Below, one piece after another: positions 1 through 64,000 of a stretch of 64,000 bases of DNA. Position 1 is the first letter of the stretch, and every line of letters starts with the position of its first letter. The notes under the pieces were generated by a model. The model did not search any database. It was not told where the DNA came from and saw only the letters and a list, made by a program, of their open reading frames with translations. Origin of the DNA: CBDFMG01 sp965221205 [NCBI: bacterium] (GTDB lineage: Bacteria > SM23-31); assembly GCA_965221205.1 (NCBI GenBank), contig OZ244870.1, forward strand, positions 2,356,001 through 2,420,000, in the 5' to 3' direction. The position numbers were made by a program, and so were the translations under genes.

Positions 1-2
1 CG

Positions 3-2450
3 GTGTATGGGAATCTGATTCCTAAGTTAATAAAGTCAGGAATCAAAGATGCATCGTATGAACTTATAAAGGCATTGTTATCAATGCACCATGAAACAAA
101 AAAGATTAAAACATCTGATAATGATATTGGGGATAATGATATTGAGATAAGCTGGCAGTACAAAAATTTTTTAAATAAAATTACACCTATCGCAACAGAC
201 TTTATAAGAGAAGATTTTCTGTTATTGTTAATTGAATTAATGGATAAAGCGCTACAATATAAATATGAAAAACCAGAAGATTATTCATATGTCTGGTATT
301 CATCTATAAAAGAAGGCCCCAATTATGATGGAGAAGGCTCTTTAGATATTTTAGTATCAGGCATTAGAAATACTGCTCAACGAATGGTTGAAAAGAAGTA
401 TGCTGAATTAGATAGAATCATTCAACGTCTGGAAGAACGCGAATGGTCAATTTTCAAAAGATTATCATTACATATGCTAAGAATATTCTCTTCAGACAAC
501 TTTGAATTAGTCAAAGAGCGATTAACTAATATAGATATTTTTAAGAATCATAGATTGCACCATGAATATTTCCATTTAATTAAAGAAAATTACTCTAAAC
601 TCGATAAAGATTCTCAAAATAGAATTCTTGGATGGATTGCAGATGGTCCGGATATAGAAAGATATAAAAAAAATTCATTTGAAGAGATTTCTGAAGAGAC
701 AATTGCCAGATACATAAAGATTTGGAAACGGGACAAGCTTCTTCCAATTAAGGATTTCCTGCCTGATTCTTTGCAAAAAGAATACAAAAAAATTATAAAA
801 GAGTACCCAGAACCGCTATGCCCTGATTATGTTTCTAAATCTACATCATCGGGAGCAGGTATTAAAAGTCCAAAGGAACCCCAGAAATTAGGCTCAAGGA
901 GTATCTCTGAAATAGTTGCATTTCTTAAATCGTGGGAATATTCTGGTAAAGAAGGAGATCCATCGCCTGCAGGTTTAACAATTGATTTAAAGAAATTAGT
1001 CTCTTCCAGACCTATAGATTTTTCCGAAGCAGCTGAACTGTTTATTGGTTTAGATCCGACGTATGTGAGAGGCTTTATTTCAGGACTTGAAAAGCATATT
1101 GGAAGCAAAATTTCCAAAATTACGTGGGAACCTGTTCTGAATCTCTGTGTATGGTCAGTAAACGAACCTAGAGAGATTTTTGGAAGAACCGGTGAACATC
1201 ATACTGTTCTTGATTCGAGTCCTGATCCGAGTTGGGTTTTGGCACGAAAAGGGATTTTAAATTTATTGTCTGATGGGTTAAACTGGGATAATTCCGGATT
1301 AGAAGTTGAGTTGAGAGATCCCGTTTGGAAAATAATTGAAGTGTTAACAAATGACCCAGATCCGACACGTGAATACGAAAAACAATATCTAAGTTCAACC
1401 ATAGATCCTGCTTCACTTTCTATTAATACTGTTCGAGGTCAATCATTTCACACATTAATGGAGTATGCTTTATGGTTAAGAAGAAGGTTTGAAAAACATG
1501 ATAACAACAAAGAGATTTTGGATAACGGGTTGAATGAAATGCCCGAAGTTAATGAAGTATTAGACACTCATTTAAATCTTGGAATAGAGCCATCATTAAC
1601 AGTTAGATCGGTTTATGGACGCTATTTTCCATATTTGGTTCTTTTAGATTCATCTTGGGCTAAGCAAAACATAGAAATGATTTTCCCGAAAAATGAAAAA
1701 TTAAGTGAATATTATGATTCTGCCTGGGAAACATACATAACATTCAACGGACCATATGATGTTATTTTTAAATTGTTGTATAATCATTATTTTGAAGCAG
1801 TGAAAGTGATTGGCAAGAAAGTATATAAAGATTGGGTTTTTTTAAATCCGGATGAATGCCTAACAGAACACTTGATTGATTTCTATTGGAGAAATATAAT
1901 TGAATTGGATGATAAGATACTTTTACATTTTTTCCAGAACTCTCCACAGAAATTCAAAAAGCATGCTTTGATTTTCGCTGGTAAAACATTATATAATGCC
2001 CAAGGTGAAATAGATTCAAATAGTCAGAATAGACTACAAATTCTTTGGGACAAGCGTATTGAAGAAGTGGACAACTTAGAAGACAAAACAGAGTTAGGTA
2101 GTTTTGGGTATTGGTTTTTCCCTGGTGGATACGATACAAATTGGGAGATTGACACATTAGAAAAGGTGCTATCACGTATAAGTACGTTAGATAATGACGA
2201 TTGTGTGGTAGAAAGATTAGCCAAATTGGCATCGGATATGCCTGTTAAGACAGTAGAATGTCTTAACCTGATGGTAAAAGGTGCAAAAGGTATTGGAGAA
2301 ACATCGAACATTTATTGGTGGAGGGACGATGCAAAGAAAATCATAGAGGTTGCCAGGGAAAGTCCAGAAAATAAAGCTCGGAAGATTGCCGAAGAGGCAG
2401 CTAATTATTTTGTAACGTTAGGCTGTTATGATTTTAAAGATTTGTTTTAA
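3..2450 (+). CDS. large helical-repeat protein, 5' end outside window (possible STAND-type defence NTPase C-terminus)
   Basis: An open frame of at least 815 codons runs from the window edge to a TAA. The GTG at position 3 is only the first possible start visible, so the true gene probably begins upstream. The sequence is rich in Leu, Trp, Asp and Glu with regular amphipathic helices, and I see no signal peptide, membrane segment, Walker motif or catalytic motif. A stretch near residue 480 (SINTVRGQSFHTLMEYALW) resembles, from memory, the helical-repeat C-terminal halves of large STAND/NACHT-like proteins that occur in antiphage loci. That assignment is inference; the ATPase or effector half would lie outside this window. 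The next 1.3 kb is gene debris, which fits an accessory island. I do not recognise the family with certainty. Confidence 0.5.
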   Translation: MYGNLIPKLIKSGIKDASYELIKALLSMHHETKKIKTSDNDIGDNDIEISWQYKNFLNKITPIATDFIREDFLLLLIELMDKALQYKYEKPEDYSYVWYSSIKEGPNYDGEGSLDILVSGIRNTAQRMVEKKYAELDRIIQRLEEREWSIFKRLSLHMLRIFSSDNFELVKERLTNIDIFKNHRLHHEYFHLIKENYSKLDKDSQNRILGWIADGPDIERYKKNSFEEISEETIARYIKIWKRDKLLPIKDFLPDSLQKEYKKIIKEYPEPLCPDYVSKSTSSGAGIKSPKEPQKLGSRSISEIVAFLKSWEYSGKEGDPSPAGLTIDLKKLVSSRPIDFSEAAELFIGLDPTYVRGFISGLEKHIGSKISKITWEPVLNLCVWSVNEPREIFGRTGEHHTVLDSSPDPSWVLARKGILNLLSDGLNWDNSGLEVELRDPVWKIIEVLTNDPDPTREYEKQYLSSTIDPASLSINTVRGQSFHTLMEYALWLRRRFEKHDNNKEILDNGLNEMPEVNEVLDTHLNLGIEPSLTVRSVYGRYFPYLVLLDSSWAKQNIEMIFPKNEKLSEYYDSAWETYITFNGPYDVIFKLLYNHYFEAVKVIGKKVYKDWVFLNPDECLTEHLIDFYWRNIIELDDKILLHFFQNSPQKFKKHALIFAGKTLYNAQGEIDSNSQNRLQILWDKRIEEVDNLEDKTELGSFGYWFFPGGYDTNWEIDTLEKVLSRISTLDNDDCVVERLAKLASDMPVKTVECLNLMVKGAKGIGETSNIYWWRDDAKKIIEVARESPENKARKIAEEAANYFVTLGCYDFKDLF

Positions 2451-2569
2451 ATCTTTATTCTGCGCATACCAATATCATTTTAATTTGAAGCAAAATGCCA
2501 AAACAACGCCAAAAAAATAATCGCCACATCCACATTGCTCCCACAGCCTCAGATTTAATAGCTTTTTGC

Positions 2570-2821
2570 TCACAGGATATCGGAGACACTCAAGGTCCCT
2601 CCCTCAGCAATCGAGAGCACACTTTTAGCAGTTCCGACATGGTCGAACGCGGTCGACAAGCCTCTGCTTCTGGCAATGAGCCGTTTGGCAATAACAAACC
2701 CTGCAGGATCGTCTGCAACCTCATTAATTCTGAGACCTGTCGCTAATTTTAACGGGGATTTTTCTAAATTGCGGTTGACACTCTTGAGGGCGTTTCGTGC
2801 ATTGAACGCGGCAATTTCCAT
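2570..2821 (-). pseudogene. fliC: flagellin N-terminal relic
   Basis: The minus strand encodes about 83 residues that match the conserved flagellin N-terminal D0/D1 region. Visible landmarks are FNARNALKSVNRNLEKS, then LATGLRINEVADDPAGFVIA and a RGLSTA...SIAEGG stretch, in the family order. Flagellin forms the filament after export through the flagellar type III system. The frame stops with a TGA right after the DIL that normally precedes the RMRELAVQA segment. The variable centre and the C-terminal D0 helix needed for polymerisation are absent, and the flanking sequence has no recognisable flagellar gene. The gene is therefore a dead fragment. Together with the broken fliG near 37 kb it points to past flagellar motility that has been lost. 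Confidence 0.85.
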
Positions 2822-3745
2822 ACCGGACCTCTGCAGGCTTTTGTTCCTACTGCTAAAATATATACAACTTCTGTATGAGTGTCGTCTCGCTACTCTGAAA
2901 TATCGGCAAACTTTAGAAAAACTTTATTGAAAAAAATATCATTGTTGTAATTGGATTGATGCAAAGTCTCTTCATATTCTATTAATCCTATCTATTGATA
3001 TATCACCATTGTACATAAAAAAGTGTGCAAAAATAGACACTTTGTATAATTGAATGCATGTACAAAGATAAGCAATGACTACAATTATGAAAACAACCTG
3101 TTGATCTAAAACTCTTGTAACAACAGATTCTGAACCGACACACTTTCCGATACATCTCATCCCTGCAGAGAAAAGATTATGTAATAAGAGCCATATAGAA
3201 ATTTGTGATGGGTATTGTTTTATGTTTGGGTTACTGAAAATACCGGTGTATGAATATATGCAAACAGGGTAATCTATTCTCAATGATTGAGGTCTTTCCG
3301 GATACTGCAAATCTGTTGCAATTGGATCAAAATTATAATACATTTCTTAATCGTCTCTAATGCCCTCGCAGAAGAAGTGCAATCAGGTTGTTTCCCTTAT
3401 AACACAAAACACGTTTTTGCCTCCCGTGACAATCCATACGAGGGCATCACAGTTTGTGATATGGATGATAATCACTCAATTGAAGATATTGTCACGAAAC
3501 CCAAAGAATATGCAGAAGTCCAGGATATCATTCCCCTTGTCTCTGCGGCAGAGGCGCAGCAGCAAATTTTTCAGAAACCTGCCTGATTAAATATTCGTAC
3601 TCATGGCAGGTGTGATTATACAAGGTCGTTTATTTCATGAAGGCAGCCCGGATTGGTAAATTCAAAATTATTCCTGATTGAATGTGTTCCAAGTTGTGAA
3701 CACTCTCTGAAGTATTGCAAGAGGGAACATTGAACTCATCGTGTA
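2822..3745. other. gene-poor stretch with no identifiable gene
   Basis: No convincing gene, RNA or mobile element is visible between the flagellin relic and the hydrolase. One plus-strand frame (about 3357-3586) has protein-like composition (FASRDNPYEGITVCDMDDN and following acidic residues) and ends in TGA. It has no clear start or Shine-Dalgarno sequence and I do not recognise the family, so it may be the tail of another degraded gene. Minus-strand open frames here look like chance readings. Confidence 0.35.
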
Positions 3746-3778
3746 ATGTGCTGTGAGACTACAGGAAAGAGCTTGATT

Positions 3779-4867
3779 ATGTTCCATTGGTTCCGTCATA
3801 GACTTGCCAGACTTTGTATGTACTGTATCTGGCCTGTTATGTGCCTTGGAATTGTTGCTCCTAAGGTGACTTTCGGACAGGGTAATTCAGACAGTATACG
3901 TGCTCGTGAACTTTACGTCAGCAATAAACCGCAGGATCATCCTGGTCGAGATTTTCAACTCGATATTCATGAAAAAACTGTAATCGATACGCTTCTATTC
4001 GAGGCATGCGCTGATGTGATGGATATTAAGAAGATATCCTACAGCAGCAGTGCTGATAGTATGGAGATTCCAGCATACATCTTTCAACCATTTAACCTCA
4101 GGAGCGTTAAAAGTCATCCAGTTCTCGTTTGGGTTCATGGCGGTGTCCACGGGAATGTAGATCCTGTCTATTTTCCATTCATCAGAGAAGCAGTAGAGCA
4201 GGGCTATGTCGTAATTGCTCCTGAGTATCGGGGGAGCACCGGATACGGTAAAGAACATTATAATGCGATCGATTATGGGGGGTATGAAGTAGAAGATTGT
4301 ATTTCAGCAGTTGACTACCTGTCTGAGAATAATCCTTATGTTGATACAGATCGGATAGCAATGTTCGGCTGGAGTCACGGTGGATTTATTACGCTTCATT
4401 CAGTGTTCAGGGAATCACACCCTTTTCAATGTGGTGTTGCAATAGTCCCGGTTTCTAATTTGATTCTCCGGTTGTCATACAAAGGACCACAGTATCAACG
4501 ATATTTCGCAACACAGGAAAGAATTCGAGGACTTCCATTCGAAAAGCCCAATATCTATATTGAACGCTCGCCGGTTTATCAAGTCGATAAACTCAATGTA
4601 CCTTTATTGGTGCATGTGGCGACCAACGACGAAGATGTCGATTTTGTCGAAACGGAAATGCTGATTCATGCACTTAATGTGAAACAGCCCGATCTGGCGG
4701 AAACAAAAGTATATGTCGATCCTCCCGGAGGGCACAGCTTTAGCATACAGGTTGATTCGAATACACTGGAGCGGATAGACACGGATGAACAGATCGATTC
4801 ATGGAACAGGATTTGGGTATTCCTCAAAAAAAATCTCACCAAAAACACTGCGAATCAAAATGAGTAG
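3779..4867 (+). CDS. secreted S9-type alpha/beta hydrolase (prolyl oligopeptidase-like)
   Basis: A 362-residue protein with an N-terminal signal-like hydrophobic segment followed by an alpha/beta hydrolase domain of the S9 (prolyl oligopeptidase, dipeptidyl-peptidase) type. The oxyanion-side motif HGG, the segment APEYRGSTGYG and the nucleophile elbow GWSHGG (Ser near residue 197) are present. An Asp in ATNDEDVDF and a His in PPGGHSFS complete a plausible catalytic triad. The beta-propeller domain of classical S9 enzymes is missing, so it resembles the shorter esterase/peptidase members. I start at the ATG at 3779 because AGGAAAG lies about 10 bases upstream and the signal peptide then starts cleanly; a GTG 33 bases earlier is also possible. 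Substrate unknown; likely periplasmic. Confidence 0.75.
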   Translation: MFHWFRHRLARLCMYCIWPVMCLGIVAPKVTFGQGNSDSIRARELYVSNKPQDHPGRDFQLDIHEKTVIDTLLFEACADVMDIKKISYSSSADSMEIPAYIFQPFNLRSVKSHPVLVWVHGGVHGNVDPVYFPFIREAVEQGYVVIAPEYRGSTGYGKEHYNAIDYGGYEVEDCISAVDYLSENNPYVDTDRIAMFGWSHGGFITLHSVFRESHPFQCGVAIVPVSNLILRLSYKGPQYQRYFATQERIRGLPFEKPNIYIERSPVYQVDKLNVPLLVHVATNDEDVDFVETEMLIHALNVKQPDLAETKVYVDPPGGHSFSIQVDSNTLERIDTDEQIDSWNRIWVFLKKNLTKNTANQNE

Positions 4868-5063
4868 CGGGTTGCACTTTTTGCATTGTGCACTTGATTC
4901 CAAATTTCAAAACGGCTTCCTGCCGTAAGCGTAAACATGAATAATGGTTGAAAACTTTCTAAATTGTGCTTGAATTTGAATTTTTATAAGGTCAAATTGG
5001 AGGGATCGTCTTATAAACTCATTCGTCCTCATGATACTTACTGCTTCGGAAAGGTTTTAATAC

Positions 5064-7412
5064 ATGGGAAAACGGTATTTTAAACAGGCATTCATACTCC
5101 TGCTGGTCTTGTTCACGATTATTGTAAATACGAACAGTCTATTTGCTGATGGATTTATAATCGGTAAAGTCATTGATTTTATCACTCGCGAGCCTCTTAT
5201 TGGAGCAAATGTTTACATTCCCTCTCTGAATATTGGAACGTCGACCGACGAATCAGGAACATTCAGATTTCGAATTCCCTCACATAGATCTGTAGTTCTT
5301 GAAGTTTCTTATATCGGCTATGAAAAAAAAGAAGTAGAGGTTGAAGTAGTTGAATCTCAGGAACGTTTGCTTACGATCTATTTGAATCCGGGTGCATTAA
5401 AATTGAACGATGTTGTAGTCTATGGCAGCAAAATTACCGAAGCGGTATTTAATTCAAGTAATTTTACTACTGTTGCAACACAAGAAGAGATTAAAACGTC
5501 TAATTATACAACGACAGCAGATGTATTGAAGAATGAACCGGGTATTCTCATTCAAAAAACGACACATGCTCATGGGGCACCGGTTATCCGGGGGCTTATC
5601 GGCAAATATGTACTGCTACTTTATAATGGTATCAGATTGAATAAGCCGACATTCAGGTTTGGAGCGAATCAATATTTAAATACCGTCAATACAGAATCGC
5701 TCCAACGTATCGAAGTTACCCGCGGTCCGACATCGGTTTTGTATGGAAGCGATGCAATTGGTGGAACCATTAACCTTGTGACAGAACATTTTGAGCCGAA
5801 TGGAGAGGAATTCAGGTTTATTCCAGAATTTAGATTTGGCTATACTTCTGCGGATAACGGCAAGAATGCATCTGTTCATGTAATGGGGAGCAAAAATAAC
5901 CTTTCATTCTCCGGCAGCCTCCTATATAAAGAGATCGGACATCTTGATCCGGGTGGTGATGCTGCCAAACAGATACCGACAGGTTGGGATGAAATTGATG
6001 GAAGCCTCAATCTCTTTTTTGAGCCGAATGAAGTGCATACTTTCAATTTCGATTATTTAAATGTAAATCAGAAAGATGTTCCCCGGTATGATAAATATGC
6101 ACCTCAGCCCGAATTTCCGAACGGTGAATTTGAACAATGGATCTACAATCCACAAAAGCGCAGTTTGTATAGTCTGACGTATATTTTTTCTCCGGCGCTG
6201 TCGTGGCTCCACCAGATGAAGTGGAATGTCTCCTATCAGGACGAAGATGAGGGACGCACACAACAGAAGACAAGTTCAACACAACGCCGTTTAGACAAGG
6301 ATGCTATTGAAACATTTGGGTCGTTTCTGAATTTTTCATCGATTATTCGTAATAAACATTGGCTGAACTGGGGTGCAGAATTTTACTATGACCGTGTAAA
6401 GAGCTCTCGTGAAATTACGGACAGTGGCGTTCAAACAGTAACGAGAGGTGCTTTCCCAAATAATTCTAAATACAGATCGTTCGGAGCATTTATTCAGGAT
6501 AACCTTTTACTCACGGAAAAACTTGAACTTGAGGCAGGTCTTCGATATAGTAAATATTCGTATGAATCGCCGCTGGAAGCACCATTTGGATTTTTCGAAG
6601 ATGCATTTGATAATATGACAGGTTTTACCAGTATAAAATATAAGCCGGTTCCAAAGATAAACTTTGTTGGAACAGTTGCTCGTGGTTTCAGGGCGCCAAA
6701 CTTTAATGATACAGTTGTACTGCAATTTTCCAATTCAGGAGTTGATGCTCCAAGCCCGGACCTGAACCCTGAGATCAGCAGGACGGTCGAACTCGGCGTG
6801 AAAGTACAGGATACAAAATATTCTGCTGCCTGGTTTGTATATTATAACAGACTGACCGATTTAATAGACCGTCGATTTGGTACGTATGCAGGCCTCAAAT
6901 TTTTTGATGAAAACAACAACGGAATCCAGGATGCAAATGAGGGGCCAATATTTCAAAAGTTTAATGTCGGTTCGGCAGATATTTTCGGAACAGAATTCTC
7001 TCTGCACTATTCGATGCAATCTTTTGAGTGGTCCGGACAATTTTATTATACCTATGGAGAAAACACGAATGATAACGAACCGTTAAGCAGAATACCGCCG
7101 TTCACAGGTCAGCTTGCTCTGAGGTGGCTGGCAACCGAACCTTGGTCATTTGAAGCAAGAACATATTTTGCAGCAAAACAGGGCCGGTTGTCTCTGCGTG
7201 ACATTCTTGATTCCCGTATACCTGACGGAGGTACTTCTGGTTATAATACGCTGAATCTGAAAAGCATATATTCTATTCGTGGCGGAAGGCTTGTTTTCTC
7301 GTTTGATAATGTTTTTGACAAGCTGTACCGGACGCACGGTTCAGGTATTTATTCTCCGGGAAGACACATATCCGTTTCTGTTCAGCTCACGCCGTTCAGG
7401 GAAAGTAAATGA
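5064..7412 (+). CDS. TonB-dependent outer-membrane receptor with carboxypeptidase-regulatory N-domain
   Basis: A 782-residue outer-membrane receptor that should import an unidentified ligand using TonB/ExbBD energy. Order of parts: signal peptide (about residues 1-29), a carboxypeptidase-regulatory-like beta-sandwich (about 31-115, starting IIGKVIDFITREPLIGANVY), a plug domain (about 125-235, with VIRGLIGKYVLLLYNGIRLN and RIEVTRGPTSVLYGSDAIGG), and a beta-barrel ending in the aromatic-rich strand SVSVQLTPF. The extra N-domain is typical of FCB-group receptors. An AAAGG precedes the ATG. The next gene, a second barrel-type protein, starts about 45 bases downstream on the same strand, so the two are probably co-transcribed. 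No riboswitch or regulator hints at the substrate. Confidence 0.9.
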   Translation: MGKRYFKQAFILLLVLFTIIVNTNSLFADGFIIGKVIDFITREPLIGANVYIPSLNIGTSTDESGTFRFRIPSHRSVVLEVSYIGYEKKEVEVEVVESQERLLTIYLNPGALKLNDVVVYGSKITEAVFNSSNFTTVATQEEIKTSNYTTTADVLKNEPGILIQKTTHAHGAPVIRGLIGKYVLLLYNGIRLNKPTFRFGANQYLNTVNTESLQRIEVTRGPTSVLYGSDAIGGTINLVTEHFEPNGEEFRFIPEFRFGYTSADNGKNASVHVMGSKNNLSFSGSLLYKEIGHLDPGGDAAKQIPTGWDEIDGSLNLFFEPNEVHTFNFDYLNVNQKDVPRYDKYAPQPEFPNGEFEQWIYNPQKRSLYSLTYIFSPALSWLHQMKWNVSYQDEDEGRTQQKTSSTQRRLDKDAIETFGSFLNFSSIIRNKHWLNWGAEFYYDRVKSSREITDSGVQTVTRGAFPNNSKYRSFGAFIQDNLLLTEKLELEAGLRYSKYSYESPLEAPFGFFEDAFDNMTGFTSIKYKPVPKINFVGTVARGFRAPNFNDTVVLQFSNSGVDAPSPDLNPEISRTVELGVKVQDTKYSAAWFVYYNRLTDLIDRRFGTYAGLKFFDENNNGIQDANEGPIFQKFNVGSADIFGTEFSLHYSMQSFEWSGQFYYTYGENTNDNEPLSRIPPFTGQLALRWLATEPWSFEARTYFAAKQGRLSLRDILDSRIPDGGTSGYNTLNLKSIYSIRGGRLVFSFDNVFDKLYRTHGSGIYSPGRHISVSVQLTPFRESK

Positions 7413-7456
7413 TAGTTACTGCAGAACTGCTGATATAGGTTCCAGTGGCATATATT

Positions 7457-9727
7457 ATGATTTTCAGAAACAGATTTTCATTCAGTTTGGTAAACCTTTG
7501 CATTATTTGGTGCATATTTTCATTTGTGTCCACGCTTCACGCTCAGGAAGATATTGATGAGTTTGTCCGAATAATTCAGGATCAGGACATCCGGCTTTAT
7601 GAGCAAATCCAATCCCTCAAATATAAAGCTCATGTGAAAAGCTATTTCTATGTTGGTTTTAATCCGCTCGTGCTGAGCATGGTTCCCTATTTAGAGGAGT
7701 ATTATGCTGATGGTGTCTGGACCAAACCCGACTCAATCCGACTGACAATTTCAGCATTGCGGGTTGTGACTGCTGACGATCAAGAAGACACCGCTATTCG
7801 ACTTGATTCAATCAAAACAGATTTTCCTCTTCCAAATCCGATGCAATTTTCGAATGCGCCTTCTCTTTTTGGATTTGAAAATGCGGATGATAACCCGGAT
7901 CACAATGAAAACGATGGACATGATGATGACCGTGAAGAGAATGAGGATGAGAACGGTCTGGATTATGTATGGCCGGTATTTCCGTTCGAACCCGGTGCTG
8001 ATTCACTGTATGATTATGAGATTCTGGGAGAGATAATTACCGATTATTCTGATCTCTACGAAATCAGTGTTACACCCAAGCGCAATGAATTTCCGGGTGT
8101 CGTTGGCGTGTTTCAAGTGGATAAAAATAATTTTAATGTCACCAATTTTTCGTGTGTATTCAATGAATTTGCCGGAGTAATAGATAAGAGACCCAAGGAA
8201 AAAAAACAACGTTGGTGGAATAGCATCAGCATATCCATACCTTTCTCTCAGAATCATACTATTCAGGTGCAAAAGGTGCTCTATCATAATGAATACTGGC
8301 TTCCTTATACCATTGACGAGGAATTTGACATTGCGCTAATGGGATTAAAAGTCAGGGTTCACCGGACAATCACCTTTGATTCGTATGAAGTAGATGCTGA
8401 CATAGAATCGTCATTTCATAACCAAAATCAACAGATAATTTATGCAAGAGACAAAACTCTGGAAAAAGAGATCTTTAATCAAACAGAAACTCCTAATACA
8501 TTAACTAATATAGAAGAAGAAGAGCTGATAAAAGCAATTGAGGACAGGTTCTTATCAGAAGTGCTTACAAAAGAATTGATCGACTCCGATGCTCTTGCAC
8601 AGGCTGTTATGCTGAAAAATATTGAAGGAAGAGGTAGAGCGTTTGTCAATGCGGCAAATAAAATTGGATCGGTAGCCAGATACAACCGTGTTGAAGGTGC
8701 GGCTCTCGGTTATGGTATTACTTTTGCGCTTCCACACAATAATAATACAGTTCTCGCACTGAAAAGTAGCTACGGTTTTGAAGATCAGCACTTGAAAGGA
8801 GAAGCTTCTCTTGTTCGATATACCGGAGCCGGCAAAAAAAGTTTTTTGGAAGGGAGTTTATATTCCAAACTTGGATTTGATGAGAACCGGTCAGAAGTTC
8901 CTGAGGGACGCAACACACTCGCAAGCCTTGTTGCCAAGAGAGATTACAGGGATTATTACTACAAACAGGGCGGTTCTCTCGGATTCGGTTACCGTATTAA
9001 TGAAAAGTCTGCACTCAAAATACAGGGATTCATTCAGAAAGAAAAAAGGGCAGCAGTTAATACAAAATTCAGCATTTTCAACAATAATGACTCATTCAGG
9101 ATAAATCCCGCAGTGGTAGAAGGACTGTTTACTGGTGTCCGGGCTTCATTTCTGTATAAAACGTATGCGCTTAACACCAGCCTGACAGCAGAATATGCTG
9201 ACGATGTTTTGTTGCCCGGTGGTGATTTCTCTTATGGAAAAGTATTTGCGAATCTATCCTATACTGTACGACAGACGCGGAATACCCGCATGAGATTTAA
9301 TCTTACCGGAGGTGTTTCGGACGGCGAACTTCCACCACAAAAATGGTTCGATTTCGGCGGCAAGCTGCCGTTTCAGTATTACGGAAGACTACGGGGAATT
9401 GATTACAAGACCTTTACCGGAGACAAAGCTGCCTATGGAACAATCGAATATTCGGTGAATGGTTCAGTTTTATCCAATGTCGGTCTCGAACAGCTGTTTT
9501 TACAGGCAATAAAAACAACGTTCTGGACCAGTGCAGGGAAGAGCACTCTTACGGATAGAAACAGGAGGTACATACAGGCTATCAACGTGCCATCAGAAAC
9601 CACGGATGGCATATATTATGAATATGGTATAGGAATCGGAGACCGGTTCAATGTGTTCCGTGTCGATTTTGTCCACAATTCACTTCATGATGACACTGTC
9701 AGAGTGAATTTCAATATTTTTCGATAG
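7457..9727 (+). CDS. outer-membrane beta-barrel protein, DUF5686-like
   Basis: About 756 residues with an N-terminal signal peptide (MIFRNRFSFSLVNLC..., cleavage near AQED). A periplasmic region contains a strikingly acidic low-complexity segment around residues 135-160, and the C-terminal half alternates in the manner of a transmembrane beta-barrel and ends in FNIFR. The overall plan resembles DUF5686-type outer-membrane proteins common near TonB-dependent receptors in FCB bacteria, although the usual carboxypeptidase-regulatory domain is absent. It follows the receptor at 5064-7412 closely and is probably in its operon. The start could be this ATG or the in-frame GTG at 7445; neither has an ideal ribosome binding site. 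Function unknown; family assignment is by overall resemblance only. Confidence 0.6.
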   Translation: MIFRNRFSFSLVNLCIIWCIFSFVSTLHAQEDIDEFVRIIQDQDIRLYEQIQSLKYKAHVKSYFYVGFNPLVLSMVPYLEEYYADGVWTKPDSIRLTISALRVVTADDQEDTAIRLDSIKTDFPLPNPMQFSNAPSLFGFENADDNPDHNENDGHDDDREENEDENGLDYVWPVFPFEPGADSLYDYEILGEIITDYSDLYEISVTPKRNEFPGVVGVFQVDKNNFNVTNFSCVFNEFAGVIDKRPKEKKQRWWNSISISIPFSQNHTIQVQKVLYHNEYWLPYTIDEEFDIALMGLKVRVHRTITFDSYEVDADIESSFHNQNQQIIYARDKTLEKEIFNQTETPNTLTNIEEEELIKAIEDRFLSEVLTKELIDSDALAQAVMLKNIEGRGRAFVNAANKIGSVARYNRVEGAALGYGITFALPHNNNTVLALKSSYGFEDQHLKGEASLVRYTGAGKKSFLEGSLYSKLGFDENRSEVPEGRNTLASLVAKRDYRDYYYKQGGSLGFGYRINEKSALKIQGFIQKEKRAAVNTKFSIFNNNDSFRINPAVVEGLFTGVRASFLYKTYALNTSLTAEYADDVLLPGGDFSYGKVFANLSYTVRQTRNTRMRFNLTGGVSDGELPPQKWFDFGGKLPFQYYGRLRGIDYKTFTGDKAAYGTIEYSVNGSVLSNVGLEQLFLQAIKTTFWTSAGKSTLTDRNRRYIQAINVPSETTDGIYYEYGIGIGDRFNVFRVDFVHNSLHDDTVRVNFNIFR

Positions 9728-9772
9728 CAACTTGTAGAGTTGGACATTAGTTTCGCTCAGAAAAGATATATC

Positions 9773-10435
9773 TTATACAGCCATCACATCGCAATAGTGA
9801 AATTTTCTTCGTGTCACTTTCTCTCCGGTCTTCATAGACACCGGTTGATGTAAAACAGGTCCGTCAAATACAAACATATGAAATTCCCCATTTTCTCCAC
9901 AGGGACCGACATTATCGGTAAGGTCGTTGAGCAATTCGTAGTCAAACATTCTTCCGGCGAAAGAGGAGTCGAGTACGTCACTGTTGACACAGATTAGGAT
10001 TGCTTGAAACCCAAGTTCTATAGATATTCGTGATAATTTTTGAGTTGACTGTTTTCAAAGCGGAAAAATACCTGAAAAGCTTGACTGTGCAAGAAGTTTT
10101 TCACGGTAACCCTTGAGATCTTTGAGGAAAATATCGCCAAAAGCAGCAGTGTTGATGTCGTTGTTACGAAAATGGTATAAGGTTTCGCTCGTTTCTTCTT
10201 CATATTCTTCGCTGGACGATTGCTGAGAAGTATAAATTTTATGGAGAGGCAAGTTGCGTGCCGCTGTCTGGAGATCGAGCAGTTTTACACAGACACCATG
10301 CATTGGTATCCTGTCATACCCTTCGGTAACATTGGTAATCAATGAAGCTATATGATGTTTTTTTTCATTGAGTAGTTGAAAAAGGGTCAGCAAACTGTCT
10401 TTTCCGCCGTTCCAGGATAGAAGAATAGAACTCAT
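9773..10435 (-). pseudogene. DUF71/COG2102 (Dph6-like) ATPase, interrupted by an in-frame TGA
   Basis: Reading the minus strand from the ATG at 10435 gives a 220-codon frame matching the family length. It opens with the PP-loop ILLSWNGGKDSLLTL and has GIFGD-like AFGDIFLKDLKGYRE; past the lesion come ELGFQAILICVNS and DPCGENGEFHTFV-like GPCGENGEFHMFVFDG. The frame is continuous except for one TGA at 10055-10057, exactly where the family has Trp in its FPLW motif. Relatives amidate diphthine in archaea and eukaryotes; a bacterial subgroup has been predicted from comparative genomics to act in B12 salvage, which fits this riboswitch-controlled operon. Its ATG overlaps the stop of the ECF gene (ATGA). 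A real nonsense mutation, a base-call error and read-through are all possible; truncation would remove the conserved C-terminal domain. Confidence 0.85.
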
Positions 10436-10986
10436 GTTGTTTCCTTTGTCTGGTAGAGTGTTTTGGCTGCTCGAATCAGAATCGGTAAAAGTGTTGCAAA
10501 TAGAATACTGTTCGATGCAATGTGCCATGCTTTCCATGGGATACCTGCTGCAAAAAGCACTGCCATATGCCGCAAAGAAAAGCCCGAAGCAGTACCGGTC
10601 AAAAATGCTAGAATGATTGCAAACATGAGTGTCAGAAATCCCCCGCAGAATCCGAATAAATACATCCGTTTTGCTGTAATGACAGAACTATTGAACGCCC
10701 GACTTGCAATGCCTCCTGCCATACCGATAATTCCATACGATACAACTTGTCCGATGAGCATCGGGGGAAAGGCCAAACCGGAACCCCACGGATTGAAGGC
10801 GGAATAGATAAATTCCGAAAACACACCGATAATCAATCCATTAGACACTCCGTATAAATATCCCCCGAGAAATACAAATAACGTAATCAACTCAATGTTT
10901 GGAAGCGGTACAAAGAGAAAACCGATGACAACACATAAAGCCGAATAGAGCCCTATGCGCACAATGATTGTAGATTCATGATTCAT
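10432..10986 (-). CDS. ECF transporter substrate-binding S component (likely cobamide-related)
   Basis: A 184-residue integral membrane protein with about five to six hydrophobic helices. It has the small-residue-rich pattern of ECF-type S components (GLYSALCVVIGFLFVPLP, then FLGGYLYGVSNGLIIG). S components bind a vitamin and use a shared EcfA/A'/T energising module, which is not encoded in this window. The gene sits between two DUF71 genes, downstream of a B12-type TonB receptor and a cobalamin riboswitch, so a cobalamin or cobamide-precursor substrate is the best inference. The ATG at 10986 has an AGAG upstream; an earlier TTG at 11016 overlapping the preceding stop is also possible. Its stop overlaps the next start as ATGA, suggesting translational coupling. 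Unlike both neighbours it is intact. Confidence 0.75.
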   Translation of the reverse strand: MNHESTIIVRIGLYSALCVVIGFLFVPLPNIELITLFVFLGGYLYGVSNGLIIGVFSEFIYSAFNPWGSGLAFPPMLIGQVVSYGIIGMAGGIASRAFNSSVITAKRMYLFGFCGGFLTLMFAIILAFLTGTASGFSLRHMAVLFAAGIPWKAWHIASNSILFATLLPILIRAAKTLYQTKETT

Positions 10987-11012
10987 AAGTATCTCTATAA
11001 AAGTTGTCCTAT

Positions 11013-11703
11013 TCAAATGAAGGAATAATCCAAAAACCGATAACCTGACCGGAGTACAGTCTTTCCAGCCAAAAGATGAAGAGGGTTTCGGAATAGCGGG
11101 TCTTCTACTGCGACGATATGGTACTCACCCTCTTCACCCGACGGATCAATTCCGGTTTCAATAAATTCATCTATGAGTTGCTGATCCAGAACTCCACCGA
11201 GATGTTTGGGCGGCTTCATCATTCACTGCAACAATGAGTTCCTTAAATCCAGAAATCCAGCGGTAATGAACTCATGGAGCCTGTCCCTGCCAACAACGGC
11301 AATACCGGAATAATACTGGCTGCAGCACAGACTTTTTCTTCCCACGATTTGTGCCGCTCAATATCGATATCACCGAAAATGCCGTGTGTAATGCCCGACT
11401 GTCTAATCTCACAGGCGGCATCGATAAATTTTTCTTCATAGGTAGATCACGAGCTTTGCCGGGTATGAAGAGGTATACCTGACGATGCCGCCTGTGTGCT
11501 TCCATGATTTCTCGGATAATACCGTGAGAATGAGTCCATTCGCCATCTTCGGTGAACATAGTGAGTAAGCGCTCAGGTTTTATACCGGACTGTATTGCCC
11601 GGTAAAGGGCGAGGCAGGAATCTTTACCGCCGCTCCACGAACAGAACGCCGATTTGCTTTTCAGGGAATTCGTGTCCCGGTTTGAATGTATGAGCGCTTT
11701 CAC
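11013..11703 (-). pseudogene. second DUF71/COG2102 (Dph6-like) ATPase, multiply frameshifted
   Basis: The N-terminal part contains the family PP-loop (AFCSWSGGKDSCLALY) and a conserved EDGEWTHSHG segment. About 80 codons in, the reading switches frame: another frame carries STYEEKFIDAACEIRQSGIT, then HGIFGDIDIERHKSWE. Two or three further shifts near 11290-11225 are needed to reach DRLHEFITAGF, a FKELIVAVND segment and finally KPPKHLGGVLDQQLIDEF with GIDPSGEEGEYH. Put together this is a complete DUF71 protein of about 225 residues, broken by at least three indels. It lies directly behind the BtuB-like receptor in the cobalamin riboswitch operon. The multiple lesions argue for real decay. It is a distant paralogue, not a recent copy, of the gene at 9773-10435. 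Confidence 0.85.
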
Positions 11704-11709
11704 CGTAAC

Positions 11710-13647
11710 TTAAAAGTTCACCTTGATGCCGCCGTGCGTGCCTATACCATAGGTGTCAAAACCGGTTGCAACGGTATAGTTTTCATCAAACAAGTTGTTA
11801 ATACTGCCGAAGAGCTGGAGGTTGTCGGATAACATGTGCGATGCTGAAAGATTGACAAGGAGATATCTGTCAAGAACTACACGGTTTGCCGGAAATGTGC
11901 TGAAATCAAAATCGTCACGTTTCCCAATTCCTACGAGTGTGGCATTGAGTTGAGATTTATCTGACAGCCTAAAAGAGCTTCTGACATTGAATTTATTTTT
12001 TGCTCGCCGGATAAGCGGTGCACCGGTATTGCCGTCCTCAGTATCAGTATAGGTGTAACTTACACTTAGTTCGAGTCCGGAAGAGTGGATATAGCTCAGG
12101 AATGTTTCAAGTCCTTCTGTTTTTGCTTCGCTGATATTTTGGTAAGTGAATGTTCCGCTGTCAAAATCGATGAGATTTTCAAAATCGTTTCGGAAATAAG
12201 TGGCTCCGGCGGAAATTCGATTTCTCAAACCATACAATTCTAAACCGATATCAAAACCTTTGCTTTCTTCAGTAGAAAGATTTTCATCACCAAAATTCGA
12301 ATAAAGCTGAAATAGTGAAGGCGATTTAAAACCGGTACCGTACACGGACTTAATTTTGAGATTGTCGGTAATAAAAAGAGAAGGAGCAATTCTGAAGGTA
12401 ACTTTCGATCCGAATTTGTCATGTTTATCGTACCGGATACCGGCTGATGAATAAAAATAGTCTCCAGCATTAAACTGGTCCTGAATAAACAAACCGGTAG
12501 TCCGGGCGTTTTTTTCTAAAAATGTCGAAGGGAACGAGCCAAAGGCGGAAACACTCAAATGGTCTGATGAGCCAATTTCATTTTCCGTTTCAACTCCAAA
12601 CGTAACTGTATTGTTCTCATGTGTATAGAAGTTGTTCTGCCAGTCAAACTTGAGAAGCGTTCCTTTTAAATTGCTCATTCCCATGGATTCGGGATGATCA
12701 TCGTCAAAATTGTTGGTGTTATCACGGTTAAATTTAGTATACGACAGTCCGAATGTCTGTTCGGAATTACTTTCAAATAAAAAAAATTTCGCCTGTCCGC
12801 GTACAAAAAGCTCTTCCCGGTTAAGAATATTATTGGGATCGTCACCACCGATTCCGCCGAAATTATCAATCGAGGATTTTGCATCGAGATAACGGACAAT
12901 AAAATCGGCACTGCTGTTTTCAAATGGTATAAATCCAAAGCGGGTAGAAAAGCTGTTGCGCTCGAAACCATCTTTCTCATTGTTTCCGTCAGATGTGCTG
13001 GCAGCAGAGATGCCGTCGATGTCGAGACGTGAAAATGACAGTGAATAATTGAGTAAACGATTGCCTCCCTGCGAACTAATGCTGTTGCGGAATGTTCCGA
13101 ATGAACCCGCTTCACTCGACAGTGATAATCCCGGTCTGCCGCTTCCGCGCTTGGTGAAAATACTAATGACTCCGGCTATTGCATCTGAACCATAAAGCGT
13201 ACCCTGTGGGCCTCTGAGAACCTCGATTCGTTCTATGTTTTCGGGAGAAAGGGTTGCAAAATCAAAGGATCTTGTTGGTGAAATTGGATCGAGAGCCTCA
13301 ATGCCGTCTATAAGAACTAAGGTATGATTTGAGTTTGCACCACGCATGAAAACCGATGTTTGGCCTCCGATACCGCCAACTTGGACAATATCAAGTGCTG
13401 GTATAGCCTTCAACAGATCAGAAAGAAGATTGTGCCGGCTATCTTCAATCTTACCCGATCCTATTACGGTTACGGAACTGGCAAGTTCTTTATGTGCCGT
13501 TGCAGTTCTGGTCGCAGACACCACAATTTCATCAAGAGTATAATTTTCTAATTCCGTATCTTTTTTAGTATCTTGAGCTTGTGTATTCTGAGGAATACCG
13601 GTGATTGCAACAATTGTGCATATAAATAGTAGTTTCCGATAATTCAT
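11710..13647 (-). CDS. btuB: BtuB-like TonB-dependent cobalamin receptor
   Basis: A 645-residue outer-membrane receptor: signal peptide (about 1-24, ending NTQAQ), TonB box TLDEIVVSA near residue 40, plug domain with VFMRGANSNHTLVLIDG and RIEVLRGPQGTLYGSDAIAG, then a 22-strand-type barrel ending HGGIKVNF. Length and the absence of an N-terminal extension match BtuB-type receptors. The specificity call rests on the cobalamin riboswitch and terminator directly upstream, which predict repression when B12 is plentiful, and on the downstream ECF S component and DUF71 genes. It is the first gene of the minus-strand operon. The next gene starts 7 bases after its stop. Binding of cobalamin itself rather than a related corrinoid cannot be read from the sequence. 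Confidence 0.88.
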   Translation of the reverse strand: MNYRKLLFICTIVAITGIPQNTQAQDTKKDTELENYTLDEIVVSATRTATAHKELASSVTVIGSGKIEDSRHNLLSDLLKAIPALDIVQVGGIGGQTSVFMRGANSNHTLVLIDGIEALDPISPTRSFDFATLSPENIERIEVLRGPQGTLYGSDAIAGVISIFTKRGSGRPGLSLSSEAGSFGTFRNSISSQGGNRLLNYSLSFSRLDIDGISAASTSDGNNEKDGFERNSFSTRFGFIPFENSSADFIVRYLDAKSSIDNFGGIGGDDPNNILNREELFVRGQAKFFLFESNSEQTFGLSYTKFNRDNTNNFDDDHPESMGMSNLKGTLLKFDWQNNFYTHENNTVTFGVETENEIGSSDHLSVSAFGSFPSTFLEKNARTTGLFIQDQFNAGDYFYSSAGIRYDKHDKFGSKVTFRIAPSLFITDNLKIKSVYGTGFKSPSLFQLYSNFGDENLSTEESKGFDIGLELYGLRNRISAGATYFRNDFENLIDFDSGTFTYQNISEAKTEGLETFLSYIHSSGLELSVSYTYTDTEDGNTGAPLIRRAKNKFNVRSSFRLSDKSQLNATLVGIGKRDDFDFSTFPANRVVLDRYLLVNLSASHMLSDNLQLFGSINNLFDENYTVATGFDTYGIGTHGGIKVNF

Positions 13648-13750
13648 TCAATTCTCCTTTATGAATAAAGTATGTTGCGGGTAGAAAGTAGACCGTAACC
13701 TTCGGAAAGGCAATGCTGCGGCAGATCGGAAAAAATTCCGCCAGGGGCAT

Positions 13751-13782
13751 AAAAAACCCCATCGTCGAAGAAAGGATGCGGG
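13751..13782 (-). terminator. intrinsic terminator of the cobalamin riboswitch expression platform
   Basis: On the minus strand a stem CCC(G)CATC pairs with GATGGGG across an 11-base loop and is followed directly by six T residues. It lies between the aptamer and btuB, where a riboswitch-controlled transcription terminator is expected. This suggests attenuation, not only translational control. Confidence 0.65.
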
Positions 13783-13802
13783 AAATATCATTTATTCTGC
13801 AC

Positions 13803-13998
13803 TTACCTCACCCTCGAAGGAGTTGCACGGTTCTATGTTAAACCAGTTCCAGTCAACAGCAGGTTTCCTGACTTCGGCTTCTAACCTACTCGCTCACCTT
13901 CCCATCCCGGTATTCCGGAACAGTGGTTTGAATGAGCTTTCGTAGCCGTTACAGTAACGGGGTTGTAACGGAATTGCACCGTTTTCCCTTCACTGCTG
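13803..13998 (-). promoter_or_regulatory. cobalamin (AdoCbl) riboswitch
   Basis: The minus strand carries the conserved cobalamin-aptamer blocks in order: a GGTGCAATTCCG segment near the 5' end, a GTAACTGTAACGG-like core, GGGAAGGTGAGCGA, and the B12 box AAGTCAGGAAACCTGCT at about 13858-13874. The final GTGCAACTCC lies towards the 3' side. It sits between a good sigma70-type promoter and a terminator in front of btuB. It should sense adenosylcobalamin and shut off the receptor/ECF/DUF71 operon when the cofactor is abundant. Confidence 0.93.
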
Positions 13999-14043
13999 AC
14001 TAAGTGTAAAAATTAATGTTCCAACTAATTTGTTGATGATACC

Positions 14044-14072
14044 AGTATATGAAACAATTTGGCTTATGTCAA
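14044..14072 (-). promoter_or_regulatory. sigma70-type promoter of the B12 operon
   Basis: On the minus strand TTGACA (14067-14072) and TATACT (14044-14049) are separated by exactly 17 bases, a near-consensus match. Transcription would start about 40 bases before the cobalamin aptamer, as expected for the leader RNA. Confidence 0.75.
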
Positions 14073-14329
14073 GAAAATAATTTGATATATGTCTTTATAA
14101 TATCACAATATGTAAGTGTGAATTGATATTATTCTACAATATGTAGTGGTTATTTCTTGGTTGAGCAGTAGTGGTTTACGCTTTTATTTCATCAAATCCG
14201 GTATCGGAGGTACTGCTGTTGATGTATGGTAAAAAAGAGTTAAAAAAGTCTGTTCTGTATATATTGATTTTGGACAAAAATAGTAGTACATTTCCAAAAT
14301 ATCTTGTCCACATGTAAAAGGATCATAGT

Positions 14330-15670
14330 GTGAAAATTGTTATTATTGGTGTGGGGGGAGTTGGATTTAATCTCGCAAAAATTCTGTCACAGGAAAATCA
14401 CGATGTGACGATAATCGAAGCGAACCCCGATAAATGTGCACACGCAACCGAACAGCTTGATGTTGCAGTAATAGAAGGAAGCGGTGCAAGTGCGGAACAT
14501 CTGGTTGAAGCGGATGTCAAAAATGCCGATATTGTTGTTGCCGCATCCGATATTGATGAAGTAAATATTATCGTATGCATGCTAACGAAAAAAATGTCGA
14601 GTGCCCGTACGGTTGCACGTGTCAGAAATCCGGAGTATTCTTTTAATGATCCTGTAATCAGTTCCGATCAGCTTGGTATCGATTTGATTATTCATCCGGA
14701 AAAGGAAGTAGCACACGAGATTTCTCTGCTTGTACGCCAGGCATCCGCTACAGAAACAGTTCTCATTGCCGATGGCAAGCTGCAATTGCTGGGAGTACGC
14801 ATTACCTCTAGAAAAGCGCCTGCCGTTGGTAAAACGTTGAAAGAACTGGGAGTTAGTTATCCGAACATTCCTTTCAGAATTGCTGCAATTAACAGGCGCA
14901 ATACTACCATTGTTCCGCAAGGAGATATCTGGATCCAATATAATGATCAGCTCTATATTATATCCGACACGAATAGTATACCGGATGTTTTGAAACTGCT
15001 CGGTAAAGAAGACGAGAAGCTTGAAGATGTGATGATCCTTGGGGGGGGGAAGATTGGGAGATTTGTAGCCGAAGAACTTGAGCAAGAAATCGGTGTGAAA
15101 CTGATTGAAACAAACCGGGAAAAGTCTCAGCGGCTTGCCGAACAGTTGAGAAAGACACTGGTCATCAGTGGAGATGGTACAGATTTTGACTTGCTTGCTC
15201 GGGAAGATATTATGGAGATGGATTGCTACATTGCAGTCACCCATGATGATGAAAATAATATTATTTCCGGACTGCTTGCGAAACATCTTGGTGTTAAGCG
15301 TGTTATTGCTCTTGTCAACAAACTCGAATATCTTCCGATTACCCCGACAATTGGAATTGATGCAACAGTAAGTAAGGTGGTGTCAACGGTTGATGGAATC
15401 ATGCGCTTTATCAGGCGAGGGAAAGTGCTTTCAGTTTCGTCTTTTAAGGGTGTCGGAGCAGAAGTTATTGAATTTACCGTGTCAGAAAATGCGCTAATAG
15501 CAAACAAGGATCTCAGGCTGGCAAAATTTCCCGCAGGAGCAATCGTCGGCGGACTGATTCGGAAAAATGAGATTATTATACCAACCGGCAAAACAGTTAT
15601 TAAACCGCACGATAAAGCTGTCGTATTTGCACTGCCCGATGCAATAGGAGATGTTGAAAAGTTTTTTTGA
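14330..15670 (+). CDS. trkA: TrkA potassium uptake regulatory subunit
   Basis: A 446-residue cytosolic NAD-binding subunit of a Trk/Ktr-type potassium transporter. It has two tandem RCK units: the first Rossmann domain opens with VIIGVGGVGFNLAKIL at the N-terminus and the second with MILGGGKIGRFVAEEL near residue 236. Each is followed by a TrkA-C domain. The duplicated architecture and length match classical TrkA. GTG start with AAAGGA upstream. A weak possible promoter (TTGATT, 17 bases, TACATT) precedes it, and the pore subunit TrkH follows about 90 bases downstream. Nucleotide binding to TrkA gates TrkH, so the pair forms a complete low-affinity K+ uptake system. Confidence 0.95.
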   Translation: MKIVIIGVGGVGFNLAKILSQENHDVTIIEANPDKCAHATEQLDVAVIEGSGASAEHLVEADVKNADIVVAASDIDEVNIIVCMLTKKMSSARTVARVRNPEYSFNDPVISSDQLGIDLIIHPEKEVAHEISLLVRQASATETVLIADGKLQLLGVRITSRKAPAVGKTLKELGVSYPNIPFRIAAINRRNTTIVPQGDIWIQYNDQLYIISDTNSIPDVLKLLGKEDEKLEDVMILGGGKIGRFVAEELEQEIGVKLIETNREKSQRLAEQLRKTLVISGDGTDFDLLAREDIMEMDCYIAVTHDDENNIISGLLAKHLGVKRVIALVNKLEYLPITPTIGIDATVSKVVSTVDGIMRFIRRGKVLSVSSFKGVGAEVIEFTVSENALIANKDLRLAKFPAGAIVGGLIRKNEIIIPTGKTVIKPHDKAVVFALPDAIGDVEKFF

Positions 15671-15762
15671 ATAATCCTGATGCTAATAAATCATACAAAG
15701 CTTCCTCATGGAATCCTTACCGCTGCTATTAATAGATTGTCTCATCGATTCAGGTATACTGT

Positions 15763-17208
15763 GTGATACGTTTTTCTTCTGTATTTAATATTCTTGGTCT
15801 GTTGCAGATGTTTGTCGGTGTATTTATGCTGATTCCGGCAGGTATCGCAATGTACTTCAGAGACGGAGACTTAAATGCTATTATTATTTCCTCGGGGATC
15901 ACCGGCATTACCGGATTTCTTACATATAAATTTACCGAATCACCAGACGAAATTCGCCCTAAAGAGGGGTTTGCGATTGTTACATTCGGATGGATGACCG
16001 CCGCACTCTACGGTTCATTGCCTTTTTACATATCAGGTGCAATGCCCTCCTTTATCGATTGTTTCTTTGAAACAATGTCCGGTTTTACGACAACCGGTGC
16101 TTCAATTATGACCGATATTGAAGCGCTGTCTCGTGGGTTATTGTTTTGGCGCTCTCTGACACACTGGCTTGGCGGGATGGGAATTATATTGTTGTCTCTT
16201 GCAATACTTCCAATTTTAGGGATCGGAGGAATGCAGCTTTACAAGGCTGAAGTTCCCGGCCCCACAAGCGACAAATTAAGCCCTCGTATTCGAGAAACAG
16301 CAAAGTTTTTGTGGTTTGTCTATGTGCTTTTCACAGCAGTTGAAGTGCTGCTCTTAAAGTTTGGCGGAATGTCGTGGTATGATTCACTGTGTCATTCTTT
16401 CGGTACGATGGCAACCGGAGGTTTTTCTACAAAGAATGCAAGTATAGCCCACTATAACAGCACATATTTTGATATTATAATCATAATCTTTATGATTATT
16501 GCAGGGTCAAACTTTGCGCTCCATTATCGGGCGCTTCGGGGTAATTTTAAAGCTTATCTCAGAGACCAGGAGTTTAAGTTCTACATTGGCACGTTTGCCG
16601 TGATATCGGCAGTATTGTTTTTGAACGTCTATTTCAATAGCCCGAGTGAAATTGCCAAAACTGCTCGTGACTCAATCTTTCAGGTTGTCTCAATCGGAAC
16701 AACAACCGGGTATGCGACTGCTGATTATGAAAATTGGAATGCTGTATCGCAGGTACTTATTTTTCTTCTCATGTTCATCGGAGGTTGTGCCGGGTCGACC
16801 GGAGGAAGCATGAAAATAGTCCGCATTATGCTAATTTTAAAATTCGGTATCGCCGAACTGAAAAAAACCATTCATCCCGATGCAGTAATTCCAGTCAGGC
16901 TCAATGGCAATCCTGTCCCACCCGATGTTATTCAGAAAATATTAAGCTTTTTTCTCCTGTTTGTCGGATTGTTCATTTTTTCAACTATAATTATGGCTAT
17001 GCTCGGTCTCGATTTTCTATCGGCGATGGGATCAGTTGCAGCCTCTATTGGGAACATTGGACCTGGGCTTGCCGATGTCGGTCCAACGGATAACTATGCA
17101 TTTGTTCCTCAATCAGGGAAATTATTGCTTGCTTTTTTAATGCTAATCGGAAGACTTGAAGTGTTTACGGTACTGGTCATCTTTCATCCGTCATTCTGGA
17201 GAAAGTAA
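15763..17208 (+). CDS. trkH: TrkH potassium channel-like uptake subunit
   Basis: A 481-residue polytopic inner-membrane protein with the four-fold pore repeat of the SKT superfamily. Selectivity-filter segments are visible as GFTTTGAS (about residue 108), TGGFSTKNAS (about 218), GTTTGYAT (about 312) and GNIGPGL (about 430), each with a key glycine. The characteristic loop GGCAGSTGGSMKI before the last repeat is present. It forms the ion-conducting dimer that TrkA gates. GTG start; the gene directly follows trkA on the same strand and is probably in the same operon. Confidence 0.95.
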   Translation: MIRFSSVFNILGLLQMFVGVFMLIPAGIAMYFRDGDLNAIIISSGITGITGFLTYKFTESPDEIRPKEGFAIVTFGWMTAALYGSLPFYISGAMPSFIDCFFETMSGFTTTGASIMTDIEALSRGLLFWRSLTHWLGGMGIILLSLAILPILGIGGMQLYKAEVPGPTSDKLSPRIRETAKFLWFVYVLFTAVEVLLLKFGGMSWYDSLCHSFGTMATGGFSTKNASIAHYNSTYFDIIIIIFMIIAGSNFALHYRALRGNFKAYLRDQEFKFYIGTFAVISAVLFLNVYFNSPSEIAKTARDSIFQVVSIGTTTGYATADYENWNAVSQVLIFLLMFIGGCAGSTGGSMKIVRIMLILKFGIAELKKTIHPDAVIPVRLNGNPVPPDVIQKILSFFLLFVGLFIFSTIIMAMLGLDFLSAMGSVAASIGNIGPGLADVGPTDNYAFVPQSGKLLLAFLMLIGRLEVFTVLVIFHPSFWRK

Positions 17209-17262
17209 GTGCTTGTATAAAAATTATTATCTTAGACTTCAGTAGCAATAAATGAAAATGTT

Positions 17263-17823
17263 ATGGATTCTCAATCGATACCGCGTCTGATAAAAACCTA
17301 TCTCAATGTTGATGCTTTACTCGAAGCTGAACTGGGTCTGACAAAAAAAGATATTACAACGCTATTTCAGAAGCTCGAAGACGCTTTCGGTACAGACATA
17401 TCATCAAATCGTACTCATGGTAAAGAACTAAAACTTTACACTGACGGAGCTGCCCGGGGAAATCCGGGGCCGGCGGCAATTGGATGTGTGATCCTCGATA
17501 GTAACGACAACATACTTTTGGAATCAGGGAAAGCAATCGGTAAAACAACAAATAATACAGCTGAATATCAGGCCCTGCTCTATGGATTAGAACTCGCGCA
17601 GCAACTCAAACCTGAATCAGTTGCAGTTTTTTCCGATAGCGAATTGATGGTGAATCAGATTAATGGTGCATACAAAACAAGAGAAAATCATCTAAAAAGA
17701 CTGAAGCTCGAAGCAGAAAAACACTTGAAAGCTTTAAATCACTACACAATTCAGGCAATACCGCGATCTCAGAATAAAATAGCAGATTCGCTTGCAAACA
17801 AAGCACTTGACGCACAAAAATGA
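17263..17823 (+). CDS. rnhA: RNase HI-family ribonuclease
   Basis: A 186-residue protein with an RNase H fold from about residue 64. The carboxylates of the two-metal active site are visible: Asp in LYTDGAARGNPGP, Glu in NNTAEYQALL, Asp in VFSDSELMVNQI and a C-terminal Asp in IADSLANKA. The domain is the shorter prokaryotic RnhA/RVT_3-like type lacking the basic handle of E. coli RNase HI. The first 60 residues are a helical N-terminal extension, not a recognisable hybrid-binding domain. It would cleave RNA in RNA:DNA hybrids. It follows trkH by about 55 bases, so it may be co-transcribed, without an obvious functional link. Confidence 0.88.
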   Translation: MDSQSIPRLIKTYLNVDALLEAELGLTKKDITTLFQKLEDAFGTDISSNRTHGKELKLYTDGAARGNPGPAAIGCVILDSNDNILLESGKAIGKTTNNTAEYQALLYGLELAQQLKPESVAVFSDSELMVNQINGAYKTRENHLKRLKLEAEKHLKALNHYTIQAIPRSQNKIADSLANKALDAQK

Positions 17824-18058
17824 TAGATTCGGATTGATTGAATATTGTTAAGATGATTCTCAATAAAAAGATCTCGGTAAATTATAATAATGCCAAGCTA
17901 TTAGATCGTTTTACACACTAATAATAAATTCAGAATTTGACAGGTTTTGTTTTCTTAAAATCTCCCCGATTTTTACCCCGCTTTGAATCCGAAAATGCGA
18001 CTTAACTCTTTGATTTGCAACTACACAGCAACAAATATGCCAGAACGATTTTTTTGGC

Positions 18059-18087
18059 TTGACTATGATGGAAATTTTGTGTATATT
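18059..18087 (+). promoter_or_regulatory. sigma70-type promoter upstream of gatC
   Basis: TTGACT (18059-18064) and TATATT (18082-18087) are spaced by 17 bases, about 40 bases ahead of the gatC start, in an otherwise empty AT-rich intergenic region of about 290 bases. Confidence 0.6.
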
Positions 18088-18124
18088 TTTTTAAATTATG
18101 TGACTCAATCAGGTGTTTGACTCT

Positions 18125-18424
18125 ATGCCAGATTTGAAATTCGATATTGATAAAGTTGCTGAACTGGCAATGTTAAAATTGTCATCTGAGCAGAAAGAGC
18201 GATTCGGCAAACAACTAAAAGAAATTCTGGCATATATTGAAAAGCTTAATGAGCTTGATACGGAGAAGGTCGAGCCACTCCGACATGTTCTGGAGATTGT
18301 TCTGGAGATAGCCACTCCCTATCGTGAGGACAAAGTTTTTCCCTCGATTGATAGGGATAAAGCTCTCATGAATGCCCCTGCCAGTGAAGATGGTTTCTTT
18401 AAAACCCCAAAAGTGAAAAACTGA
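18125..18424 (+). CDS. gatC: Asp/Glu-tRNA(Asn/Gln) amidotransferase subunit C
   Basis: A 99-residue protein with the GatC pattern: an N-terminal DKVAELAMLKLSSEQKE helix, the central helix LAYIEKLNELDTEKVEPL and the C-terminal LMNAPASEDGFFKTPKV tail that wraps between GatA and GatB. GatC stabilises GatA in the amidotransferase that converts misacylated Glu-tRNA(Gln) or Asp-tRNA(Asn). gatA and gatB are not next to it. The start is set at the ATG at 18125; a GTG at 18113 is also in frame. A promoter lies upstream and a weak terminator hairpin overlaps the 3' end, so it may be monocistronic. Confidence 0.9.
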   Translation: MPDLKFDIDKVAELAMLKLSSEQKERFGKQLKEILAYIEKLNELDTEKVEPLRHVLEIVLEIATPYREDKVFPSIDRDKALMNAPASEDGFFKTPKVKN

Positions 18425-18437
18425 TGGGTTTTTTCTT
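18401..18437 (+). terminator. possible intrinsic terminator at the end of gatC
   Basis: AAAACCC (18401-18407) can pair with GGGTTTT (18426-18432) and is followed by a T-rich run. The stem is short and the loop long (18 bases), so this is a weak candidate. Confidence 0.35.
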
Positions 18438-18535
18438 TAATATCTTAGTAATTGATAAATCCTTTTACACGATTTTTGAATGGTCTGGTAAGGGGATAGT
18501 GGATTATTTTTAGAGATACATCATCGATTGCATAT

Positions 18536-19297
18536 GTGAGGAATACCACGGGTACGAATGCAGTAGGTATTATACCGGCTCGCTATGGTTCTACGCGATT
18601 TCCCGGCAAACCGCTTGCCTGGATAGCAGGTAAGCCGATGATACAGCGAGTGTATGAGAATGCCGCGAATGCATCACGGTTAGCGCAGATGATAGTAGCG
18701 ACGGATGATGATCGCATTGCTGAGTGTGTAGCAAGCTTTGGTGGTGAATATGTCATGACTGGCTCATCAATTCAGACTGGCACAGAACGAGTTGCTGAAG
18801 CTGCCAAAAATTATAATGCCGACATCGTAGTTAATATACAAGGTGATGAGCCGCTTGCCCCTCCAGAGTTGTTCGATGATTTGGTTGATGCATTACAGCG
18901 GCACAATTCTTTGCCTGTATGTACTCCGGTAACAAAGATCACATCACATAACGATCTTGTCGACCCGAATCAAGCAAGAGTGCTGTTTGATATGAACGAC
19001 AGGGCACTCTATTTTACCCGGGCTGCGGTTCCGTTTAACCGAGATATTGAGTTGCAGCAAGAATGGCTCGCGATTACACACTATTGGAAACATATTGGAA
19101 TTTATTGTTTCAGGAGTGATTTTTTACAGAAATTCGTAACGCTTCCGGAGGGGAATTTGGAAAAAATCGAAAAACTTGAACAACTGCGCATTCTTGAACA
19201 TGGCTATCCGATATTAGTTATTAAAACAGATTATTCTCCTGTGTGTGTTGATGTCCCTGGAGACATTCGGAAAGTAGAAGCGCTTATTAAAGGATAA
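18536..19297 (+). CDS. kdsB: 3-deoxy-manno-octulosonate cytidylyltransferase
   Basis: A 253-residue enzyme that activates Kdo with CTP to CMP-Kdo for lipid A core assembly. The nucleotide-binding signature IIPARYGSTRFPGKPL lies at the N-terminus, followed by VATDDDRI, VNIQGDEPLAPPEL and TRAAVPFNRD, all typical of KdsB. The C-terminal KIEKLEQLRILEHGYPI segment is also conserved. GTG start. It opens a long same-strand run in which CTP synthase and the other three Kdo-pathway enzymes follow, so substrate supply and use are encoded together. Confidence 0.96.
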   Translation: MRNTTGTNAVGIIPARYGSTRFPGKPLAWIAGKPMIQRVYENAANASRLAQMIVATDDDRIAECVASFGGEYVMTGSSIQTGTERVAEAAKNYNADIVVNIQGDEPLAPPELFDDLVDALQRHNSLPVCTPVTKITSHNDLVDPNQARVLFDMNDRALYFTRAAVPFNRDIELQQEWLAITHYWKHIGIYCFRSDFLQKFVTLPEGNLEKIEKLEQLRILEHGYPILVIKTDYSPVCVDVPGDIRKVEALIKG

Positions 19298-19347
19298 GAC
19301 GGAACAGCTGTTTTACTCAGAATGATTAATGGCGAGAGGCAAGTCCT

Positions 19348-21030
19348 ATGAAAATTCCGAAACGGACAAAATTTATTTTTGTTACTGGTGGTGTGGTATC
19401 CTCATTAGGAAAAGGAATAGCTGCTGCTTCGCTGGGGTATCTATTAAAATTGCGTGGATTACGTGTCACCATCCAGAAATTCGATCCGTATATCAATGTC
19501 GATCCGGGAACCATGAATCCATATCAGCATGGTGAAGTATATGTTACGGATGATGGGGCTGAAACCGATCTTGATCTTGGACATTATGAGCGATTTATCG
19601 ATGTCTCTCTAACTGGGCAGAACAGCACTACAACAGGACAGATTTACAATGAAGTAATCAGCAAAGAACGGAGAGGGGAATTTCTCGGGAGCACGGTACA
19701 GGTTATTCCACATATTACCGACGAGATTAAGCGGAGGATAGTTGCTCCGGCAATGACACAGTATAAGTATGATGTTGTTATTTCCGAGGTCGGAGGGACA
19801 GTCGGTGACATTGAAGGTCTTCCATTTTTAGAAGCAATCAGACAGTTTTATCTTGAAACAGGCCCGAGCCGTTCACTCATTATTCATGTGACGCTCGTGC
19901 CTTATATAGAAAGTTCCGGTGAACTCAAGACAAAACCAACACAGCATTCTGTCATGCGGCTGAGGGAAATCGGACTTCAGCCAGATATGCTGCTTTGCCG
20001 AACTGACAAACCGCTGTTGAAAGAGATGCGTGATAAAATAGGACTTTTCTGTAATGTACTGCCTTCTGCAGTGTTTGAAGCGCGCAATGTGCCGACCATT
20101 TATGAAGTGCCTCTTCATTATGAAGACGAAAACGTTGCCGATCTTGTTATAAAGCGTTTGCGGATAAAATGCAAAAAGCCTGATTTAAGTAAGTGGAAAA
20201 CGTTTGTAAACAGTATAAAAAATCCCAAAGGCGACGTAACGATTGGAATATGTGGAAAGTATACCGATCTACGCGATGCTTATAAGAGCATAATTGAAAG
20301 TTTTGTACATGCCGGGGTCGAAAATGAAGTGAAAGTGAATATAAAATGGCTCGGTTCGGAACAGATGACTAATGAAAATGTAGAAGAAATGCTTGAAGGC
20401 ATACACGGACTGCTTCTTCCCGGTGGATTTGGCGACCGAGGAATTGAAGGTAAAATAAATGCTGTCCGCTATGTACGGGAAAACAATATTCCGTTTTTTG
20501 GCATCTGTCTCGGTCTTCAGTGTGCAGTCATTGAGTTTGCACGCACTGTGTGCAAACTGTTGAAAGCACACAGTGCAGAAATTGCGCCAAAGGCAAAATG
20601 CAAGGTTATTGATTTGATGCCGGACCAGCGCGGTATAGTTGATAAAGGTGCAACAATGAGGCTCGGAGCTTATCCATGTGTCCTGAAGGATGACACGAAT
20701 GCACACAAAGCGTATAATAAAATCGTTATCAAAGAGCGGCACCGTCACAGATATGAGGTAAATAATGATTTCAAACCGATTCTCGCGGAGCACGGCATGA
20801 TATTTTCAGGACTATCACCCGATGAAAACCTTGTTGAGATTATTGAGGTAGAAGATCATCCCTGGTTTGTCGGCTGCCAGTTTCATCCGGAATTGAAGTC
20901 ACGTGCAACAAAATCTCATCCGCTTTTCAGGGATTTTGTCAAAGCAACTACACAGTATAAATATGGTGTCTCTGAAAAAGCACAACATGTTGAACAAGAA
21001 AAAGATACAATTTCTGCAGATGCCAAGTAG
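19348..21030 (+). CDS. pyrG: CTP synthase
   Basis: A 560-residue enzyme that aminates UTP to CTP using glutamine. The N-terminal synthase domain begins with [20 protein letters not shown] and contains [20 protein letters not shown]. The C-terminal class-I glutaminase domain has GGFGDRG, the nucleophile Cys in GICLGLQC (about residue 386), and the His/Glu pair in GCQFHPEL. Length is slightly above the usual 530-550 owing to a charged C-terminal tail. It sits between kdsB and kdsA; CTP is a co-substrate of KdsB, which explains the position. A perfect 11-bp inverted repeat lies inside its glutaminase region. Confidence 0.97.
20543..20576. repeat. 11-bp perfect inverted repeat inside pyrG
   Basis: GCACTGTGTGC at 20543-20553 is complementary to GCACACAGTGC at 20566-20576 with a 12-base loop. 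It lies within the glutaminase-domain coding sequence, downstream of the active-site Cys codon. No function can be assigned. Confidence 0.6.
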
Positions 21031-21083
21031 GATTATTTAGTAGTTCAGGTGTCATGCATTGCAGAGGAGATTTCGTTTAAACG

Positions 21084-21917
21084 ATGAAAGAAGTTGTTGT
21101 AAGTTCTATACCGATAGGGGGAGGGAATCCTCTTGTGTTGATAGCTGGTCCGTGCGTTATGGAAGGAGAACAAACAGTGCTTCGAATGGCGAGTAAAATT
21201 AAATCAGTTGCGGATCAGCTTAATATTCCATTGATATTTAAGTCATCATATCTCAAAGACAACCGTTCTTCTGCGGAGACTTTTCAAGGACCTGGTGTTC
21301 ACGAAGGCATGGCTATATTAAAAAAGGTCAAAGACGAATATGGACTGCCCGTATTATCCGACATCCACGGTATTGAAGAAGTTGATACAGCCGCAGAAGT
21401 TCTTGATGTGATTCAAATCCCGGCATATCTCTCAATGCAGACGAGTCTCGTTGTTGCAGCGGGGAAAACAGGAAAAGTTATCAATGTGAAGAAAGGGCAG
21501 TTTTTGCATCCGCTTGACATGAAAAATGTTATCGGCAAGCTAGAGTATGCCGGAAATACGAACATCCTATTAACGGACAGAGGAACCTCTTTCGGTTACC
21601 GGTCACTTGTAGCAGATATGCGGGCATTACCGTTAATGCGTTCGCTTGGGTATCCGGTCGTCTTCGATCCGACACATTCCTTGCGGAATTATGGTATACC
21701 GTCGTCCGACAAGCGGGGTGGAAATCCTGAGTTGATTCCCCATATTTCTCGTGCTGGAATTGCAGCGGGGTGTGACGCGGTATTCATTGAAACGCATGAC
21801 AATTTGGATGAGGCTCAATGTGATGCGTCAAGCATGCTACCGTTTAATCAGTTAAAACCATTACTCGAAACATTATTGGAAATCGATACTGTTGTCAGAC
21901 CAATTATATCCGAATGA
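21084..21917 (+). CDS. kdsA: 3-deoxy-8-phosphooctulonate synthase
   Basis: A 277-residue aldolase-type enzyme condensing phosphoenolpyruvate with arabinose 5-phosphate to Kdo 8-phosphate. Family landmarks are LIAGPCVMEG near residue 20, FKSSYLKDNRSS, IPAYLSMQTSLVVAAG, KKGQFLHPLDMKN, LTDRGTSFGY and FDPTHSLRNYGIPSSDKRGG. The Cys in AGPCVME occupies the position seen in metal-dependent KdsA types. GAGGAGA lies upstream of the ATG. The gene overlaps the start of kdsC by 26 bases, which suggests coupled translation of consecutive pathway enzymes. Confidence 0.96.
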   Translation: MKEVVVSSIPIGGGNPLVLIAGPCVMEGEQTVLRMASKIKSVADQLNIPLIFKSSYLKDNRSSAETFQGPGVHEGMAILKKVKDEYGLPVLSDIHGIEEVDTAAEVLDVIQIPAYLSMQTSLVVAAGKTGKVINVKKGQFLHPLDMKNVIGKLEYAGNTNILLTDRGTSFGYRSLVADMRALPLMRSLGYPVVFDPTHSLRNYGIPSSDKRGGNPELIPHISRAGIAAGCDAVFIETHDNLDEAQCDASSMLPFNQLKPLLETLLEIDTVVRPIISE

Positions 21918-22464
21918 AGTAATTAAGCGGGCGCAAAATCTGAAAGCGCTCCTCCTTGATATCGATGGCGTTATGACAGACGGGAGTATAACATTCGATT
22001 TTAAGGGACGTGAAATTAAACAATTCCATGTTCAGGATGGACTCGGTATTTACTATGCAAGAAAAGCCGGGCTTTTAGTGGGTATTGTTACCGGACGTAC
22101 ATCACGGGTGAATAAGATAAGAGCGGTTGAACTCAATGTCGATTTTCTCGATCAAGGGCACAAAAATAAGCTAAAACCATATGCTGTTTTTAAAGAGAAG
22201 TTTCATCTCGAGGATGATGAAATCGGTTTTGTCGGGGACGATCTCCTCGATCTCCCGATTATGCTCAAGTGCGGCTTCCCTGCAAGTGTTAAGAATGGGA
22301 GATCTGAAATTAAGAAAATCGCACAATATGTGACCGAAATGCCTGGAGGTGAAGGCGCAGTGCGGGAAGTTATCGAATTCATTTTAAAACAGCAATGTAA
22401 ATGGCAGGATATTGTCGACAGTTACCATGAAAAACCTATCCGTCGAAGGATAAGAAAACTGTGA
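21892..22464 (+). CDS. kdsC: 3-deoxy-manno-octulosonate 8-phosphate phosphatase
   Basis: A 190-residue HAD-superfamily phosphatase that dephosphorylates Kdo 8-phosphate. The nucleophile motif LLLDIDGVMTDG (Asp at about 22 and 24), the TGR motif in GIVTGRTS and the C-terminal GDDLLDLPIM motif are all present. It lacks a cap domain, as KdsC does, and would act as a tetramer. The best start is a TTG at 21892 inside the end of kdsA, because the first in-frame ATG lies within the active-site motif. The C-terminal ~20 residues (HEKPIRRRIRKL) are basic. The stop overlaps the kdsD GTG. Confidence 0.94.
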   Translation: MSDQLYPNEVIKRAQNLKALLLDIDGVMTDGSITFDFKGREIKQFHVQDGLGIYYARKAGLLVGIVTGRTSRVNKIRAVELNVDFLDQGHKNKLKPYAVFKEKFHLEDDEIGFVGDDLLDLPIMLKCGFPASVKNGRSEIKKIAQYVTEMPGGEGAVREVIEFILKQQCKWQDIVDSYHEKPIRRRIRKL

Positions 22465-23426
22465 AATCGTCAGTTGATACCGGAAAAGAAGTTATCAGAA
22501 TAGAAGCAGAAGCGCTTTCCGCTCTAATCGATAAAGTAGACGAACGGTTCGATAACGCTGTTGAGTTGCTTTATAACTGCACGGGCAGAGTAGTAGTGTC
22601 TGGCGTCGGGAAATCAGGTGTTATTGGAATGAAAATTTCGTCAACATTGTGCAGTACCGGAACACCCGCGGTGTTTTTACATGCTTCCGACGGCCTTCAT
22701 GGCGATTTAGGTATTGTAAAAAAAGACGATGTAATAATCTGGATATCAAAAAGTGGAAATTCAGAAGAATTTAAATCAGCATATCCGCTTTTTGATCGTA
22801 TCGGAATCCCAATTATTGGAATAACCGGCAATATGAATTCACATCTTGAAAAATATAGCAATGTTGCACTTGATGTTACAATTACCGAAGAGGCATGTCC
22901 CAATAATCTTGCGCCGACTGCAAGCACAACAGCCACTCTTGCAATGGGAGATGCGCTTGCAATAGCGGTACTCAAAAAACGCAATTTTACAAAGGAAGAC
23001 TTTGCTTATCTCCACCCCGGAGGGTCGCTCGGTAAACAGCTTCTGCTCAAAGTTGATAATATCATGCAGACGGGAGATCTCGTTCCGGTAATTAAGCAAA
23101 ATGCATCGTTTCATGATATAGTTCTGGAAATGAATTCAAAAAGATTCGGTAGCACCTGCGTGGTCAATGATGACAGAAGCCTCGCAGGTATTGTCACAGA
23201 TGGCGATTTAAAACGATTGATTCAGGACAGGCAGGATTTGGATACGATTACTGCTGTTCAGGTAATGAATAAAAGTCCAAAGACAGTTACAACCGGCACA
23301 CTTGCTTCAAAGGCAATGCACATAATGAAAATATATGACATTATGCAGATAATTGTCGTTGACGAAAAGAGTCGCCCGGTCGGTATGATCCATCTTCACC
23401 ATTTATTAGAAGTTGGAATTTCATAA
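22461..23426 (+). CDS. kdsD: arabinose-5-phosphate isomerase
   Basis: A 321-residue SIS-domain sugar isomerase with two C-terminal CBS domains, the KdsD/KpsF/GutQ architecture. It interconverts ribulose 5-phosphate and arabinose 5-phosphate, the first step towards Kdo. Motifs: VVSGVGKSGVIGMKISSTL, VFLHASDGLHGDLG, ISKSGNSEE and LAPTASTTATLAMGDALA, then FAYLHPGGSLGKQL before the CBS pair. The GTG start overlaps the kdsC TGA (GTGA). With KdsA, KdsC and KdsB this completes the whole pathway from ribulose 5-phosphate to CMP-Kdo in one operon. Confidence 0.95.
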   Translation: MKSSVDTGKEVIRIEAEALSALIDKVDERFDNAVELLYNCTGRVVVSGVGKSGVIGMKISSTLCSTGTPAVFLHASDGLHGDLGIVKKDDVIIWISKSGNSEEFKSAYPLFDRIGIPIIGITGNMNSHLEKYSNVALDVTITEEACPNNLAPTASTTATLAMGDALAIAVLKKRNFTKEDFAYLHPGGSLGKQLLLKVDNIMQTGDLVPVIKQNASFHDIVLEMNSKRFGSTCVVNDDRSLAGIVTDGDLKRLIQDRQDLDTITAVQVMNKSPKTVTTGTLASKAMHIMKIYDIMQIIVVDEKSRPVGMIHLHHLLEVGIS

Positions 23427-23438
23427 AGGATTATTAGT

Positions 23439-23993
23439 ACGAATAGCGTCACAAAAAAAATTATTTCCGTCAGTATTTGTTCTCTGCTTATTTTCGGATG
23501 TTCCAATACATCTGATAACGTTAATCAGGAACAGCAGATAGCAGAAGAAAAACCCGACCATGAGTCGTGGCCGTTTAGTTTGATTATGACGTCGAATGGA
23601 ACAAAAACGTGTGAAGTAAGATCGGAATATATGGCGCATTTCGCATCGAGAGATGCGTACGATTTGTCCGACTCGGTTATTATCGATTTTTATGATGAAT
23701 TGGGAAACCATTCATCAACGTTGACGTCTGATTTTTCAACAGTCAGTCAACCAAATAATATAATGGTAGCATTTGAAAATGTTGTCGTTGTTTCTGATTC
23801 GGGTGTGACTCTCATAACGGAAGAGCTGAATTGGGATAATGAGCAGCATATCGTTTACACGGATAAATTCGTTACATTTGTCACAGAAACCGATACACTT
23901 TTTGGACAAGGCTTTGAGTCCGACCGTTCTTTGAAAAATTATAAGATTCATAATCCGACAGGCATTTCGCACAGAAACGTCGGTGACAAATAA
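23439..23993 (+). CDS. lptC: LptC-type LPS export lipoprotein with apparent ACG start
   Basis: A 184-residue LptC/DUF1239-like protein, the membrane-anchored bridge of the Lpt machine. The C-terminal part shows the beta-jellyroll strands of the family (SEYMAHFASRDAYDLSDSV, ELNWDNEQHIVYTDKFV). In-frame sequence upstream of the first ATG or TTG encodes a convincing lipoprotein signal: NSVTKKIISVSICSLLIFGC, with a LIFGC lipobox. No ATG, GTG or TTG begins this segment; an ACG at 23439 lies 8 bases after AAAGGA and is the best-placed start. An ATT at 23433 is the alternative. Internal TTG 23580 would delete the signal. E. coli LptC has a membrane helix, not a lipid anchor; lipoprotein forms exist elsewhere. 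The stop overlaps the lptA ATG (TAATG). Confidence 0.8.
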   Translation, partial: TNSVTKKIISVSICSLLIFGCSNTSDNVNQEQQIAEEKPDHESWPFSLIMTSNGTKTCEVRSEYMAHFASRDAYDLSDSVIIDFYDELGNHSSTLTSDFSTVSQPNNIMVAFENVVVVSDSGVTLITEELNWDNEQHIVYTDKFVTFVTETDTLFGQGFESDRSLKNYKIHNPTGISHRNVGDK

Positions 23994-25204
23994 TGATTAA
24001 GAAATCATGGTTCATATTAGTAGCAGGATTGATTCTTGCCGTTTTTAGCGGACCGTTGCAGGGTCAGGACCGGATACTCTTAAAAAAAGCCGATGAGGTG
24101 GCCGGGCAGACAATCGATGGGCAAAGTGCAACGCTGGTTATTGGATCTGTCCACTTTTTTGCCCCTGAACGGAATTTGGACATTTACTGCGACACAACTT
24201 TTATTTTCAGTGAAACGTCGACCTATATTCTTTCAGGAAATGTGCAGTTAATCGATACAGTACGGGTACTGCATTCGGACAAAGTTCACTATAACATGGT
24301 AACTGAGATTGCATTTAGCCCTGGCCCGTTTCTCTATACTGAACCCGTGACAAACAGAATATTAACGGCTGACAGCGGTAAATATTACTATAAAGACCGG
24401 GTACTTGTAGCAGAAAAAAATGTTCGTTACCGGGAAGGATTCAGAGAACTCCGTGCTAACAAGATGGACTACCGTGAAGTTGCGCAAGAAGTCCGTGCTG
24501 AGGGGGATGTTCTTTTTTACGATCTTGTGCGAAACGTTACAGCGACTTCGCAGTACGGTGAATATTTTCAGAATGAAGGATACGGAAAATTTACCGGTGA
24601 ACCATTGATAGTGCAGCCGAGCATTATCGGAACTGATACAATGTATATTTCGGGCAAAATAATGGAATACTTTGGAGGAAACGAATCCAGATTTGTGGTG
24701 ACAGACAGTGTCTCAATTATTCGCTGCTCAGTGGAGGGTTTGAGCAACAAAGCGACATACGAATTTGACCAATCAAAAGTTGTTCTCGAAGATAATCCGA
24801 TGATTCTCCATGAGTCAACAGAGATATACGGGAGCCAGATAGATTTGCTCCTTCAAAACAATGTATTGAAGGAAGTGGTGGTTATAGACAGTGCTGTTGC
24901 TTATACCGTTGCTGACACCTCAGGCAGGTATAGTATAAAAAATGAGCTGCACGGTAAAATAATAAATATCTTCCTGAAAGATGAACGGATAGAGAGAATA
25001 GTCGCAATACAAAATGCTGAAAGTATCTATTACAGTTTTGAAAATAATGAGTTGCAGGGGAAGAACGTCTCTTCTTCAGGACAGATAACTATTTTATTAG
25101 AAAATGGCCAACTCAACGAAATAAAAAGTGTAAACAGAGTAATAGGGGAATTTACACCGGCTAGTATACTACCGGAAATCAGCAACAGAAAACGCGATGA
25201 GTAA
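23993..25204 (+). CDS. lptA: LptA/OstA-like periplasmic LPS transport protein
   Basis: A 403-residue exported protein: signal peptide (about 1-25, ending PLQGQD) followed by repeated OstA-like beta-strand modules. Alternating 'YILSGNVQLIDTVRVLHSDK'-type repeats of the LptA/LptD N-domain family continue over most of the length. LptA oligomers form the periplasmic bridge that carries LPS to LptD. At about twice the size of E. coli LptA it resembles the longer OstA-like proteins seen in several non-proteobacterial groups. It overlaps lptC upstream by one base and lptB downstream by 8 bases, giving lptC-lptA-lptB in the canonical order. Confidence 0.85.
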   Translation: MIKKSWFILVAGLILAVFSGPLQGQDRILLKKADEVAGQTIDGQSATLVIGSVHFFAPERNLDIYCDTTFIFSETSTYILSGNVQLIDTVRVLHSDKVHYNMVTEIAFSPGPFLYTEPVTNRILTADSGKYYYKDRVLVAEKNVRYREGFRELRANKMDYREVAQEVRAEGDVLFYDLVRNVTATSQYGEYFQNEGYGKFTGEPLIVQPSIIGTDTMYISGKIMEYFGGNESRFVVTDSVSIIRCSVEGLSNKATYEFDQSKVVLEDNPMILHESTEIYGSQIDLLLQNNVLKEVVVIDSAVAYTVADTSGRYSIKNELHGKIINIFLKDERIERIVAIQNAESIYYSFENNELQGKNVSSSGQITILLENGQLNEIKSVNRVIGEFTPASILPEISNRKRDE

Positions 25205-25937
25205 AAACAATCTTCTGCTGCGGGCAGATAATCTAGTAAAATTTTACGGAAGACAGCAGGTCGTTAATCAGGTTTCGATCAAGATTCGACAAGGTGAAAT
25301 AGTTGGTCTGCTTGGGCCGAATGGTGCCGGAAAAACAACGACATTTTACATGATTACCGGCATGATCAAACCGTCCGATGGTAAAGTCTTCCTCGGTGAG
25401 AAGGAGATTTCTAAGTTGGCTATGTATCGCAGATCTCGGTTGGGTATCGGTTATCTTGCGCAGGAACCATCGGTTTTCAGGACTTTAACGGTAGAAGAAA
25501 ACATAATGGCAATTCTCCAGACGATTTCAATAGAGCGCAAAGAGCGTAAAGAGCGGCTGGAACATTTGCTGGATGAACTCGGATTAAGTAAGCTCAGAAA
25601 AAACAAAGCTTTTACACTCTCAGGAGGTGAGAGGAGAAAAGTTGAAATAACACGAGCGCTTGTTACAAATCCCAAATTCATCCTGCTCGATGAACCGTTT
25701 TCAGGAGTCGATCCGATAGCGGTTGAAGAAATACAGCGAATTGTTCGTGAATTGACAAAAAAAAATATTGGTGTTCTTATAACTGATCATAATGTTCACG
25801 AAACACTTTCAATTACAAACAGGGCATATCTCCTTTATGAAGGTAGAGTATTAAAATCGGGTAGTGCGGCTTTTCTGGCGGATGATGATGAGACCAGAAA
25901 ACTCTATTTAGGTGACAAGTTTAGATTGGATAGGTAA
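25197..25937 (+). CDS. lptB: LPS export ABC transporter ATP-binding protein
   Basis: A 246-residue ABC ATPase with Walker A GPNGAGKTT (about residue 40), Q-loop LAQEPSVFRTLTVEENI, signature LSGGERRKVEI, Walker B FILLDEPFSGVDP and H-loop ITDHNVHETL. The segment after Walker B and the ITDHNVxETL pattern are diagnostic for LptB. It energises extraction of LPS from the inner membrane with LptF/LptG, which are not in the window. Its start overlaps the end of lptA. rpoN follows after 5 bases, the common lptB-rpoN arrangement of many Gram-negatives. Confidence 0.96.
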   Translation: MSKNNLLLRADNLVKFYGRQQVVNQVSIKIRQGEIVGLLGPNGAGKTTTFYMITGMIKPSDGKVFLGEKEISKLAMYRRSRLGIGYLAQEPSVFRTLTVEENIMAILQTISIERKERKERLEHLLDELGLSKLRKNKAFTLSGGERRKVEITRALVTNPKFILLDEPFSGVDPIAVEEIQRIVRELTKKNIGVLITDHNVHETLSITNRAYLLYEGRVLKSGSAAFLADDDETRKLYLGDKFRLDR

Positions 25938-25942
25938 CAACT

Positions 25943-27394
25943 ATGGTACGATTAGAGCAAAGATTTTCACTACAACAGCGGTTGTCGCCTCAGCATGTAC
26001 TGTTTTCAACCCTGCTCCAAATGCCCGTAATGGCACTTGAGCAGAAGATTCAAACTGAGCTGGAGCAAAATCCTCTTCTTGAAGAAAATACTGAGATTGA
26101 AATTGACGAAAGTCAAAATGAAGAATTCCCTGATCCCGTTCAGGAAGAAATAAAAGAAATCGACGGCGAGAAAGAAGAAGCACAAGAGGAATCTGATTCG
26201 GGCGATGAATTCGATATTCAAGAGTTTTTGAATGATGAAGACGATTATGAGTATGTACCGAAATACCGTAATGCAGAGGAAGAAGATTTCCGGCCCGATC
26301 CGGCACCGGTGACACTCGCAGAGCATCTTCTGTCGCAATTCCATTTCCTCCGTCTCTCAGAACAAGATGTTGAAATCGGTGAATACATAATTTGGAATAT
26401 TGATGAAGACGGCTATCTTTCAACAGATACCGAAACACTTGCACATAATCTCTCTGTACCACCTGATAAGATCATTACCCCTGAGAAAGTAGAATCAATT
26501 TTACTGAAAATTCAAACACTTGATCCCGTCGGCATCGGTGCTCGCAACCTTCAGGAATGCCTTGTCCTACAGCTAAAAGAGCAGGTTAAAGATAACACAC
26601 TTGCCATTGCGATGTTGGAAATTCACTTTGATGATTTCAAAAATAAACGGTATGAAAAATTGATGAAGCATCTGAATACAGATGCGGAGGATATAAAAAG
26701 TGTTATTGAGGACATTAGCAAACTCAATCCCAAACCGGGTGAGGGCTATTTTTCCACGAATGAAAACTACATAATTCCGGATGTTATCGTTGAGAGTGTA
26801 GGAAATGAATTTATTCCCAGTATCAATGATACGAATATTCCGCAGCTCCGCATCAGTAATGCTTATCGCCGCATGCTGACCGAAGGATCGAGTGTATCGA
26901 ATGAAACAAAAAAATACATTCATCAGAAACTCGAATCTGCCAGATGGCTTATCAATTCCATACAGCAGCGGAAAACTACCATGATCAAGGTCATGCAGGA
27001 AATTATAAACCGACAGAAAGAATTCTTTTCAAAAGGTCAGAAGTACATCAAGCCGATGATTTTAAAAGACATCGCCGACGCGATTGAAATGGATATATCG
27101 ACAATCAGCAGAGTCACAAACGGAAAATATGCGCAGACCGATTTCGGTGTGTTTGAGCTAAAATATTTCTTTAGTGACCGTATGATGACAGATGACGGTG
27201 ATGAAATTTCGACACTACGACTAAAAAACCAGATAAAAGAGATTATTGAGAATGAAAACTCCAAAAAACCCTTAACTGACGGACATATCTCTGAAATAGT
27301 TGCTGAAAAAGGCATACCTATTGCACGTCGAACGGTAGCAAAATATAGGGAGCAGATGGGGATTCCAGTTGCCAGGTTGAGGAGAAAAATATAA
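25943..27394 (+). CDS. rpoN: RNA polymerase sigma-54 factor
   Basis: A 483-residue sigma-54. Region I is the Gln/Leu-rich N-terminus (RFSLQQRLSPQHVLFSTLLQ), followed by an acidic region II (about residues 48-105). The core-binding region contains LDPVGIGARNLQECL, and the C-terminus has the helix-turn-helix and the RpoN box ARRTVAKYREQMGI. It directs transcription from -24/-12 promoters with enhancer-binding ATPases, none of which is encoded here. I saw no convincing GG-N10-GC promoter in the window. Flagellar genes are frequent sigma-54 targets elsewhere, yet flagellar genes here survive only as relics, so rpoN must serve another regulon. Confidence 0.95.
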   Translation: MVRLEQRFSLQQRLSPQHVLFSTLLQMPVMALEQKIQTELEQNPLLEENTEIEIDESQNEEFPDPVQEEIKEIDGEKEEAQEESDSGDEFDIQEFLNDEDDYEYVPKYRNAEEEDFRPDPAPVTLAEHLLSQFHFLRLSEQDVEIGEYIIWNIDEDGYLSTDTETLAHNLSVPPDKIITPEKVESILLKIQTLDPVGIGARNLQECLVLQLKEQVKDNTLAIAMLEIHFDDFKNKRYEKLMKHLNTDAEDIKSVIEDISKLNPKPGEGYFSTNENYIIPDVIVESVGNEFIPSINDTNIPQLRISNAYRRMLTEGSSVSNETKKYIHQKLESARWLINSIQQRKTTMIKVMQEIINRQKEFFSKGQKYIKPMILKDIADAIEMDISTISRVTNGKYAQTDFGVFELKYFFSDRMMTDDGDEISTLRLKNQIKEIIENENSKKPLTDGHISEIVAEKGIPIARRTVAKYREQMGIPVARLRRKI

Positions 27395-27407
27395 TGGTAA
27401 CTCTTCA

Positions 27408-27431
27408 TATTATAATGTATATTATAATGTG
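27408..27431. repeat. 12-bp tandem duplication with two TATAAT units before hflK
   Basis: TATTATAATGTA at 27408-27419 is followed directly by TATTATAATGTG. Each copy contains TATAAT (27411-27416 and 27423-27428). It could supply tandem -10 elements for hflKC, but no good -35 box is visible at the right distance. Confidence 0.4.
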
Positions 27432-27488
27432 AAATTCCAAACATTAGTAACATTTTTTGCACTACATTTAATTATTTATGGAGGGAAT

Positions 27489-28481
27489 ATGCAACAGAAA
27501 CCGCGTTACCCGGGGGGTGAAATTAATATTCCCCAATTTGATTTTAAAAGTATTAATCCGAAGATAATTTACGGCGCCGTCGCAGCCATTGTAGTCATAT
27601 GGATCCTGTCAGGCATTTATTTTGTCGGGCAGCAGGAAGAAGGCGTTGTCCGGCGATTTGGAAAATTTATTGAAAAGGTTGGTCCCGGTCCCCACTATAA
27701 ACTGCCATGGCCGATTGATAAAGTTGATAAACCGAAAGTTGAAGAAATAAGAGGTATTGAGATCGGTTTTCGGACGCTTTCCCCGGGAACAGCAACATCT
27801 CCAGCACGGTATCAGCAGGTTGGTGAAGAGTCTCTCATGCTGACCGGTGATGAAAACATTGTCGATCTCGATGTGATTGTGCAATACCGGATCAGGGATG
27901 CAGTAAATTATCTCTTTAAGGTAAGAAACCCTGACCAGACAGTCAGAAATGCGGCCGAAGCTGCTATCCGGTCGGTTATAGGCAAAAACACAATCGATGA
28001 TGCGCTGACGGAAAATAAAACAGCAATACAGAACAACGCGCTACTGGAACTACAGGCAACTCTCGATGAGTATGAAGCAGGAATCTATATAGTCGCGGTA
28101 AACCTGCAGGATGTGCAACCGCCCGAAGAGGTTGCCGATTCATTCAGAGATGTTGCGAGAGCGATCCAAGACAAAAACAGGCTTATAAATGAAGCCCAGG
28201 GGTATAGAAATGATTTAATTCCGCGTACACGAGGAGAAGCTGAACAGCAGATTCGTCAAGCTGAGGCTTACAGCGAGGAGCGGGTTCGAAGATCTCAGGG
28301 TGATATCGACAGATTTCTTTCCATTCTTCTGCAATATAATAAGTCTAAAGATGTGACAAAGAAACGGCTTTACATAGAAACGATGGAAAAGATTCTTCCC
28401 GGTATGGAAAAATATATCATACAATCGGATAATGGTGGCGGTATTTTAAATCTGATCCAACTCAACAAAGGAGGACAGTAA
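27489..28481 (+). CDS. hflK: HflK, FtsH-modulating SPFH membrane protein
   Basis: A 330-residue SPFH/band-7 protein: short N-terminal cytosolic segment, one membrane helix (about residues 30-52), then a band-7 domain with EEGVVRRFGKFIEKVGPGPHYKLPWP, and a long coiled coil rich in Gln, Glu and Arg. HflK and HflC form a large cage around FtsH in the inner membrane and modulate its proteolysis. The ATG at 27489 is chosen because GGAGGGA lies just upstream; a GTG 60 bases earlier would add residues with no support. The stop overlaps the hflC start as TAATG. Confidence 0.93.
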   Translation: MQQKPRYPGGEINIPQFDFKSINPKIIYGAVAAIVVIWILSGIYFVGQQEEGVVRRFGKFIEKVGPGPHYKLPWPIDKVDKPKVEEIRGIEIGFRTLSPGTATSPARYQQVGEESLMLTGDENIVDLDVIVQYRIRDAVNYLFKVRNPDQTVRNAAEAAIRSVIGKNTIDDALTENKTAIQNNALLELQATLDEYEAGIYIVAVNLQDVQPPEEVADSFRDVARAIQDKNRLINEAQGYRNDLIPRTRGEAEQQIRQAEAYSEERVRRSQGDIDRFLSILLQYNKSKDVTKKRLYIETMEKILPGMEKYIIQSDNGGGILNLIQLNKGGQ

Positions 28482-29341
28482 TGGAACGGAAAATGAGTAT
28501 AGTTGCAATTGCCGTTTTAGCTGCACTTATATTGCTGAATTCGTTAATATTCTCTGTTGATGAAACTGAACAGGCTGTTGTTCTGCGATTTCAGGAAATT
28601 GTTGAAACGGTGACCGAGGCAGGTCTCCATTTTAAATTGCCGTTTATTGAGACGGTTGAAGTATTTGAAAAACGTCTTTTGGAATACGATGCGGCACCAA
28701 AAGAAATTATCACCAACGATAAGAAGACGCTGGTTGTCGATAATTTTGCACGCTGGAAAATTTCCAATTTGACGACATTCTTTGAGCGTGTCAGAACTGA
28801 AAACGCAGCACAAAATCGGCTTGATGAGATCATATACTCAGATCTGAGAAATGAATTAGGAAAGTACACGTTTAGCGAAATAATATCTGAAAATCGCCAG
28901 GATATAATGAATTTAGTCAGGGAACTTTCAAATGTTAAATGTGCCGATCTCGGAATTGAAATTATTGATGTAAGAATTAAACGTGCCGACCTACCGCCTG
29001 AAAATGAATCTGCGGTATATGAGCGGATGCGCGCAGAACGGAGACGGCAGGCAAATCTATCTCGCTCAGAGGGTGAAGAAGAGTCGCTCAAGATTCGTGC
29101 GGAAACTGACAAGCAGGCCACCATTATTCAGGCCGAAGCGTATCAAAAATCTCAACAGGCACGGGGTGACGGTGACGCAGCAGCACTAACAATTTTTGCG
29201 GATGGCTATAACCGTGATCCCGATTTTTTTCAGTTTATGCGTACGCTTGAAGCATATGAAGTAACGCTGAAGGACAAAACCACGCTGGTTCTGCCGCCCG
29301 AATCGGATTTTCTGAAATTCCTGACACAGATAGAAAATTAA
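28481..29341 (+). CDS. hflC: HflC, FtsH-modulating SPFH membrane protein
   Basis: A 286-residue partner of HflK. The single N-terminal membrane helix (about 6-24) is followed by the band-7 core (ETEQAVVLRFQEIVETVTEAGLHFKLPF) and a coiled coil containing the family pattern MRAERRRQANLSRSEGEEES and AYQKSQQARGDGDAAALTIF, with a conserved YNRDPDFFQFMRTLEAY segment. The start ATG overlaps the hflK stop, so the two subunits should be made in near-equal amounts. hslV follows within 35 bases, placing two proteolysis systems side by side. Confidence 0.95.
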   Translation: MERKMSIVAIAVLAALILLNSLIFSVDETEQAVVLRFQEIVETVTEAGLHFKLPFIETVEVFEKRLLEYDAAPKEIITNDKKTLVVDNFARWKISNLTTFFERVRTENAAQNRLDEIIYSDLRNELGKYTFSEIISENRQDIMNLVRELSNVKCADLGIEIIDVRIKRADLPPENESAVYERMRAERRRQANLSRSEGEEESLKIRAETDKQATIIQAEAYQKSQQARGDGDAAALTIFADGYNRDPDFFQFMRTLEAYEVTLKDKTTLVLPPESDFLKFLTQIEN

Positions 29342-29374
29342 GGTATTATCAACCATTAAATGTGTGAGGATGTT

Positions 29375-29947
29375 ATGAATGCGGAAATGCGCATTCGCGC
29401 GACTACGATAATTGGAATAATTCGAAATGGTGAAGTTGCTCTTGGCGGAGACGGTCAAGTGACTTTAGGGGATACTATTGTCAAGCAAAACACCCGAAAA
29501 GTCAGAAAAATGGGCAATGACACCATAGTGGCCGGTTTTGCCGGCACTGCCGCTGATGCATTTACGCTTTTTGACAAATTTGAGCAGAAACTCGATCAGT
29601 ATAGTGGAAATCTGGAACGGGCAGCGGTCGAGCTTGCAAAAGATTGGAGAACAGACAAATATCTCAGACGTCTTGAAGCACTACTTGGTGTAATGAGTAT
29701 AGATCGTTCGTTTATTTTATCAGGATCAGGCGATGTAATTGAACCGGAAGACGGTATTGTTGCAATCGGCTCCGGCGGGACGTATGCACTTGCTGCAGCA
29801 CGCGCGCTCTTGAAAAATACAGGCAAAAGTGCTCGGGAGATAGTTGAAGAGTCGTTAGAAATCGCTGCAGATATCTGCATATATACGAACAAAGAGATCG
29901 TTGTCGAAGAAATAGTCAAAAAACAAAAGAAGTCCGGAAAGAAGTAA
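29375..29947 (+). CDS. hslV: HslV (ClpQ) proteasome-like peptidase subunit
   Basis: A 190-residue Ntn-hydrolase that forms the double-hexamer core of the HslUV protease. The catalytic Thr is the first T of [19 protein letters not shown], which here is preceded by about nine residues (MNAEMRIRA), so a short propeptide must be removed. Conserved [14 protein letters not shown] is present. The ATG at 29375 is preferred because GAGGAT lies 7 bases upstream; an ATG at 29360 is also in frame. The stop overlaps the hslU ATG (TAATG), consistent with coupled synthesis. Confidence 0.95.
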
Positions 29948-31302
29948 TGAAAGTCAAAGAGTTTACCCCTAAAGAGATTGTCAAAGAACTTGACAAATAT
30001 ATAATCGGACAGAAAAATGCCAAAAAATCTGTGGCGATTGCATTACGCAACAGATGGAGACGGCAACAGGTCAATGAAGAATTGCGCGAAGAGATAATGC
30101 CGAACAATATCATTCTTATTGGCTCAACCGGTGTTGGAAAAACCGAAATTGCCCGGCGGCTTGCAAAATTATCAAACGCTCCGTTTATTAAAGTTGAAGC
30201 TTCAAAGTTTACCGAAGTCGGGTATGTTGGACGTGATGTCGAATCTATCATTCGTGATCTTACCGATATTTCGGTAGCAATGATAAAGTCGGACAAAACC
30301 AAAATTGTTCAAGAAGAAGCAGAATTTTTAGCGGAAGAGCGGATACTCGAGATGCTACTGCCCGTCATGCAAAAGCGCAAAGAGCTCAAAGATGATGAAG
30401 ATGCCGACATTGCCGATAAATTTGAACGGACACGCAAAAAACTTCGTTTGCAATTAAGGGAAGGCAAACTTGAAGATAGAATGATTGAACTTGACCTTCC
30501 GCAGGATTCGTTTCCGATGATGCAGATTTTTTCTCCTGTGGGAATAGAGGAAATGGGACTCAACATTCAGGACCTTTTCGGCGGTTTGATGCCGAAAAAG
30601 ATGAAGAAAAGGAAAATGTCGATATCAGAAGCACGAACGTTTTTCATTCAGGAAGAAGCGCAAAAGCTGATCGACATGGAAAAGGTCATCAAGGAATCAG
30701 TTACCTGGGTTGAGCAGTCAGGCATTGTATTTCTTGATGAAATCGATAAAATAGCCGGTGAAGATCACGGCAATGGACCGGATGTATCACGCGAAGGAGT
30801 TCAGCGCGATCTACTGCCAATTGTGGAAGGTTCGAGTGTTGTGACAAAGTACGGAATGATCAAGACCGACCATATTCTCTTTATTGCATCGGGAGCGTTT
30901 CACTCTGCAAAACCTTCCGATCTAATTCCAGAGTTACAAGGGCGTTTCCCTATCCGTGTCGAACTCGACAACCTTACAACGAATGATTTTGTACAAATAT
31001 TAAAAGAACCACAAAATGCTCTGACGATTCAGTATGCAGAACTTTTGAAAACTGAAAATATTGAGCTTGATTTTACCGAAGAAGGTATTTATGAAATTGC
31101 CCGTACAGCCCATGAAGTAAACGAACGCACAGAAAACATTGGCGCACGCCGTCTCCATACGGTTATGACTATCCTGCTTGATGAAATTTTGTTCATGTCT
31201 CCGCAGAAGAGGGTTAAAGTGATTAATATTACCAGAGACTATGTCAATAATGTATTAAGTGAAATCGTAGAAGATGAAGATTTGACACGGTATATATTGT
31301 AA
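29947..31302 (+). CDS. hslU: HslU (ClpY) unfoldase ATPase
   Basis: A 451-residue AAA+ unfoldase. Near the N-terminus [17 protein letters not shown] leads to Walker [10 protein letters not shown] (about residue 60), then the pore motif [10 protein letters not shown]. An intermediate domain of about 120 residues follows, then Walker [15 protein letters not shown], the sensor-1 region [10 protein letters not shown], sensor-2 [12 protein letters not shown] and the terminal EDLTRYIL that docks into HslV. Length is typical. It is the last gene of the dense 18.5-31.3 kb run; about 190 bases without a gene follow. Confidence 0.97.
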
Positions 31303-31494
31303 AAGATCGAATTTAACACATTAAATGCTCATCACATGAAACTGCCGTATTGCAACTCTGTTGAACATATAATTGTAATACAGTTGCTCCATTTTTGCTT
31401 GCCTTTTAAGTATGATATTCCGACATTGCTCTCGCCTCAGTAAGTAAGTGTTGTACAAATTCATCTATCAACCATCGCACTACAGTAGAAATCA

Positions 31495-33705
31495 ATGACC
31501 CCGATTAAAAGCATTTCGGTTATTTCACAGGGTAGTTTTTTACTCTTTGCGTTTTTGTTATTCTTAAGTGTTGCCGCAATTATTTTTATGTATAAATCGA
31601 CGATCCCTCCTGTTGCGTCATGGAGAAAATTTCTGCTTGCTGCCGTCCGCTTTTGTGCTTTGCTGGCTATAATCGGGATTATATTTTCTCCGGTGTTAAA
31701 AGTGTCATACGAAGATCAGCAAAAACCGAATCTTGCAATTGTAATCGATACATCATCTAGTATGAATAATTCCCTTCTTTCGGATAGAGAGCAATCTCAA
31801 GATGATAATCTGCAGCCTCATAGTATCATAAATGCTCTTCAATCAGCAGATATTCAGGCATTAACTCAGAGTATTGATCTTAATTATTACCAGTTTGACC
31901 GCGTAATTCAGTCAATTACTGAAAATGATTTACCTGCTCTTGTATTCGAAGGAGAGGGCACAGATATATCATCTGTACTCCGCACTGTGATAGATCGTCC
32001 TGAAGAAAATACTCTCGGAATAGTGCTCATTACAGACGGAATGTATAATATTGGTGAAAATCCGGCATATATGGCAAGTTTGAGTAACACGCCGGTATTT
32101 CCTGTCCTGATTGGAGACCCCACACCAAAAAAAGATGTGTTGATTACTGATATACAAATGAACGAAATTACTTATACGGATGAAGAAATACCCATTACTG
32201 TCACCGTTCAAAGCAGCGGATATGAAGGGCGATCAGCTGCGGTACAACTTTTCTCTGCCGATAACGAATTATTAGATTCCGAGACCATCTTCCTCGGAAG
32301 TGATTTTCAGGAGCAGACTATAGTGTTTCATTACACTCCTAAATTAGCCGGAGTTCAAACACTACATGTTTCGGTTCCCTCATTTGAGAATGAAGTATCG
32401 GTAGAAAACAATAATCAAGATATACACTCGAAAGTGTTAGAGTCAAAATTGAAAATACTTATTACTGCCGGACGTCCCAGCCTCGATTTTTCTTTTATGA
32501 AAAGGAGCCTTGAATCAGTTGATGATTTTACGGTAACATCACTTGTTCTGAAACCTGAAGGATCCTATCTGGAGAATACTGCGGCAATTCTGGACAGTAT
32601 ACATATATTTCATTTATTTATATTTATCGATTTCCCTGCTGAGCAGAGTTCGGATGCACTGGTACAAGCGTTACGGTCCGAAATTGCCGAAAAAAATAAA
32701 CCGGTATTGTACATGAGCGGCCCGTCATTGTCTCCGGTTCAGCTTCAAAACATTGCGGACATGATAGCTGTGAGAAATCTTGCTCAACAGGGTAACGAGA
32801 TCGAAACATTTTTGAAATTGTCCGAAGACGCCTTCAATCACCCGGTATTTCAAATATCAGATGATCTTAATACAAATAGGATCATCTGGTCAACTCTGCC
32901 TCCGATTTATACACCCGGAATGATTCCGATTCCATTCAATGATGCAGAAATAATGGCAAATGTTGATATTGTTCGTGCTCCGGCTTCATCCTCCGCAAGT
33001 ACCACACCGCTCATGTTTCTGAGAAAAGTCGAAGAAAGAAAATCTCTGTTCCTTAATATCTATACTATGTGGCGCTGGAAACTCATGCTACTCCGTGATT
33101 CTGAGAAGAGAGATTTTTATGATATATTTTTAATGAACTGTGTTCAATGGCTTATAAATTCCGATGATAATAAGCAAGTATCAGTTGCGACTAATAAAGA
33201 ATTTTACCGTAACGGTGAATCCATTACTGTTAGTGCGCAGGTTTATACACCTAATTACGAGCCGGTCGACAATGCGGAAGTGCAAATATCCGTAAAAAAA
33301 GCCGAATCCGAGTTTTCACGCATTCTGCTATCGACAGGGAATGGTCACTATTCATCATCACTAACAATATTAGAGCCGGGGAATTACACACTCTCTGCCA
33401 GCGCACTACTAAACGACCGAATAATCGGATCCGATGCAACTGATTTTTTTATAGACAACTTTAATATTGAGCAGCTTAAAACAACCTCTGACAGCTTGCT
33501 ACTGGCTCAGGTCGCTGCGCAATCAGGCGGGGCACTTCTTAAAACAGATAAATTGTCCAAACTTACAGAGTATCTTGATACCAGCCCAATTGTTATGCTG
33601 AAAACTATTACTCTTCAGATTTGGAACACGGCTTGGTTATTGGTTGTTATCGTTTTCCTATTATGCTTAGAGTGGTTTTTAAGGAAAAGGATGGGGATGC
33701 TGTAA
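31495..33705 (+). CDS. VWA-domain inner-membrane protein
   Basis: A 736-residue protein with two N-terminal membrane helices (about 14-33 and 46-66), a von Willebrand A domain, a long periplasmic Ig/CARDB-like and glutamine-amidotransferase-like middle, and a C-terminal membrane helix (about 713-730) with a basic tail. The MIDAS motif is visible as IDTSSSMNN near residue 84, with IVLITDGMYN further on. The plan matches uncharacterised VWA membrane proteins widespread in FCB-type bacteria, often near BatA/BatB or MoxR genes, but here it stands alone. Function unknown; metal-dependent ligand or partner binding is the family inference. Confidence 0.75.
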   Translation: MTPIKSISVISQGSFLLFAFLLFLSVAAIIFMYKSTIPPVASWRKFLLAAVRFCALLAIIGIIFSPVLKVSYEDQQKPNLAIVIDTSSSMNNSLLSDREQSQDDNLQPHSIINALQSADIQALTQSIDLNYYQFDRVIQSITENDLPALVFEGEGTDISSVLRTVIDRPEENTLGIVLITDGMYNIGENPAYMASLSNTPVFPVLIGDPTPKKDVLITDIQMNEITYTDEEIPITVTVQSSGYEGRSAAVQLFSADNELLDSETIFLGSDFQEQTIVFHYTPKLAGVQTLHVSVPSFENEVSVENNNQDIHSKVLESKLKILITAGRPSLDFSFMKRSLESVDDFTVTSLVLKPEGSYLENTAAILDSIHIFHLFIFIDFPAEQSSDALVQALRSEIAEKNKPVLYMSGPSLSPVQLQNIADMIAVRNLAQQGNEIETFLKLSEDAFNHPVFQISDDLNTNRIIWSTLPPIYTPGMIPIPFNDAEIMANVDIVRAPASSSASTTPLMFLRKVEERKSLFLNIYTMWRWKLMLLRDSEKRDFYDIFLMNCVQWLINSDDNKQVSVATNKEFYRNGESITVSAQVYTPNYEPVDNAEVQISVKKAESEFSRILLSTGNGHYSSSLTILEPGNYTLSASALLNDRIIGSDATDFFIDNFNIEQLKTTSDSLLLAQVAAQSGGALLKTDKLSKLTEYLDTSPIVMLKTITLQIWNTAWLLVVIVFLLCLEWFLRKRMGML

Positions 33706-33854
33706 AAATGAAATTTTCAATTCTACAGCGGAAAAAATTATATTTTTTATTGCATTCTATAAATTAATTTAGGTACTTAGGCTATTTTCGGATCAAGTGT
33801 TACGGTATACTTGAAATGAAAGAAAAAGTCACTAGATTGATTGTTGGTACATCA

Positions 33855-34511
33855 TGTCCCTTTTGCGTGATAATCGTTTTACAGGTACTCGACGTTCTTG
33901 TAACTACAGCCCGAAGCGGTTCAAGGACGATTTTGCTCTACTGCATTATGTTTCTTTGGAGATACCTGCCAATAAAGCTGCCAGGGGTCTTGGTTTTGGC
34001 TCCACGACGGTGCGAGGCACATAGATGCTTTATCGACAGGAGATTTATAATTTTTTGTGTCAGGAAGTGAGAAGACTTTCCGGCGAGATAGAATGTGATG
34101 CACGCTGCTTTGATGGGAAACGTACAGGAACCAGCGGTCGCGGGAGTGCCGGTACAATATAGGTTCTTGGCATGGTGGAACGTCACGGAAAGCTATTTAC
34201 TACGATATGACTTGCCGCTTGATGAACGAGATCAGGAACACCGCTGAGCAAGGGAGCGTCTTCTACACTGCTCCGTTCAGTTCGTATACATCGCTGCAGT
34301 TTTTTGGTAAACAGCGTACGGTCGGTCGATCATAACACATAGTGTATCACGGGACGTCGTCATAGTAACGGCCTTGAGGGGTTCTGGTCATGTGCACAAG
34401 AAAGACGCTTACAGTACCATGGTGTTAGCAAAAGTCATTGCCTGGTATACCGGGGGCAAGGAAATGGAATGGAGATACAACTACAGAAACCAAAATCTAT
34501 ACCATCTTTAA
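33855..34511 (+). pseudogene. degraded IS1595-family (ISXO2-like) transposase
   Basis: Several frames together spell a recognisable ISXO2-like transposase: a CPFC zinc-ribbon scrap, RFTGTRRSCNYSPKRFKDDF, ALLHYVSLEIPANKAARGLG, then LCQEVRRLSGEIECDARCFD with GTSGRGSAGT, and LGMVERHGKAIYYDM. The tail has NGLEGFWS, HGVSKSH and MEWRYNYRNQNLYHL before a TAA. Frameshifts and stops separate nearly every block, and the second zinc-ribbon half is deleted. The DDE-type active site is disrupted, so the element is dead. I could not identify terminal inverted repeats. It lies between the VWA protein and a cNMP-binding gene. Confidence 0.7.
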
Positions 34512-34707
34512 TCAAAATTCACGTTAGTCCGTTTTTGACGTAATTACCAAATTTTTAATTGCGAAACATTTGAATTATATTAGTAGTGAGTTGTATTCAA
34601 AATTAATTAGTGCGAGATCACGCTATCACGTTTTAAAATCAAATGTTGTAATCTAATTTTTAGTGAGAATTTCCTGCTCAACATTGCTATATATGTGAAG
34701 AAAAATC

Positions 34708-35125
34708 ATGACCATTTTTTCTAGAGGCAAGGCGCAAAAATCAGGAGAATATGAAATTCACGATATGATTGAAAAAACTTTTGATAAGGGAGATATCATT
34801 ATCCGTGAAGGCGAAAACGATACGGGAGCTTATAAAATTATTGAAGATGAAGATGAAGTTGAAGTTTCAATCAGAAGTGAGAGTTCAGATATTAAACTTG
34901 CCGCACTCGGTAAAGGCGCCATTTTTGGTGAAATGAGTCTCATCGATCAAAAACCCCATTCAGCTACAGTTACTGCGCTCACCGAAGTTGAATGCACATT
35001 GGTTGATAAAGATTAGATTTGAAAATGAACTCAAGGAATCGAGCCCTATAATACAGGAAATTCTTCATGCATTCAGTGAGAGATTGCGCGGTGCAGATGA
35101 TAGGGTTTGCTCGCAAGTAAGCTGA
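34708..35125 (+). pseudogene. small cyclic-nucleotide-binding-domain protein, frameshifted near its C-terminus
   Basis: The first 102 codons encode a cNMP-binding (CAP_ED) domain: FDKGDIIIREGENDTGAYKI, a beta-roll ending in LGKGAIFGEMSLIDQKPHSA (the phosphate-binding cassette lacks the usual Arg-Ala pair, having HSA), then a stop at 35016. Shifting by one base just before the stop continues the family's C-terminal helices (RFENELKESSPIIQEILHAF, SERLRGADD) to a TGA at 35125, giving about 138 residues. There is no DNA-binding domain, so it would be a stand-alone sensor. One of three related proteins in the window; the lesion is a single indel and could be a sequencing artefact. Confidence 0.65.
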
Positions 35126-35415
35126 GCATAGTTAATATTAATATAAGTTTGCAACTGCGTATTCCCTTTTTCACAACAGTACGATTTACATGATTCGTAA
35201 GTATTAAGATTCATATACTTTGTGTTTGTATTTTATTGCTTACCGATATGTATTTGATTCTCAAGAATTGTACAAATGTGAGTTTGCTACTAGATAAGAT
35301 AGCGTTATTATATATCTAGCCGTTTCAGATAAAAGATTTATATAACCATATTGAATTACATCAAACTATTGATTCTTTTGTTTATCAAGCAAAGTTCCAA
35401 AAGTGAGGAGATATC

Positions 35416-36690
35416 ATGAAAAAAAAAGCATTTATGCTGCTTCCGTTATTTTTGTTATATACTCTTTCGTGTACAGAAAAATATGAGGATGTTACTTTGC
35501 AAACGACTCGGATATCCGGTAATATACTGCCCGACATTGATATTTCCGGGTCTCCGAATGGTATTGTTCCTTTTCCGGAAAACACACCATCACTATTTAC
35601 AAATGTATTTTCGAAATATACAAAAATCATTGCACCGAATGGTAAACCGATCCATTTCATTGCTCAAGATACTTGGAGCGAAGATAAGATACTGAAGGCC
35701 CGAAATATTATGGAATTTATTTTAACCGATTTTCCCGGCTCAGAATATGGCAATGATAAATCGATCGTTGCTAACGCTATGTCGGATAACAAAGCAACTA
35801 TGACACTGTTCAATACATCAGGATCTGCGCAAGAAGCGAGAGAAGGTCCAATTGGAGATGGTACAGACCTCTTCATGCAAAGCCTATGGGAAAATGAGAC
35901 AACTGCTGAAGGCAGTGATGATTACATGAATCATATTACCCGTGATGCAGCCTATGAAGAAGTATTGCATTTGGTTCATGGTTCGGGCATCATACCAGCT
36001 CTGCCGCAGTATAATGAAGAAATTATGGAAGCGAAAGATGCGGCGGTAGTGAGAGGATGGGGACCACCAAACGACGATCCACCGGGTTGGCATTTTGAGT
36101 ATATTGCCCAACAATTAGACGTCTACCTTGATTTATGGAATATTCAGCCTAAAGTATGGGAGGGGAGAAAGATTGAGCCGGGACAAATGCCGGAAGGAAC
36201 AGCACACTGGGGACAGAATCCTTCCAATACCCGTGCACGATTACAGGAACTCGATCCGGTCGGATATGAGCTGGTTGAGAAGTTTTTTCACCCGTATATT
36301 ACCTATACACCACTTCTGCCGGTCGATTTTGAAGGAACTTTCTCAATACGATTTGATGAATCGCTTGTCTATACCCATAAATCACAACATCTCAGGAATG
36401 CAACACTTCGCGGCAGCAAGAATGCCAACTTGACAGGAAATGAATACAACAATATTTTAACCGGAAATGACGGGAATAACATACTCAATGGTGGGGGTGG
36501 TGACGATAAGCTTGACGGCCGTAGTGGTGATGACACAGCGGTTTATAGCGGGAGTTTCAGTGAGTATTCAATTGATGACCATAACCAATATGTACGTGTT
36601 ACTGACCATATTCTTAACCGAGATAGAAACGATACCCTGCAAAACATAGAATATCTCCAATTTGCAGACCGTCGGGTTAATATTAATTAG
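35416..36690 (+). CDS. lipoprotein with C-terminal RTX-type calcium-binding repeats
   Basis: A 424-residue putative lipoprotein. The signal peptide ends in a lipobox (LYTLSC, Cys near residue 19) and GAGGAG precedes the ATG. The central domain (about 40-310) is unrecognised; it contains an EEVLHLVHGSG segment that superficially resembles a metal-binding helix, without a proper HExxH. Around residues 335-375 there are hemolysin-type nonapeptides (GNDGNN, GGGGDDKLDGRSGDD) followed by the DTAVYSGSFSEYSI and LQNIEYLQFAD tail usual in RTX proteins. RTX motifs usually accompany type I secretion, so their combination with a lipobox is unusual. Function unknown; cell-surface placement is an inference. 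Confidence 0.65.
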   Translation: MKKKAFMLLPLFLLYTLSCTEKYEDVTLQTTRISGNILPDIDISGSPNGIVPFPENTPSLFTNVFSKYTKIIAPNGKPIHFIAQDTWSEDKILKARNIMEFILTDFPGSEYGNDKSIVANAMSDNKATMTLFNTSGSAQEAREGPIGDGTDLFMQSLWENETTAEGSDDYMNHITRDAAYEEVLHLVHGSGIIPALPQYNEEIMEAKDAAVVRGWGPPNDDPPGWHFEYIAQQLDVYLDLWNIQPKVWEGRKIEPGQMPEGTAHWGQNPSNTRARLQELDPVGYELVEKFFHPYITYTPLLPVDFEGTFSIRFDESLVYTHKSQHLRNATLRGSKNANLTGNEYNNILTGNDGNNILNGGGGDDKLDGRSGDDTAVYSGSFSEYSIDDHNQYVRVTDHILNRDRNDTLQNIEYLQFADRRVNIN

Positions 36691-36939
36691 ATAGACGAAT
36701 AGCATTTGAGTTGGCGAGAGGAACATTATACAAAGTTAAACTCTTAAAATAATAAGATATTCGGTGAAAAACAGTACCAGAATTATTTTTTGAATTTTAT
36801 TGACTTTATCATAATATTTAAGTGATAGACAGACAATAATCGCGAATCCAATTTCGTGCATTCTGAACCAGAAATGTGATCAGTAATTTTCAATAGAGTA
36901 TAAAATAATGGGTAAATAATCTACTTTATCGTACTTTTT

Positions 36940-37611
36940 TTGTACGGTAAACTAAGGGAAAGTAACGCGCAAGAAGCCGAACCATTAACTATAGAGAACT
37001 TAACCGGGCGCCAAAAAGCATCGATTCTGGTTATTGCAATCGGTACAGAAGCAGCATCGCAAATATTTAAACATCTTAAAGACAAAGATGTTGAACGGCC
37101 TGCTGTAGAGATTGCAGACATGAAGGATATTCTTTCGACAATAATGGAAGCAGTCATCGAGGAATTCTGCCAGATGATCATGGATCAGGAGTATATCTCT
37201 CACGGCAACATAGACTATGCAAAAGGTGTCCTCGAAAAAGCCGTTGGTCCGAGAAAAGCACATGAAGTTATCATGAAGTTATATCGAAAGTAGAATCGGC
37301 AATCCACGTTAGTGGTTTTACGCTCCTAAAAGACGTCGATCCGAACCAGTTGCTAAACTTTATTCAGCACGAACATCCCCAGACAATTTCGCTGATATTA
37401 GCGAATGACGAATTAAAGGATTCAATATTCAGGAATATGTCTGAGCGGGCTGCTAATCTTATTCAAAGAAGAACTTGAATTTATGGGTCCGGTCTGTTTG
37501 AAGGATGTTGAAGAAGCACAGATGAAGATAGTTGATATTGTTCGGACACTCGAAAAAGACGGTGAAATCGTCATTTCTGGCCGTGGTGGAGAAGAAGAGA
37601 TTATAGCATAA
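36940..37611 (+). pseudogene. fliG: fliG (flagellar motor switch) relic with internal deletion
   Basis: The N-terminal FliG domain is readable to about 37293 (LTGRQKASILVIAIGTEAAS, VLEKAVGPRKAHEVI). In a second frame the middle starts GFTLLKDVDPNQLLNFIQHE with HPQTISLILAN and then jumps directly to the C-terminal torque region DSIFRNMSERAANLI, so roughly a hundred or more codons are missing. A further frameshift leads to ELEFMGPVCLKDVEEAQMKI and the GRGGEEEIIA tail with a TAA at 37611. FliG couples ion flow to rotor torque; this copy cannot work. The internal deletion excludes simple sequencing error. An intact IS element begins 56 bases downstream. Confidence 0.92.
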
Positions 37612-37741
37612 GCATATTATTTAAATTTTTAATTGAGATCTACAAATTAATCTGCCTTACTAATTCTGACCTTGCCCCCAAAAGTTGATCCAGATAGTAT
37701 ATTAGTACAGGGATTAGATTGAAAAGAAAGGAGCAAGATCA

Positions 37742-38029
37742 ATGGCACGTAGAATTCACACATCAGAACAAATTATCCACAAGCTTCGAGAGGCAGAAGT
37801 ACTGCTCGCTCAAGGTCAGTCGGTTCAACAAGCTGCTCGCCAGATTGAGGTTACAGAGCAGACCTATTATCGTTGGCGAAAGGAGTATGGTGGTCTTCGG
37901 GTGAATCAGGCGAAACGATTGAAAGCGTTAGAGAGAGAGAATATTCGCCTGAAACGCCTGGTTGCCGAGAAAGAGTTGGATATTCAAATCCTCAATGAGA
38001 CTCTGGCGGTTGATGCAAAAAACTTCTGA
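37742..38029 (+). CDS. IS3-family transposase OrfA
   Basis: A 95-residue OrfA with an N-terminal helix-turn-helix (RRIHTSEQIIHKLREAEVLL, then ARQIEVTEQTYYRWRKEYGG) and a C-terminal leucine zipper (LKALERENIRLKRLVAEKE), the standard layout for DNA-end recognition and multimerisation. An AAAGGAG precedes the ATG. Near the 3' end, AAAAAAC at 38017-38023 is in the A_AAA_AAC phase used for programmed -1 frameshifting; shifting there joins OrfA to OrfB to give the active OrfAB transposase, while unshifted ribosomes stop at the TGA six bases later. Confidence 0.9.
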   Translation: MARRIHTSEQIIHKLREAEVLLAQGQSVQQAARQIEVTEQTYYRWRKEYGGLRVNQAKRLKALERENIRLKRLVAEKELDIQILNETLAVDAKNF

Positions 38030-38049
38030 GCCCGGCGAAGCGACGGGAG

Positions 38050-38907
38050 GTGGTGCAGCATCTTTGCACGACTCTTGAGATCTCGCAGCGCCGGGCCTGT
38101 AGTGTGTTGGGAGTACCGCGCAGCACTCATCAATATCGCCCGATTTCTCCTGCGGATGAACCGGTGTTCGTGCAACGTATGGTCGAGTTGGCCACGCAGT
38201 ATGGTCGGTATGGTTATCGACGAATTACCGCACTGTTACAGCCAGAAGGCTTCAAGGTCAATCATAAGAGAGTGGAGCGTTTGTGGCGTCGAGAAGGATT
38301 AAAAGTTCCCCGGAGGCAACCGAAGCGCAAACGGTTATGGCTCAATGACGGTTCGTGTATTCGGCTGCGACCTGCGTACCGGGATCATGTCTGGAGTTAT
38401 GACTTCATGCAAGCACGAACCCGAGAGGGAAGGAGCTATCGTTTGTTAACAATATTAGATGAATACAGTCGGGAGTGTCAGGCAATTGTGGTAGGCAGGA
38501 GGCTGACTCACAATGACGTCATAGAACATCTTGCAACACTGTTCGTGCAGCGAGGAGTTCCGGTTCACCTGAGAAGTGATAATGGCACAGAGTTCACTGC
38601 TCAAGCGGTCCGGACATGGCTCATGCGCCTGGGAGTAAAAACATTGTATATTGAACCAGGCAGTCCATGGGAGAACGGGTATATTGAGTCGTTCAATGGC
38701 AAACTGCGTGATGAAGTGCTCAACCGGGAAATCTTCGATACCTTACACGAAGCAAAAGTGCTTGTGGAACGCTGGCGAAATGAGTATAATCATAAGAGAC
38801 CGCATAGTGCCCTCAGATACCGGCCACCCGCCCCCGAGGCCGTTATACCACCGGATTCGGTCTCAAGGCCAATGGATAATACAACAATGAATATATCGAT
38901 GAATTGA
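38050..38907 (+). CDS. IS3-family transposase OrfB (DDE catalytic part)
   Basis: The 285-residue annotated part carries the retroviral-type integrase core. The DDE triad is visible: Asp in WSYDFMQARTREGR, Asp in HLRSDNGTEFTA and Glu in WENGYIESFNGKLRDE. The HTH_21-like region GRYGYRRITALLQPEGFKVN precedes it. The frame is -1 relative to orfA and remains open back to the slippery heptamer at 38017, so the real product is most likely the OrfAB fusion (about 384 residues) with this GTG start being only nominal. No lesion is visible, so the element may still be active. Confidence 0.9.
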   Translation: MVQHLCTTLEISQRRACSVLGVPRSTHQYRPISPADEPVFVQRMVELATQYGRYGYRRITALLQPEGFKVNHKRVERLWRREGLKVPRRQPKRKRLWLNDGSCIRLRPAYRDHVWSYDFMQARTREGRSYRLLTILDEYSRECQAIVVGRRLTHNDVIEHLATLFVQRGVPVHLRSDNGTEFTAQAVRTWLMRLGVKTLYIEPGSPWENGYIESFNGKLRDEVLNREIFDTLHEAKVLVERWRNEYNHKRPHSALRYRPPAPEAVIPPDSVSRPMDNTTMNISMN

Positions 38908-38945
38908 CTAACTTAAATAATGGCCCAAACATTAGGGGCAGGTCA

Positions 38946-39439
38946 GTAACACCTTCAATCTTAATCACGTCAGCATAATCTTTTTTTTGTATCCAACTTT
39001 CAATAGTACAGGTCGTACTTAAAGGATCGGGATTTTCTGATGTTTCAATGACGTATGTAAAAGAAATTGAATCAGGAGATGTTCCCTCAAAATCTATACT
39101 TGTCTCAAAACCGTATCCCCAAAAGTCATCACTTGCAACACCAATTAAGTTTCCTGATTGTTTTTCATATACATGTAGAGTAATATTCCCTTCGGGAACA
39201 TTAGTGACTCCCTCAAAAAATATATCCTCAATATAACTTGGTGATGATTGATAATAAATATAACGTAAAATCCTTGGAGTTATTTGCTCAATAGGTGGTG
39301 CTACCGGAGGTTCAACAGGAGGAGGAGGTGGTGCTACCGGTCTAGTTGGTTGTATTATAGTAGTTGTACCTGAATCATCTTTTCCACAAAAAACATTAGC
39401 AATAGAAATAAGCAATACAAATAGTATTAAACGTTTCAT
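38946..39439 (-). pseudogene. putative lipoprotein truncated at its 3' end by the IS element
   Basis: The minus strand from the ATG at 39439 encodes a lipoprotein signal (MKRLILFVLLISIANVFC, lipobox ending at Cys 18), then a proline-rich linker (PPPPPVEPPVAPP) and a beta-rich domain. An AAGAGG lies upstream of the start. The host sequence ends at KIEGVT, after which the frame runs into the IS terminal repeat and picks up about 38 foreign residues. About 165 native codons remain. The domain is not one I recognise. The missing 3' part is not found at the other end of the IS. Confidence 0.7.
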
Positions 39440-39644
39440 AATAAGCCTCTTATAAAGCAAAATTTTACCTTGTTTATGTCATAAAACGTGTTTATTACTA
39501 GACAATCAAGGATACTTTTCGAATATATTTTTTATTTATGTATATCATTCCTCAAATTTAATATATCAGTTCAAAAATAAAATAATGCATTACTCTACGA
39601 AATTCTCCTCCTCATCAACAATTCCGGCGGTTCCTGGCAGGAGT

Positions 39645-40001
39645 TTAAGATTTGTGGAGGGAAGACCGCTCAATCAACGCTTTGAACATTGTTACAAACC
39701 GTGATGGGAGTCCGTCAAGCTGATTGTCCATTGTTTCACTGGTTATGACAATTACGGATGTGTTTTCAATTGCAACGGCAGAGACAGTCCGTTTATTTTC
39801 ACCAAATAATGACATTTCTCCGAAGAACTCATTTGGTCGGAATGTATTTAATGTTATAGATTTTTTATCATCGGATTTAATGCTGATCCTCACGCGTCCG
39901 TTCTCAATGATATACATTTCATTACCGGAGGCGCCCTCTCTGAATATAATTTGCCCCTTCATGAATATCTTTTTGAATTTTCGGCCTGATGTATCTGTCA
40001 T
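39645..40001 (-). CDS. stand-alone cyclic-nucleotide-binding-domain protein
   Basis: A 118-residue protein made almost entirely of one cNMP-binding (CAP_ED) fold: FMKGQIIFREGASGNEMYII, ENGRVRISI, then NEFFGEMSLFGENKRTVSAV and a short C-terminal helix. The phosphate-binding cassette has FGEMSLFGENKRTVSA, lacking the canonical RAA sequence, so nucleotide binding is uncertain. No DNA-binding, kinase or diguanylate domain is attached. It is closely similar to the broken copy at 52 kb and more distantly to the one at 34.7 kb. Possibly a small sensor or adaptor; partner unknown. Confidence 0.75.
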   Translation of the reverse strand: MTDTSGRKFKKIFMKGQIIFREGASGNEMYIIENGRVRISIKSDDKKSITLNTFRPNEFFGEMSLFGENKRTVSAVAIENTSVIVITSETMDNQLDGLPSRFVTMFKALIERSSLHKS

Positions 40002-40043
40002 TTTTAAAAAGTAATACAGTATGTAATGGATGAAAATTAGAGT

Positions 40044-40742
40044 TTAACGCTTTCTGAGCACCTTAACCAAAGCAGTCTTAGTATCGGTGCTTTTGTCTCG
40101 ATCTTTTATAAATTTTGCAGGAACACCAGCAACAACCGAGTTTGATTTGACATCTTTTATAACTACAGCACCTGCGGCAATAACGCTATTCTTTCCAACA
40201 ATCACACCTTCAAGAATGACAGCGTTTGCACCAATCACAACACCGTCACGGATAATAACCGGTTTTGCACTTGGTGGTTCTAATACACCGGCAATGACAG
40301 CACCGGCGCCAACATGGCAGTCTTTTCCGATTATACCTCGTGCGCCAACAACAGCATTCATATCTATCATAGTACGATGACCTATTTCGGCTCCAATATT
40401 GATTACAGCACCCATCATAATGATACAATCCTTGCCTATCTTGACCTTATCACGGATAACAGCACCGGGCTCAATCCGAGCAGGGATATTTTTTAAGTCA
40501 AGCATCGGGAGAGCAGAATTTCGTCTGTCATTTTCAATGTAAAAATATTCGATTGATTTATTGTTTTTCTGAAGCAGCATTTTAATTGAAGAGTAATCTC
40601 CAATTGCAATGAGTGAGTCGACACCGGGGAATGTCATTACATCACTGGAAATTGCTGTAGTAACGTTACCTTTTATATAGACTTTAACCGGAGTTTTTTT
40701 TGTTGCAGTTCCTATGAGCTGCGCAATTTCATTATAATCCAT
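40044..40742 (-). CDS. dapH: 2,3,4,5-tetrahydropyridine-2,6-dicarboxylate N-acetyltransferase
   Basis: A 232-residue left-handed parallel beta-helix acyltransferase of the DapH type (N-terminal DapH domain with YNEIAQLIGTATKKTPVKVY, then hexapeptide repeats such as VIRDKVKIGKDCIIMMGAVI and GARGIIGKDCHVGAGAVIAG). The signature LEPPSAKPVIIRDGVVIGAN separates DapH from DapD. It acetylates tetrahydrodipicolinate on the way to diaminopimelate and lysine. The ATG at 40742 has GGAAAG upstream and overlaps the dapB stop by 11 bases. The later acetyl-pathway genes (aminotransferase, deacetylase, epimerase) are not in the window. Confidence 0.92.
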   Translation of the reverse strand: MDYNEIAQLIGTATKKTPVKVYIKGNVTTAISSDVMTFPGVDSLIAIGDYSSIKMLLQKNNKSIEYFYIENDRRNSALPMLDLKNIPARIEPGAVIRDKVKIGKDCIIMMGAVINIGAEIGHRTMIDMNAVVGARGIIGKDCHVGAGAVIAGVLEPPSAKPVIIRDGVVIGANAVILEGVIVGKNSVIAAGAVVIKDVKSNSVVAGVPAKFIKDRDKSTDTKTALVKVLRKR

Positions 40743-41508
40743 GACCACTTTCCATACAATCTCTCATTGAATACCAGCCTGGTTTCTGTAAATGAATAAA
40801 CTTGAGTGCTTGCAATGCTCCTTCAACAAAAACCATTCTATCGAATGCCGTATGGGATATAGACACTTGATCATGTTGTCCGATAAAAAGAATTTCATGT
40901 TCAGCAATAAGCGCGCCTGCACGAACTGAGTGAAAGGTTATTTCACCTTTTTTTCGGGGAGAAACACCGTGTCTTCCGAATCGTGCTTTGCGTGTCAAAA
41001 TTTGATTTCTTCCATTTGCTATGTCGTAGCCAAGTTTTAGAGCAGTACCGCTTGGCGCATCTTTCTTGGTTTTACTGTGCTTTTCAATAATTTCAATGTC
41101 ATATGATTCAGGTAGTACGCTTGAAAGTAAGTGCGCAAATGAGCCGAGCAGATCAATCGCCGAAGCCATATTCGGTGAGTGAAGAATGGGAATTGATTTA
41201 GATGAATCTTTCAGTTTTTTAATTTGAGCGCTTGAATACCCGGTAGTGCCAATCACCATTCCTTTATTTGCCTGTTTGCAAGATTCCAAGACATTCATCG
41301 TTGCATCAGGAAGAGAAAAATCGACAACAACATCACAGAGATGAACGAGCTTCGCTATATCAATAGAAACAGGTACATCAATGTCAAATGCAGGTTTGTT
41401 TTTGTCATAACCGCCGACACATTGCAAGTCCGGACTACTTTTTATACGTTCATAAATTTTTCTGCCTATTTTACCGGATATGCCGATGATGAGAACGTCG
41501 AGTGCCAT
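40732..41508 (-). CDS. dapB: 4-hydroxy-tetrahydrodipicolinate reductase
   Basis: A 258-residue Rossmann-fold reductase. N-terminal nucleotide-binding segment LIIGISGKIGRKIYERI (Gly-rich, with Ser-Gly-Lys in place of the usual GAxGRMG), VVDFSLPDA and GTTGYSSAQI, and the substrate motif EKHSKTKKDAPSGTALKL with the catalytic His and Lys. It reduces the DapA product for diaminopimelate synthesis. It lies 27 bases after dapA and overlaps dapH, giving dapA-dapB-dapH on the minus strand in pathway order. Confidence 0.93.
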   Translation of the reverse strand: MALDVLIIGISGKIGRKIYERIKSSPDLQCVGGYDKNKPAFDIDVPVSIDIAKLVHLCDVVVDFSLPDATMNVLESCKQANKGMVIGTTGYSSAQIKKLKDSSKSIPILHSPNMASAIDLLGSFAHLLSSVLPESYDIEIIEKHSKTKKDAPSGTALKLGYDIANGRNQILTRKARFGRHGVSPRKKGEITFHSVRAGALIAEHEILFIGQHDQVSISHTAFDRMVFVEGALQALKFIHLQKPGWYSMRDCMESGHGL

Positions 41509-41535
41509 AAGTTACTTTCCCAAAGATTTTGTGTG

Positions 41536-42414
41536 CTATAAAAGCCCGGCTTCGGTCATTGATTTTTTCAACTTGTCAGTTTGAGATTCATCCATAGAGA
41601 TGAGGGGTAATCTGCAGGAGCCGACAGCAAACCCGAAAAGCTCCATCGCATGCTTCACTGGAATAGGATTAACATCAATAAATAGATCATAAAATAACGG
41701 AAGATATTTCAAAAATAACTCTCTACTTTCATCATGTTTTTTTTTAAGATAAAGACGAACCATTTTAGACATATCGGAAGGAATGATGTTTGCGGACACT
41801 GAAATTACTCCAACACCTCCAACTGATAATATCGGAACTGTTTCGTTATCATTCCCAGAGTAAATCGAAAAATGAGGATCAGCATCCCGAGCAATATGAG
41901 CAATTTGAACAATATTACTGCTTGCTTCTTTGGTGGCAGCGATGTTTTTTAGTTGCGAAAGAGCAATAGTTGTTTCCGCACTCATATTCAAACCTGTCCG
42001 GGAGGGAACATTGTACATTATGATCGGAAGAGAGCAAGCATCATTTATCCGCTTAAAATGCTCATATAGTCCCCGTTGCGAGGTTTTATTATAATAGGGA
42101 GTGACAACAAGGGCTGCATTTGCACCCAGCTCCTCGGCACGTTTTGTCAGTTCCAAGGCACGGCGTGTTTCATTACTGCCCGTTCCCGCAACAACAGGTA
42201 CCTGTCCTGCAACAAAGCGGATAGTGTGCTCGATTAGCTCTTCGTGTTCTTTATAAGTGAGTGCAGCTGATTCACCGGTTGTGCCGCATACAATAATTGC
42301 ATCGATACCGTTATCAATCTGAAAGTCAAGCAGTTGGTCAAAGAGGGGGTAATTTATAGAAAAATCAGGATTGAACGGAGTAACTATAGCAACGCCGGCA
42401 CCATTGAATACCAT
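41536..42414 (-). CDS. dapA: 4-hydroxy-tetrahydrodipicolinate synthase
   Basis: A 292-residue TIM-barrel aldolase condensing pyruvate with aspartate semialdehyde; the length equals that of E. coli DapA. Motifs: GAGVAIVTPFNPDFSINY, the GTTGESAAL phosphate/carboxylate loop, YYNKTSQRGLYEHF, the Tyr in MYNVPSRTGLNMS and the Schiff-base Lys in AATKEASSN. The ATG at 42414 is favoured over the upstream GTG because AAGGAG lies 9 bases before it. That Shine-Dalgarno is the last of three tandem 13-bp copies. First of three diaminopimelate genes. Confidence 0.95.
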   Translation of the reverse strand: MVFNGAGVAIVTPFNPDFSINYPLFDQLLDFQIDNGIDAIIVCGTTGESAALTYKEHEELIEHTIRFVAGQVPVVAGTGSNETRRALELTKRAEELGANAALVVTPYYNKTSQRGLYEHFKRINDACSLPIIMYNVPSRTGLNMSAETTIALSQLKNIAATKEASSNIVQIAHIARDADPHFSIYSGNDNETVPILSVGGVGVISVSANIIPSDMSKMVRLYLKKKHDESRELFLKYLPLFYDLFIDVNPIPVKHAMELFGFAVGSCRLPLISMDESQTDKLKKSMTEAGLL

Positions 42415-42423
42415 TTCTCTTTT

Positions 42424-42462
42424 CTCCTTCACTGGTCTCCTTCACTGGTCTCCTTCACTGGT
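42424..42462. repeat. 13-bp unit repeated three times over the dapA ribosome binding site
   Basis: The plus strand reads CTCCTTCACTGGT three times in perfect tandem (42424-42436, 42437-42449, 42450-42462). On the dapA strand each unit contains AAGGAG, so the leader has three consecutive Shine-Dalgarno sequences, only the last at the normal distance from the ATG. Repeat-number change by slippage could alter the leader. Confidence 0.8.
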
Positions 42463-42528
42463 TCAAGGATTCAATTTTATAAAATATGATTCAATAAGCA
42501 AGACTTAATTATGAGAAAAATGTTCTTT

Positions 42529-43678
42529 TCAGCATATTTTCTGTTTCATTGAATATTTGCGAAGTGCCTCTTCATCGAGATTGAATCCAAGCCCTGGTGA
42601 ATCTGGTACACGAATGTAACCGTCCTCAACTATCACTTTCGGTTTGATAATACTCTCCTTATATATGGAAAGCTCTGTAAATTCACATGCATAGGGAAGG
42701 TGTTTCATCGAAGCAGTCAAATGGAGTTTCGCACCCACAGTAAAACCCGGAACTATTTCATTTCCAATTCCCCAAGACAGCCCGTATGCTTCTGCAATTG
42801 CCTCAACTGATTTTGCAGGAAACAATCCACCTGCTTTTTGCAAGCTTTATATTGACAATATCTACAGCATCTTTATGGGCTAAAGCAACAACATCTCCGG
42901 GCAGCCAGATACTTTCGTCTGCCATCAGGGGTGTGTTTATATTTTTCCGAATCTTGGCAAGTCCGTCAATATTTTGTGGATTAATCGGCTGCTCAAGGAA
43001 CTCAAGATTGCAGTAATCGAGCACCTTCATTGCTTCAATGGTTTCATTGACTCCCCAAGAACAGTTCGGATCAAGTCTTAATATAATCGCATTTCCAAGC
43101 GCACCTCTCACTGCTTGAACTTTGTCGATATCACCGCGAATGTCGTGTGATCCCTTTAGTTTTAAAACATTTATGCCCTTTTTGATGAATGTCTTTGCAT
43201 TGCGTATCATAGCTTCCTTAGTATCAATGCCGAGCTCGCTTGCAATGGGGATTTTGTCCCTATATCGTCCACCAAGCAAGGTGCAGACCGGAACACTGAG
43301 TATTTTCCCCACAAGGTCATGCAAAGCAAGATCGACACCCTCTTTTGCACCGGGACATTTTGCAACGGCACGATCAATTTTTGAAAGAAGAGGACGGAGA
43401 TGGCAAGGATTGTGTCCAATTAGGATAGGTGTGAAGTAGTTTTTTATTATCAGTTCAACTGTCTCAAGTGTTTCCCCGTAAAATGTCGGTTCCCATGCGC
43501 ATGATTCACCAATACCGGTATGACCGCTATCAGTCGAAATTACTACTACAACCGAATTCGACGTAGAAATACTTTCATGCGCATCAGCAAAATCATGAAT
43601 AGGAACCGCAATGGGATAGGTCTTGACGTGTGTAATTGTTACATTTTCAAGTTGCTCAGGCATGGAAGAATCACTCAT
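42529..43678 (-). pseudogene. enolase-superfamily (muconate cycloisomerase/Ala-Glu epimerase-like) gene with one frameshift
   Basis: From the ATG at 43678 about 280 codons encode a mandelate racemase/muconate lactonizing-type enzyme: capping N-domain (THVKTYPIAVPIHDF), the KLKGSHD lysine motif, metal ligands in RLDPNCSW, LEFLEQPI and LMADESIW. At about 42845 the frame breaks; reading one base differently continues with LQKAGGLFPAKSVEAIAEAY and the C-terminal DSPGLGFNLDEEALRKY to the stop at 42529. An extra T in AAGCTTGCAAAAAG explains the shift. The joined protein would be about 380 residues, a normal length. It lies upstream of dapA. Substrate cannot be told; L-Ala-D/L-Glu or N-acylamino-acid chemistry are options. 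Confidence 0.8.
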
Positions 43679-43763
43679 TAATAGATATTGATATATAATG
43701 ACAAATAATATTTCGTTTAAAATAAAACATTAAGAACAAAAATCAAGATAGAATAGATAAGAA

Positions 43764-44521
43764 TCAGACAATATTTATCCCGAAATTGTCTACACATAAT
43801 CTCCGGAGAGACTGATAGGCGGACTCAAGTGTATAGACACCAGTGATTTTACTGGCGCGCGGACTTTTGATTTCAATCCGAAAAGCAATCCCCTCGGCAT
43901 CGACTTCAATAATATGTGAATTAACATCAGTATCAGGATTTGCTATCATTTGCGAAATGGTGTTTTCGAATCCAATACCCGCCATTGCAACTGCGGCATG
44001 TGTATTGACATTCCTCGGATAAAAGGAGCATATTTCTTTGGTCTTGCCTTTGAAAATCACAGTTTTTGTTATCGTCTCTATCAAAGTTGTTCGGATGTTT
44101 ATCACTACTGATTGTCACTTTTTTAATTATGTTTCTGGCGTCATAAATGCCATCAAGTCCGAGAATTCCACCATGGACCGCAAATAGTTTCGTTTTGTGA
44201 TTTCTGCAGAGAGATGCAATAGTATCTCTGAAAGAATCGTCTGCTAAAGAGGTATTCGACATAATCATCATGTCGTAATGCTGCAGTACGGTGGGAGCAA
44301 ATTTCCAGACGGCACTATTTAATGCACATTCAACTACAATATCGGGATTACAGTTAGTAAATCTATTGAAATCATCCAAATTTAATTTGCTGAGTTGCGC
44401 TGTTTTAGATTCATCTTTTTCGTAGACTAAAGACAACCTCAATATCATTACCCCCTTTGATTCTCTTTACAAGATATGATCCGATTGTACCGTATCTGAT
44501 AATATCGACAAATAGTGCCAT
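43764..44521 (-). pseudogene. aspartate dehydrogenase (NadX-like), frameshifted
   Basis: Three frames on the minus strand together encode an L-aspartate dehydrogenase-type protein of about 250 residues. The first, from the ATG at 44521, has a YGTIGSYLVKRIKGGNDIEV nucleotide-binding start. The second (to about 44100) has VYEKDESKTAQLSKL, NPDIVVECALNSA and AVHGGILGLDGIYDARN. The third has FYPRNVNTHAAVAMAGIGFE and NPDTDVNSHIIEVDAEG, matching the family's NINVAA and IADP-type segments. Shifts fall near 44425 and 44100. The enzyme family deaminates aspartate and can feed NAD synthesis. It stands upstream of the broken enolase-type gene and dapA on the same strand. Confidence 0.8.
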
Positions 44522-44967
44522 ATTAGTAGGGAATTAGACCCGTAATGTCAAGCTGATTTTGGAAATTAATGTAGGCGTAGCAAAAAAGAGAAATTGAAAC
44601 AATAAGGTTTTTAGAAGAGAGGGAATAACAGAACGTAAAATGTAATTTAGGGCGGAATATTAACTAGAACTTCACCTTGAAATCCAATTTTTCAGCAGAT
44701 CAAAGGCGACGTATCAAAATGTATAATTCTAATGTTCATAATTACTGGTCAAAAGTAAATATCGATAGATTAATTACATTGAAGTACGAATTTGTATTTT
44801 GTTATAGAATTATATGTATTGAATTTATAAGTCAAGCAAAATACATAAACTAATTAAGTGATGTGGTGAAATGTCAAGGTTTTATTTACTTGAAAATATT
44901 TCAAAAAACTTGTACACTATATTAACAAAATCAATGTCATGTAGGAACAAAAGAATATTATGTATGG
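44522..44967. other. AT-rich intergenic region between divergent transcription units
   Basis: About 445 bases separate the minus-strand dap-side genes from the plus-strand zinc-ribbon/phosphomutase pair. Apart from one promoter-like sequence near its right end I see no gene, RNA or repeat here. Confidence 0.5.
44890..44918 (+). promoter_or_regulatory. sigma70-type promoter upstream of the zinc-ribbon gene
   Basis: TTGAAA (44890-44895) and TACACT (44913-44918) are 17 bases apart, about 60 bases before the ATG at 44980. The match is moderate (5/6 and 4/6). Confidence 0.45.
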
Positions 44968-44979
44968 TTGAATGTTCGT

Positions 44980-45186
44980 ATGAATAAAACAGACAAATCA
45001 CAAGATGTAACTTGCCCATTGTGCCAGCACCATTTTAATACCACAGAGGAAAACTGCCATCCGGGATGCCCGGTCGGTTCTCATTGCCACGCTGTAAAGT
45101 GCCCGAATTGCGGATATGAATTTGTTGAACATTCCAGTGTTGTTTCCTTTTTTAGTAACTTCTTCCGCAAAAATAGTAAAACGTGA
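44980..45186 (+). CDS. small zinc-ribbon protein
   Basis: A 68-residue protein with three Cys-rich knuckles: TCPLCQHHF, NCHPGCPVGSHCHAV and KCPNCGYEFVE. The spacing suggests at least one, perhaps two, structural zinc sites. I recall similar short proteins with the CPxCGYE ending near iron-transport or metal genes in other bacteria, but no such genes are here. The ATG at 44980 is preferred over an upstream TTG at 44968. It precedes the phosphosugar mutase, the ATG of which lies 8 bases after this stop, so the two are probably co-transcribed. Function unknown. Confidence 0.6.
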   Translation: MNKTDKSQDVTCPLCQHHFNTTEENCHPGCPVGSHCHAVKCPNCGYEFVEHSSVVSFFSNFFRKNSKT

Positions 45187-45193
45187 TATTTCT

Positions 45194-46546
45194 ATGAAAC
45201 CACTTATGGTATCCGTATCAGGTGTTCGGGGTATAGTAGGTGAGAGTCTGACACCGGACGTGATCGCCCGATACACATCCGCATTTGGTACAATGTGCAA
45301 TGGCGGAACAGTTGTAGTAGGCCGAGATACAAGGGTTTCAGGACCAATGGTAGAACAAGTGGTAAGAGCTGCCCTAATGGCAGCGGGCTGCACGGTTATT
45401 CCGCTCGGCATAAGCACAACACCTACTGTACAGATGGCAGTTCCACATTTTTGTGCAGATGGTGGTATTGTTATTACTGCAAGCCACAATCCCACAGAAT
45501 GGAATGCGCTTAAATTTCTAGATAATAAAGGAATGTTTATCGATTCCGATAAAGGCATGCAGTTACAATATATAATCGACTCAAACACTTTCGCTTATAC
45601 TAACCACTCAGGTCTGGGTACCTGTAAAGACCAAACATCGTATGACTATGACCATATTAAGGCAATCCTCTGCAGTAATTTTATAATGCCGGAAATAATT
45701 AGAAAAAAACAGTTTAAAGTTGTTGTCGATTGTGTCAATGGTGCTGCAAGCTCTATATTCCCGCTATTACTTGAAGAACTGGGCTGCGATGTGATAAAGC
45801 TGCATTGTGAGCCAAATGGGCATTTTCCCCGCGGCGCTGAATCGCTGCCTGAAAACATTACAGAACTGGGCTCGACTGTTTTAAACGTTAGAGCAGACAT
45901 TGGATTTGCCTTGGATCCAGATGGAGACCGTCTTGCAGTTGTCGATGAATCTGGTATTCCGCTTGGAGAAGAATACACTATTGTTCTTGCTACCACATCG
46001 GTTCTTGAGCATCAAACTGGCTCAATTGCTGCAAACGTTTCGACTACCTCAGCTCTTGATGACGTTGCCGACCGTTTTGATGTTACAATCCATCGTTCAG
46101 CTGTCGGGGAAGCACATGTTGTTAAAAAGATGATAGAAGCGGGATGTATTGTTGGTGGAGAAGGAAATGGGGGCGTTATATTCCCGGATATCCACTATGG
46201 TCGTGATGCGTTAGTTGGTGCTTCTCTTGTTTTGCGACTCTGCGCAGAGAGAGGGATTCCGATGAGTGCAGTCAAAGCAGATTTTCCCCGATATTATATG
46301 ACAAAATTGAAATTGGAAATGGATAGCAATACTGCTGAGAATGCAATTGAAGAAATTCGAGAAAACCCGGGAGGTGCTGAGGTAGATATTACCGATGGTC
46401 TGAAACTTATCTTTCCTTCATACTGGGTGCATATACGAAAATCGAACACTGAGCCAATAATTCGCGTTATCGTAGAAGCACAGACAAAAGAAAAAGCAGA
46501 TAAATTAGCATTGATATATCTGGAAAAAATTACAAGTGGAGTTTGA
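45194..46546 (+). CDS. glmM: phosphoglucosamine mutase/phosphomannomutase family enzyme
   Basis: A 450-residue alpha-D-phosphohexomutase. The four active-site loops are present in order: phospho-serine loop ITASHNPTEWNALKF (Ser near residue 97), metal loop LDPDGDRLAVVDE, sugar loop GGEGNGGVIFPD and phosphate loop IRKSNTEPIIRVIVEA. The N-terminal MVSVSGVRGIVGESLTPD matches the GlmM/archaeal PMM branch. It would make glucosamine 1-phosphate for peptidoglycan and LPS, or interconvert mannose phosphates; motifs alone do not decide. The ATG at 45194 is chosen because the conserved domain begins there; an in-frame upstream extension would overlap the zinc-ribbon gene. Confidence 0.85.
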   Translation: MKPLMVSVSGVRGIVGESLTPDVIARYTSAFGTMCNGGTVVVGRDTRVSGPMVEQVVRAALMAAGCTVIPLGISTTPTVQMAVPHFCADGGIVITASHNPTEWNALKFLDNKGMFIDSDKGMQLQYIIDSNTFAYTNHSGLGTCKDQTSYDYDHIKAILCSNFIMPEIIRKKQFKVVVDCVNGAASSIFPLLLEELGCDVIKLHCEPNGHFPRGAESLPENITELGSTVLNVRADIGFALDPDGDRLAVVDESGIPLGEEYTIVLATTSVLEHQTGSIAANVSTTSALDDVADRFDVTIHRSAVGEAHVVKKMIEAGCIVGGEGNGGVIFPDIHYGRDALVGASLVLRLCAERGIPMSAVKADFPRYYMTKLKLEMDSNTAENAIEEIRENPGGAEVDITDGLKLIFPSYWVHIRKSNTEPIIRVIVEAQTKEKADKLALIYLEKITSGV

Positions 46547-46582
46547 ATTGAATAGTTCGATTACATTGCGGAAAATTGTATA

Positions 46583-48781
46583 CTATTTTCCTCTTCTATT
46601 TTGAACATAACTGTGTGTTTTACATTCTGATGTTGGTTGGTGTTGAGTGTTGAATATTTCCTGAACTTTAACCGGACAGTACCTGCTTGCAAGATCTTTT
46701 GTTTCATCACATATCTTTAAACGGATTACCCCAGGAGGCATCTCAAAATCAACAACTGGTAAATTAAGTGTATCGTGAGCAGCAGCCATAAATTTTGACC
46801 AGATCGGTAGCGCCGCAACTGCGCCTGACTGACTGTTTCCGAGCGTAAATGCCGGATTGTCGAGCCCCACCCATGTACCTGCAATTATCTGTTTGCTGTA
46901 TCCGACAAACCACGCATCCGTATGGTCATTTGTCGTACCAGTTTTTCCCCCGGCAGGGTGATTAAATCCATATACAGTATGCGAATTTCTTCCGGTACCA
47001 CTCCGCACAACACTTCTCATGAGATCGGTAACAATATATGCAGTTTCTTCACTAAGAACTTCCTGTTTGACAGGTTGAGTGTTTGAATATATTTCACTAC
47101 CGAATCTATCCTCAATACGTTGAATGTAAACAGGATCGACTTTGATACCCTTATTGGGAAAAGCGCTGTATGCGGAAACGATTTCTATTGGATACACTTC
47201 AGATACGCCGAGCGCAATAGCATCAACTTCATCTATGTACGATGTAAGCCCCATTTTTTTTGCTACTAACACTACCTCACGCGGCGGAATAATTTGCTGG
47301 ATTAATCGAACAGTTATGAGGTTCAATGATCTTCTTATACCTTCACGTAACGTTGTAAGTCCGCCAATTGAGTTATCGTAATTTGAAGGACTCCAGCGTG
47401 TTCCATCATCCATCATGACTGTTATCGGCTGGTTAAGAAGTTGATGCGTAACGGGATATCCATTATCAACAGCAACAGCGTAGACAATTGGCTTAAAAAC
47501 AGAACCAGGCTGCCGGAGCGCTTGGGTCGCACGGTTGAATTTTGATTCAGCAAAATTACGACCGCCAACCATTGCGATAACATGACCGTTTTCGAGATCC
47601 ATTGCTACAAAGGCTGCCTGTATAATATTTTCTTTACGAGAGACGGAATCCATATAAGCTTCATCCCGAATGAGTTCAGGAATTTTCACGAGATCAATTT
47701 CATTAGTGTAACTTAATTTTTTAAGAAGTTCTGTCCGAGCTTTAGGATTGCGCATTCTGCTATCGGCAATCCGCTGCTGGAGTTCCAATTGTTCTGCAAT
47801 CGCTTTTTCTGCAATTGCCTGTGTCCGAGTATCTATTGTTGTGTAAACTTTCAAGCCATCTCTGTACATATCGAAGTTATATGTTTTCTGCATTTCTTCA
47901 AGATTTTGGCGGGCAAGTTCAGAAAAATATGGCGCGATACCATACGATTCAGGCTCTATGGCACGTAATTTTGCAACAGTTAGCAACGGTTCTTGACGAC
48001 CGTTATCGTATTGGATGCGGTCTATATAACCATGCCGGAGCATGTTATAAAGAACAAGATTCCGCCGATTACGAGATCGTTCAGGATGAAGTATTGGAGA
48101 GTAGCGAGTTGGAGCATTAATCTGAGCTATGAGCTGTGCACTCTGTACAAGAGTCAGATTTTCAACTACTGTATCAAAAAAAATATCAGCTGCTTGATGT
48201 ACACCGTATGCGCCATGACCGAAATAACTGTTATTGAGATACATCTCAAGTATTTCATTTTTCGAATACTGTTTTTCGATCTGAACTGCAGTAATTATCT
48301 CTCTCAGCTTTCTTGCTATTTCTTTACGGGGACTCAGGTACAGCCCACGCGCAATCTGCATCGTAATTGTACTAAATCCCTCTGCATATCTGAGCGATTT
48401 TACAACCTGAATTACGGCACTAAAAAAGCGGTACGAGTCGACACCCCAATGTTGAAAAAATCGGTGATCTTCTGTAGCTATTGTAGCGTTAATCATATTA
48501 TGCGGAATTCTGCTCAATGGTATTAATACACGCTTTTGCTTTGCCAGCTCTGTAATTACAACTCCGTCAGCTGATATAATCTGTGACGTTAAATAAGGTT
48601 CAAATGTTTGTAAATCCTTAAGTGAAGGAAGGCCGCTAAGTAGATATCGAAAATATAATCCCGAACCAATGACAAACAATAATATTGCTATGAAACTGAT
48701 AACATATTTGTGAGCGGAACTCAATCTTTTTTTCACGTTTTTTTGCATACGTTCGTCAATACTTTTTTTCTTTAAGACCAA
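46583..48781 (-). CDS. class A penicillin-binding protein 1A
   Basis: A bifunctional peptidoglycan synthase of about 720-732 residues: cytosolic basic segment, one membrane helix (about 27-48), glycosyltransferase family 51 domain with ATEDHRFFQHWGVD (catalytic Glu) and MYLNNSYFGHGAYGV, and a transpeptidase domain with SxxK in PGSVFKPIVYA, SLN in RRSLNLITVR and KTGTTNDHTDAWFVGY. The C-terminus continues past the transpeptidase with a Cys-containing extension (RLKICDETKDLASRYCPVK). The start is either the TTG at 48781 or the ATG at 48748; neither has a strong ribosome binding site. Convergent with the phosphomutase gene. Confidence 0.94.
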   Translation of the reverse strand: MVLKKKSIDERMQKNVKKRLSSAHKYVISFIAILLFVIGSGLYFRYLLSGLPSLKDLQTFEPYLTSQIISADGVVITELAKQKRVLIPLSRIPHNMINATIATEDHRFFQHWGVDSYRFFSAVIQVVKSLRYAEGFSTITMQIARGLYLSPRKEIARKLREIITAVQIEKQYSKNEILEMYLNNSYFGHGAYGVHQAADIFFDTVVENLTLVQSAQLIAQINAPTRYSPILHPERSRNRRNLVLYNMLRHGYIDRIQYDNGRQEPLLTVAKLRAIEPESYGIAPYFSELARQNLEEMQKTYNFDMYRDGLKVYTTIDTRTQAIAEKAIAEQLELQQRIADSRMRNPKARTELLKKLSYTNEIDLVKIPELIRDEAYMDSVSRKENIIQAAFVAMDLENGHVIAMVGGRNFAESKFNRATQALRQPGSVFKPIVYAVAVDNGYPVTHQLLNQPITVMMDDGTRWSPSNYDNSIGGLTTLREGIRRSLNLITVRLIQQIIPPREVVLVAKKMGLTSYIDEVDAIALGVSEVYPIEIVSAYSAFPNKGIKVDPVYIQRIEDRFGSEIYSNTQPVKQEVLSEETAYIVTDLMRSVVRSGTGRNSHTVYGFNHPAGGKTGTTNDHTDAWFVGYSKQIIAGTWVGLDNPAFTLGNSQSGAVAALPIWSKFMAAAHDTLNLPVVDFEMPPGVIRLKICDETKDLASRYCPVKVQEIFNTQHQPTSECKTHSYVQNRRGK

Positions 48782-49032
48782 TACCTAATTACTGTTCGTA
48801 ATATCCATACTTAAATCGTGCATTGATTTTTGGGGGAAACCTGTTAAATGAATAAAGAATGGCAATCATAGAGAATTAATGGAAAATATTTCAAATTATC
48901 AATCGATTAAATAAGTAAAAGAGATACATTCAAGATAACATATACACTCTTTCGTGATATATATACTGTTAAAACGAAAGATAATTCACTATATTAAACA
49001 TAATTATTCATTAATAGTTTCAATAGTATCGT

Positions 49033-49236
49033 ATGCCCGGAAATATAAATATAATACCGAGACTGGTTCCGAGAATAGACCTTTCATCGGTCAGGCTACA
49101 AAAGCTCGGAGCTATACGAGGCACTATTTCTATGCGTGCTGTCATACCAGATAAATTGAAAGCCGGTGGAAGTGTCCGAAGAGAATTTAAAGCGGAAATT
49201 ACTCCAGAAGGAGCGGCTGTAGACCTATCCGTTTGA
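49033..49236 (+). CDS. small hypothetical ORF in a 615-base gap
   Basis: A 67-codon frame (MPGNINIIPRLVPRIDLSSV..., ending AAVDLSV) between the divergent PBP1A and YugP-type genes. Composition is protein-like but no family, signal or convincing ribosome binding site is evident. It may be a small gene or a relic. The rest of 48782-49396 shows nothing identifiable. Confidence 0.25.
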   Translation: MPGNINIIPRLVPRIDLSSVRLQKLGAIRGTISMRAVIPDKLKAGGSVRREFKAEITPEGAAVDLSV

Positions 49237-49396
49237 AGTTATTGGCAAATTAATGCTTAATCAGAGATATAAACAGCTGAAATCGTTGATTTGAACGGAA
49301 CTTTTATCGTCCGGCCTTAGTAGATTTTACAGATAACAGATATATTGAACAAAATCCTGTTCGTTATTGTAGTAATTATAAACGGAGGAAGTATTT

Positions 49397-50086
49397 ATGC
49401 CCTTTTTCTTTTTCGATCCGACAATGATTTTTCTGATACCTGGAATACTCTTTAGCTTGTATGCTAGCTCAAAAGTGCGTTCAACGTACAATAAATTCAA
49501 ACAGGTTCCTTCGCGCAGGGGCATTACAGGTAAAGAGGTTGCTCGTTTAATTCTTCAGAATAATGGTATTAACGATGTGGAAATTGAACGGACAGACAGA
49601 ATGTTAAGTGATCATTATGATCCGAGAACCAAGACGCTTCGGCTATCACCCGAAAATTACGAAGGTAAATCACTTGCAGCTGCCGGTGTTTCTGCTCACG
49701 AAGTAGGCCATGCAATACAGCATGCTCAGGAGTATGGGCCCTTGAACATAAGGACTGCACTTGTTCCGGTCAGCAGGTTCGGTTCATGGCTGGCTATGCC
49801 ACTGGTGATAATCGGCATGCTGTTTTCACATCCAATGCTCATCGATTTTGGAATATATTTATTTAGTGCTGTAGTGTTTTTTACTCTAGTTACTCTTCCG
49901 GTTGAGTTTAATGCAAGTTCTCGGGCTCTTGTATCTATAGAAGGATTCGCTATTCTCGACAAAGATGAAACAGAAGGCGCTCGAAAGGTATTGAACGCAG
50001 CTGCACTTACGTATGTAGCGGCAGCGGCAGTTGCAGTATTGCAGCTATTGAGATTGATACTCATCAGAGGATATATGGATCGTTGA
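49397..50086 (+). CDS. YugP-type zinc-dependent membrane metallopeptidase
   Basis: A 229-residue membrane protein of the neutral zinc metallopeptidase-2 (YugP) family. One N-terminal membrane helix is followed by a cytosolic-type catalytic segment with the zincin motif AAGVSAHEVGHAIQHAQ (HExxH, about residues 101-105), two central helices (about 130-172), and a C-terminal helix after LPVEFNASSRAL, whose Glu may be the third ligand region. GGAGGAAG lies just upstream of the ATG. Substrate unknown. It is followed closely by the DUF1844 gene and htrA, forming an apparent protein-quality cluster. Confidence 0.88.
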   Translation: MPFFFFDPTMIFLIPGILFSLYASSKVRSTYNKFKQVPSRRGITGKEVARLILQNNGINDVEIERTDRMLSDHYDPRTKTLRLSPENYEGKSLAAAGVSAHEVGHAIQHAQEYGPLNIRTALVPVSRFGSWLAMPLVIIGMLFSHPMLIDFGIYLFSAVVFFTLVTLPVEFNASSRALVSIEGFAILDKDETEGARKVLNAAALTYVAAAAVAVLQLLRLILIRGYMDR

Positions 50087-50108
50087 CAAATGATTGAGGA
50101 GGACTGCT

Positions 50109-50495
50109 ATGACAAATGAATCCGGATTGAGCACAGACGACCTGTTCAGGTCTCTTATATTGAATTTTCAAGTAACCGCTATGATCGGTATGGGGAAAAT
50201 GATGAATCCGGTTGCACAAAAAATCGAACGCAATTTGTATGAAGCACAAAAAGCTATCGATATGCTTGGAATGCTGGCAGAAAAAACAAAAGGGAATCTC
50301 TCCGACGAAGAAGATAGGATGTTGCAACAAACGTTGACCGATTTGCGGCTGAATTTTATTGCAGAGAGAGATAAACCTGAACCTGAGGAAACATCGGAAA
50401 CAACCGAATTAACCTCTGAAGAGACTGAAAATCAGCCTTCTGATGATGCTCAAAGTAAAGACACCGATATTGAAACTGAAAGTAACGAAAAATAA
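50109..50495 (+). CDS. DUF1844 protein
   Basis: A 128-residue protein. The first 80 residues match DUF1844: LFRSLILNFQVTAMIGMGKM, then ERNLYEAQKAIDMLGMLAEK and LSDEEDRMLQQTLTDLRLNF. The remainder is a disordered, Glu/Thr-rich tail. The family is conserved near translation- or quality-control genes in several phyla but has no known function. GAGGAGG gives an optimal ribosome binding site for the ATG at 50109. It lies 23 bases after the protease gene and 40 bases before htrA, so all three are probably one operon. Confidence 0.85.
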   Translation: MTNESGLSTDDLFRSLILNFQVTAMIGMGKMMNPVAQKIERNLYEAQKAIDMLGMLAEKTKGNLSDEEDRMLQQTLTDLRLNFIAERDKPEPEETSETTELTSEETENQPSDDAQSKDTDIETESNEK

Positions 50496-50535
50496 AAGAA
50501 CCAAAAAATTCAATTATTTTTGGAGGTATTTTAGT

Positions 50536-51999
50536 ATGGTGTATAAGCTTCAAATACATAAAAAATTGTTTGTAATTGCGCAATTGTTTTTATTGTTGAA
50601 TGTTGTATCCATAGATTTCGCATATTCTTATCAGAGTGATGTCAGGCAATTAAAAGCATTCAGCAATGCGTTTGTTGAGGTTGCAAAAGAAGTTACTCCG
50701 GCTGTGGTAAGTATCACCGCTACAAAAAATATATCGCTTTCTCAAATGCATGAGAGGAGAGAAAGCGGTGAGCTTGATGACTTTTTCCGTCGGTTTTTCC
50801 CTCAGGATGATGAGTTCAGCCAACAGGGTCTTGGATCAGGCGTGCTCATTGATAAGGCAGGTTATATCTTAACAAACAACCATGTCATTCAAGATGCATC
50901 GAAATTGGAAGTGAGACTCCTTGATAAAAGGAGATTTGATGCGGAAATTGTCGGAGCAGATCCGTTAACTGATGTCGCTCTCATCAAAATTGAAGGAGAA
51001 AATCTTCCGTATGCAAGGCTTGGAAATTCTGAACAAGTGCAAATTGGTGAATGGGTAATGGCTATTGGTACTCCATTTGGAGAAATGCTCAATTCTACAG
51101 TCACTGCAGGCATTGTCAGTGCCATCGGAAGAAATCTCGGAATAATAAATAGGCGGGATACGAATAGTTCTTATAAGATTGAGGATTTTATTCAGACTGA
51201 TGCTGCAATCAATCCAGGTAACAGCGGCGGTCCACTTATCAATCTTGATGGGGAAGTTATCGGTATTAATACCGCGATTCTATCAAACACAGGATCATAT
51301 CAAGGATATGGATTTGCTATACCTATTAACCTGGCAAAGAATATCACTAATGATCTTCGTGTTTTTGGGACAGTGAAACGGGGGATTATTGGGATATCTT
51401 TTCAGGAGATTCAAGACCAAAATGAGATGGAAAGATATCAACTCGATAATCCATATGGTTTGGTCATAAGAGATTTCACTCTGGGTGAAGATTCACCGGG
51501 TAAACGTGCTGGTTTACAAAAAGATGATGTTATTATTGCCGTTAATGACAATCCGATTGCAAGAAGCGGCCAACTACAAACGATCGTAGCAAGTAAAAAA
51601 CCGGGTGACAAGATTAAGCTTACTTACATTAGGGGTGGCAAAGTCAATAATGTTGTTGTTACTCTTGGTGATATGCCTTCGGCTCCAGCACCAGTCCTTG
51701 TTTCAGGTCGGCTCAGCTTTCCGGAAATTGGGTTAGGAGTCAGTGAATCGCCACAAACTCAAGAACGAATCAGTGATGAACCGAATGGAGTTGTTGTAAC
51801 ACGGGTATTGAGAAATAGTGTTGCTTTTAATAATGACATAAAACTTGGTGATATTATTTATAAAATTGAAAAAACAGAAATACATGGGATGTCAGATTTT
51901 ACAGAATCAGTAGAACAGTACAGAAATCAGTCTTCAATTGTCCTCTACATTCGAAATAATGAAGGTCATCAACTCATTAATCTTCGCATTGATCAATAA
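50536..51999 (+). CDS. htrA: HtrA/DegP-family periplasmic serine protease
   Basis: A 487-residue protein with signal peptide (about 1-32), trypsin-like protease domain and two PDZ domains. The triad is visible: His in ILTNNHVIQDASK, Asp in ADPLTDVALIKIEG and Ser in AAINPGNSGGPLINLDGEV. PDZ1 begins around RGIIGISFQEIQDQ and PDZ2 around LGVSESPQTQERI. It degrades or refolds damaged envelope proteins. TGGAGG upstream fixes the start at 50536; an earlier in-frame ATG would read back into the DUF1844 gene without support. It is the third gene after a membrane metallopeptidase and DUF1844. Confidence 0.95.
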   Translation: MVYKLQIHKKLFVIAQLFLLLNVVSIDFAYSYQSDVRQLKAFSNAFVEVAKEVTPAVVSITATKNISLSQMHERRESGELDDFFRRFFPQDDEFSQQGLGSGVLIDKAGYILTNNHVIQDASKLEVRLLDKRRFDAEIVGADPLTDVALIKIEGENLPYARLGNSEQVQIGEWVMAIGTPFGEMLNSTVTAGIVSAIGRNLGIINRRDTNSSYKIEDFIQTDAAINPGNSGGPLINLDGEVIGINTAILSNTGSYQGYGFAIPINLAKNITNDLRVFGTVKRGIIGISFQEIQDQNEMERYQLDNPYGLVIRDFTLGEDSPGKRAGLQKDDVIIAVNDNPIARSGQLQTIVASKKPGDKIKLTYIRGGKVNNVVVTLGDMPSAPAPVLVSGRLSFPEIGLGVSESPQTQERISDEPNGVVVTRVLRNSVAFNNDIKLGDIIYKIEKTEIHGMSDFTESVEQYRNQSSIVLYIRNNEGHQLINLRIDQ

Positions 52000-52020
52000 A
52001 GAAGAGATGAACTGTAATAG

Positions 52021-52672
52021 GTGAAAAAAAAGCAAAGTCTTTAGTTGAAACATTCGAAGCCGACGAATACATCTGTAAAGAAGGTGACAGTGGTTATGAT
52101 ATGTATATCATTCGTTCCGAGGAGATAGAAGTCCTCAAAGAAATGAGGGACTGAAAAATGAAGGTGGCCACTCTCAGTCCGAAAGATTTTTTTGGGGAGA
52201 TGGCCCTGTTCGGAGACAATAAACGGACTGCTGCAGTTCGTGCTTCTGTAAAGTCGGAAGTGATTTTTGTGACCAAGAAGACGCTTATTACTCAGTTTAA
52301 TAAGATCCCGGAATGGCTTGTGACGATGATCAATACCATTGCAAAAAATGTATTCATTATATGAGTGAAATGTCCGGCACACCGCCAAAGAAAGGAACGG
52401 TCATTCCCGTTGATGTTTTAAGAGATGAAATTAAATATACCGTCGGAATTGATTTCGATGAAGTTGATGTATGGCTCAAGAGATTTAATTTGGTGAATTT
52501 TGTTAGTATAAAAGGGGGAACCGGAATGCTTGAAATTCCCGATCTGGAGCGTATCCGGTTTTATGGTGACTATCTTCTACCCAAGTCAAGGGAAGGCAGA
52601 GATATGAAATTTGATTTTGATACCGATACATTGAAATCGTTTGAGAGAATATTTAAACTCATGGCTCGGTAA
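52021..52672 (+). pseudogene. cyclic-nucleotide-binding-domain protein, broken in three frames
   Basis: Three successive frames reconstruct one protein. The first has VETFEADEYICKEGDSGYDM and YIIRSEEIEVLKEMRD before a TGA near 52154. The second has LSPKDFFGEMALFGDNKRTA and ends TIAKNVFII. The third has MSEMSGTPPKKGTVIPVDVL, EIKYTVGIDFDEVDVWLKRF and a C-terminal IPDLERIRFYGDYLL region. The start is also unclear, with a run of eight A residues after a GTG at 52021. The cNMP domain is a close paralogue of the intact protein at 39645-40001, but with an extra C-terminal domain of about 100 residues that I do not recognise. At least two indels make it non-functional as written. Confidence 0.7.
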
Positions 52673-52714
52673 TGATCAACACCCATTAAGAGTAAACTAT
52701 AATCTTGATTACAA

Positions 52715-52743
52715 TTGACACAAGAATTTTGCTTGAATATTTG
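52715..52743 (+). promoter_or_regulatory. sigma70-type promoter of the riboflavin operon
   Basis: TTGACA (52715-52720) is followed after 17 bases by TATTTG (52738-52743), about 45 bases before the FMN aptamer. The -35 box is perfect and the -10 box weak. Confidence 0.5.
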
Positions 52744-52787
52744 TGCATAAATTAGTACCTTTCTTACAAATTTTATTATTTATGTAT

Positions 52788-52904
52788 CTATCTTCGGGGC
52801 CGGGTGAAATTCCCGACCGGCGGTTACAGCCCGCGAGTTGCACCTGCAGCAGGAATCGGTGAAATTCCGATGCCGACGGTTACAGTCCGGATGGGAGAAG
52901 ATAG
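52788..52904 (+). promoter_or_regulatory. FMN riboswitch (RFN element)
   Basis: All conserved RFN blocks are present: GGGTGAAATTCCCGACCGGC, GGTTACAGCCCGCGAG, GCAGGAATCGGTGAAATTCC, GCCGACGGTTACAGTCC and GGATGGGAGAAGA. The closing P1 stem is CTATCTTC (52788-52795) with GAAGATAG (52897-52904). It sits directly before ribD and should repress the riboflavin genes when FMN is high. Confidence 0.97.
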
Positions 52905-52936
52905 AGCAGGTAAGGTGTATTGTATACCTGACATGC

Positions 52937-52964
52937 CCCGAAGTATAGCTGCTTCGGGTTTTTT
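52937..52964 (+). terminator. intrinsic terminator of the FMN riboswitch
   Basis: CCCGAAG (52937-52943) pairs with CTTCGGG (52952-52958), followed by six T residues, immediately ahead of the ribD start. An alternative upstream hairpin (CAGGTA/TACCTG) overlaps this region. This supports transcription attenuation by FMN. Confidence 0.85.
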
Positions 52965-52968
52965 GTTT

Positions 52969-54060
52969 ATGGGTGATCATGACTATATGCAGCGTGTGCT
53001 GAAGCTTGCACGAAAAGGAGTTGGAAAAGTTAGTCCGAATCCATTAGTCGGGTCTATTATTGTTAGCAACGATGTCGTAGTAGGCTCCGGGTATCATAAG
53101 GAATTCGGCGGCAGTCACGCTGAAATAAATGCTTTGAGAAATGCCGGTTCAGAAGCAATTGGCGGAACACTTTATAGCAATTTAGAACCGTGTTCACATA
53201 CTGGTAAGACACCTCCTTGTGTTGGAGCGATTATTAATGGAGGTATCAAGCGGGTTGTAATCGGAATGAAAGATCCAAATCCCAAGGTAAATGGTAAAGG
53301 CATTGTAATGTTGCAGAGCAATTCTATTGAAGTTACAACAGGTGTATCGGTTGATGAATGTGAAGCGTTGAATGTTGCTTTTATTAAATATATTACAACA
53401 GGTCTACCATATGTTACAATCAAAATAGCCCAGACACTCGATGGAAAAATTTCCCGAAAACAAAATGTCCGAACTCAAATATCGTCGGATAAAGCATTGC
53501 ACTATGTTCACACATTAAGAGCGGAACACGATGCGGTTATAATCGGAAAAGATACGGCACAAATTGACAATCCCTTACTGACAACACAATTTGCCCGAGG
53601 TAAAACACCGATACGAGTTATTCTGGATACTCATTTGGAATGTCCGGAGTCATTGAGTATGTTTGGTACGCTTAATTCCGGAAAGATTATTATAGCAACT
53701 GCATCACAAGACCGGGAACGCATTCAGTTTTTTGAAAGAATGGGTGTAGAAATTCTTTGCATTAAAAAAAACAATACCGGCATGGTGAATATTCAGGAAT
53801 TACTTACAATGCTTGGTAAACGCTCTATAAGTTCCGTTCTTGTAGAAGGGGGAGCTCATGTTTTTACGAGTTTTCTATACGATCGTTTGGCTGATTCAGT
53901 CAAAATCGTAATTTCCCCTCTAATATTTGGCAGCGGTATAAACGGATTGTCGAATTTTACCGTAAACGGAGACTATATAAAACTCAGCAATATCACAAAA
54001 AAGATGTTAGGTGATGATATTTTACTGTCAGGAACACCAGTTTATTTGAGGAATCAATAG
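52969..54060 (+). CDS. ribD: bifunctional riboflavin deaminase/reductase
   Basis: A 363-residue two-domain enzyme. The N-terminal deaminase has LKLARKGVGKVSPNPLVGSI, the zinc ligands in GGSHAEINAL and SNLEPCSHTGKTPPC; the C-terminal reductase starts near residue 150 (YVTIKIAQTLDGKISRK) and has LVEGGAHVFTSFLY. It converts the pyrimidinone product of GTP cyclohydrolase II to ribityl-aminouracil phosphate precursor. The start is placed at the ATG at 52969 just after the terminator T-run; ATG 52987 with GGTGAT upstream is the alternative. A longer reading from 52804 would translate the riboswitch and is rejected. Confidence 0.93.
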   Translation: MGDHDYMQRVLKLARKGVGKVSPNPLVGSIIVSNDVVVGSGYHKEFGGSHAEINALRNAGSEAIGGTLYSNLEPCSHTGKTPPCVGAIINGGIKRVVIGMKDPNPKVNGKGIVMLQSNSIEVTTGVSVDECEALNVAFIKYITTGLPYVTIKIAQTLDGKISRKQNVRTQISSDKALHYVHTLRAEHDAVIIGKDTAQIDNPLLTTQFARGKTPIRVILDTHLECPESLSMFGTLNSGKIIIATASQDRERIQFFERMGVEILCIKKNNTGMVNIQELLTMLGKRSISSVLVEGGAHVFTSFLYDRLADSVKIVISPLIFGSGINGLSNFTVNGDYIKLSNITKKMLGDDILLSGTPVYLRNQ

Positions 54061-54063
54061 ATA

Positions 54064-54696
54064 ATGTTTACGGGAATAATTGAAACAATCGGAATTGTTG
54101 AATCAGTCTCAAATATTACTCACGGTTCGAAATTAGCGATTTCAGTTAAAAACTTTCTCGATGATGTGAAGATTGGAAGCAGTATTGCGGTCAATGGTGT
54201 TTGTTTGACGGTAACTGAAATGAGCAAAAATTCATTTTTGGTAAATGTTATAAATGAGACATTATCTAAATCAACATTGTCGGCAATAAAAAAAGGAGAT
54301 ATGGTTAACCTTGAGAAAGCACTGAGAGTTTCCGACAGGTTTGATGGCCATTTTGTTCAAGGACACATTGACGGAACGGCTGAAATTACACGGTATGAAA
54401 AATCGGGCGGTAATATTATAGTTTCGATACAACTGCCGAAGGAATTTTCGGAAAGTGTTGTCAAAAAAGGTTCAATAGCTATCGACGGAATAAGCTTGAC
54501 AGTGGCTGATGTCAATAAGACAGTTGTGTCGGTCGCTTTGATACCATTAACACTGAAATTAACAACGTTAGGATCAAGAAATGCCGGCGATCGTGTCAAT
54601 ATTGAAACCGACATTATCGGAAAATATGTCGCACATTTTCAAAATAAAACCGGGGAAAGAGATAATCAGGTTTCATTTATGAGTATGTATACATAG
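54064..54696 (+). CDS. ribE: riboflavin synthase alpha subunit
   Basis: A 210-residue protein with two tandem lumazine-binding beta-barrels. Repeat 1 opens MFTGIIETIGIVESV and has GSSIAVNGVCLTVTE; repeat 2 has GHFVQGHIDGTAEI and GSIAIDGISLTVADV. It dismutates two dimethyl-ribityllumazine molecules to riboflavin. Starts 3 bases after ribD. Length is normal for the trimeric enzyme. Second gene under the FMN riboswitch. Confidence 0.95.
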   Translation: MFTGIIETIGIVESVSNITHGSKLAISVKNFLDDVKIGSSIAVNGVCLTVTEMSKNSFLVNVINETLSKSTLSAIKKGDMVNLEKALRVSDRFDGHFVQGHIDGTAEITRYEKSGGNIIVSIQLPKEFSESVVKKGSIAIDGISLTVADVNKTVVSVALIPLTLKLTTLGSRNAGDRVNIETDIIGKYVAHFQNKTGERDNQVSFMSMYT

Positions 54697-54811
54697 TAAA
54701 ATATTATAGAATTTGAAACGGGGTTTTGTCAGTTTTATCCTGAAAATTGGGATTCGATATAACAAACATAAAGTTAAAAGTAAATTATCCGGAGAAAAGT
54801 GAGAAATTTAA

Positions 54812-56047
54812 ATGACAGATTCGAATAAACAGCTTGAAGAACAATTCAATTCGATTGATGATGCAATTAAGGATATTAATGATGGCAAAATTGTCATTGT
54901 TGTCGATGATGAAGATCGCGAGAACGAAGGGGATTTTATCTGTGCGGCAGAAAAAGTGACGCCGGATATCATTAATTATATGGCGAGCCGGGGGAGAGGC
55001 ATTATCTGTCTCGCATTGACGGGAGAGCGTACAGATGAATTGCAGCTTGATTTAATGGTAGACAGGAATACAGCATTACACAATACGCCATTTACTGTGT
55101 CAATTGATGCGAAATACCATGCAACCACAGGAACATCCACCTTTGACAGAGCAAGCACAATCCTTACCGCGATCGATCCTGAATGTAAACCCGATGATCT
55201 AGCACGTCCGGGACATATCTTTCCGCTCTGCTCAAAGCCTGGCGGTGTTTTGCGGAGAGCAGGGCATACTGAAGCAGCAGTTGACCTTGCACGTCTTGCC
55301 GGCTTAGATCCGTCTGGTGTGCTTTGCGAAATTATGGATGAAGATGGATCAATGGCGAGGCTGCCGAGATTATTTGAAATAGCAAAAGAGCTTGATCTGA
55401 AAATTATTTCGATTTCCGACATTATTGAATACAGAAGGCGTAATGAAAAACTGGTAAAGAAAGAGTCGGAAGTAGATTTTCCTTCAATTTTCGGTACATT
55501 CAGATTAGTGCTTTACAAAAATATTAATGATGGAGATTACGTCATTGCCTTGATCAAGGGTGAAGTAAATCCGGATGAGCCTGTTCTTGTGCGTGTTCAT
55601 TCGGAATGCTTGACTGGTGACTCGCTTGGTTCCCTCCGATGTGACTGCGGAAAACAACTTCACCGGGCCTTACGTCAGATAGAAAAAGAAGGTAATGGTC
55701 TCTTGCTTTACATGAGACAGGAAGGCAGAGGTATCGGATTGGCAAGTAAGATTATGGCATATGAGCTGCAGGAAAAAGGTATGGATACTGTCGAAGCAAA
55801 CAAAGAGCTGGGATTCAAGCCCGATTTGCGTGATTATGGTATCGGTGCACAGGTTCTGTATGACCTCAACGTGCGAAAGATCCGTTTAATTACTAATAAT
55901 CCAAGAAAAATTGTCGGGCTTCAGGGATATGGTCTCGAAGTTGTTGACCGGGTGCCAATAGAGATTCCACTGAATGATGTAAATAAAAAGTATCTGAAAA
56001 CCAAACGGGATAAACTTGGTCACTTTATTCTTGGTAAACTGCCATGA
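54812..56047 (+). CDS. ribBA: bifunctional 3,4-DHBP synthase/GTP cyclohydrolase II
   Basis: A 411-residue fusion. The DHBP synthase half has [20 protein letters not shown] and [19 protein letters not shown]; the cyclohydrolase II half has [20 protein letters not shown] (zinc cysteines) and [15 protein letters not shown]. It supplies both precursors of riboflavin, from ribulose 5-phosphate and GTP. A GGAGAAAAG sits upstream of the ATG, somewhat far away. About 115 bases separate it from ribE, without a visible terminator, so it is probably still in the riboswitch-controlled operon. Confidence 0.95.
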
Positions 56048-56100
56048 GTATTTAATTATAACGTATAAAATATAAAAAATTGATGACATTGGAGGATGCT

Positions 56101-56571
56101 GTGGTTCAAGTACATAAAGGGAAAATTACCGGTAAAAATCTAAAAATTGCAATTGTGATCAGTAGATTCAATGAATTTATTACGAATAGCCTGTTAAAAG
56201 GGGCTCTTGATTGTTTAGAACAGCATTTTACGGACTTGAATGCTGTTGAAGTGTTCTGGGTGCCTGGATCGTTTGAAATAGCGCAAATGGCACAATCTGT
56301 GGCCAAGAGGGGCAATATTGATGGGATGATCTGCCTCGGAGCAGTCATTCGTGGAGAAACTCCCCATTTTGATTATATTGCTGCTGAAACGACAAAAGGG
56401 ATTGGGCAGGTCGGCCTTCAATCGGATATACCGGTAGTGTATGGTGTGTTGACAACTGATACCGTTGAGCAAGCCATTGATAGGGCAGGAACTAAATCGG
56501 GCAACAAAGGTTGGGAAGCAGCATTGACCCTGTTAGAGATGTCCGGTTTAATGAAGTCTCTGAAAAAGTGA
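56101..56571 (+). CDS. ribH: 6,7-dimethyl-8-ribityllumazine synthase
   Basis: A 156-residue lumazine synthase, the icosahedral or decameric enzyme that joins DHBP with the aminouracil. Motifs: VISRFNEFITNSLLKGALD, WVPGSFEIAQMAQSVA, LGAVIRGETPHFDYIA and the KGNKGWEAA-like SGNKGWEAALTLLEM. The GTG at 56101 is chosen because GGAGGA lies 5 bases before it and the length then equals the E. coli protein; an upstream ATG at 56083 or TTG at 56080 would put that ribosome binding site inside the gene. Last recognised riboflavin gene of the operon. Confidence 0.94.
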   Translation: MVQVHKGKITGKNLKIAIVISRFNEFITNSLLKGALDCLEQHFTDLNAVEVFWVPGSFEIAQMAQSVAKRGNIDGMICLGAVIRGETPHFDYIAAETTKGIGQVGLQSDIPVVYGVLTTDTVEQAIDRAGTKSGNKGWEAALTLLEMSGLMKSLKK

Positions 56572-56658
56572 ATATTGTGTAAATTGTCCTTTTCTTTTAA
56601 TTGAAATACTTGTACATTTATGCCGGTAAAAATATTGTTTATGTGAACGGGAACGAAA

Positions 56659-57348
56659 ATGCTGAAACCGCGCAAAAGGCTGACAAAAAAACAACTCAAA
56701 GAGGATAAACTTCTCACAACTGTTGTAAAAGTTCAAACATATCTTGAAACAGAGTGGAAACGGCTTGCTGTTGTAGCAGGAGCTGCATTTGTAATCGTTT
56801 TGTTGGGATTTGTTTTTTATCAGAGAAACACAGCACAGGAGCAGGAAGCATCATCAAAGCTCTATGCACTCGAATTTGAATATATTGAAAAAAGAATTTA
56901 TAATACACAATTGATTCAGGATTTGCAGGAGCTGATTGAGCAACACGGTGGTACGGTCAGCGCCGGAACCGCCTTAATTCACCTTGGGAATGCATACTAT
57001 TTTCTTGGTGATTTTGCAAATGCCGAACAATACTATCAACTATATTTTGACCAATACAAAACGACGGATTTCTTAAGCAGCTCTGCTCTTGCAGGTATTG
57101 CAGCATGCAATGAACAACTCGAGAATTTTGATAAAGCCATTCAGTATTACCTGCAGTCGGCAAATGATTATCCGAATGAATTTATCACTCCGGATAATAT
57201 ACTGGGTGCTGTGAGAACACTTCTGCTGACAGGCAATGATAATGATGCTTTTATACAATGCCAGAATATAATCAGCAGTTTTCCTAATTCCAGCGCAGCA
57301 CGTGAAGCTGAAGTTATTCTTGCACGACAAGCGCAAGCACGACAATGA
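56659..57348 (+). CDS. TPR-repeat single-pass membrane protein
   Basis: A 229-residue protein with a basic N-terminus (LKPRKRLTKKQLKEDKL), one membrane helix (about 34-54) and tetratricopeptide repeats exposed behind it (GTALIHLGNAYYFLGDFANA, LAGIAACNEQLENFDKAIQY and further). The plan resembles YfgM-like or other TPR adaptor proteins at the inner membrane, which assist translocated or assembling envelope proteins. It follows ribH by about 90 bases, with no functional link visible. The sequence after it is debris, so this marks the end of the conserved block. Confidence 0.75.
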   Translation: MLKPRKRLTKKQLKEDKLLTTVVKVQTYLETEWKRLAVVAGAAFVIVLLGFVFYQRNTAQEQEASSKLYALEFEYIEKRIYNTQLIQDLQELIEQHGGTVSAGTALIHLGNAYYFLGDFANAEQYYQLYFDQYKTTDFLSSSALAGIAACNEQLENFDKAIQYYLQSANDYPNEFITPDNILGAVRTLLLTGNDNDAFIQCQNIISSFPNSSAAREAEVILARQAQARQ

Positions 57349-57417
57349 AATGAAAATTCTTATAAAACCGGGATACGAGGTAATCGCTTTCCTGTTTTTT
57401 TATTTGTGGTGATGCTC

Positions 57418-57560
57418 ATGCGGATTGTCAAAATTGGCACTTCAGGATTCAGTTTTAAAGATTTGACGGGTGTCTTTTACCTGCTTGGTACCAAAAAAAC
57501 GCGATGTTCTTCCATTATGTTCACTATTTTGATACTGTGGAAATAAGTGAGAGTTCGATT
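57418..57560 (+). pseudogene. DUF72 (YecE-like) N-terminal fragment
   Basis: From the ATG at 57418 the frame reads RIVKIGTSGFSFKDLTGVFY, the hallmark start of DUF72 proteins (GTSGxSYxDW). A frameshift follows, and the other frame carries HYVHYFDTVEIS, the next conserved block. About 45 codons are recognisable; the remaining 200 or so are missing or unreadable before the IS relic begins. The conserved Trp of the KDW segment is also lost. Confidence 0.75.
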
Positions 57561-57737
57561 TGGCTGACACTTTGAGGCTGTAATTTACGCAGATCATTAA
57601 GCACATAAAGCGCGCGCGGCACTCTTCAAAACCGAAAAGACTGGGAAAGACGATGGAACCGGGACAACCCTGCCATGTGGACGGATGACAATTTTGACAT
57701 CATGTGCGGTATGAACTCCGCATGGTGTCCTCGGGGT

Positions 57738-57825
57738 ATCAGCCGCCCATCCCCGAAGGCTGTTTTGCCATCCGGTACGGTAACAAGGCCAATGGAAAAT
57801 ACAACAATGAAAATATCGATGAATT
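57738..57825 (+). pseudogene. 3' relic of an IS407-type orfB
   Basis: This stretch encodes SPKAVLPSGTVTRPMENTTM followed by KISMN, matching the end of the intact orfB at 38 kb (APEAVIPPDSVSRPMDNTTM, NISMN), with high base identity over about 50 bases. No other transposase part is readable. It ends directly before the ribosome binding site of the next gene, so an ancient insertion may have supplied that gene's leader. Confidence 0.75.
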
Positions 57826-57837
57826 TAAAGAGAAAAT

Positions 57838-58731
57838 ATGAGTGACATTAAACTGTTCAAAATATTAAACAATGATGTTTCAGAGGTTGTGGGAAAGTCG
57901 GTTGAATTAGAAAAGTCTCTTCAGAATTTAATAGAAAAGCATTTAGAAACATTTCTTGGAGTCAGGTTTCTTAAAACTGAGTATCCTACGTCACACGGCG
58001 GCAGAATTGACACGTTGGGTATTGACGAAAATGGATGTCCAGTAATTATCGAATACAAGCGAACTACTAACGACAATGTAATCAATCAAGGATTATTTTA
58101 TCTCGACTGGCTTCTTGATCACAAAGCAGATTTTGAACTGTTGGTGCTGAAAAAATATGATAAGAAAACTGCAAATGAGATCGAATGGTCATCCCCACGA
58201 TTATTATGTATTGCTGGAGATTTCACAAAATATGACAAACATGCTGTCCAACAGATCAATAAGAATATTGAACTCATTAAATATAAACAATTCGGGAAGG
58301 AGCTCTTACTATTTGAATTGGTACATGCTATCTCTACAGGACCAAAGACAGAACTCGTCGATCCTAAAGGCAAAGGTAAGACAATCTCCCAGACTCTGAG
58401 TGAGCTTAACGATGATTTAAAAGACAGGTTTGAGAGTTTAAAAAATTTTCTGCTGAGCCTCGGTGATGATGTCCAAATGAAACCCCTCAAATACTACATT
58501 GCATTCAAGCGCATCAAAAATTTTGCCTGTGTAGAAGTTCATATTCAAAAAAATGTTATCCGTGTATACGTGAAGGCTAATATCGATGAAGTTACACTCC
58601 ATCCTGGCTTCACAAAAGATATGCGGAAAATCGGGCACTTCGGTACAGGAGATTTGGAAATTACTCTGAAATCTCATGAAGACTTTGAGCGGGCACAAGA
58701 ATTGTTAATAAAAAGTTATGATGTGAGTTAA
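57838..58731 (+). CDS. DUF5655-type protein with PD-(D/E)XK nuclease-like domain
   Basis: A 297-residue cytosolic protein. The N-terminal half contains a PD-(D/E)XK-like core: an upstream Glu in LQNLIEKHLETFLG, the Asp in GRIDTLGIDENG and the E-x-K in PVIIEYKRTTND, followed by a helix and VLKKYDKKTANEIEWSSPRL. This is the arrangement of NucS/DUF91-like predicted nucleases. The C-terminal half (YIAFKRIKNFACVEVHIQKN, then GHFGTGDLEI) matches DUF5655, a domain often attached to such nucleases. Role in DNA repair or defence is unproven. It is intact although surrounded by IS and gene relics; it may be an accessory, horizontally acquired gene. Confidence 0.75.
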   Translation: MSDIKLFKILNNDVSEVVGKSVELEKSLQNLIEKHLETFLGVRFLKTEYPTSHGGRIDTLGIDENGCPVIIEYKRTTNDNVINQGLFYLDWLLDHKADFELLVLKKYDKKTANEIEWSSPRLLCIAGDFTKYDKHAVQQINKNIELIKYKQFGKELLLFELVHAISTGPKTELVDPKGKGKTISQTLSELNDDLKDRFESLKNFLLSLGDDVQMKPLKYYIAFKRIKNFACVEVHIQKNVIRVYVKANIDEVTLHPGFTKDMRKIGHFGTGDLEITLKSHEDFERAQELLIKSYDVS

Positions 58732-58748
58732 GGGATAGTATCAATAAA

Positions 58749-59331
58749 ATGAATTTGAAGAATTTCTTGTCTCCGTTGTCCTCCTTGTTGAGTATCGTCA
58801 TGGGCGGGGCAGCAATATTTGCGTATATAACAAATGGATGAAGGTTTTGGGTGATATCTCCTTGCATTGGCCTCTGTCTTTGCAATTGTGGGGACTATCC
58901 CTGCAGCTTACGCCATAGCCAGGTTCGGACCGATGGTTGTGAACAGGTTGTCGTCTCGCAGGTTTGGGGAATGTTATCATACGATTGATCAGTGTTGCGA
59001 TAATGCTAAAGAGTGTACACAAACAGATGATATGAATGACCCTTCTCAGCTGGAGTTATATGCTGCTGTGAGCGAGATTTCCGAGACGTTGCGGCGGTTT
59101 GGAATGCAATGCCCCAGTGCAAATCAAGATGACGGGAAGTACACCGTTTTTCCATCCGTTGTAGTCAGTACCGCACGTCAAGATGGTAGAACTTACGCAG
59201 CCGCATGGTTCGAATTCCTCAATCAATTTTCTCTAACTTCTAAAGGGTCTCAGAGAATTCGAAAGGACTCATTATGGCAAATTTTTAGCTCATTAAAGCC
59301 CGATTTTTATGGTGATCATCTCATACCAACC
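58749..59331 (+). pseudogene. hypothetical membrane protein, broken
   Basis: From the ATG at 58749, about 31 codons encode a hydrophobic helix (NFLSPLSSLLSIVMGGAAIF) and stop. In another frame a second helix (LALASVFAIVGTIPAAYAIA) continues into a soluble region with VVNRLSSRRFGECYHTIDQC and later VVVSTARQDGRTYAAAWFEF. The parts plausibly formed one protein with two membrane helices and a cytosolic domain. I do not recognise the family. It precedes the broken VWA and ATPase genes and probably belonged to the same operon. Confidence 0.5.
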
Positions 59332-60056
59332 ATGGTAAAGATATTGAGAAAGCAAATAAGACCCGCCCGTATGAATTCAGCAATAACATTACCAATCTTG
59401 ATATAACTTCATCACTCAATAATGTTCTCGGAAATCATTGAATAGGCGCGTTCAATTTTGAGGAAAATGACCTTGTTTCGTATGAAACAGAAAATGCTGT
59501 CGCTTGTGCGAAAGTACTACTCGTCGACATTAGTCATAGTATGGTTCTTTATGGTGAAGACAGAATGACTCCCGCAAAACAAGTTGCACTTGCTTTATTA
59601 GAACTTATTATAACCCAATTTCCCAGAGACAATGCAAAAGAGATTTCGGTAGGTGGTTTGCCTCTATTATCAGTCGGCCCTTTCCATACGAATACAAAAG
59701 CTGGACTTTGTTTTGCCAGAGATATTTTAAACAGGTAGAAAACAACAAATAAGCAAGTCTTTATGATAACAGACGGTAAACCGTCAGCAATTTTTCACCG
59801 GGGCAAGACAAAAAGCAAAATTCTTGGGGTTTAGATCTGCTGATTGTGAATCAGACGTTAAATGAAGCATCGGCGTGCCGAAAAGACAGAGTTGTCATTT
59901 CGAACTTCATGATTGCTCGGGATCCCAATTTGCAAAATTTTGTCGGAAAATTAACGAGCGCAAATCAGGGGGAGAGCGTTTTATGCATCGCTCAAAGATT
60001 TAGGTGGATATATATTTGCTGATTATATACGTAATAGGAAGCGCAGAGTAAAATGA
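59332..60056 (+). pseudogene. VWA-domain protein partner of a MoxR/Mg-chelatase-like ATPase, decayed
   Basis: Pieces in several frames match cytosolic VWA proteins encoded beside magnesium-chelatase-like ATPases: RPYEFSNNITNLDITSSLNN, an in-frame TGA, then YETENAVACAKVLLVDISHS with the MIDAS-like DISHSM, PAKQVALALLELIITQFPRD, VGPFHTNTKAGLCFARDIL and, after more shifts, FMITDGKPSA, VVISNFMIARDPNLQNFVGK and GGYIFADYIRNRKRRVK. A central block around the usual GND motif is missing. The final TGA overlaps the ATG of the ATPase gene, so the pair was once translationally coupled. At least three frameshifts plus a stop; it cannot yield a whole protein. Confidence 0.75.
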
Positions 60057-61557
60057 AAATTGATACAAGACTCAAAACGCTGAAGGATTTGAAAAAGACC
60101 GGCTATACTGTTATTTCGGCTAAAGAGGAACTCCGTAATAATCTCATCACAAAGATGAAGAATAATGAGACACTCTTTCCTGGGATAGTGGGTTATGATG
60201 AAACAGTGATTCCACAGATTCAGGATGCAATTTTATCAAATCATGACTTTATTTTTCTGGGTTTGTGGGACAAGGCAAAAAGCAAAATTCTTCGTGAACT
60301 GATCAATATACTTGATGAGTCGATTCCTTTCATCGAAAGGTGTGAAATTAACGACAATCCCTATATACTGATGTGTAAACGGTGTCACGAATTACACAAA
60401 GAGCTGGGTGATGATTTACCTGTTGCCTGGCTTTCTCGTGAACAGCGTTACGCAGAAAAGCTTGCTACTCCCGATATATCCATTATTGTCGATTTGATCT
60501 CGGAGACATCGATCCCATAAAGGAGGCTGCACAAAAGCTGCATTATGCTCATGAGGGGACAAAACGTTACGGTATTATTCCAAGAACAAACAGCGGAATA
60601 TTTGCAGTTAATGAAATACCCGACCTGCAGCAGCGTATACAGGTTGGCCTTCTTAATATTATGCAGGAAAAAGATATTCAAATCAGAGGTTTTCCAATAC
60701 GGATTCCTATGGATATTCTTATCGTATACACAGCCAATCCAGAAGACTATACGAACGGGGGAAATATTATTACTCTACTCAGGGATAGAATTGCCTCCCG
60801 GATACTACACACTATCCACGCTCTATCGAAGACGGAATCAACATTACAGGGCAGGAGGCATGGACAGAAATAACGAGCGACCTGTTATCGTACCCCAGTA
60901 TATGAAGGAAATTATCGAATTTATAGCTGTTCAGGCACGAAATAGCGAATATATTGACCAGAAGTCGGGTGTAAGCGCCCGCCTTCCGATTACCTGCATG
61001 GAGAACCTGATAAGCAATGTCGAGCGGCGGAATATTGAACATGATTGTTGTCCAATGAGTGTGTGATTTAGAAGCGGTTGTCTCTTCGGTTGTAGGAAAA
61101 ATTGAATTGGTGCATGAAGGAGAACAAGAAGGAGCCGTTAATATTGCTCGCCTTTTGATAGGACAAGCTGCTAAGGAAGTGTTTACGAAGTATTTTCCAA
61201 AAGTGTATACAAAAAAATCCGAGGTATCAGAATCGAACAGAGCATACGAAAAAAATCAAACTTTGGTTTACTCAAGGCAATACACTGGATTTATCTGATG
61301 ATTTATCAACCGATTCATATTTTAGTGTATTGGAATCAGTTACAAACTTAAAAGAATTGGCCGCTCAAAACATTAATATCAGTAATCATGACGATAAGGC
61401 TGAAGCCGGAAGTGTAATGGAATTTGTGCTCGAAGGATTGCATCAACACTCAGTCCTCAGTAAGAAGATGAATGGTATTTCAACTTCATACGGGGATTAT
61501 GCCGACAATATTTTCAATTCTTTAAGTGATGAATTTGAAATGGACATAGAAGATTAA
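60053..61557 (+). pseudogene. MoxR/Mg-chelatase-like AAA ATPase, decayed and with a degenerate Walker A
   Basis: The first frame reads LKTLKDLKKTGYTVISAKEE, FPGIVGYDETVIPQIQDAIL and CEINDNPYILMCKRCHEL, matching the family. The P-loop position reads LGLWDKAKSKI where relatives have LGERGQAKTRI, so a key Gly is lost. A shift near 60497 leads to GDIDPIKEAAQKLHYAHEGT, FAVNEIPDLQQRIQVGLLNI and TANPEDYTNGGNIITLLRDR. Further shifts lead to YPRSIEDGINITGQEAWTEI, ARNSEYIDQKSGVSARLPIT, VVGKIELVHEGEQE and EFVLEGLHQHSVLSKKMNG. The assembled protein would be about 490 residues. Such ATPases act with the VWA partner just upstream as chaperone- or chelatase-like machines. Four or more indels make it dead. 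Confidence 0.8.
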
Positions 61558-61771
61558 ACGTGGAAAATAGTTTTATAATAATACGGTAATAATATGTGAT
61601 CAATTTGTTCATTGGGTGTATTTGTCCTGCCACCTAAACGCGTTCTCCATAATTATTTCTTACCAGAAGTATCTTTCGCATCGTAAAAAGAGTTATTATT
61701 TTTTATTGTAAAGTTTATTATATTTTTGTGATAAACTGTACTTATGTTGCAATAAAATTGTAATTGACAAA

Positions 61772-63100
61772 GTGAATAAACCGTTGAATAGCAGAAAAAG
61801 AGTATTGCTAATTTCGTATTATTTTCCTCCTTGCGGAATGGGAGGAGTCCAGCGCGCAATGAAATTTGCCCGCTATCTGCCACAATTCGACTGGGATGTT
61901 ACTGTGCTTACGGTAAAAGATATACTCTACTACCAGCGCGACGAATCCTTGCTGGAAGAATGTGAAAATGCTGAGATTGTTCGGACAGGTTCTCTTGATC
62001 CACTTAGAATAGGTTTTTTGTTTTCCCGGAAGAAAGCGAAGAAGCGATCATTTACAGAGATGTCTCGCAAACAGAAGATTTTTCGTTTCTTGGAAGGATT
62101 TATCTTTATACCCGATTCTAAGATACTTTGGATTCCTTTTGCGTTTTTCCGTACATTGTTTTTCATGAAACGTGACAATATTCAGGCAATTATTTCAACC
62201 GGACCTCCATTTTCCGTGCACCTGCTTGGTATGCTGTTGGCAAAATCGTTTCGATTACCATGGATAGCCGATTTCAGAGACGGCTGGACAAATAATAATT
62301 TTATAAATCACCACAGTAAGATACATTTTTCATTACACAGATTATTGGAAAAAATAACTCTTAAGAATGCAGATAAGGTTACATGTATTTCTAATACTTT
62401 GTATTCATATCAGAGTATGCTATACTCTGATATGAAAGAAAAACTCAATCTTATTTATAACGGTTTTGACCTATCTGATTTTTCATTTAGTGTAAAAGAT
62501 GACAATAAATTTACTGTTACTTTTACTGGTGCCATAACAGAGTGGGCTAATCCAAATGTTTTTATATCAGTGATTTTACGTTTGATCGGATTAAATCCTG
62601 AAATTAAAGACAATCTTCGAATCAGAATAATCGGCAGGGTGTTTGAAAAGCAATTTATAAAAGAACTTGAGAAATCGTTTTCAGGTGATTGTATAGAACT
62701 GTGCGGTTATCTTTCGCATAAACTGGCTGTCGAAAAAATGCTGAATAGCAATTTGCTATTATTCCCAATAACCAAAAATGATACTCCGGGTATTATAACG
62801 AGTAAACTTTTTGAATACTTGGCGACAGGAATACCAATTCTTGCCCATATTCCTTCTGGTGAAGCACGGTCACTATTGGAAGAATATGCTTCTGATGTTT
62901 TCTTCCAAACAAGAGATAATATTGTTGAAACAACAGAGTATATTTACAGAATATTCATGCGCTGGTCTCAGGAAAAGCATAACACTGTCAAGAAGAGTGA
63001 ATATGTTCAAAGCGAAAAGCTTGAACAGTTTAATCGCCAGAACCAGTCGAAAGCGATGGCATTGATTTTAAATGATCTTCAAGAGGTTTCGCACAAATGA
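61772..63100 (+). CDS. glycosyltransferase (GT4-like, GT-B fold)
   Basis: A 442-residue cytosolic or membrane-associated glycosyltransferase. N-terminal Rossmann domain with VLLISYYFPPCGMGGVQRAM and the long acceptor-side loop containing KKAKKRSF; a middle motif ISTGPPFSVHLLGMLLAKSF then PWIADFRDGW; and a C-terminal donor domain with LIYNGFDLSDFSF, IIGRVFEKQFIKEL and ITSKLFEYLATGIPILAHIP (E-x7-E-like region). This is the pattern of GT4-type enzymes in cell-surface polysaccharide loci. GTG start. A strong 15-bp inverted repeat lies inside. It is followed within 15 bases by a GNAT/FemAB-like gene. Confidence 0.85.
   Translation: MNKPLNSRKRVLLISYYFPPCGMGGVQRAMKFARYLPQFDWDVTVLTVKDILYYQRDESLLEECENAEIVRTGSLDPLRIGFLFSRKKAKKRSFTEMSRKQKIFRFLEGFIFIPDSKILWIPFAFFRTLFFMKRDNIQAIISTGPPFSVHLLGMLLAKSFRLPWIADFRDGWTNNNFINHHSKIHFSLHRLLEKITLKNADKVTCISNTLYSYQSMLYSDMKEKLNLIYNGFDLSDFSFSVKDDNKFTVTFTGAITEWANPNVFISVILRLIGLNPEIKDNLRIRIIGRVFEKQFIKELEKSFSGDCIELCGYLSHKLAVEKMLNSNLLLFPITKNDTPGIITSKLFEYLATGIPILAHIPSGEARSLLEEYASDVFFQTRDNIVETTEYIYRIFMRWSQEKHNTVKKSEYVQSEKLEQFNRQNQSKAMALILNDLQEVSHK
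62404..62436. repeat. 15-bp perfect inverted repeat with 3-base loop inside the glycosyltransferase gene
   Basis: TTCATATCAGAGTAT (62404-62418) is the exact complement of ATACTCTGATATGAA (62422-62436), separated by GCT. It lies within codons for the segment YSYQSMLYSDMKE. In RNA or single-stranded DNA it would form a long uninterrupted hairpin. Confidence 0.8.
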
Positions 63101-63113
63101 GTCGGAGAATTTG

Positions 63114-64000
63114 ATGGGTTTTAAAGCTGTTAGGTATACGAATAAACACGAACAGGAATGGGATGATTTTGTGAATGCATCACGTGAGGGGACGCTGTTT
63201 CATTACCGAAAATTCCTCAATTACCATCGGAAAGGACGTTTTCAAGATGCGTCGATTCTTGTAAAAGATCAAAATTCACAATTCGCAGTTGTACCTGCCG
63301 CTGTAGTTAAATTGGAAGGGGAATCGGTCCTGTACTCACATCCAGGCGCATCGTACGGAGGTCCGGTCACATTGAATCCAGTTACACTCAGCGAAGCTGA
63401 GCACATTGTGCAATTACTCATAAAACATGCAGAATCAGTCGATGCTCAACAGATAATTTTAACTATACCGCCGGTCTATTATTGTTCTACACTATCTAAC
63501 AATTTTGAATTCGCTTTACACACACACGGATTTTCCTACCATAGACGCGAGCTTTCATCTGTTTTACTTCTTGAAAATTCGCTTGAAACAATATTTGATC
63601 GTTTTCCCGAAAGTCTCAAAAGGGCACTGAAGAAAGCAGAGAGGTTGGATGTTCGAATTGTCGAGTCCAGCAATATCAATCCTTTTTATGCTATTTTACA
63701 GAACAATCTTGAGTTACGTCATAATGCTACTCCTACACATACTCCTGGTGAACTTAAGAGGTTACTTGCGTTGTTTCCGAATGATATTAAACTCTATGTA
63801 GCACATTTGAACGACAGAGTTATAGGAGGGATTGTTACTTTTACCTGTAATTCAAGAGTGAATTTAACATTTTACATTGCTCATGATCATGAATTTCAAA
63901 CCTTTAGAGTTGTTGATAGTCTCATCTGGCATATTATTCAGGAATCGAAAAAGAATAGATTTGCATTGCTTGACTTTGGGACTTTTACCCTCAAAGAAAA
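63114..64000 (+). CDS. GNAT/FemAB-like acyltransferase, 3' end outside window
   Basis: An open frame of 295 codons without a stop runs from the ATG at 63114 to the window edge; CGGAG lies about 7 bases upstream. The sequence begins MGFKAVRYTNKHEQEWDDFV with EGTLFHYRKFLNYHR, has SHPGASYGGPV, IFDRFPESLKRALKKAERLD and the acetyl-CoA-side YVAHLNDRVIGGIVTFTCNS followed by LLDFGTFTLKE. This is the FemAB/GNAT-like pattern seen in enzymes that modify surface polysaccharide or lipid precursors. It follows the glycosyltransferase by 13 bases, so both probably belong to a polysaccharide operon continuing to the right. Confidence 0.75.
   Translation, partial: MGFKAVRYTNKHEQEWDDFVNASREGTLFHYRKFLNYHRKGRFQDASILVKDQNSQFAVVPAAVVKLEGESVLYSHPGASYGGPVTLNPVTLSEAEHIVQLLIKHAESVDAQQIILTIPPVYYCSTLSNNFEFALHTHGFSYHRRELSSVLLLENSLETIFDRFPESLKRALKKAERLDVRIVESSNINPFYAILQNNLELRHNATPTHTPGELKRLLALFPNDIKLYVAHLNDRVIGGIVTFTCNSRVNLTFYIAHDHEFQTFRVVDSLIWHIIQESKKNRFALLDFGTFTLKE

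Follow-up and report, generated by a model that had tools for sequence, protein, structure and literature searches.

The closest described counterparts of the locus reported here belong to bacterial B12 uptake and salvage. A 2012 study (de Crecy-Lagard et al.) placed DUF71 proteins beside B12 transport genes and predicted a role in cobamide salvage, leaving the chemistry open in the passages available (PMC3541065). In the same passages the DUF71-B12 subgroup is marked by an ENGEF/YH motif, and from CbiZ exclusion in bacteria it was argued that DUF71-B12 fills the bacterial CbiZ role (PMC3541065). An earlier note on this DNA had stated that comparative genomics already predicted this salvage link, as is indeed the case. 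No demonstration of DUF71-B12 chemistry was found in the open-access passages of the literature, and the available passages of PMC2667541 do not name DUF71. On the transport side, structure 6FNP is ECF-CbrT, described in the passages available as a cobalamin and cobinamide transporter of which CbrT alone gave no growth support to an E. coli uptake mutant (PMC5997447), and BtuM is a solitary S component found with btuB (PMC6072759). According to the accessible parts of the latter paper, numerous Gram-negatives that are auxotrophic for cobalamin possess BtuB without BtuCDF, and inner-membrane B12 alternatives have been predicted by adjacency to btuB (PMC6072759). By analogy, the locus looks like such a btuB-adjacent alternative of the CbrT type; its combination of CbrT, BtuB and riboswitch is not described in the open-access passages of the literature.

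Within the window, meaning the whole stretch of 64,000 nucleotides that was analyzed, the operon runs on the minus strand from 14072 to 9773 in the order promoter match, cobalamin riboswitch, receptor gene, first DUF71 gene (D1), S component gene and second DUF71 gene (D2) (Table 1). The genes are tightly packed and all co-oriented, and the ATG of D2 overlaps the stop of the S component gene. The one-strand order from aptamer to second DUF71 gene, as read in the earlier note, is borne out by family matches and coordinates. The locus is probably a B12/cobinamide uptake operon, made up of a BtuB-like receptor and a CbrT-type S component, in which the DUF71 enzymes are decaying. As a B12 operon the locus is well supported and mostly of known type; it is unusual in joining a CbrT-type S component to paired DUF71 genes that both appear decayed. 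What the present analysis adds, judging from sequence comparison, is best taken as the recognition of the S component as a divergent CbrT-family member and of D1 as part of a small B12-linked DUF71 clade. The locus shares with the described DUF71-B12 clusters the position of DUF71 by B12 transport genes and an ENGEF/YH rather than a Dph6 Glu motif. It differs from them in having DUF71 copies of two clades in one operon, both broken, and in having an ECF S component, with no homologues of BtuF and BtuC found in the window.

Table 1. Features of the operon, with positions counted from the first letter of the window
Feature	Position	Strand	Evidence
Sigma-70-like promoter TTGACA-17-TATACT	14044..14072	-	11/12 consensus positions; suggestive only
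Cobalamin riboswitch aptamer RF00174	13841..14012	-	88.0 bits, full model 1-189
BtuB-like TonB-dependent receptor, 645 aa, intact	11710..13647	-	PF00593, PF07715, TIGR01779
D1, DUF71/PF01902 gene broken into pieces that occupy three frames	11013..11703	-	PF01902 pieces; tandem repeat 11245-11260
CbrT-family-like ECF S component, 184 aa, intact	10432..10986	-	PF12822; CbrT-like profile
D2, DUF71/PF01902 gene interrupted by a single in-frame TGA (10057-10055)	9773..10435	-	PF01902; ENGEFH motif

Leader and receptor gene

The cobalamin aptamer proposed in the earlier note was confirmed by the covariance-model search it had suggested, the match (E 2.2e-20) lying well over the RF00174 gathering score of 31.5 bits. 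The promoter that had been proposed ahead of it is present as a good match, but chance alone would give 2.0 sites of the scan's minimum quality in that region and the match is suggestive only. The proposed terminator was not recovered: a scan after the aptamer gave 0 terminators, and shuffled versions of the stretch from aptamer to receptor fold as well as the leader itself (z 0.23 and -0.70). In this respect the leader differs from those of btuB cobalamin riboswitch operons, although it likewise has the aptamer in front of a TonB-dependent receptor gene. Control by the riboswitch may be translational, or may act via some other leader structure.

The intact receptor frame matches PF00593 at 135 bits and PF07715 at 92 bits. 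Its best curated family among 34 is TIGR01779, the B12 receptor, at 318.9 bits; because this is under the equivalog cut-off of 599.7, the protein is named BtuB-like only, in agreement with the earlier description. Given the cobalamin riboswitch upstream, a corrinoid is likely to be its ligand.

The S component gene

The claim of an ECF S component holds, as the intact frame matches PF12822, a general family, at 32.6 bits (cut-off 30.7). None of the NCBIfam models claims the protein at E up to 0.01, and a phmmer search of the PDB with this protein alone returned nothing useful and no BtuM chain at E up to 10. BtuM is likewise a small inner-membrane S component by btuB where BtuCDF is missing, yet the nearest family found for the window protein is that of CbrT. 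A Bacillota sample of 299 genomes was used for relatives, and 28 genomes had a match at E up to 0.01, in 29 places of which 18 were fetched as loci. With a profile of 16 phmmer-tied relatives, 17 of the 18 fetched loci scored below 1e-40, and L216, one of the 16, scored 4.6e-20. A profile from 13 relatives, built without the window protein, gave the window S component 57.9 bits (E 5.1e-16) as its sole match among 9,559 segments, a value that describes fit and not independent discovery since the 13 were originally found by likeness to the window protein. Independently of that protein, L202 alone matches the S component of 6FNP at 4.4e-20. The family alignment, window row included, matches 6FNP at 1.8e-32, with 4hzu_S as the next PDB chain at 2.8e-4. 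The S component is thereby best taken as a divergent CbrT-family protein; since it is only 20-25% identical to its CbrT-like relatives, we only infer cobalamin or cobinamide as its substrate. A predicted structure (mean pLDDT 49.4) was too poor to use.

By profile the S component shares its family with ECF-CbrT, but its operon differs in having a BtuB-like receptor and in the distance to that family. No ECF module (EcfA, EcfA', EcfT) was recognized nearby among the window genes scanned, which were part of all window genes. The substrate could also differ: the S component may carry a precursor of B12 or a building block for the lower ligand, on which DUF71 would then act, and CblT-like alpha-ribazole uptake would be an example of such transport. 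The low identity to CbrT-like relatives fits this reading, and substrates can change within families of such type. We consider this decidedly improbable, as the nearest family found is that of CbrT and the gene sits after a BtuB-like receptor in a window where BtuF and BtuC were not found.

Cobalamin riboswitches were found in 4 of the 10 Bacillota S-component loci tested. In L202 the order is riboswitch, DUF4430, S component, cobalamin adenosyltransferase, and in L201 the riboswitch is followed by a surface protein that carries a DUF4430 domain, another DUF4430 protein, an unassigned protein, an ATPase containing two ABC domains and the S component. DUF71 is present in 5 of the 28 Bacillota genomes with an S-component match, and none lies inside the 18 fetched loci. 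For Bacteroidota, the counts of DUF71, PF12822 and CbiZ were taken to come from one sample of 395 genomes, as group, number and genome labels agree. With E up to 0.001, 64 of the 395 have a PF12822 match, 10 of the 395 have one over the cut-off, and at E up to 0.001 none of its places is close to a DUF71 place. A single-sequence search for S-component relatives in one Bacteroidota class gave 0 of 245, run without a positive control, and viral contigs and plasmids yielded none. The PyrG of the window had matches in 190 of 198 Bacteroidota genomes, with 69% identity at best. One genome, G745, has a DUF71 gene and a CbrT-like gene about 7 kb apart on one strand; this pairing was taken as coincidence, because NUBPL and iron-sulphur NTPase genes precede the DUF71 gene and the riboswitch lies in between.

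The two DUF71 copies and their relatives

Both DUF71 copies of the earlier note were recovered as pieces matching PF01902 (cut-off 23.2 bits), those of D2 at 45.3 and 53.0 bits and those of D1 at 26.9 and 24.3 bits, with a further D1 piece under the cut-off at 17.9. The motif of D1 is EEGEYH, one residue off the ENGE[FY]H found in the 7 sampled members of its clade, while D2 keeps the motif (Table 1). A place in the diphthamide group, which the earlier note had named as the contrary outcome, was not found: the Dph6-type Glu motif (EGGE/DXE) is absent from both copies, in which His replaces Glu, and relatives often lie in B12 clusters. Against TIGR03679 (Dph6) the best DUF71 piece scores 36.3 bits with a cut-off of 197.3, a value that is low by construction because only pieces were compared. 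The neighborhood is that of the DUF71-B12 subgroup, with a cobalamin riboswitch and a BtuB-like gene on the same strand.

An alignment was made of 121 relatives and the two window copies; out of 122 profile matches, one with fewer than about 120 residues was left out, and five weak or partial PF01902 places among Bacteroidota lay outside the fetched set. In the resulting tree D1 falls in an eight-row clade (support 100/92) with G492, G539, G151, G062, G415, G468 and G089. D2 is placed, without strong support, closest to G211 and G044 in the large clade that remains. The branches of both window rows are long and their exact placement is therefore unsure. The two copies are diverged, as had been claimed, and stand in separate clades of differing habits.

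Of the 395 Bacteroidota genomes, 112 carry PF01902 at E up to 0.001 and 110 have it over the cut-off. In the D1 clade B12 genes are nearby in 6 of 7 members and a riboswitch is in the locus in 5 of 7, two of the members being a near-identical pair (G468 and G089; L055 and L057) and so not independent. Three of the seven (G089, G062, G415) have the D1-type gene between cobU and a bluB-cobT fusion, which is followed by cobS and then, in the two tested, by a cobC-like phosphatase gene; btuF and btuC lie on the opposite strand. The riboswitch in these three, out of five riboswitch-bearing D1-clade loci, leads btuB and not the DUF71 gene; in 2 of 7 the DUF71 gene is downstream of the riboswitch. 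A B12 context was found for 24 of 99 rows in the D2 clade, a lower bound with 32 of the 99 checked for riboswitches, and for 0 of 14 in a short DUF71 clade counted without a riboswitch check.

The riboswitch search covered 39 of 120 DUF71 loci and was positive in 28, in a sample that is not random since part of the loci, L055 apart as a repeat, were picked for B12-gene matches. Within the 28 loci, 24 of 29 DUF71 rows lie downstream of the riboswitch on its own strand, and every ORF of more than 100 aa in the interval is co-oriented. Riboswitch, receptor and DUF71 follow in direct succession in L061, L088, L111, L119 and L135. A DUF71 gene that follows a receptor gene with a cobalamin riboswitch is thus common among the sampled loci, which is what the 2012 gene-cluster study would predict. 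The recurrence that the earlier note proposed to look for was found in part: riboswitch, btuB and DUF71 recur in intact frames in Bacteroidota, but the full order btuB-DUF71-S-DUF71 was seen neither in the 395 Bacteroidota genomes nor in the 18 Bacillota S-component loci. Only in the window did two DUF71 genes flank an S component.

One of the 395 genomes (G492, L054) carries D1 and D2 in tandem in a btu operon, where a single riboswitch leads btuF-btuC-btuD-btuB-D1-D2 with every frame open. Both types also occur together in 5 of the 7 D1 genomes, compared with D2-type genes in 95 of 395 genomes overall (P 0.010, kinship uncorrected). The tandem and the co-presence would be traces of a D1/D2 pair doing two successive ATP-dependent steps on imported corrinoids, the S component of the window replacing BtuCDF behind the BtuB-like receptor; we regard such a pair as rather improbable. 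The view that D2-type DUF71 is purely B12-linked was rejected, its contexts being mixed. There is likewise a low probability that the window copies are general bacterial DUF71 proteins hitch-hiking in the operon and not B12 enzymes. That would agree with the 75 of 99 D2-clade rows for which no B12 context was found (32 of the 99 riboswitch-checked) and with genomes carrying both types, in which the D2-type gene lies beside peptidase M1 and recG (L062) or beside an Asp/Asn hydroxylase and a patatin gene (L056); no riboswitch was found in L056, L058, L060 or L062. It sits poorly with the B12 linkage of the D1 clade, with the many D2-type genes that follow a receptor gene under a riboswitch, and with the G492 pair inside a btuFCD-btuB operon.

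CbiZ, an amidohydrolase of a family separate from DUF71 and its proposed functional counterpart, was present in 9 of the 395 genomes, none of which has DUF71 (0 of 9; P 0.048, kinship uncorrected). This is in line with the 2012 argument from exclusion, though as a weak test.

Condition of the DUF71 genes and reading of the operon

Both ATPase genes are damaged, as the earlier note had observed. D1 changes frame four times from about 11446 to 11206, a span of some 240 bases that includes an 8-base tandem repeat (Table 1), and the in-frame TGA of D2 stands where 121 of 121 relatives carry Trp. Reading this TGA as a genuine Trp codon was rejected, since 16 of the 44 listed window ORFs terminate in TGA. 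Directly after the motif His, all 121 relatives have Thr or Ser (108 Thr, 13 Ser), and both copies have lost this residue; it corresponds to T189, counted among the ATP-phosphate contacts in the available passages of PMC3541065. Across 22 near-invariant columns there are 5 deviations in D1 and 3 in D2, one of the latter being the stop, while 105 DUF71 relatives have at most 2 deviations each (median 0), a count that left out 16 of the 121 (14 short-clade rows, the fragment L129 and the outlier L072).

The breaks might instead be sequencing or assembly errors, with D1 and D2 intact in the organism and the operon a full uptake and remodelling route. Errors spread over the contig are conceivable, as the reading frames of FliG (three pieces in alternating frames) and of an enolase-superfamily epimerase gene, and perhaps that of a cyclic-nucleotide-binding gene, are broken in the window as well. 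Nevertheless, at least 14 conserved window genes, trkA among them, match almost the full length of their families within a single frame, the frame changes of D1 are clustered and include the repeat, and the Thr/Ser substitution in both copies argues against error. We hold intact genes to be unlikely, and in our judgement decay is clearly favored over sequence error, given the near-complete conserved genes and the clustering in D1.

With decay as the preferred reading, the operon would work as follows. At low cellular cobalamin the leader would permit expression, the BtuB-like receptor would import cobalamin or cobinamide into the periplasm, and the CbrT-like S component would carry the corrinoid over the inner membrane together with an ECF module whose genes lie elsewhere. 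In an ancestor, two DUF71 ATP-pyrophosphatases may have acted on the imported corrinoid, most likely to remodel unsuitable cobamides at their amide-linked nucleotide loop, a CbiZ-like role. At present both DUF71 genes would be decayed and only uptake left. The receptor and the CbrT-type S component under cobalamin control are likely the working part, and uptake is a probable reading within the bounds set by a divergent S component, an ECF module not recognized among the window genes scanned and a receptor under its equivalog cut-off. Of the uptake and remodelling route put forward in the earlier note, the uptake part is favored by the CbrT-like S component; as both DUF71 genes are broken in the window, remodelling cannot be taken as operating.

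This case adds a cobalamin-family transporter to operons of the DUF71-B12 type and splits the B12-linked DUF71 proteins into two clades. It also points to intact loci for testing, as the earlier note had recommended, since riboswitch-btuB-DUF71 occurs in open frames in Bacteroidota; one such locus, in Chryseosolibacter histidini, reads riboswitch, TonB receptor, DUF5074, DUF71. If the damage is real, the window is a natural case of loss in which the transport genes were kept and both DUF71 genes were lost, and DUF71 would then not be needed for uptake itself.

Disrupted genes and an FMN riboswitch in the window

Two further window genes, and perhaps a third, bear on whether the two broken DUF71 copies reflect decay or sequence error: those for FliG and an enolase-superfamily protein, and perhaps that for a cyclic-nucleotide-binding domain. 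A transposase HTH piece lies near the broken FliG gene. Elsewhere, the FMN riboswitch precedes ribD, with ribBA next.

Features in the window and in two loci from other genomes
Feature	Source	Position	Strand	Remarks
Cyclic-nucleotide-binding domain piece	window	34723-35013	+	surrounding stretch without long open frame
FliG gene	window	36973-37608	+	three pieces, frames alternating
Transposase HTH piece	window	37742-38026		
Enolase-superfamily gene, muconate cycloisomerase/epimerase-like	window	42532-43678	-	C-terminal part in different frame
FMN riboswitch	window	52786-52906	+	115.6 bits
DUF5074 gene	L005 (Chryseosolibacter histidini)	8715-9839		after riboswitch-led TonB receptor gene, immediately before DUF71
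DUF5074 gene	L063	12914-13972		after riboswitch-led TonB receptor gene

DUF5074 and DUF71 genes in other genomes

Genes of similar size, matched by size alone, occupy the DUF5074 position in loci L064, L065, L073, L122 and L134. The third, short clade of the DUF71 tree comprises 14 Bacteroidota rows (L156-L168 and L066), with motifs that include HQNI and GENGEFHTK; no B12 genes were found in the gene neighbourhoods of these 14 rows.

ECF S components in Bacteroidota and Bacillota

An ECF S component of another kind adjoins a Peripla_BP_2 (BtuF-type) binding protein in locus L172, where the domain scan also identified a GntR regulator, an AIR-synthase-like protein and an ABC ATPase. The five Bacteroidota genomes of L170-L174 resemble one another here, the domain identities being those of L172 alone, and a search within these short loci gave no riboswitch. 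In the Bacillota loci L201 and L202, a cobalamin riboswitch and DUF4430 proteins accompany the CbrT-like S components; in one case there is also a cell-wall anchor, together with a squalene-cyclase-like match that is weak, an arrangement possibly reminiscent of the make-up of vertebrate transcobalamin.
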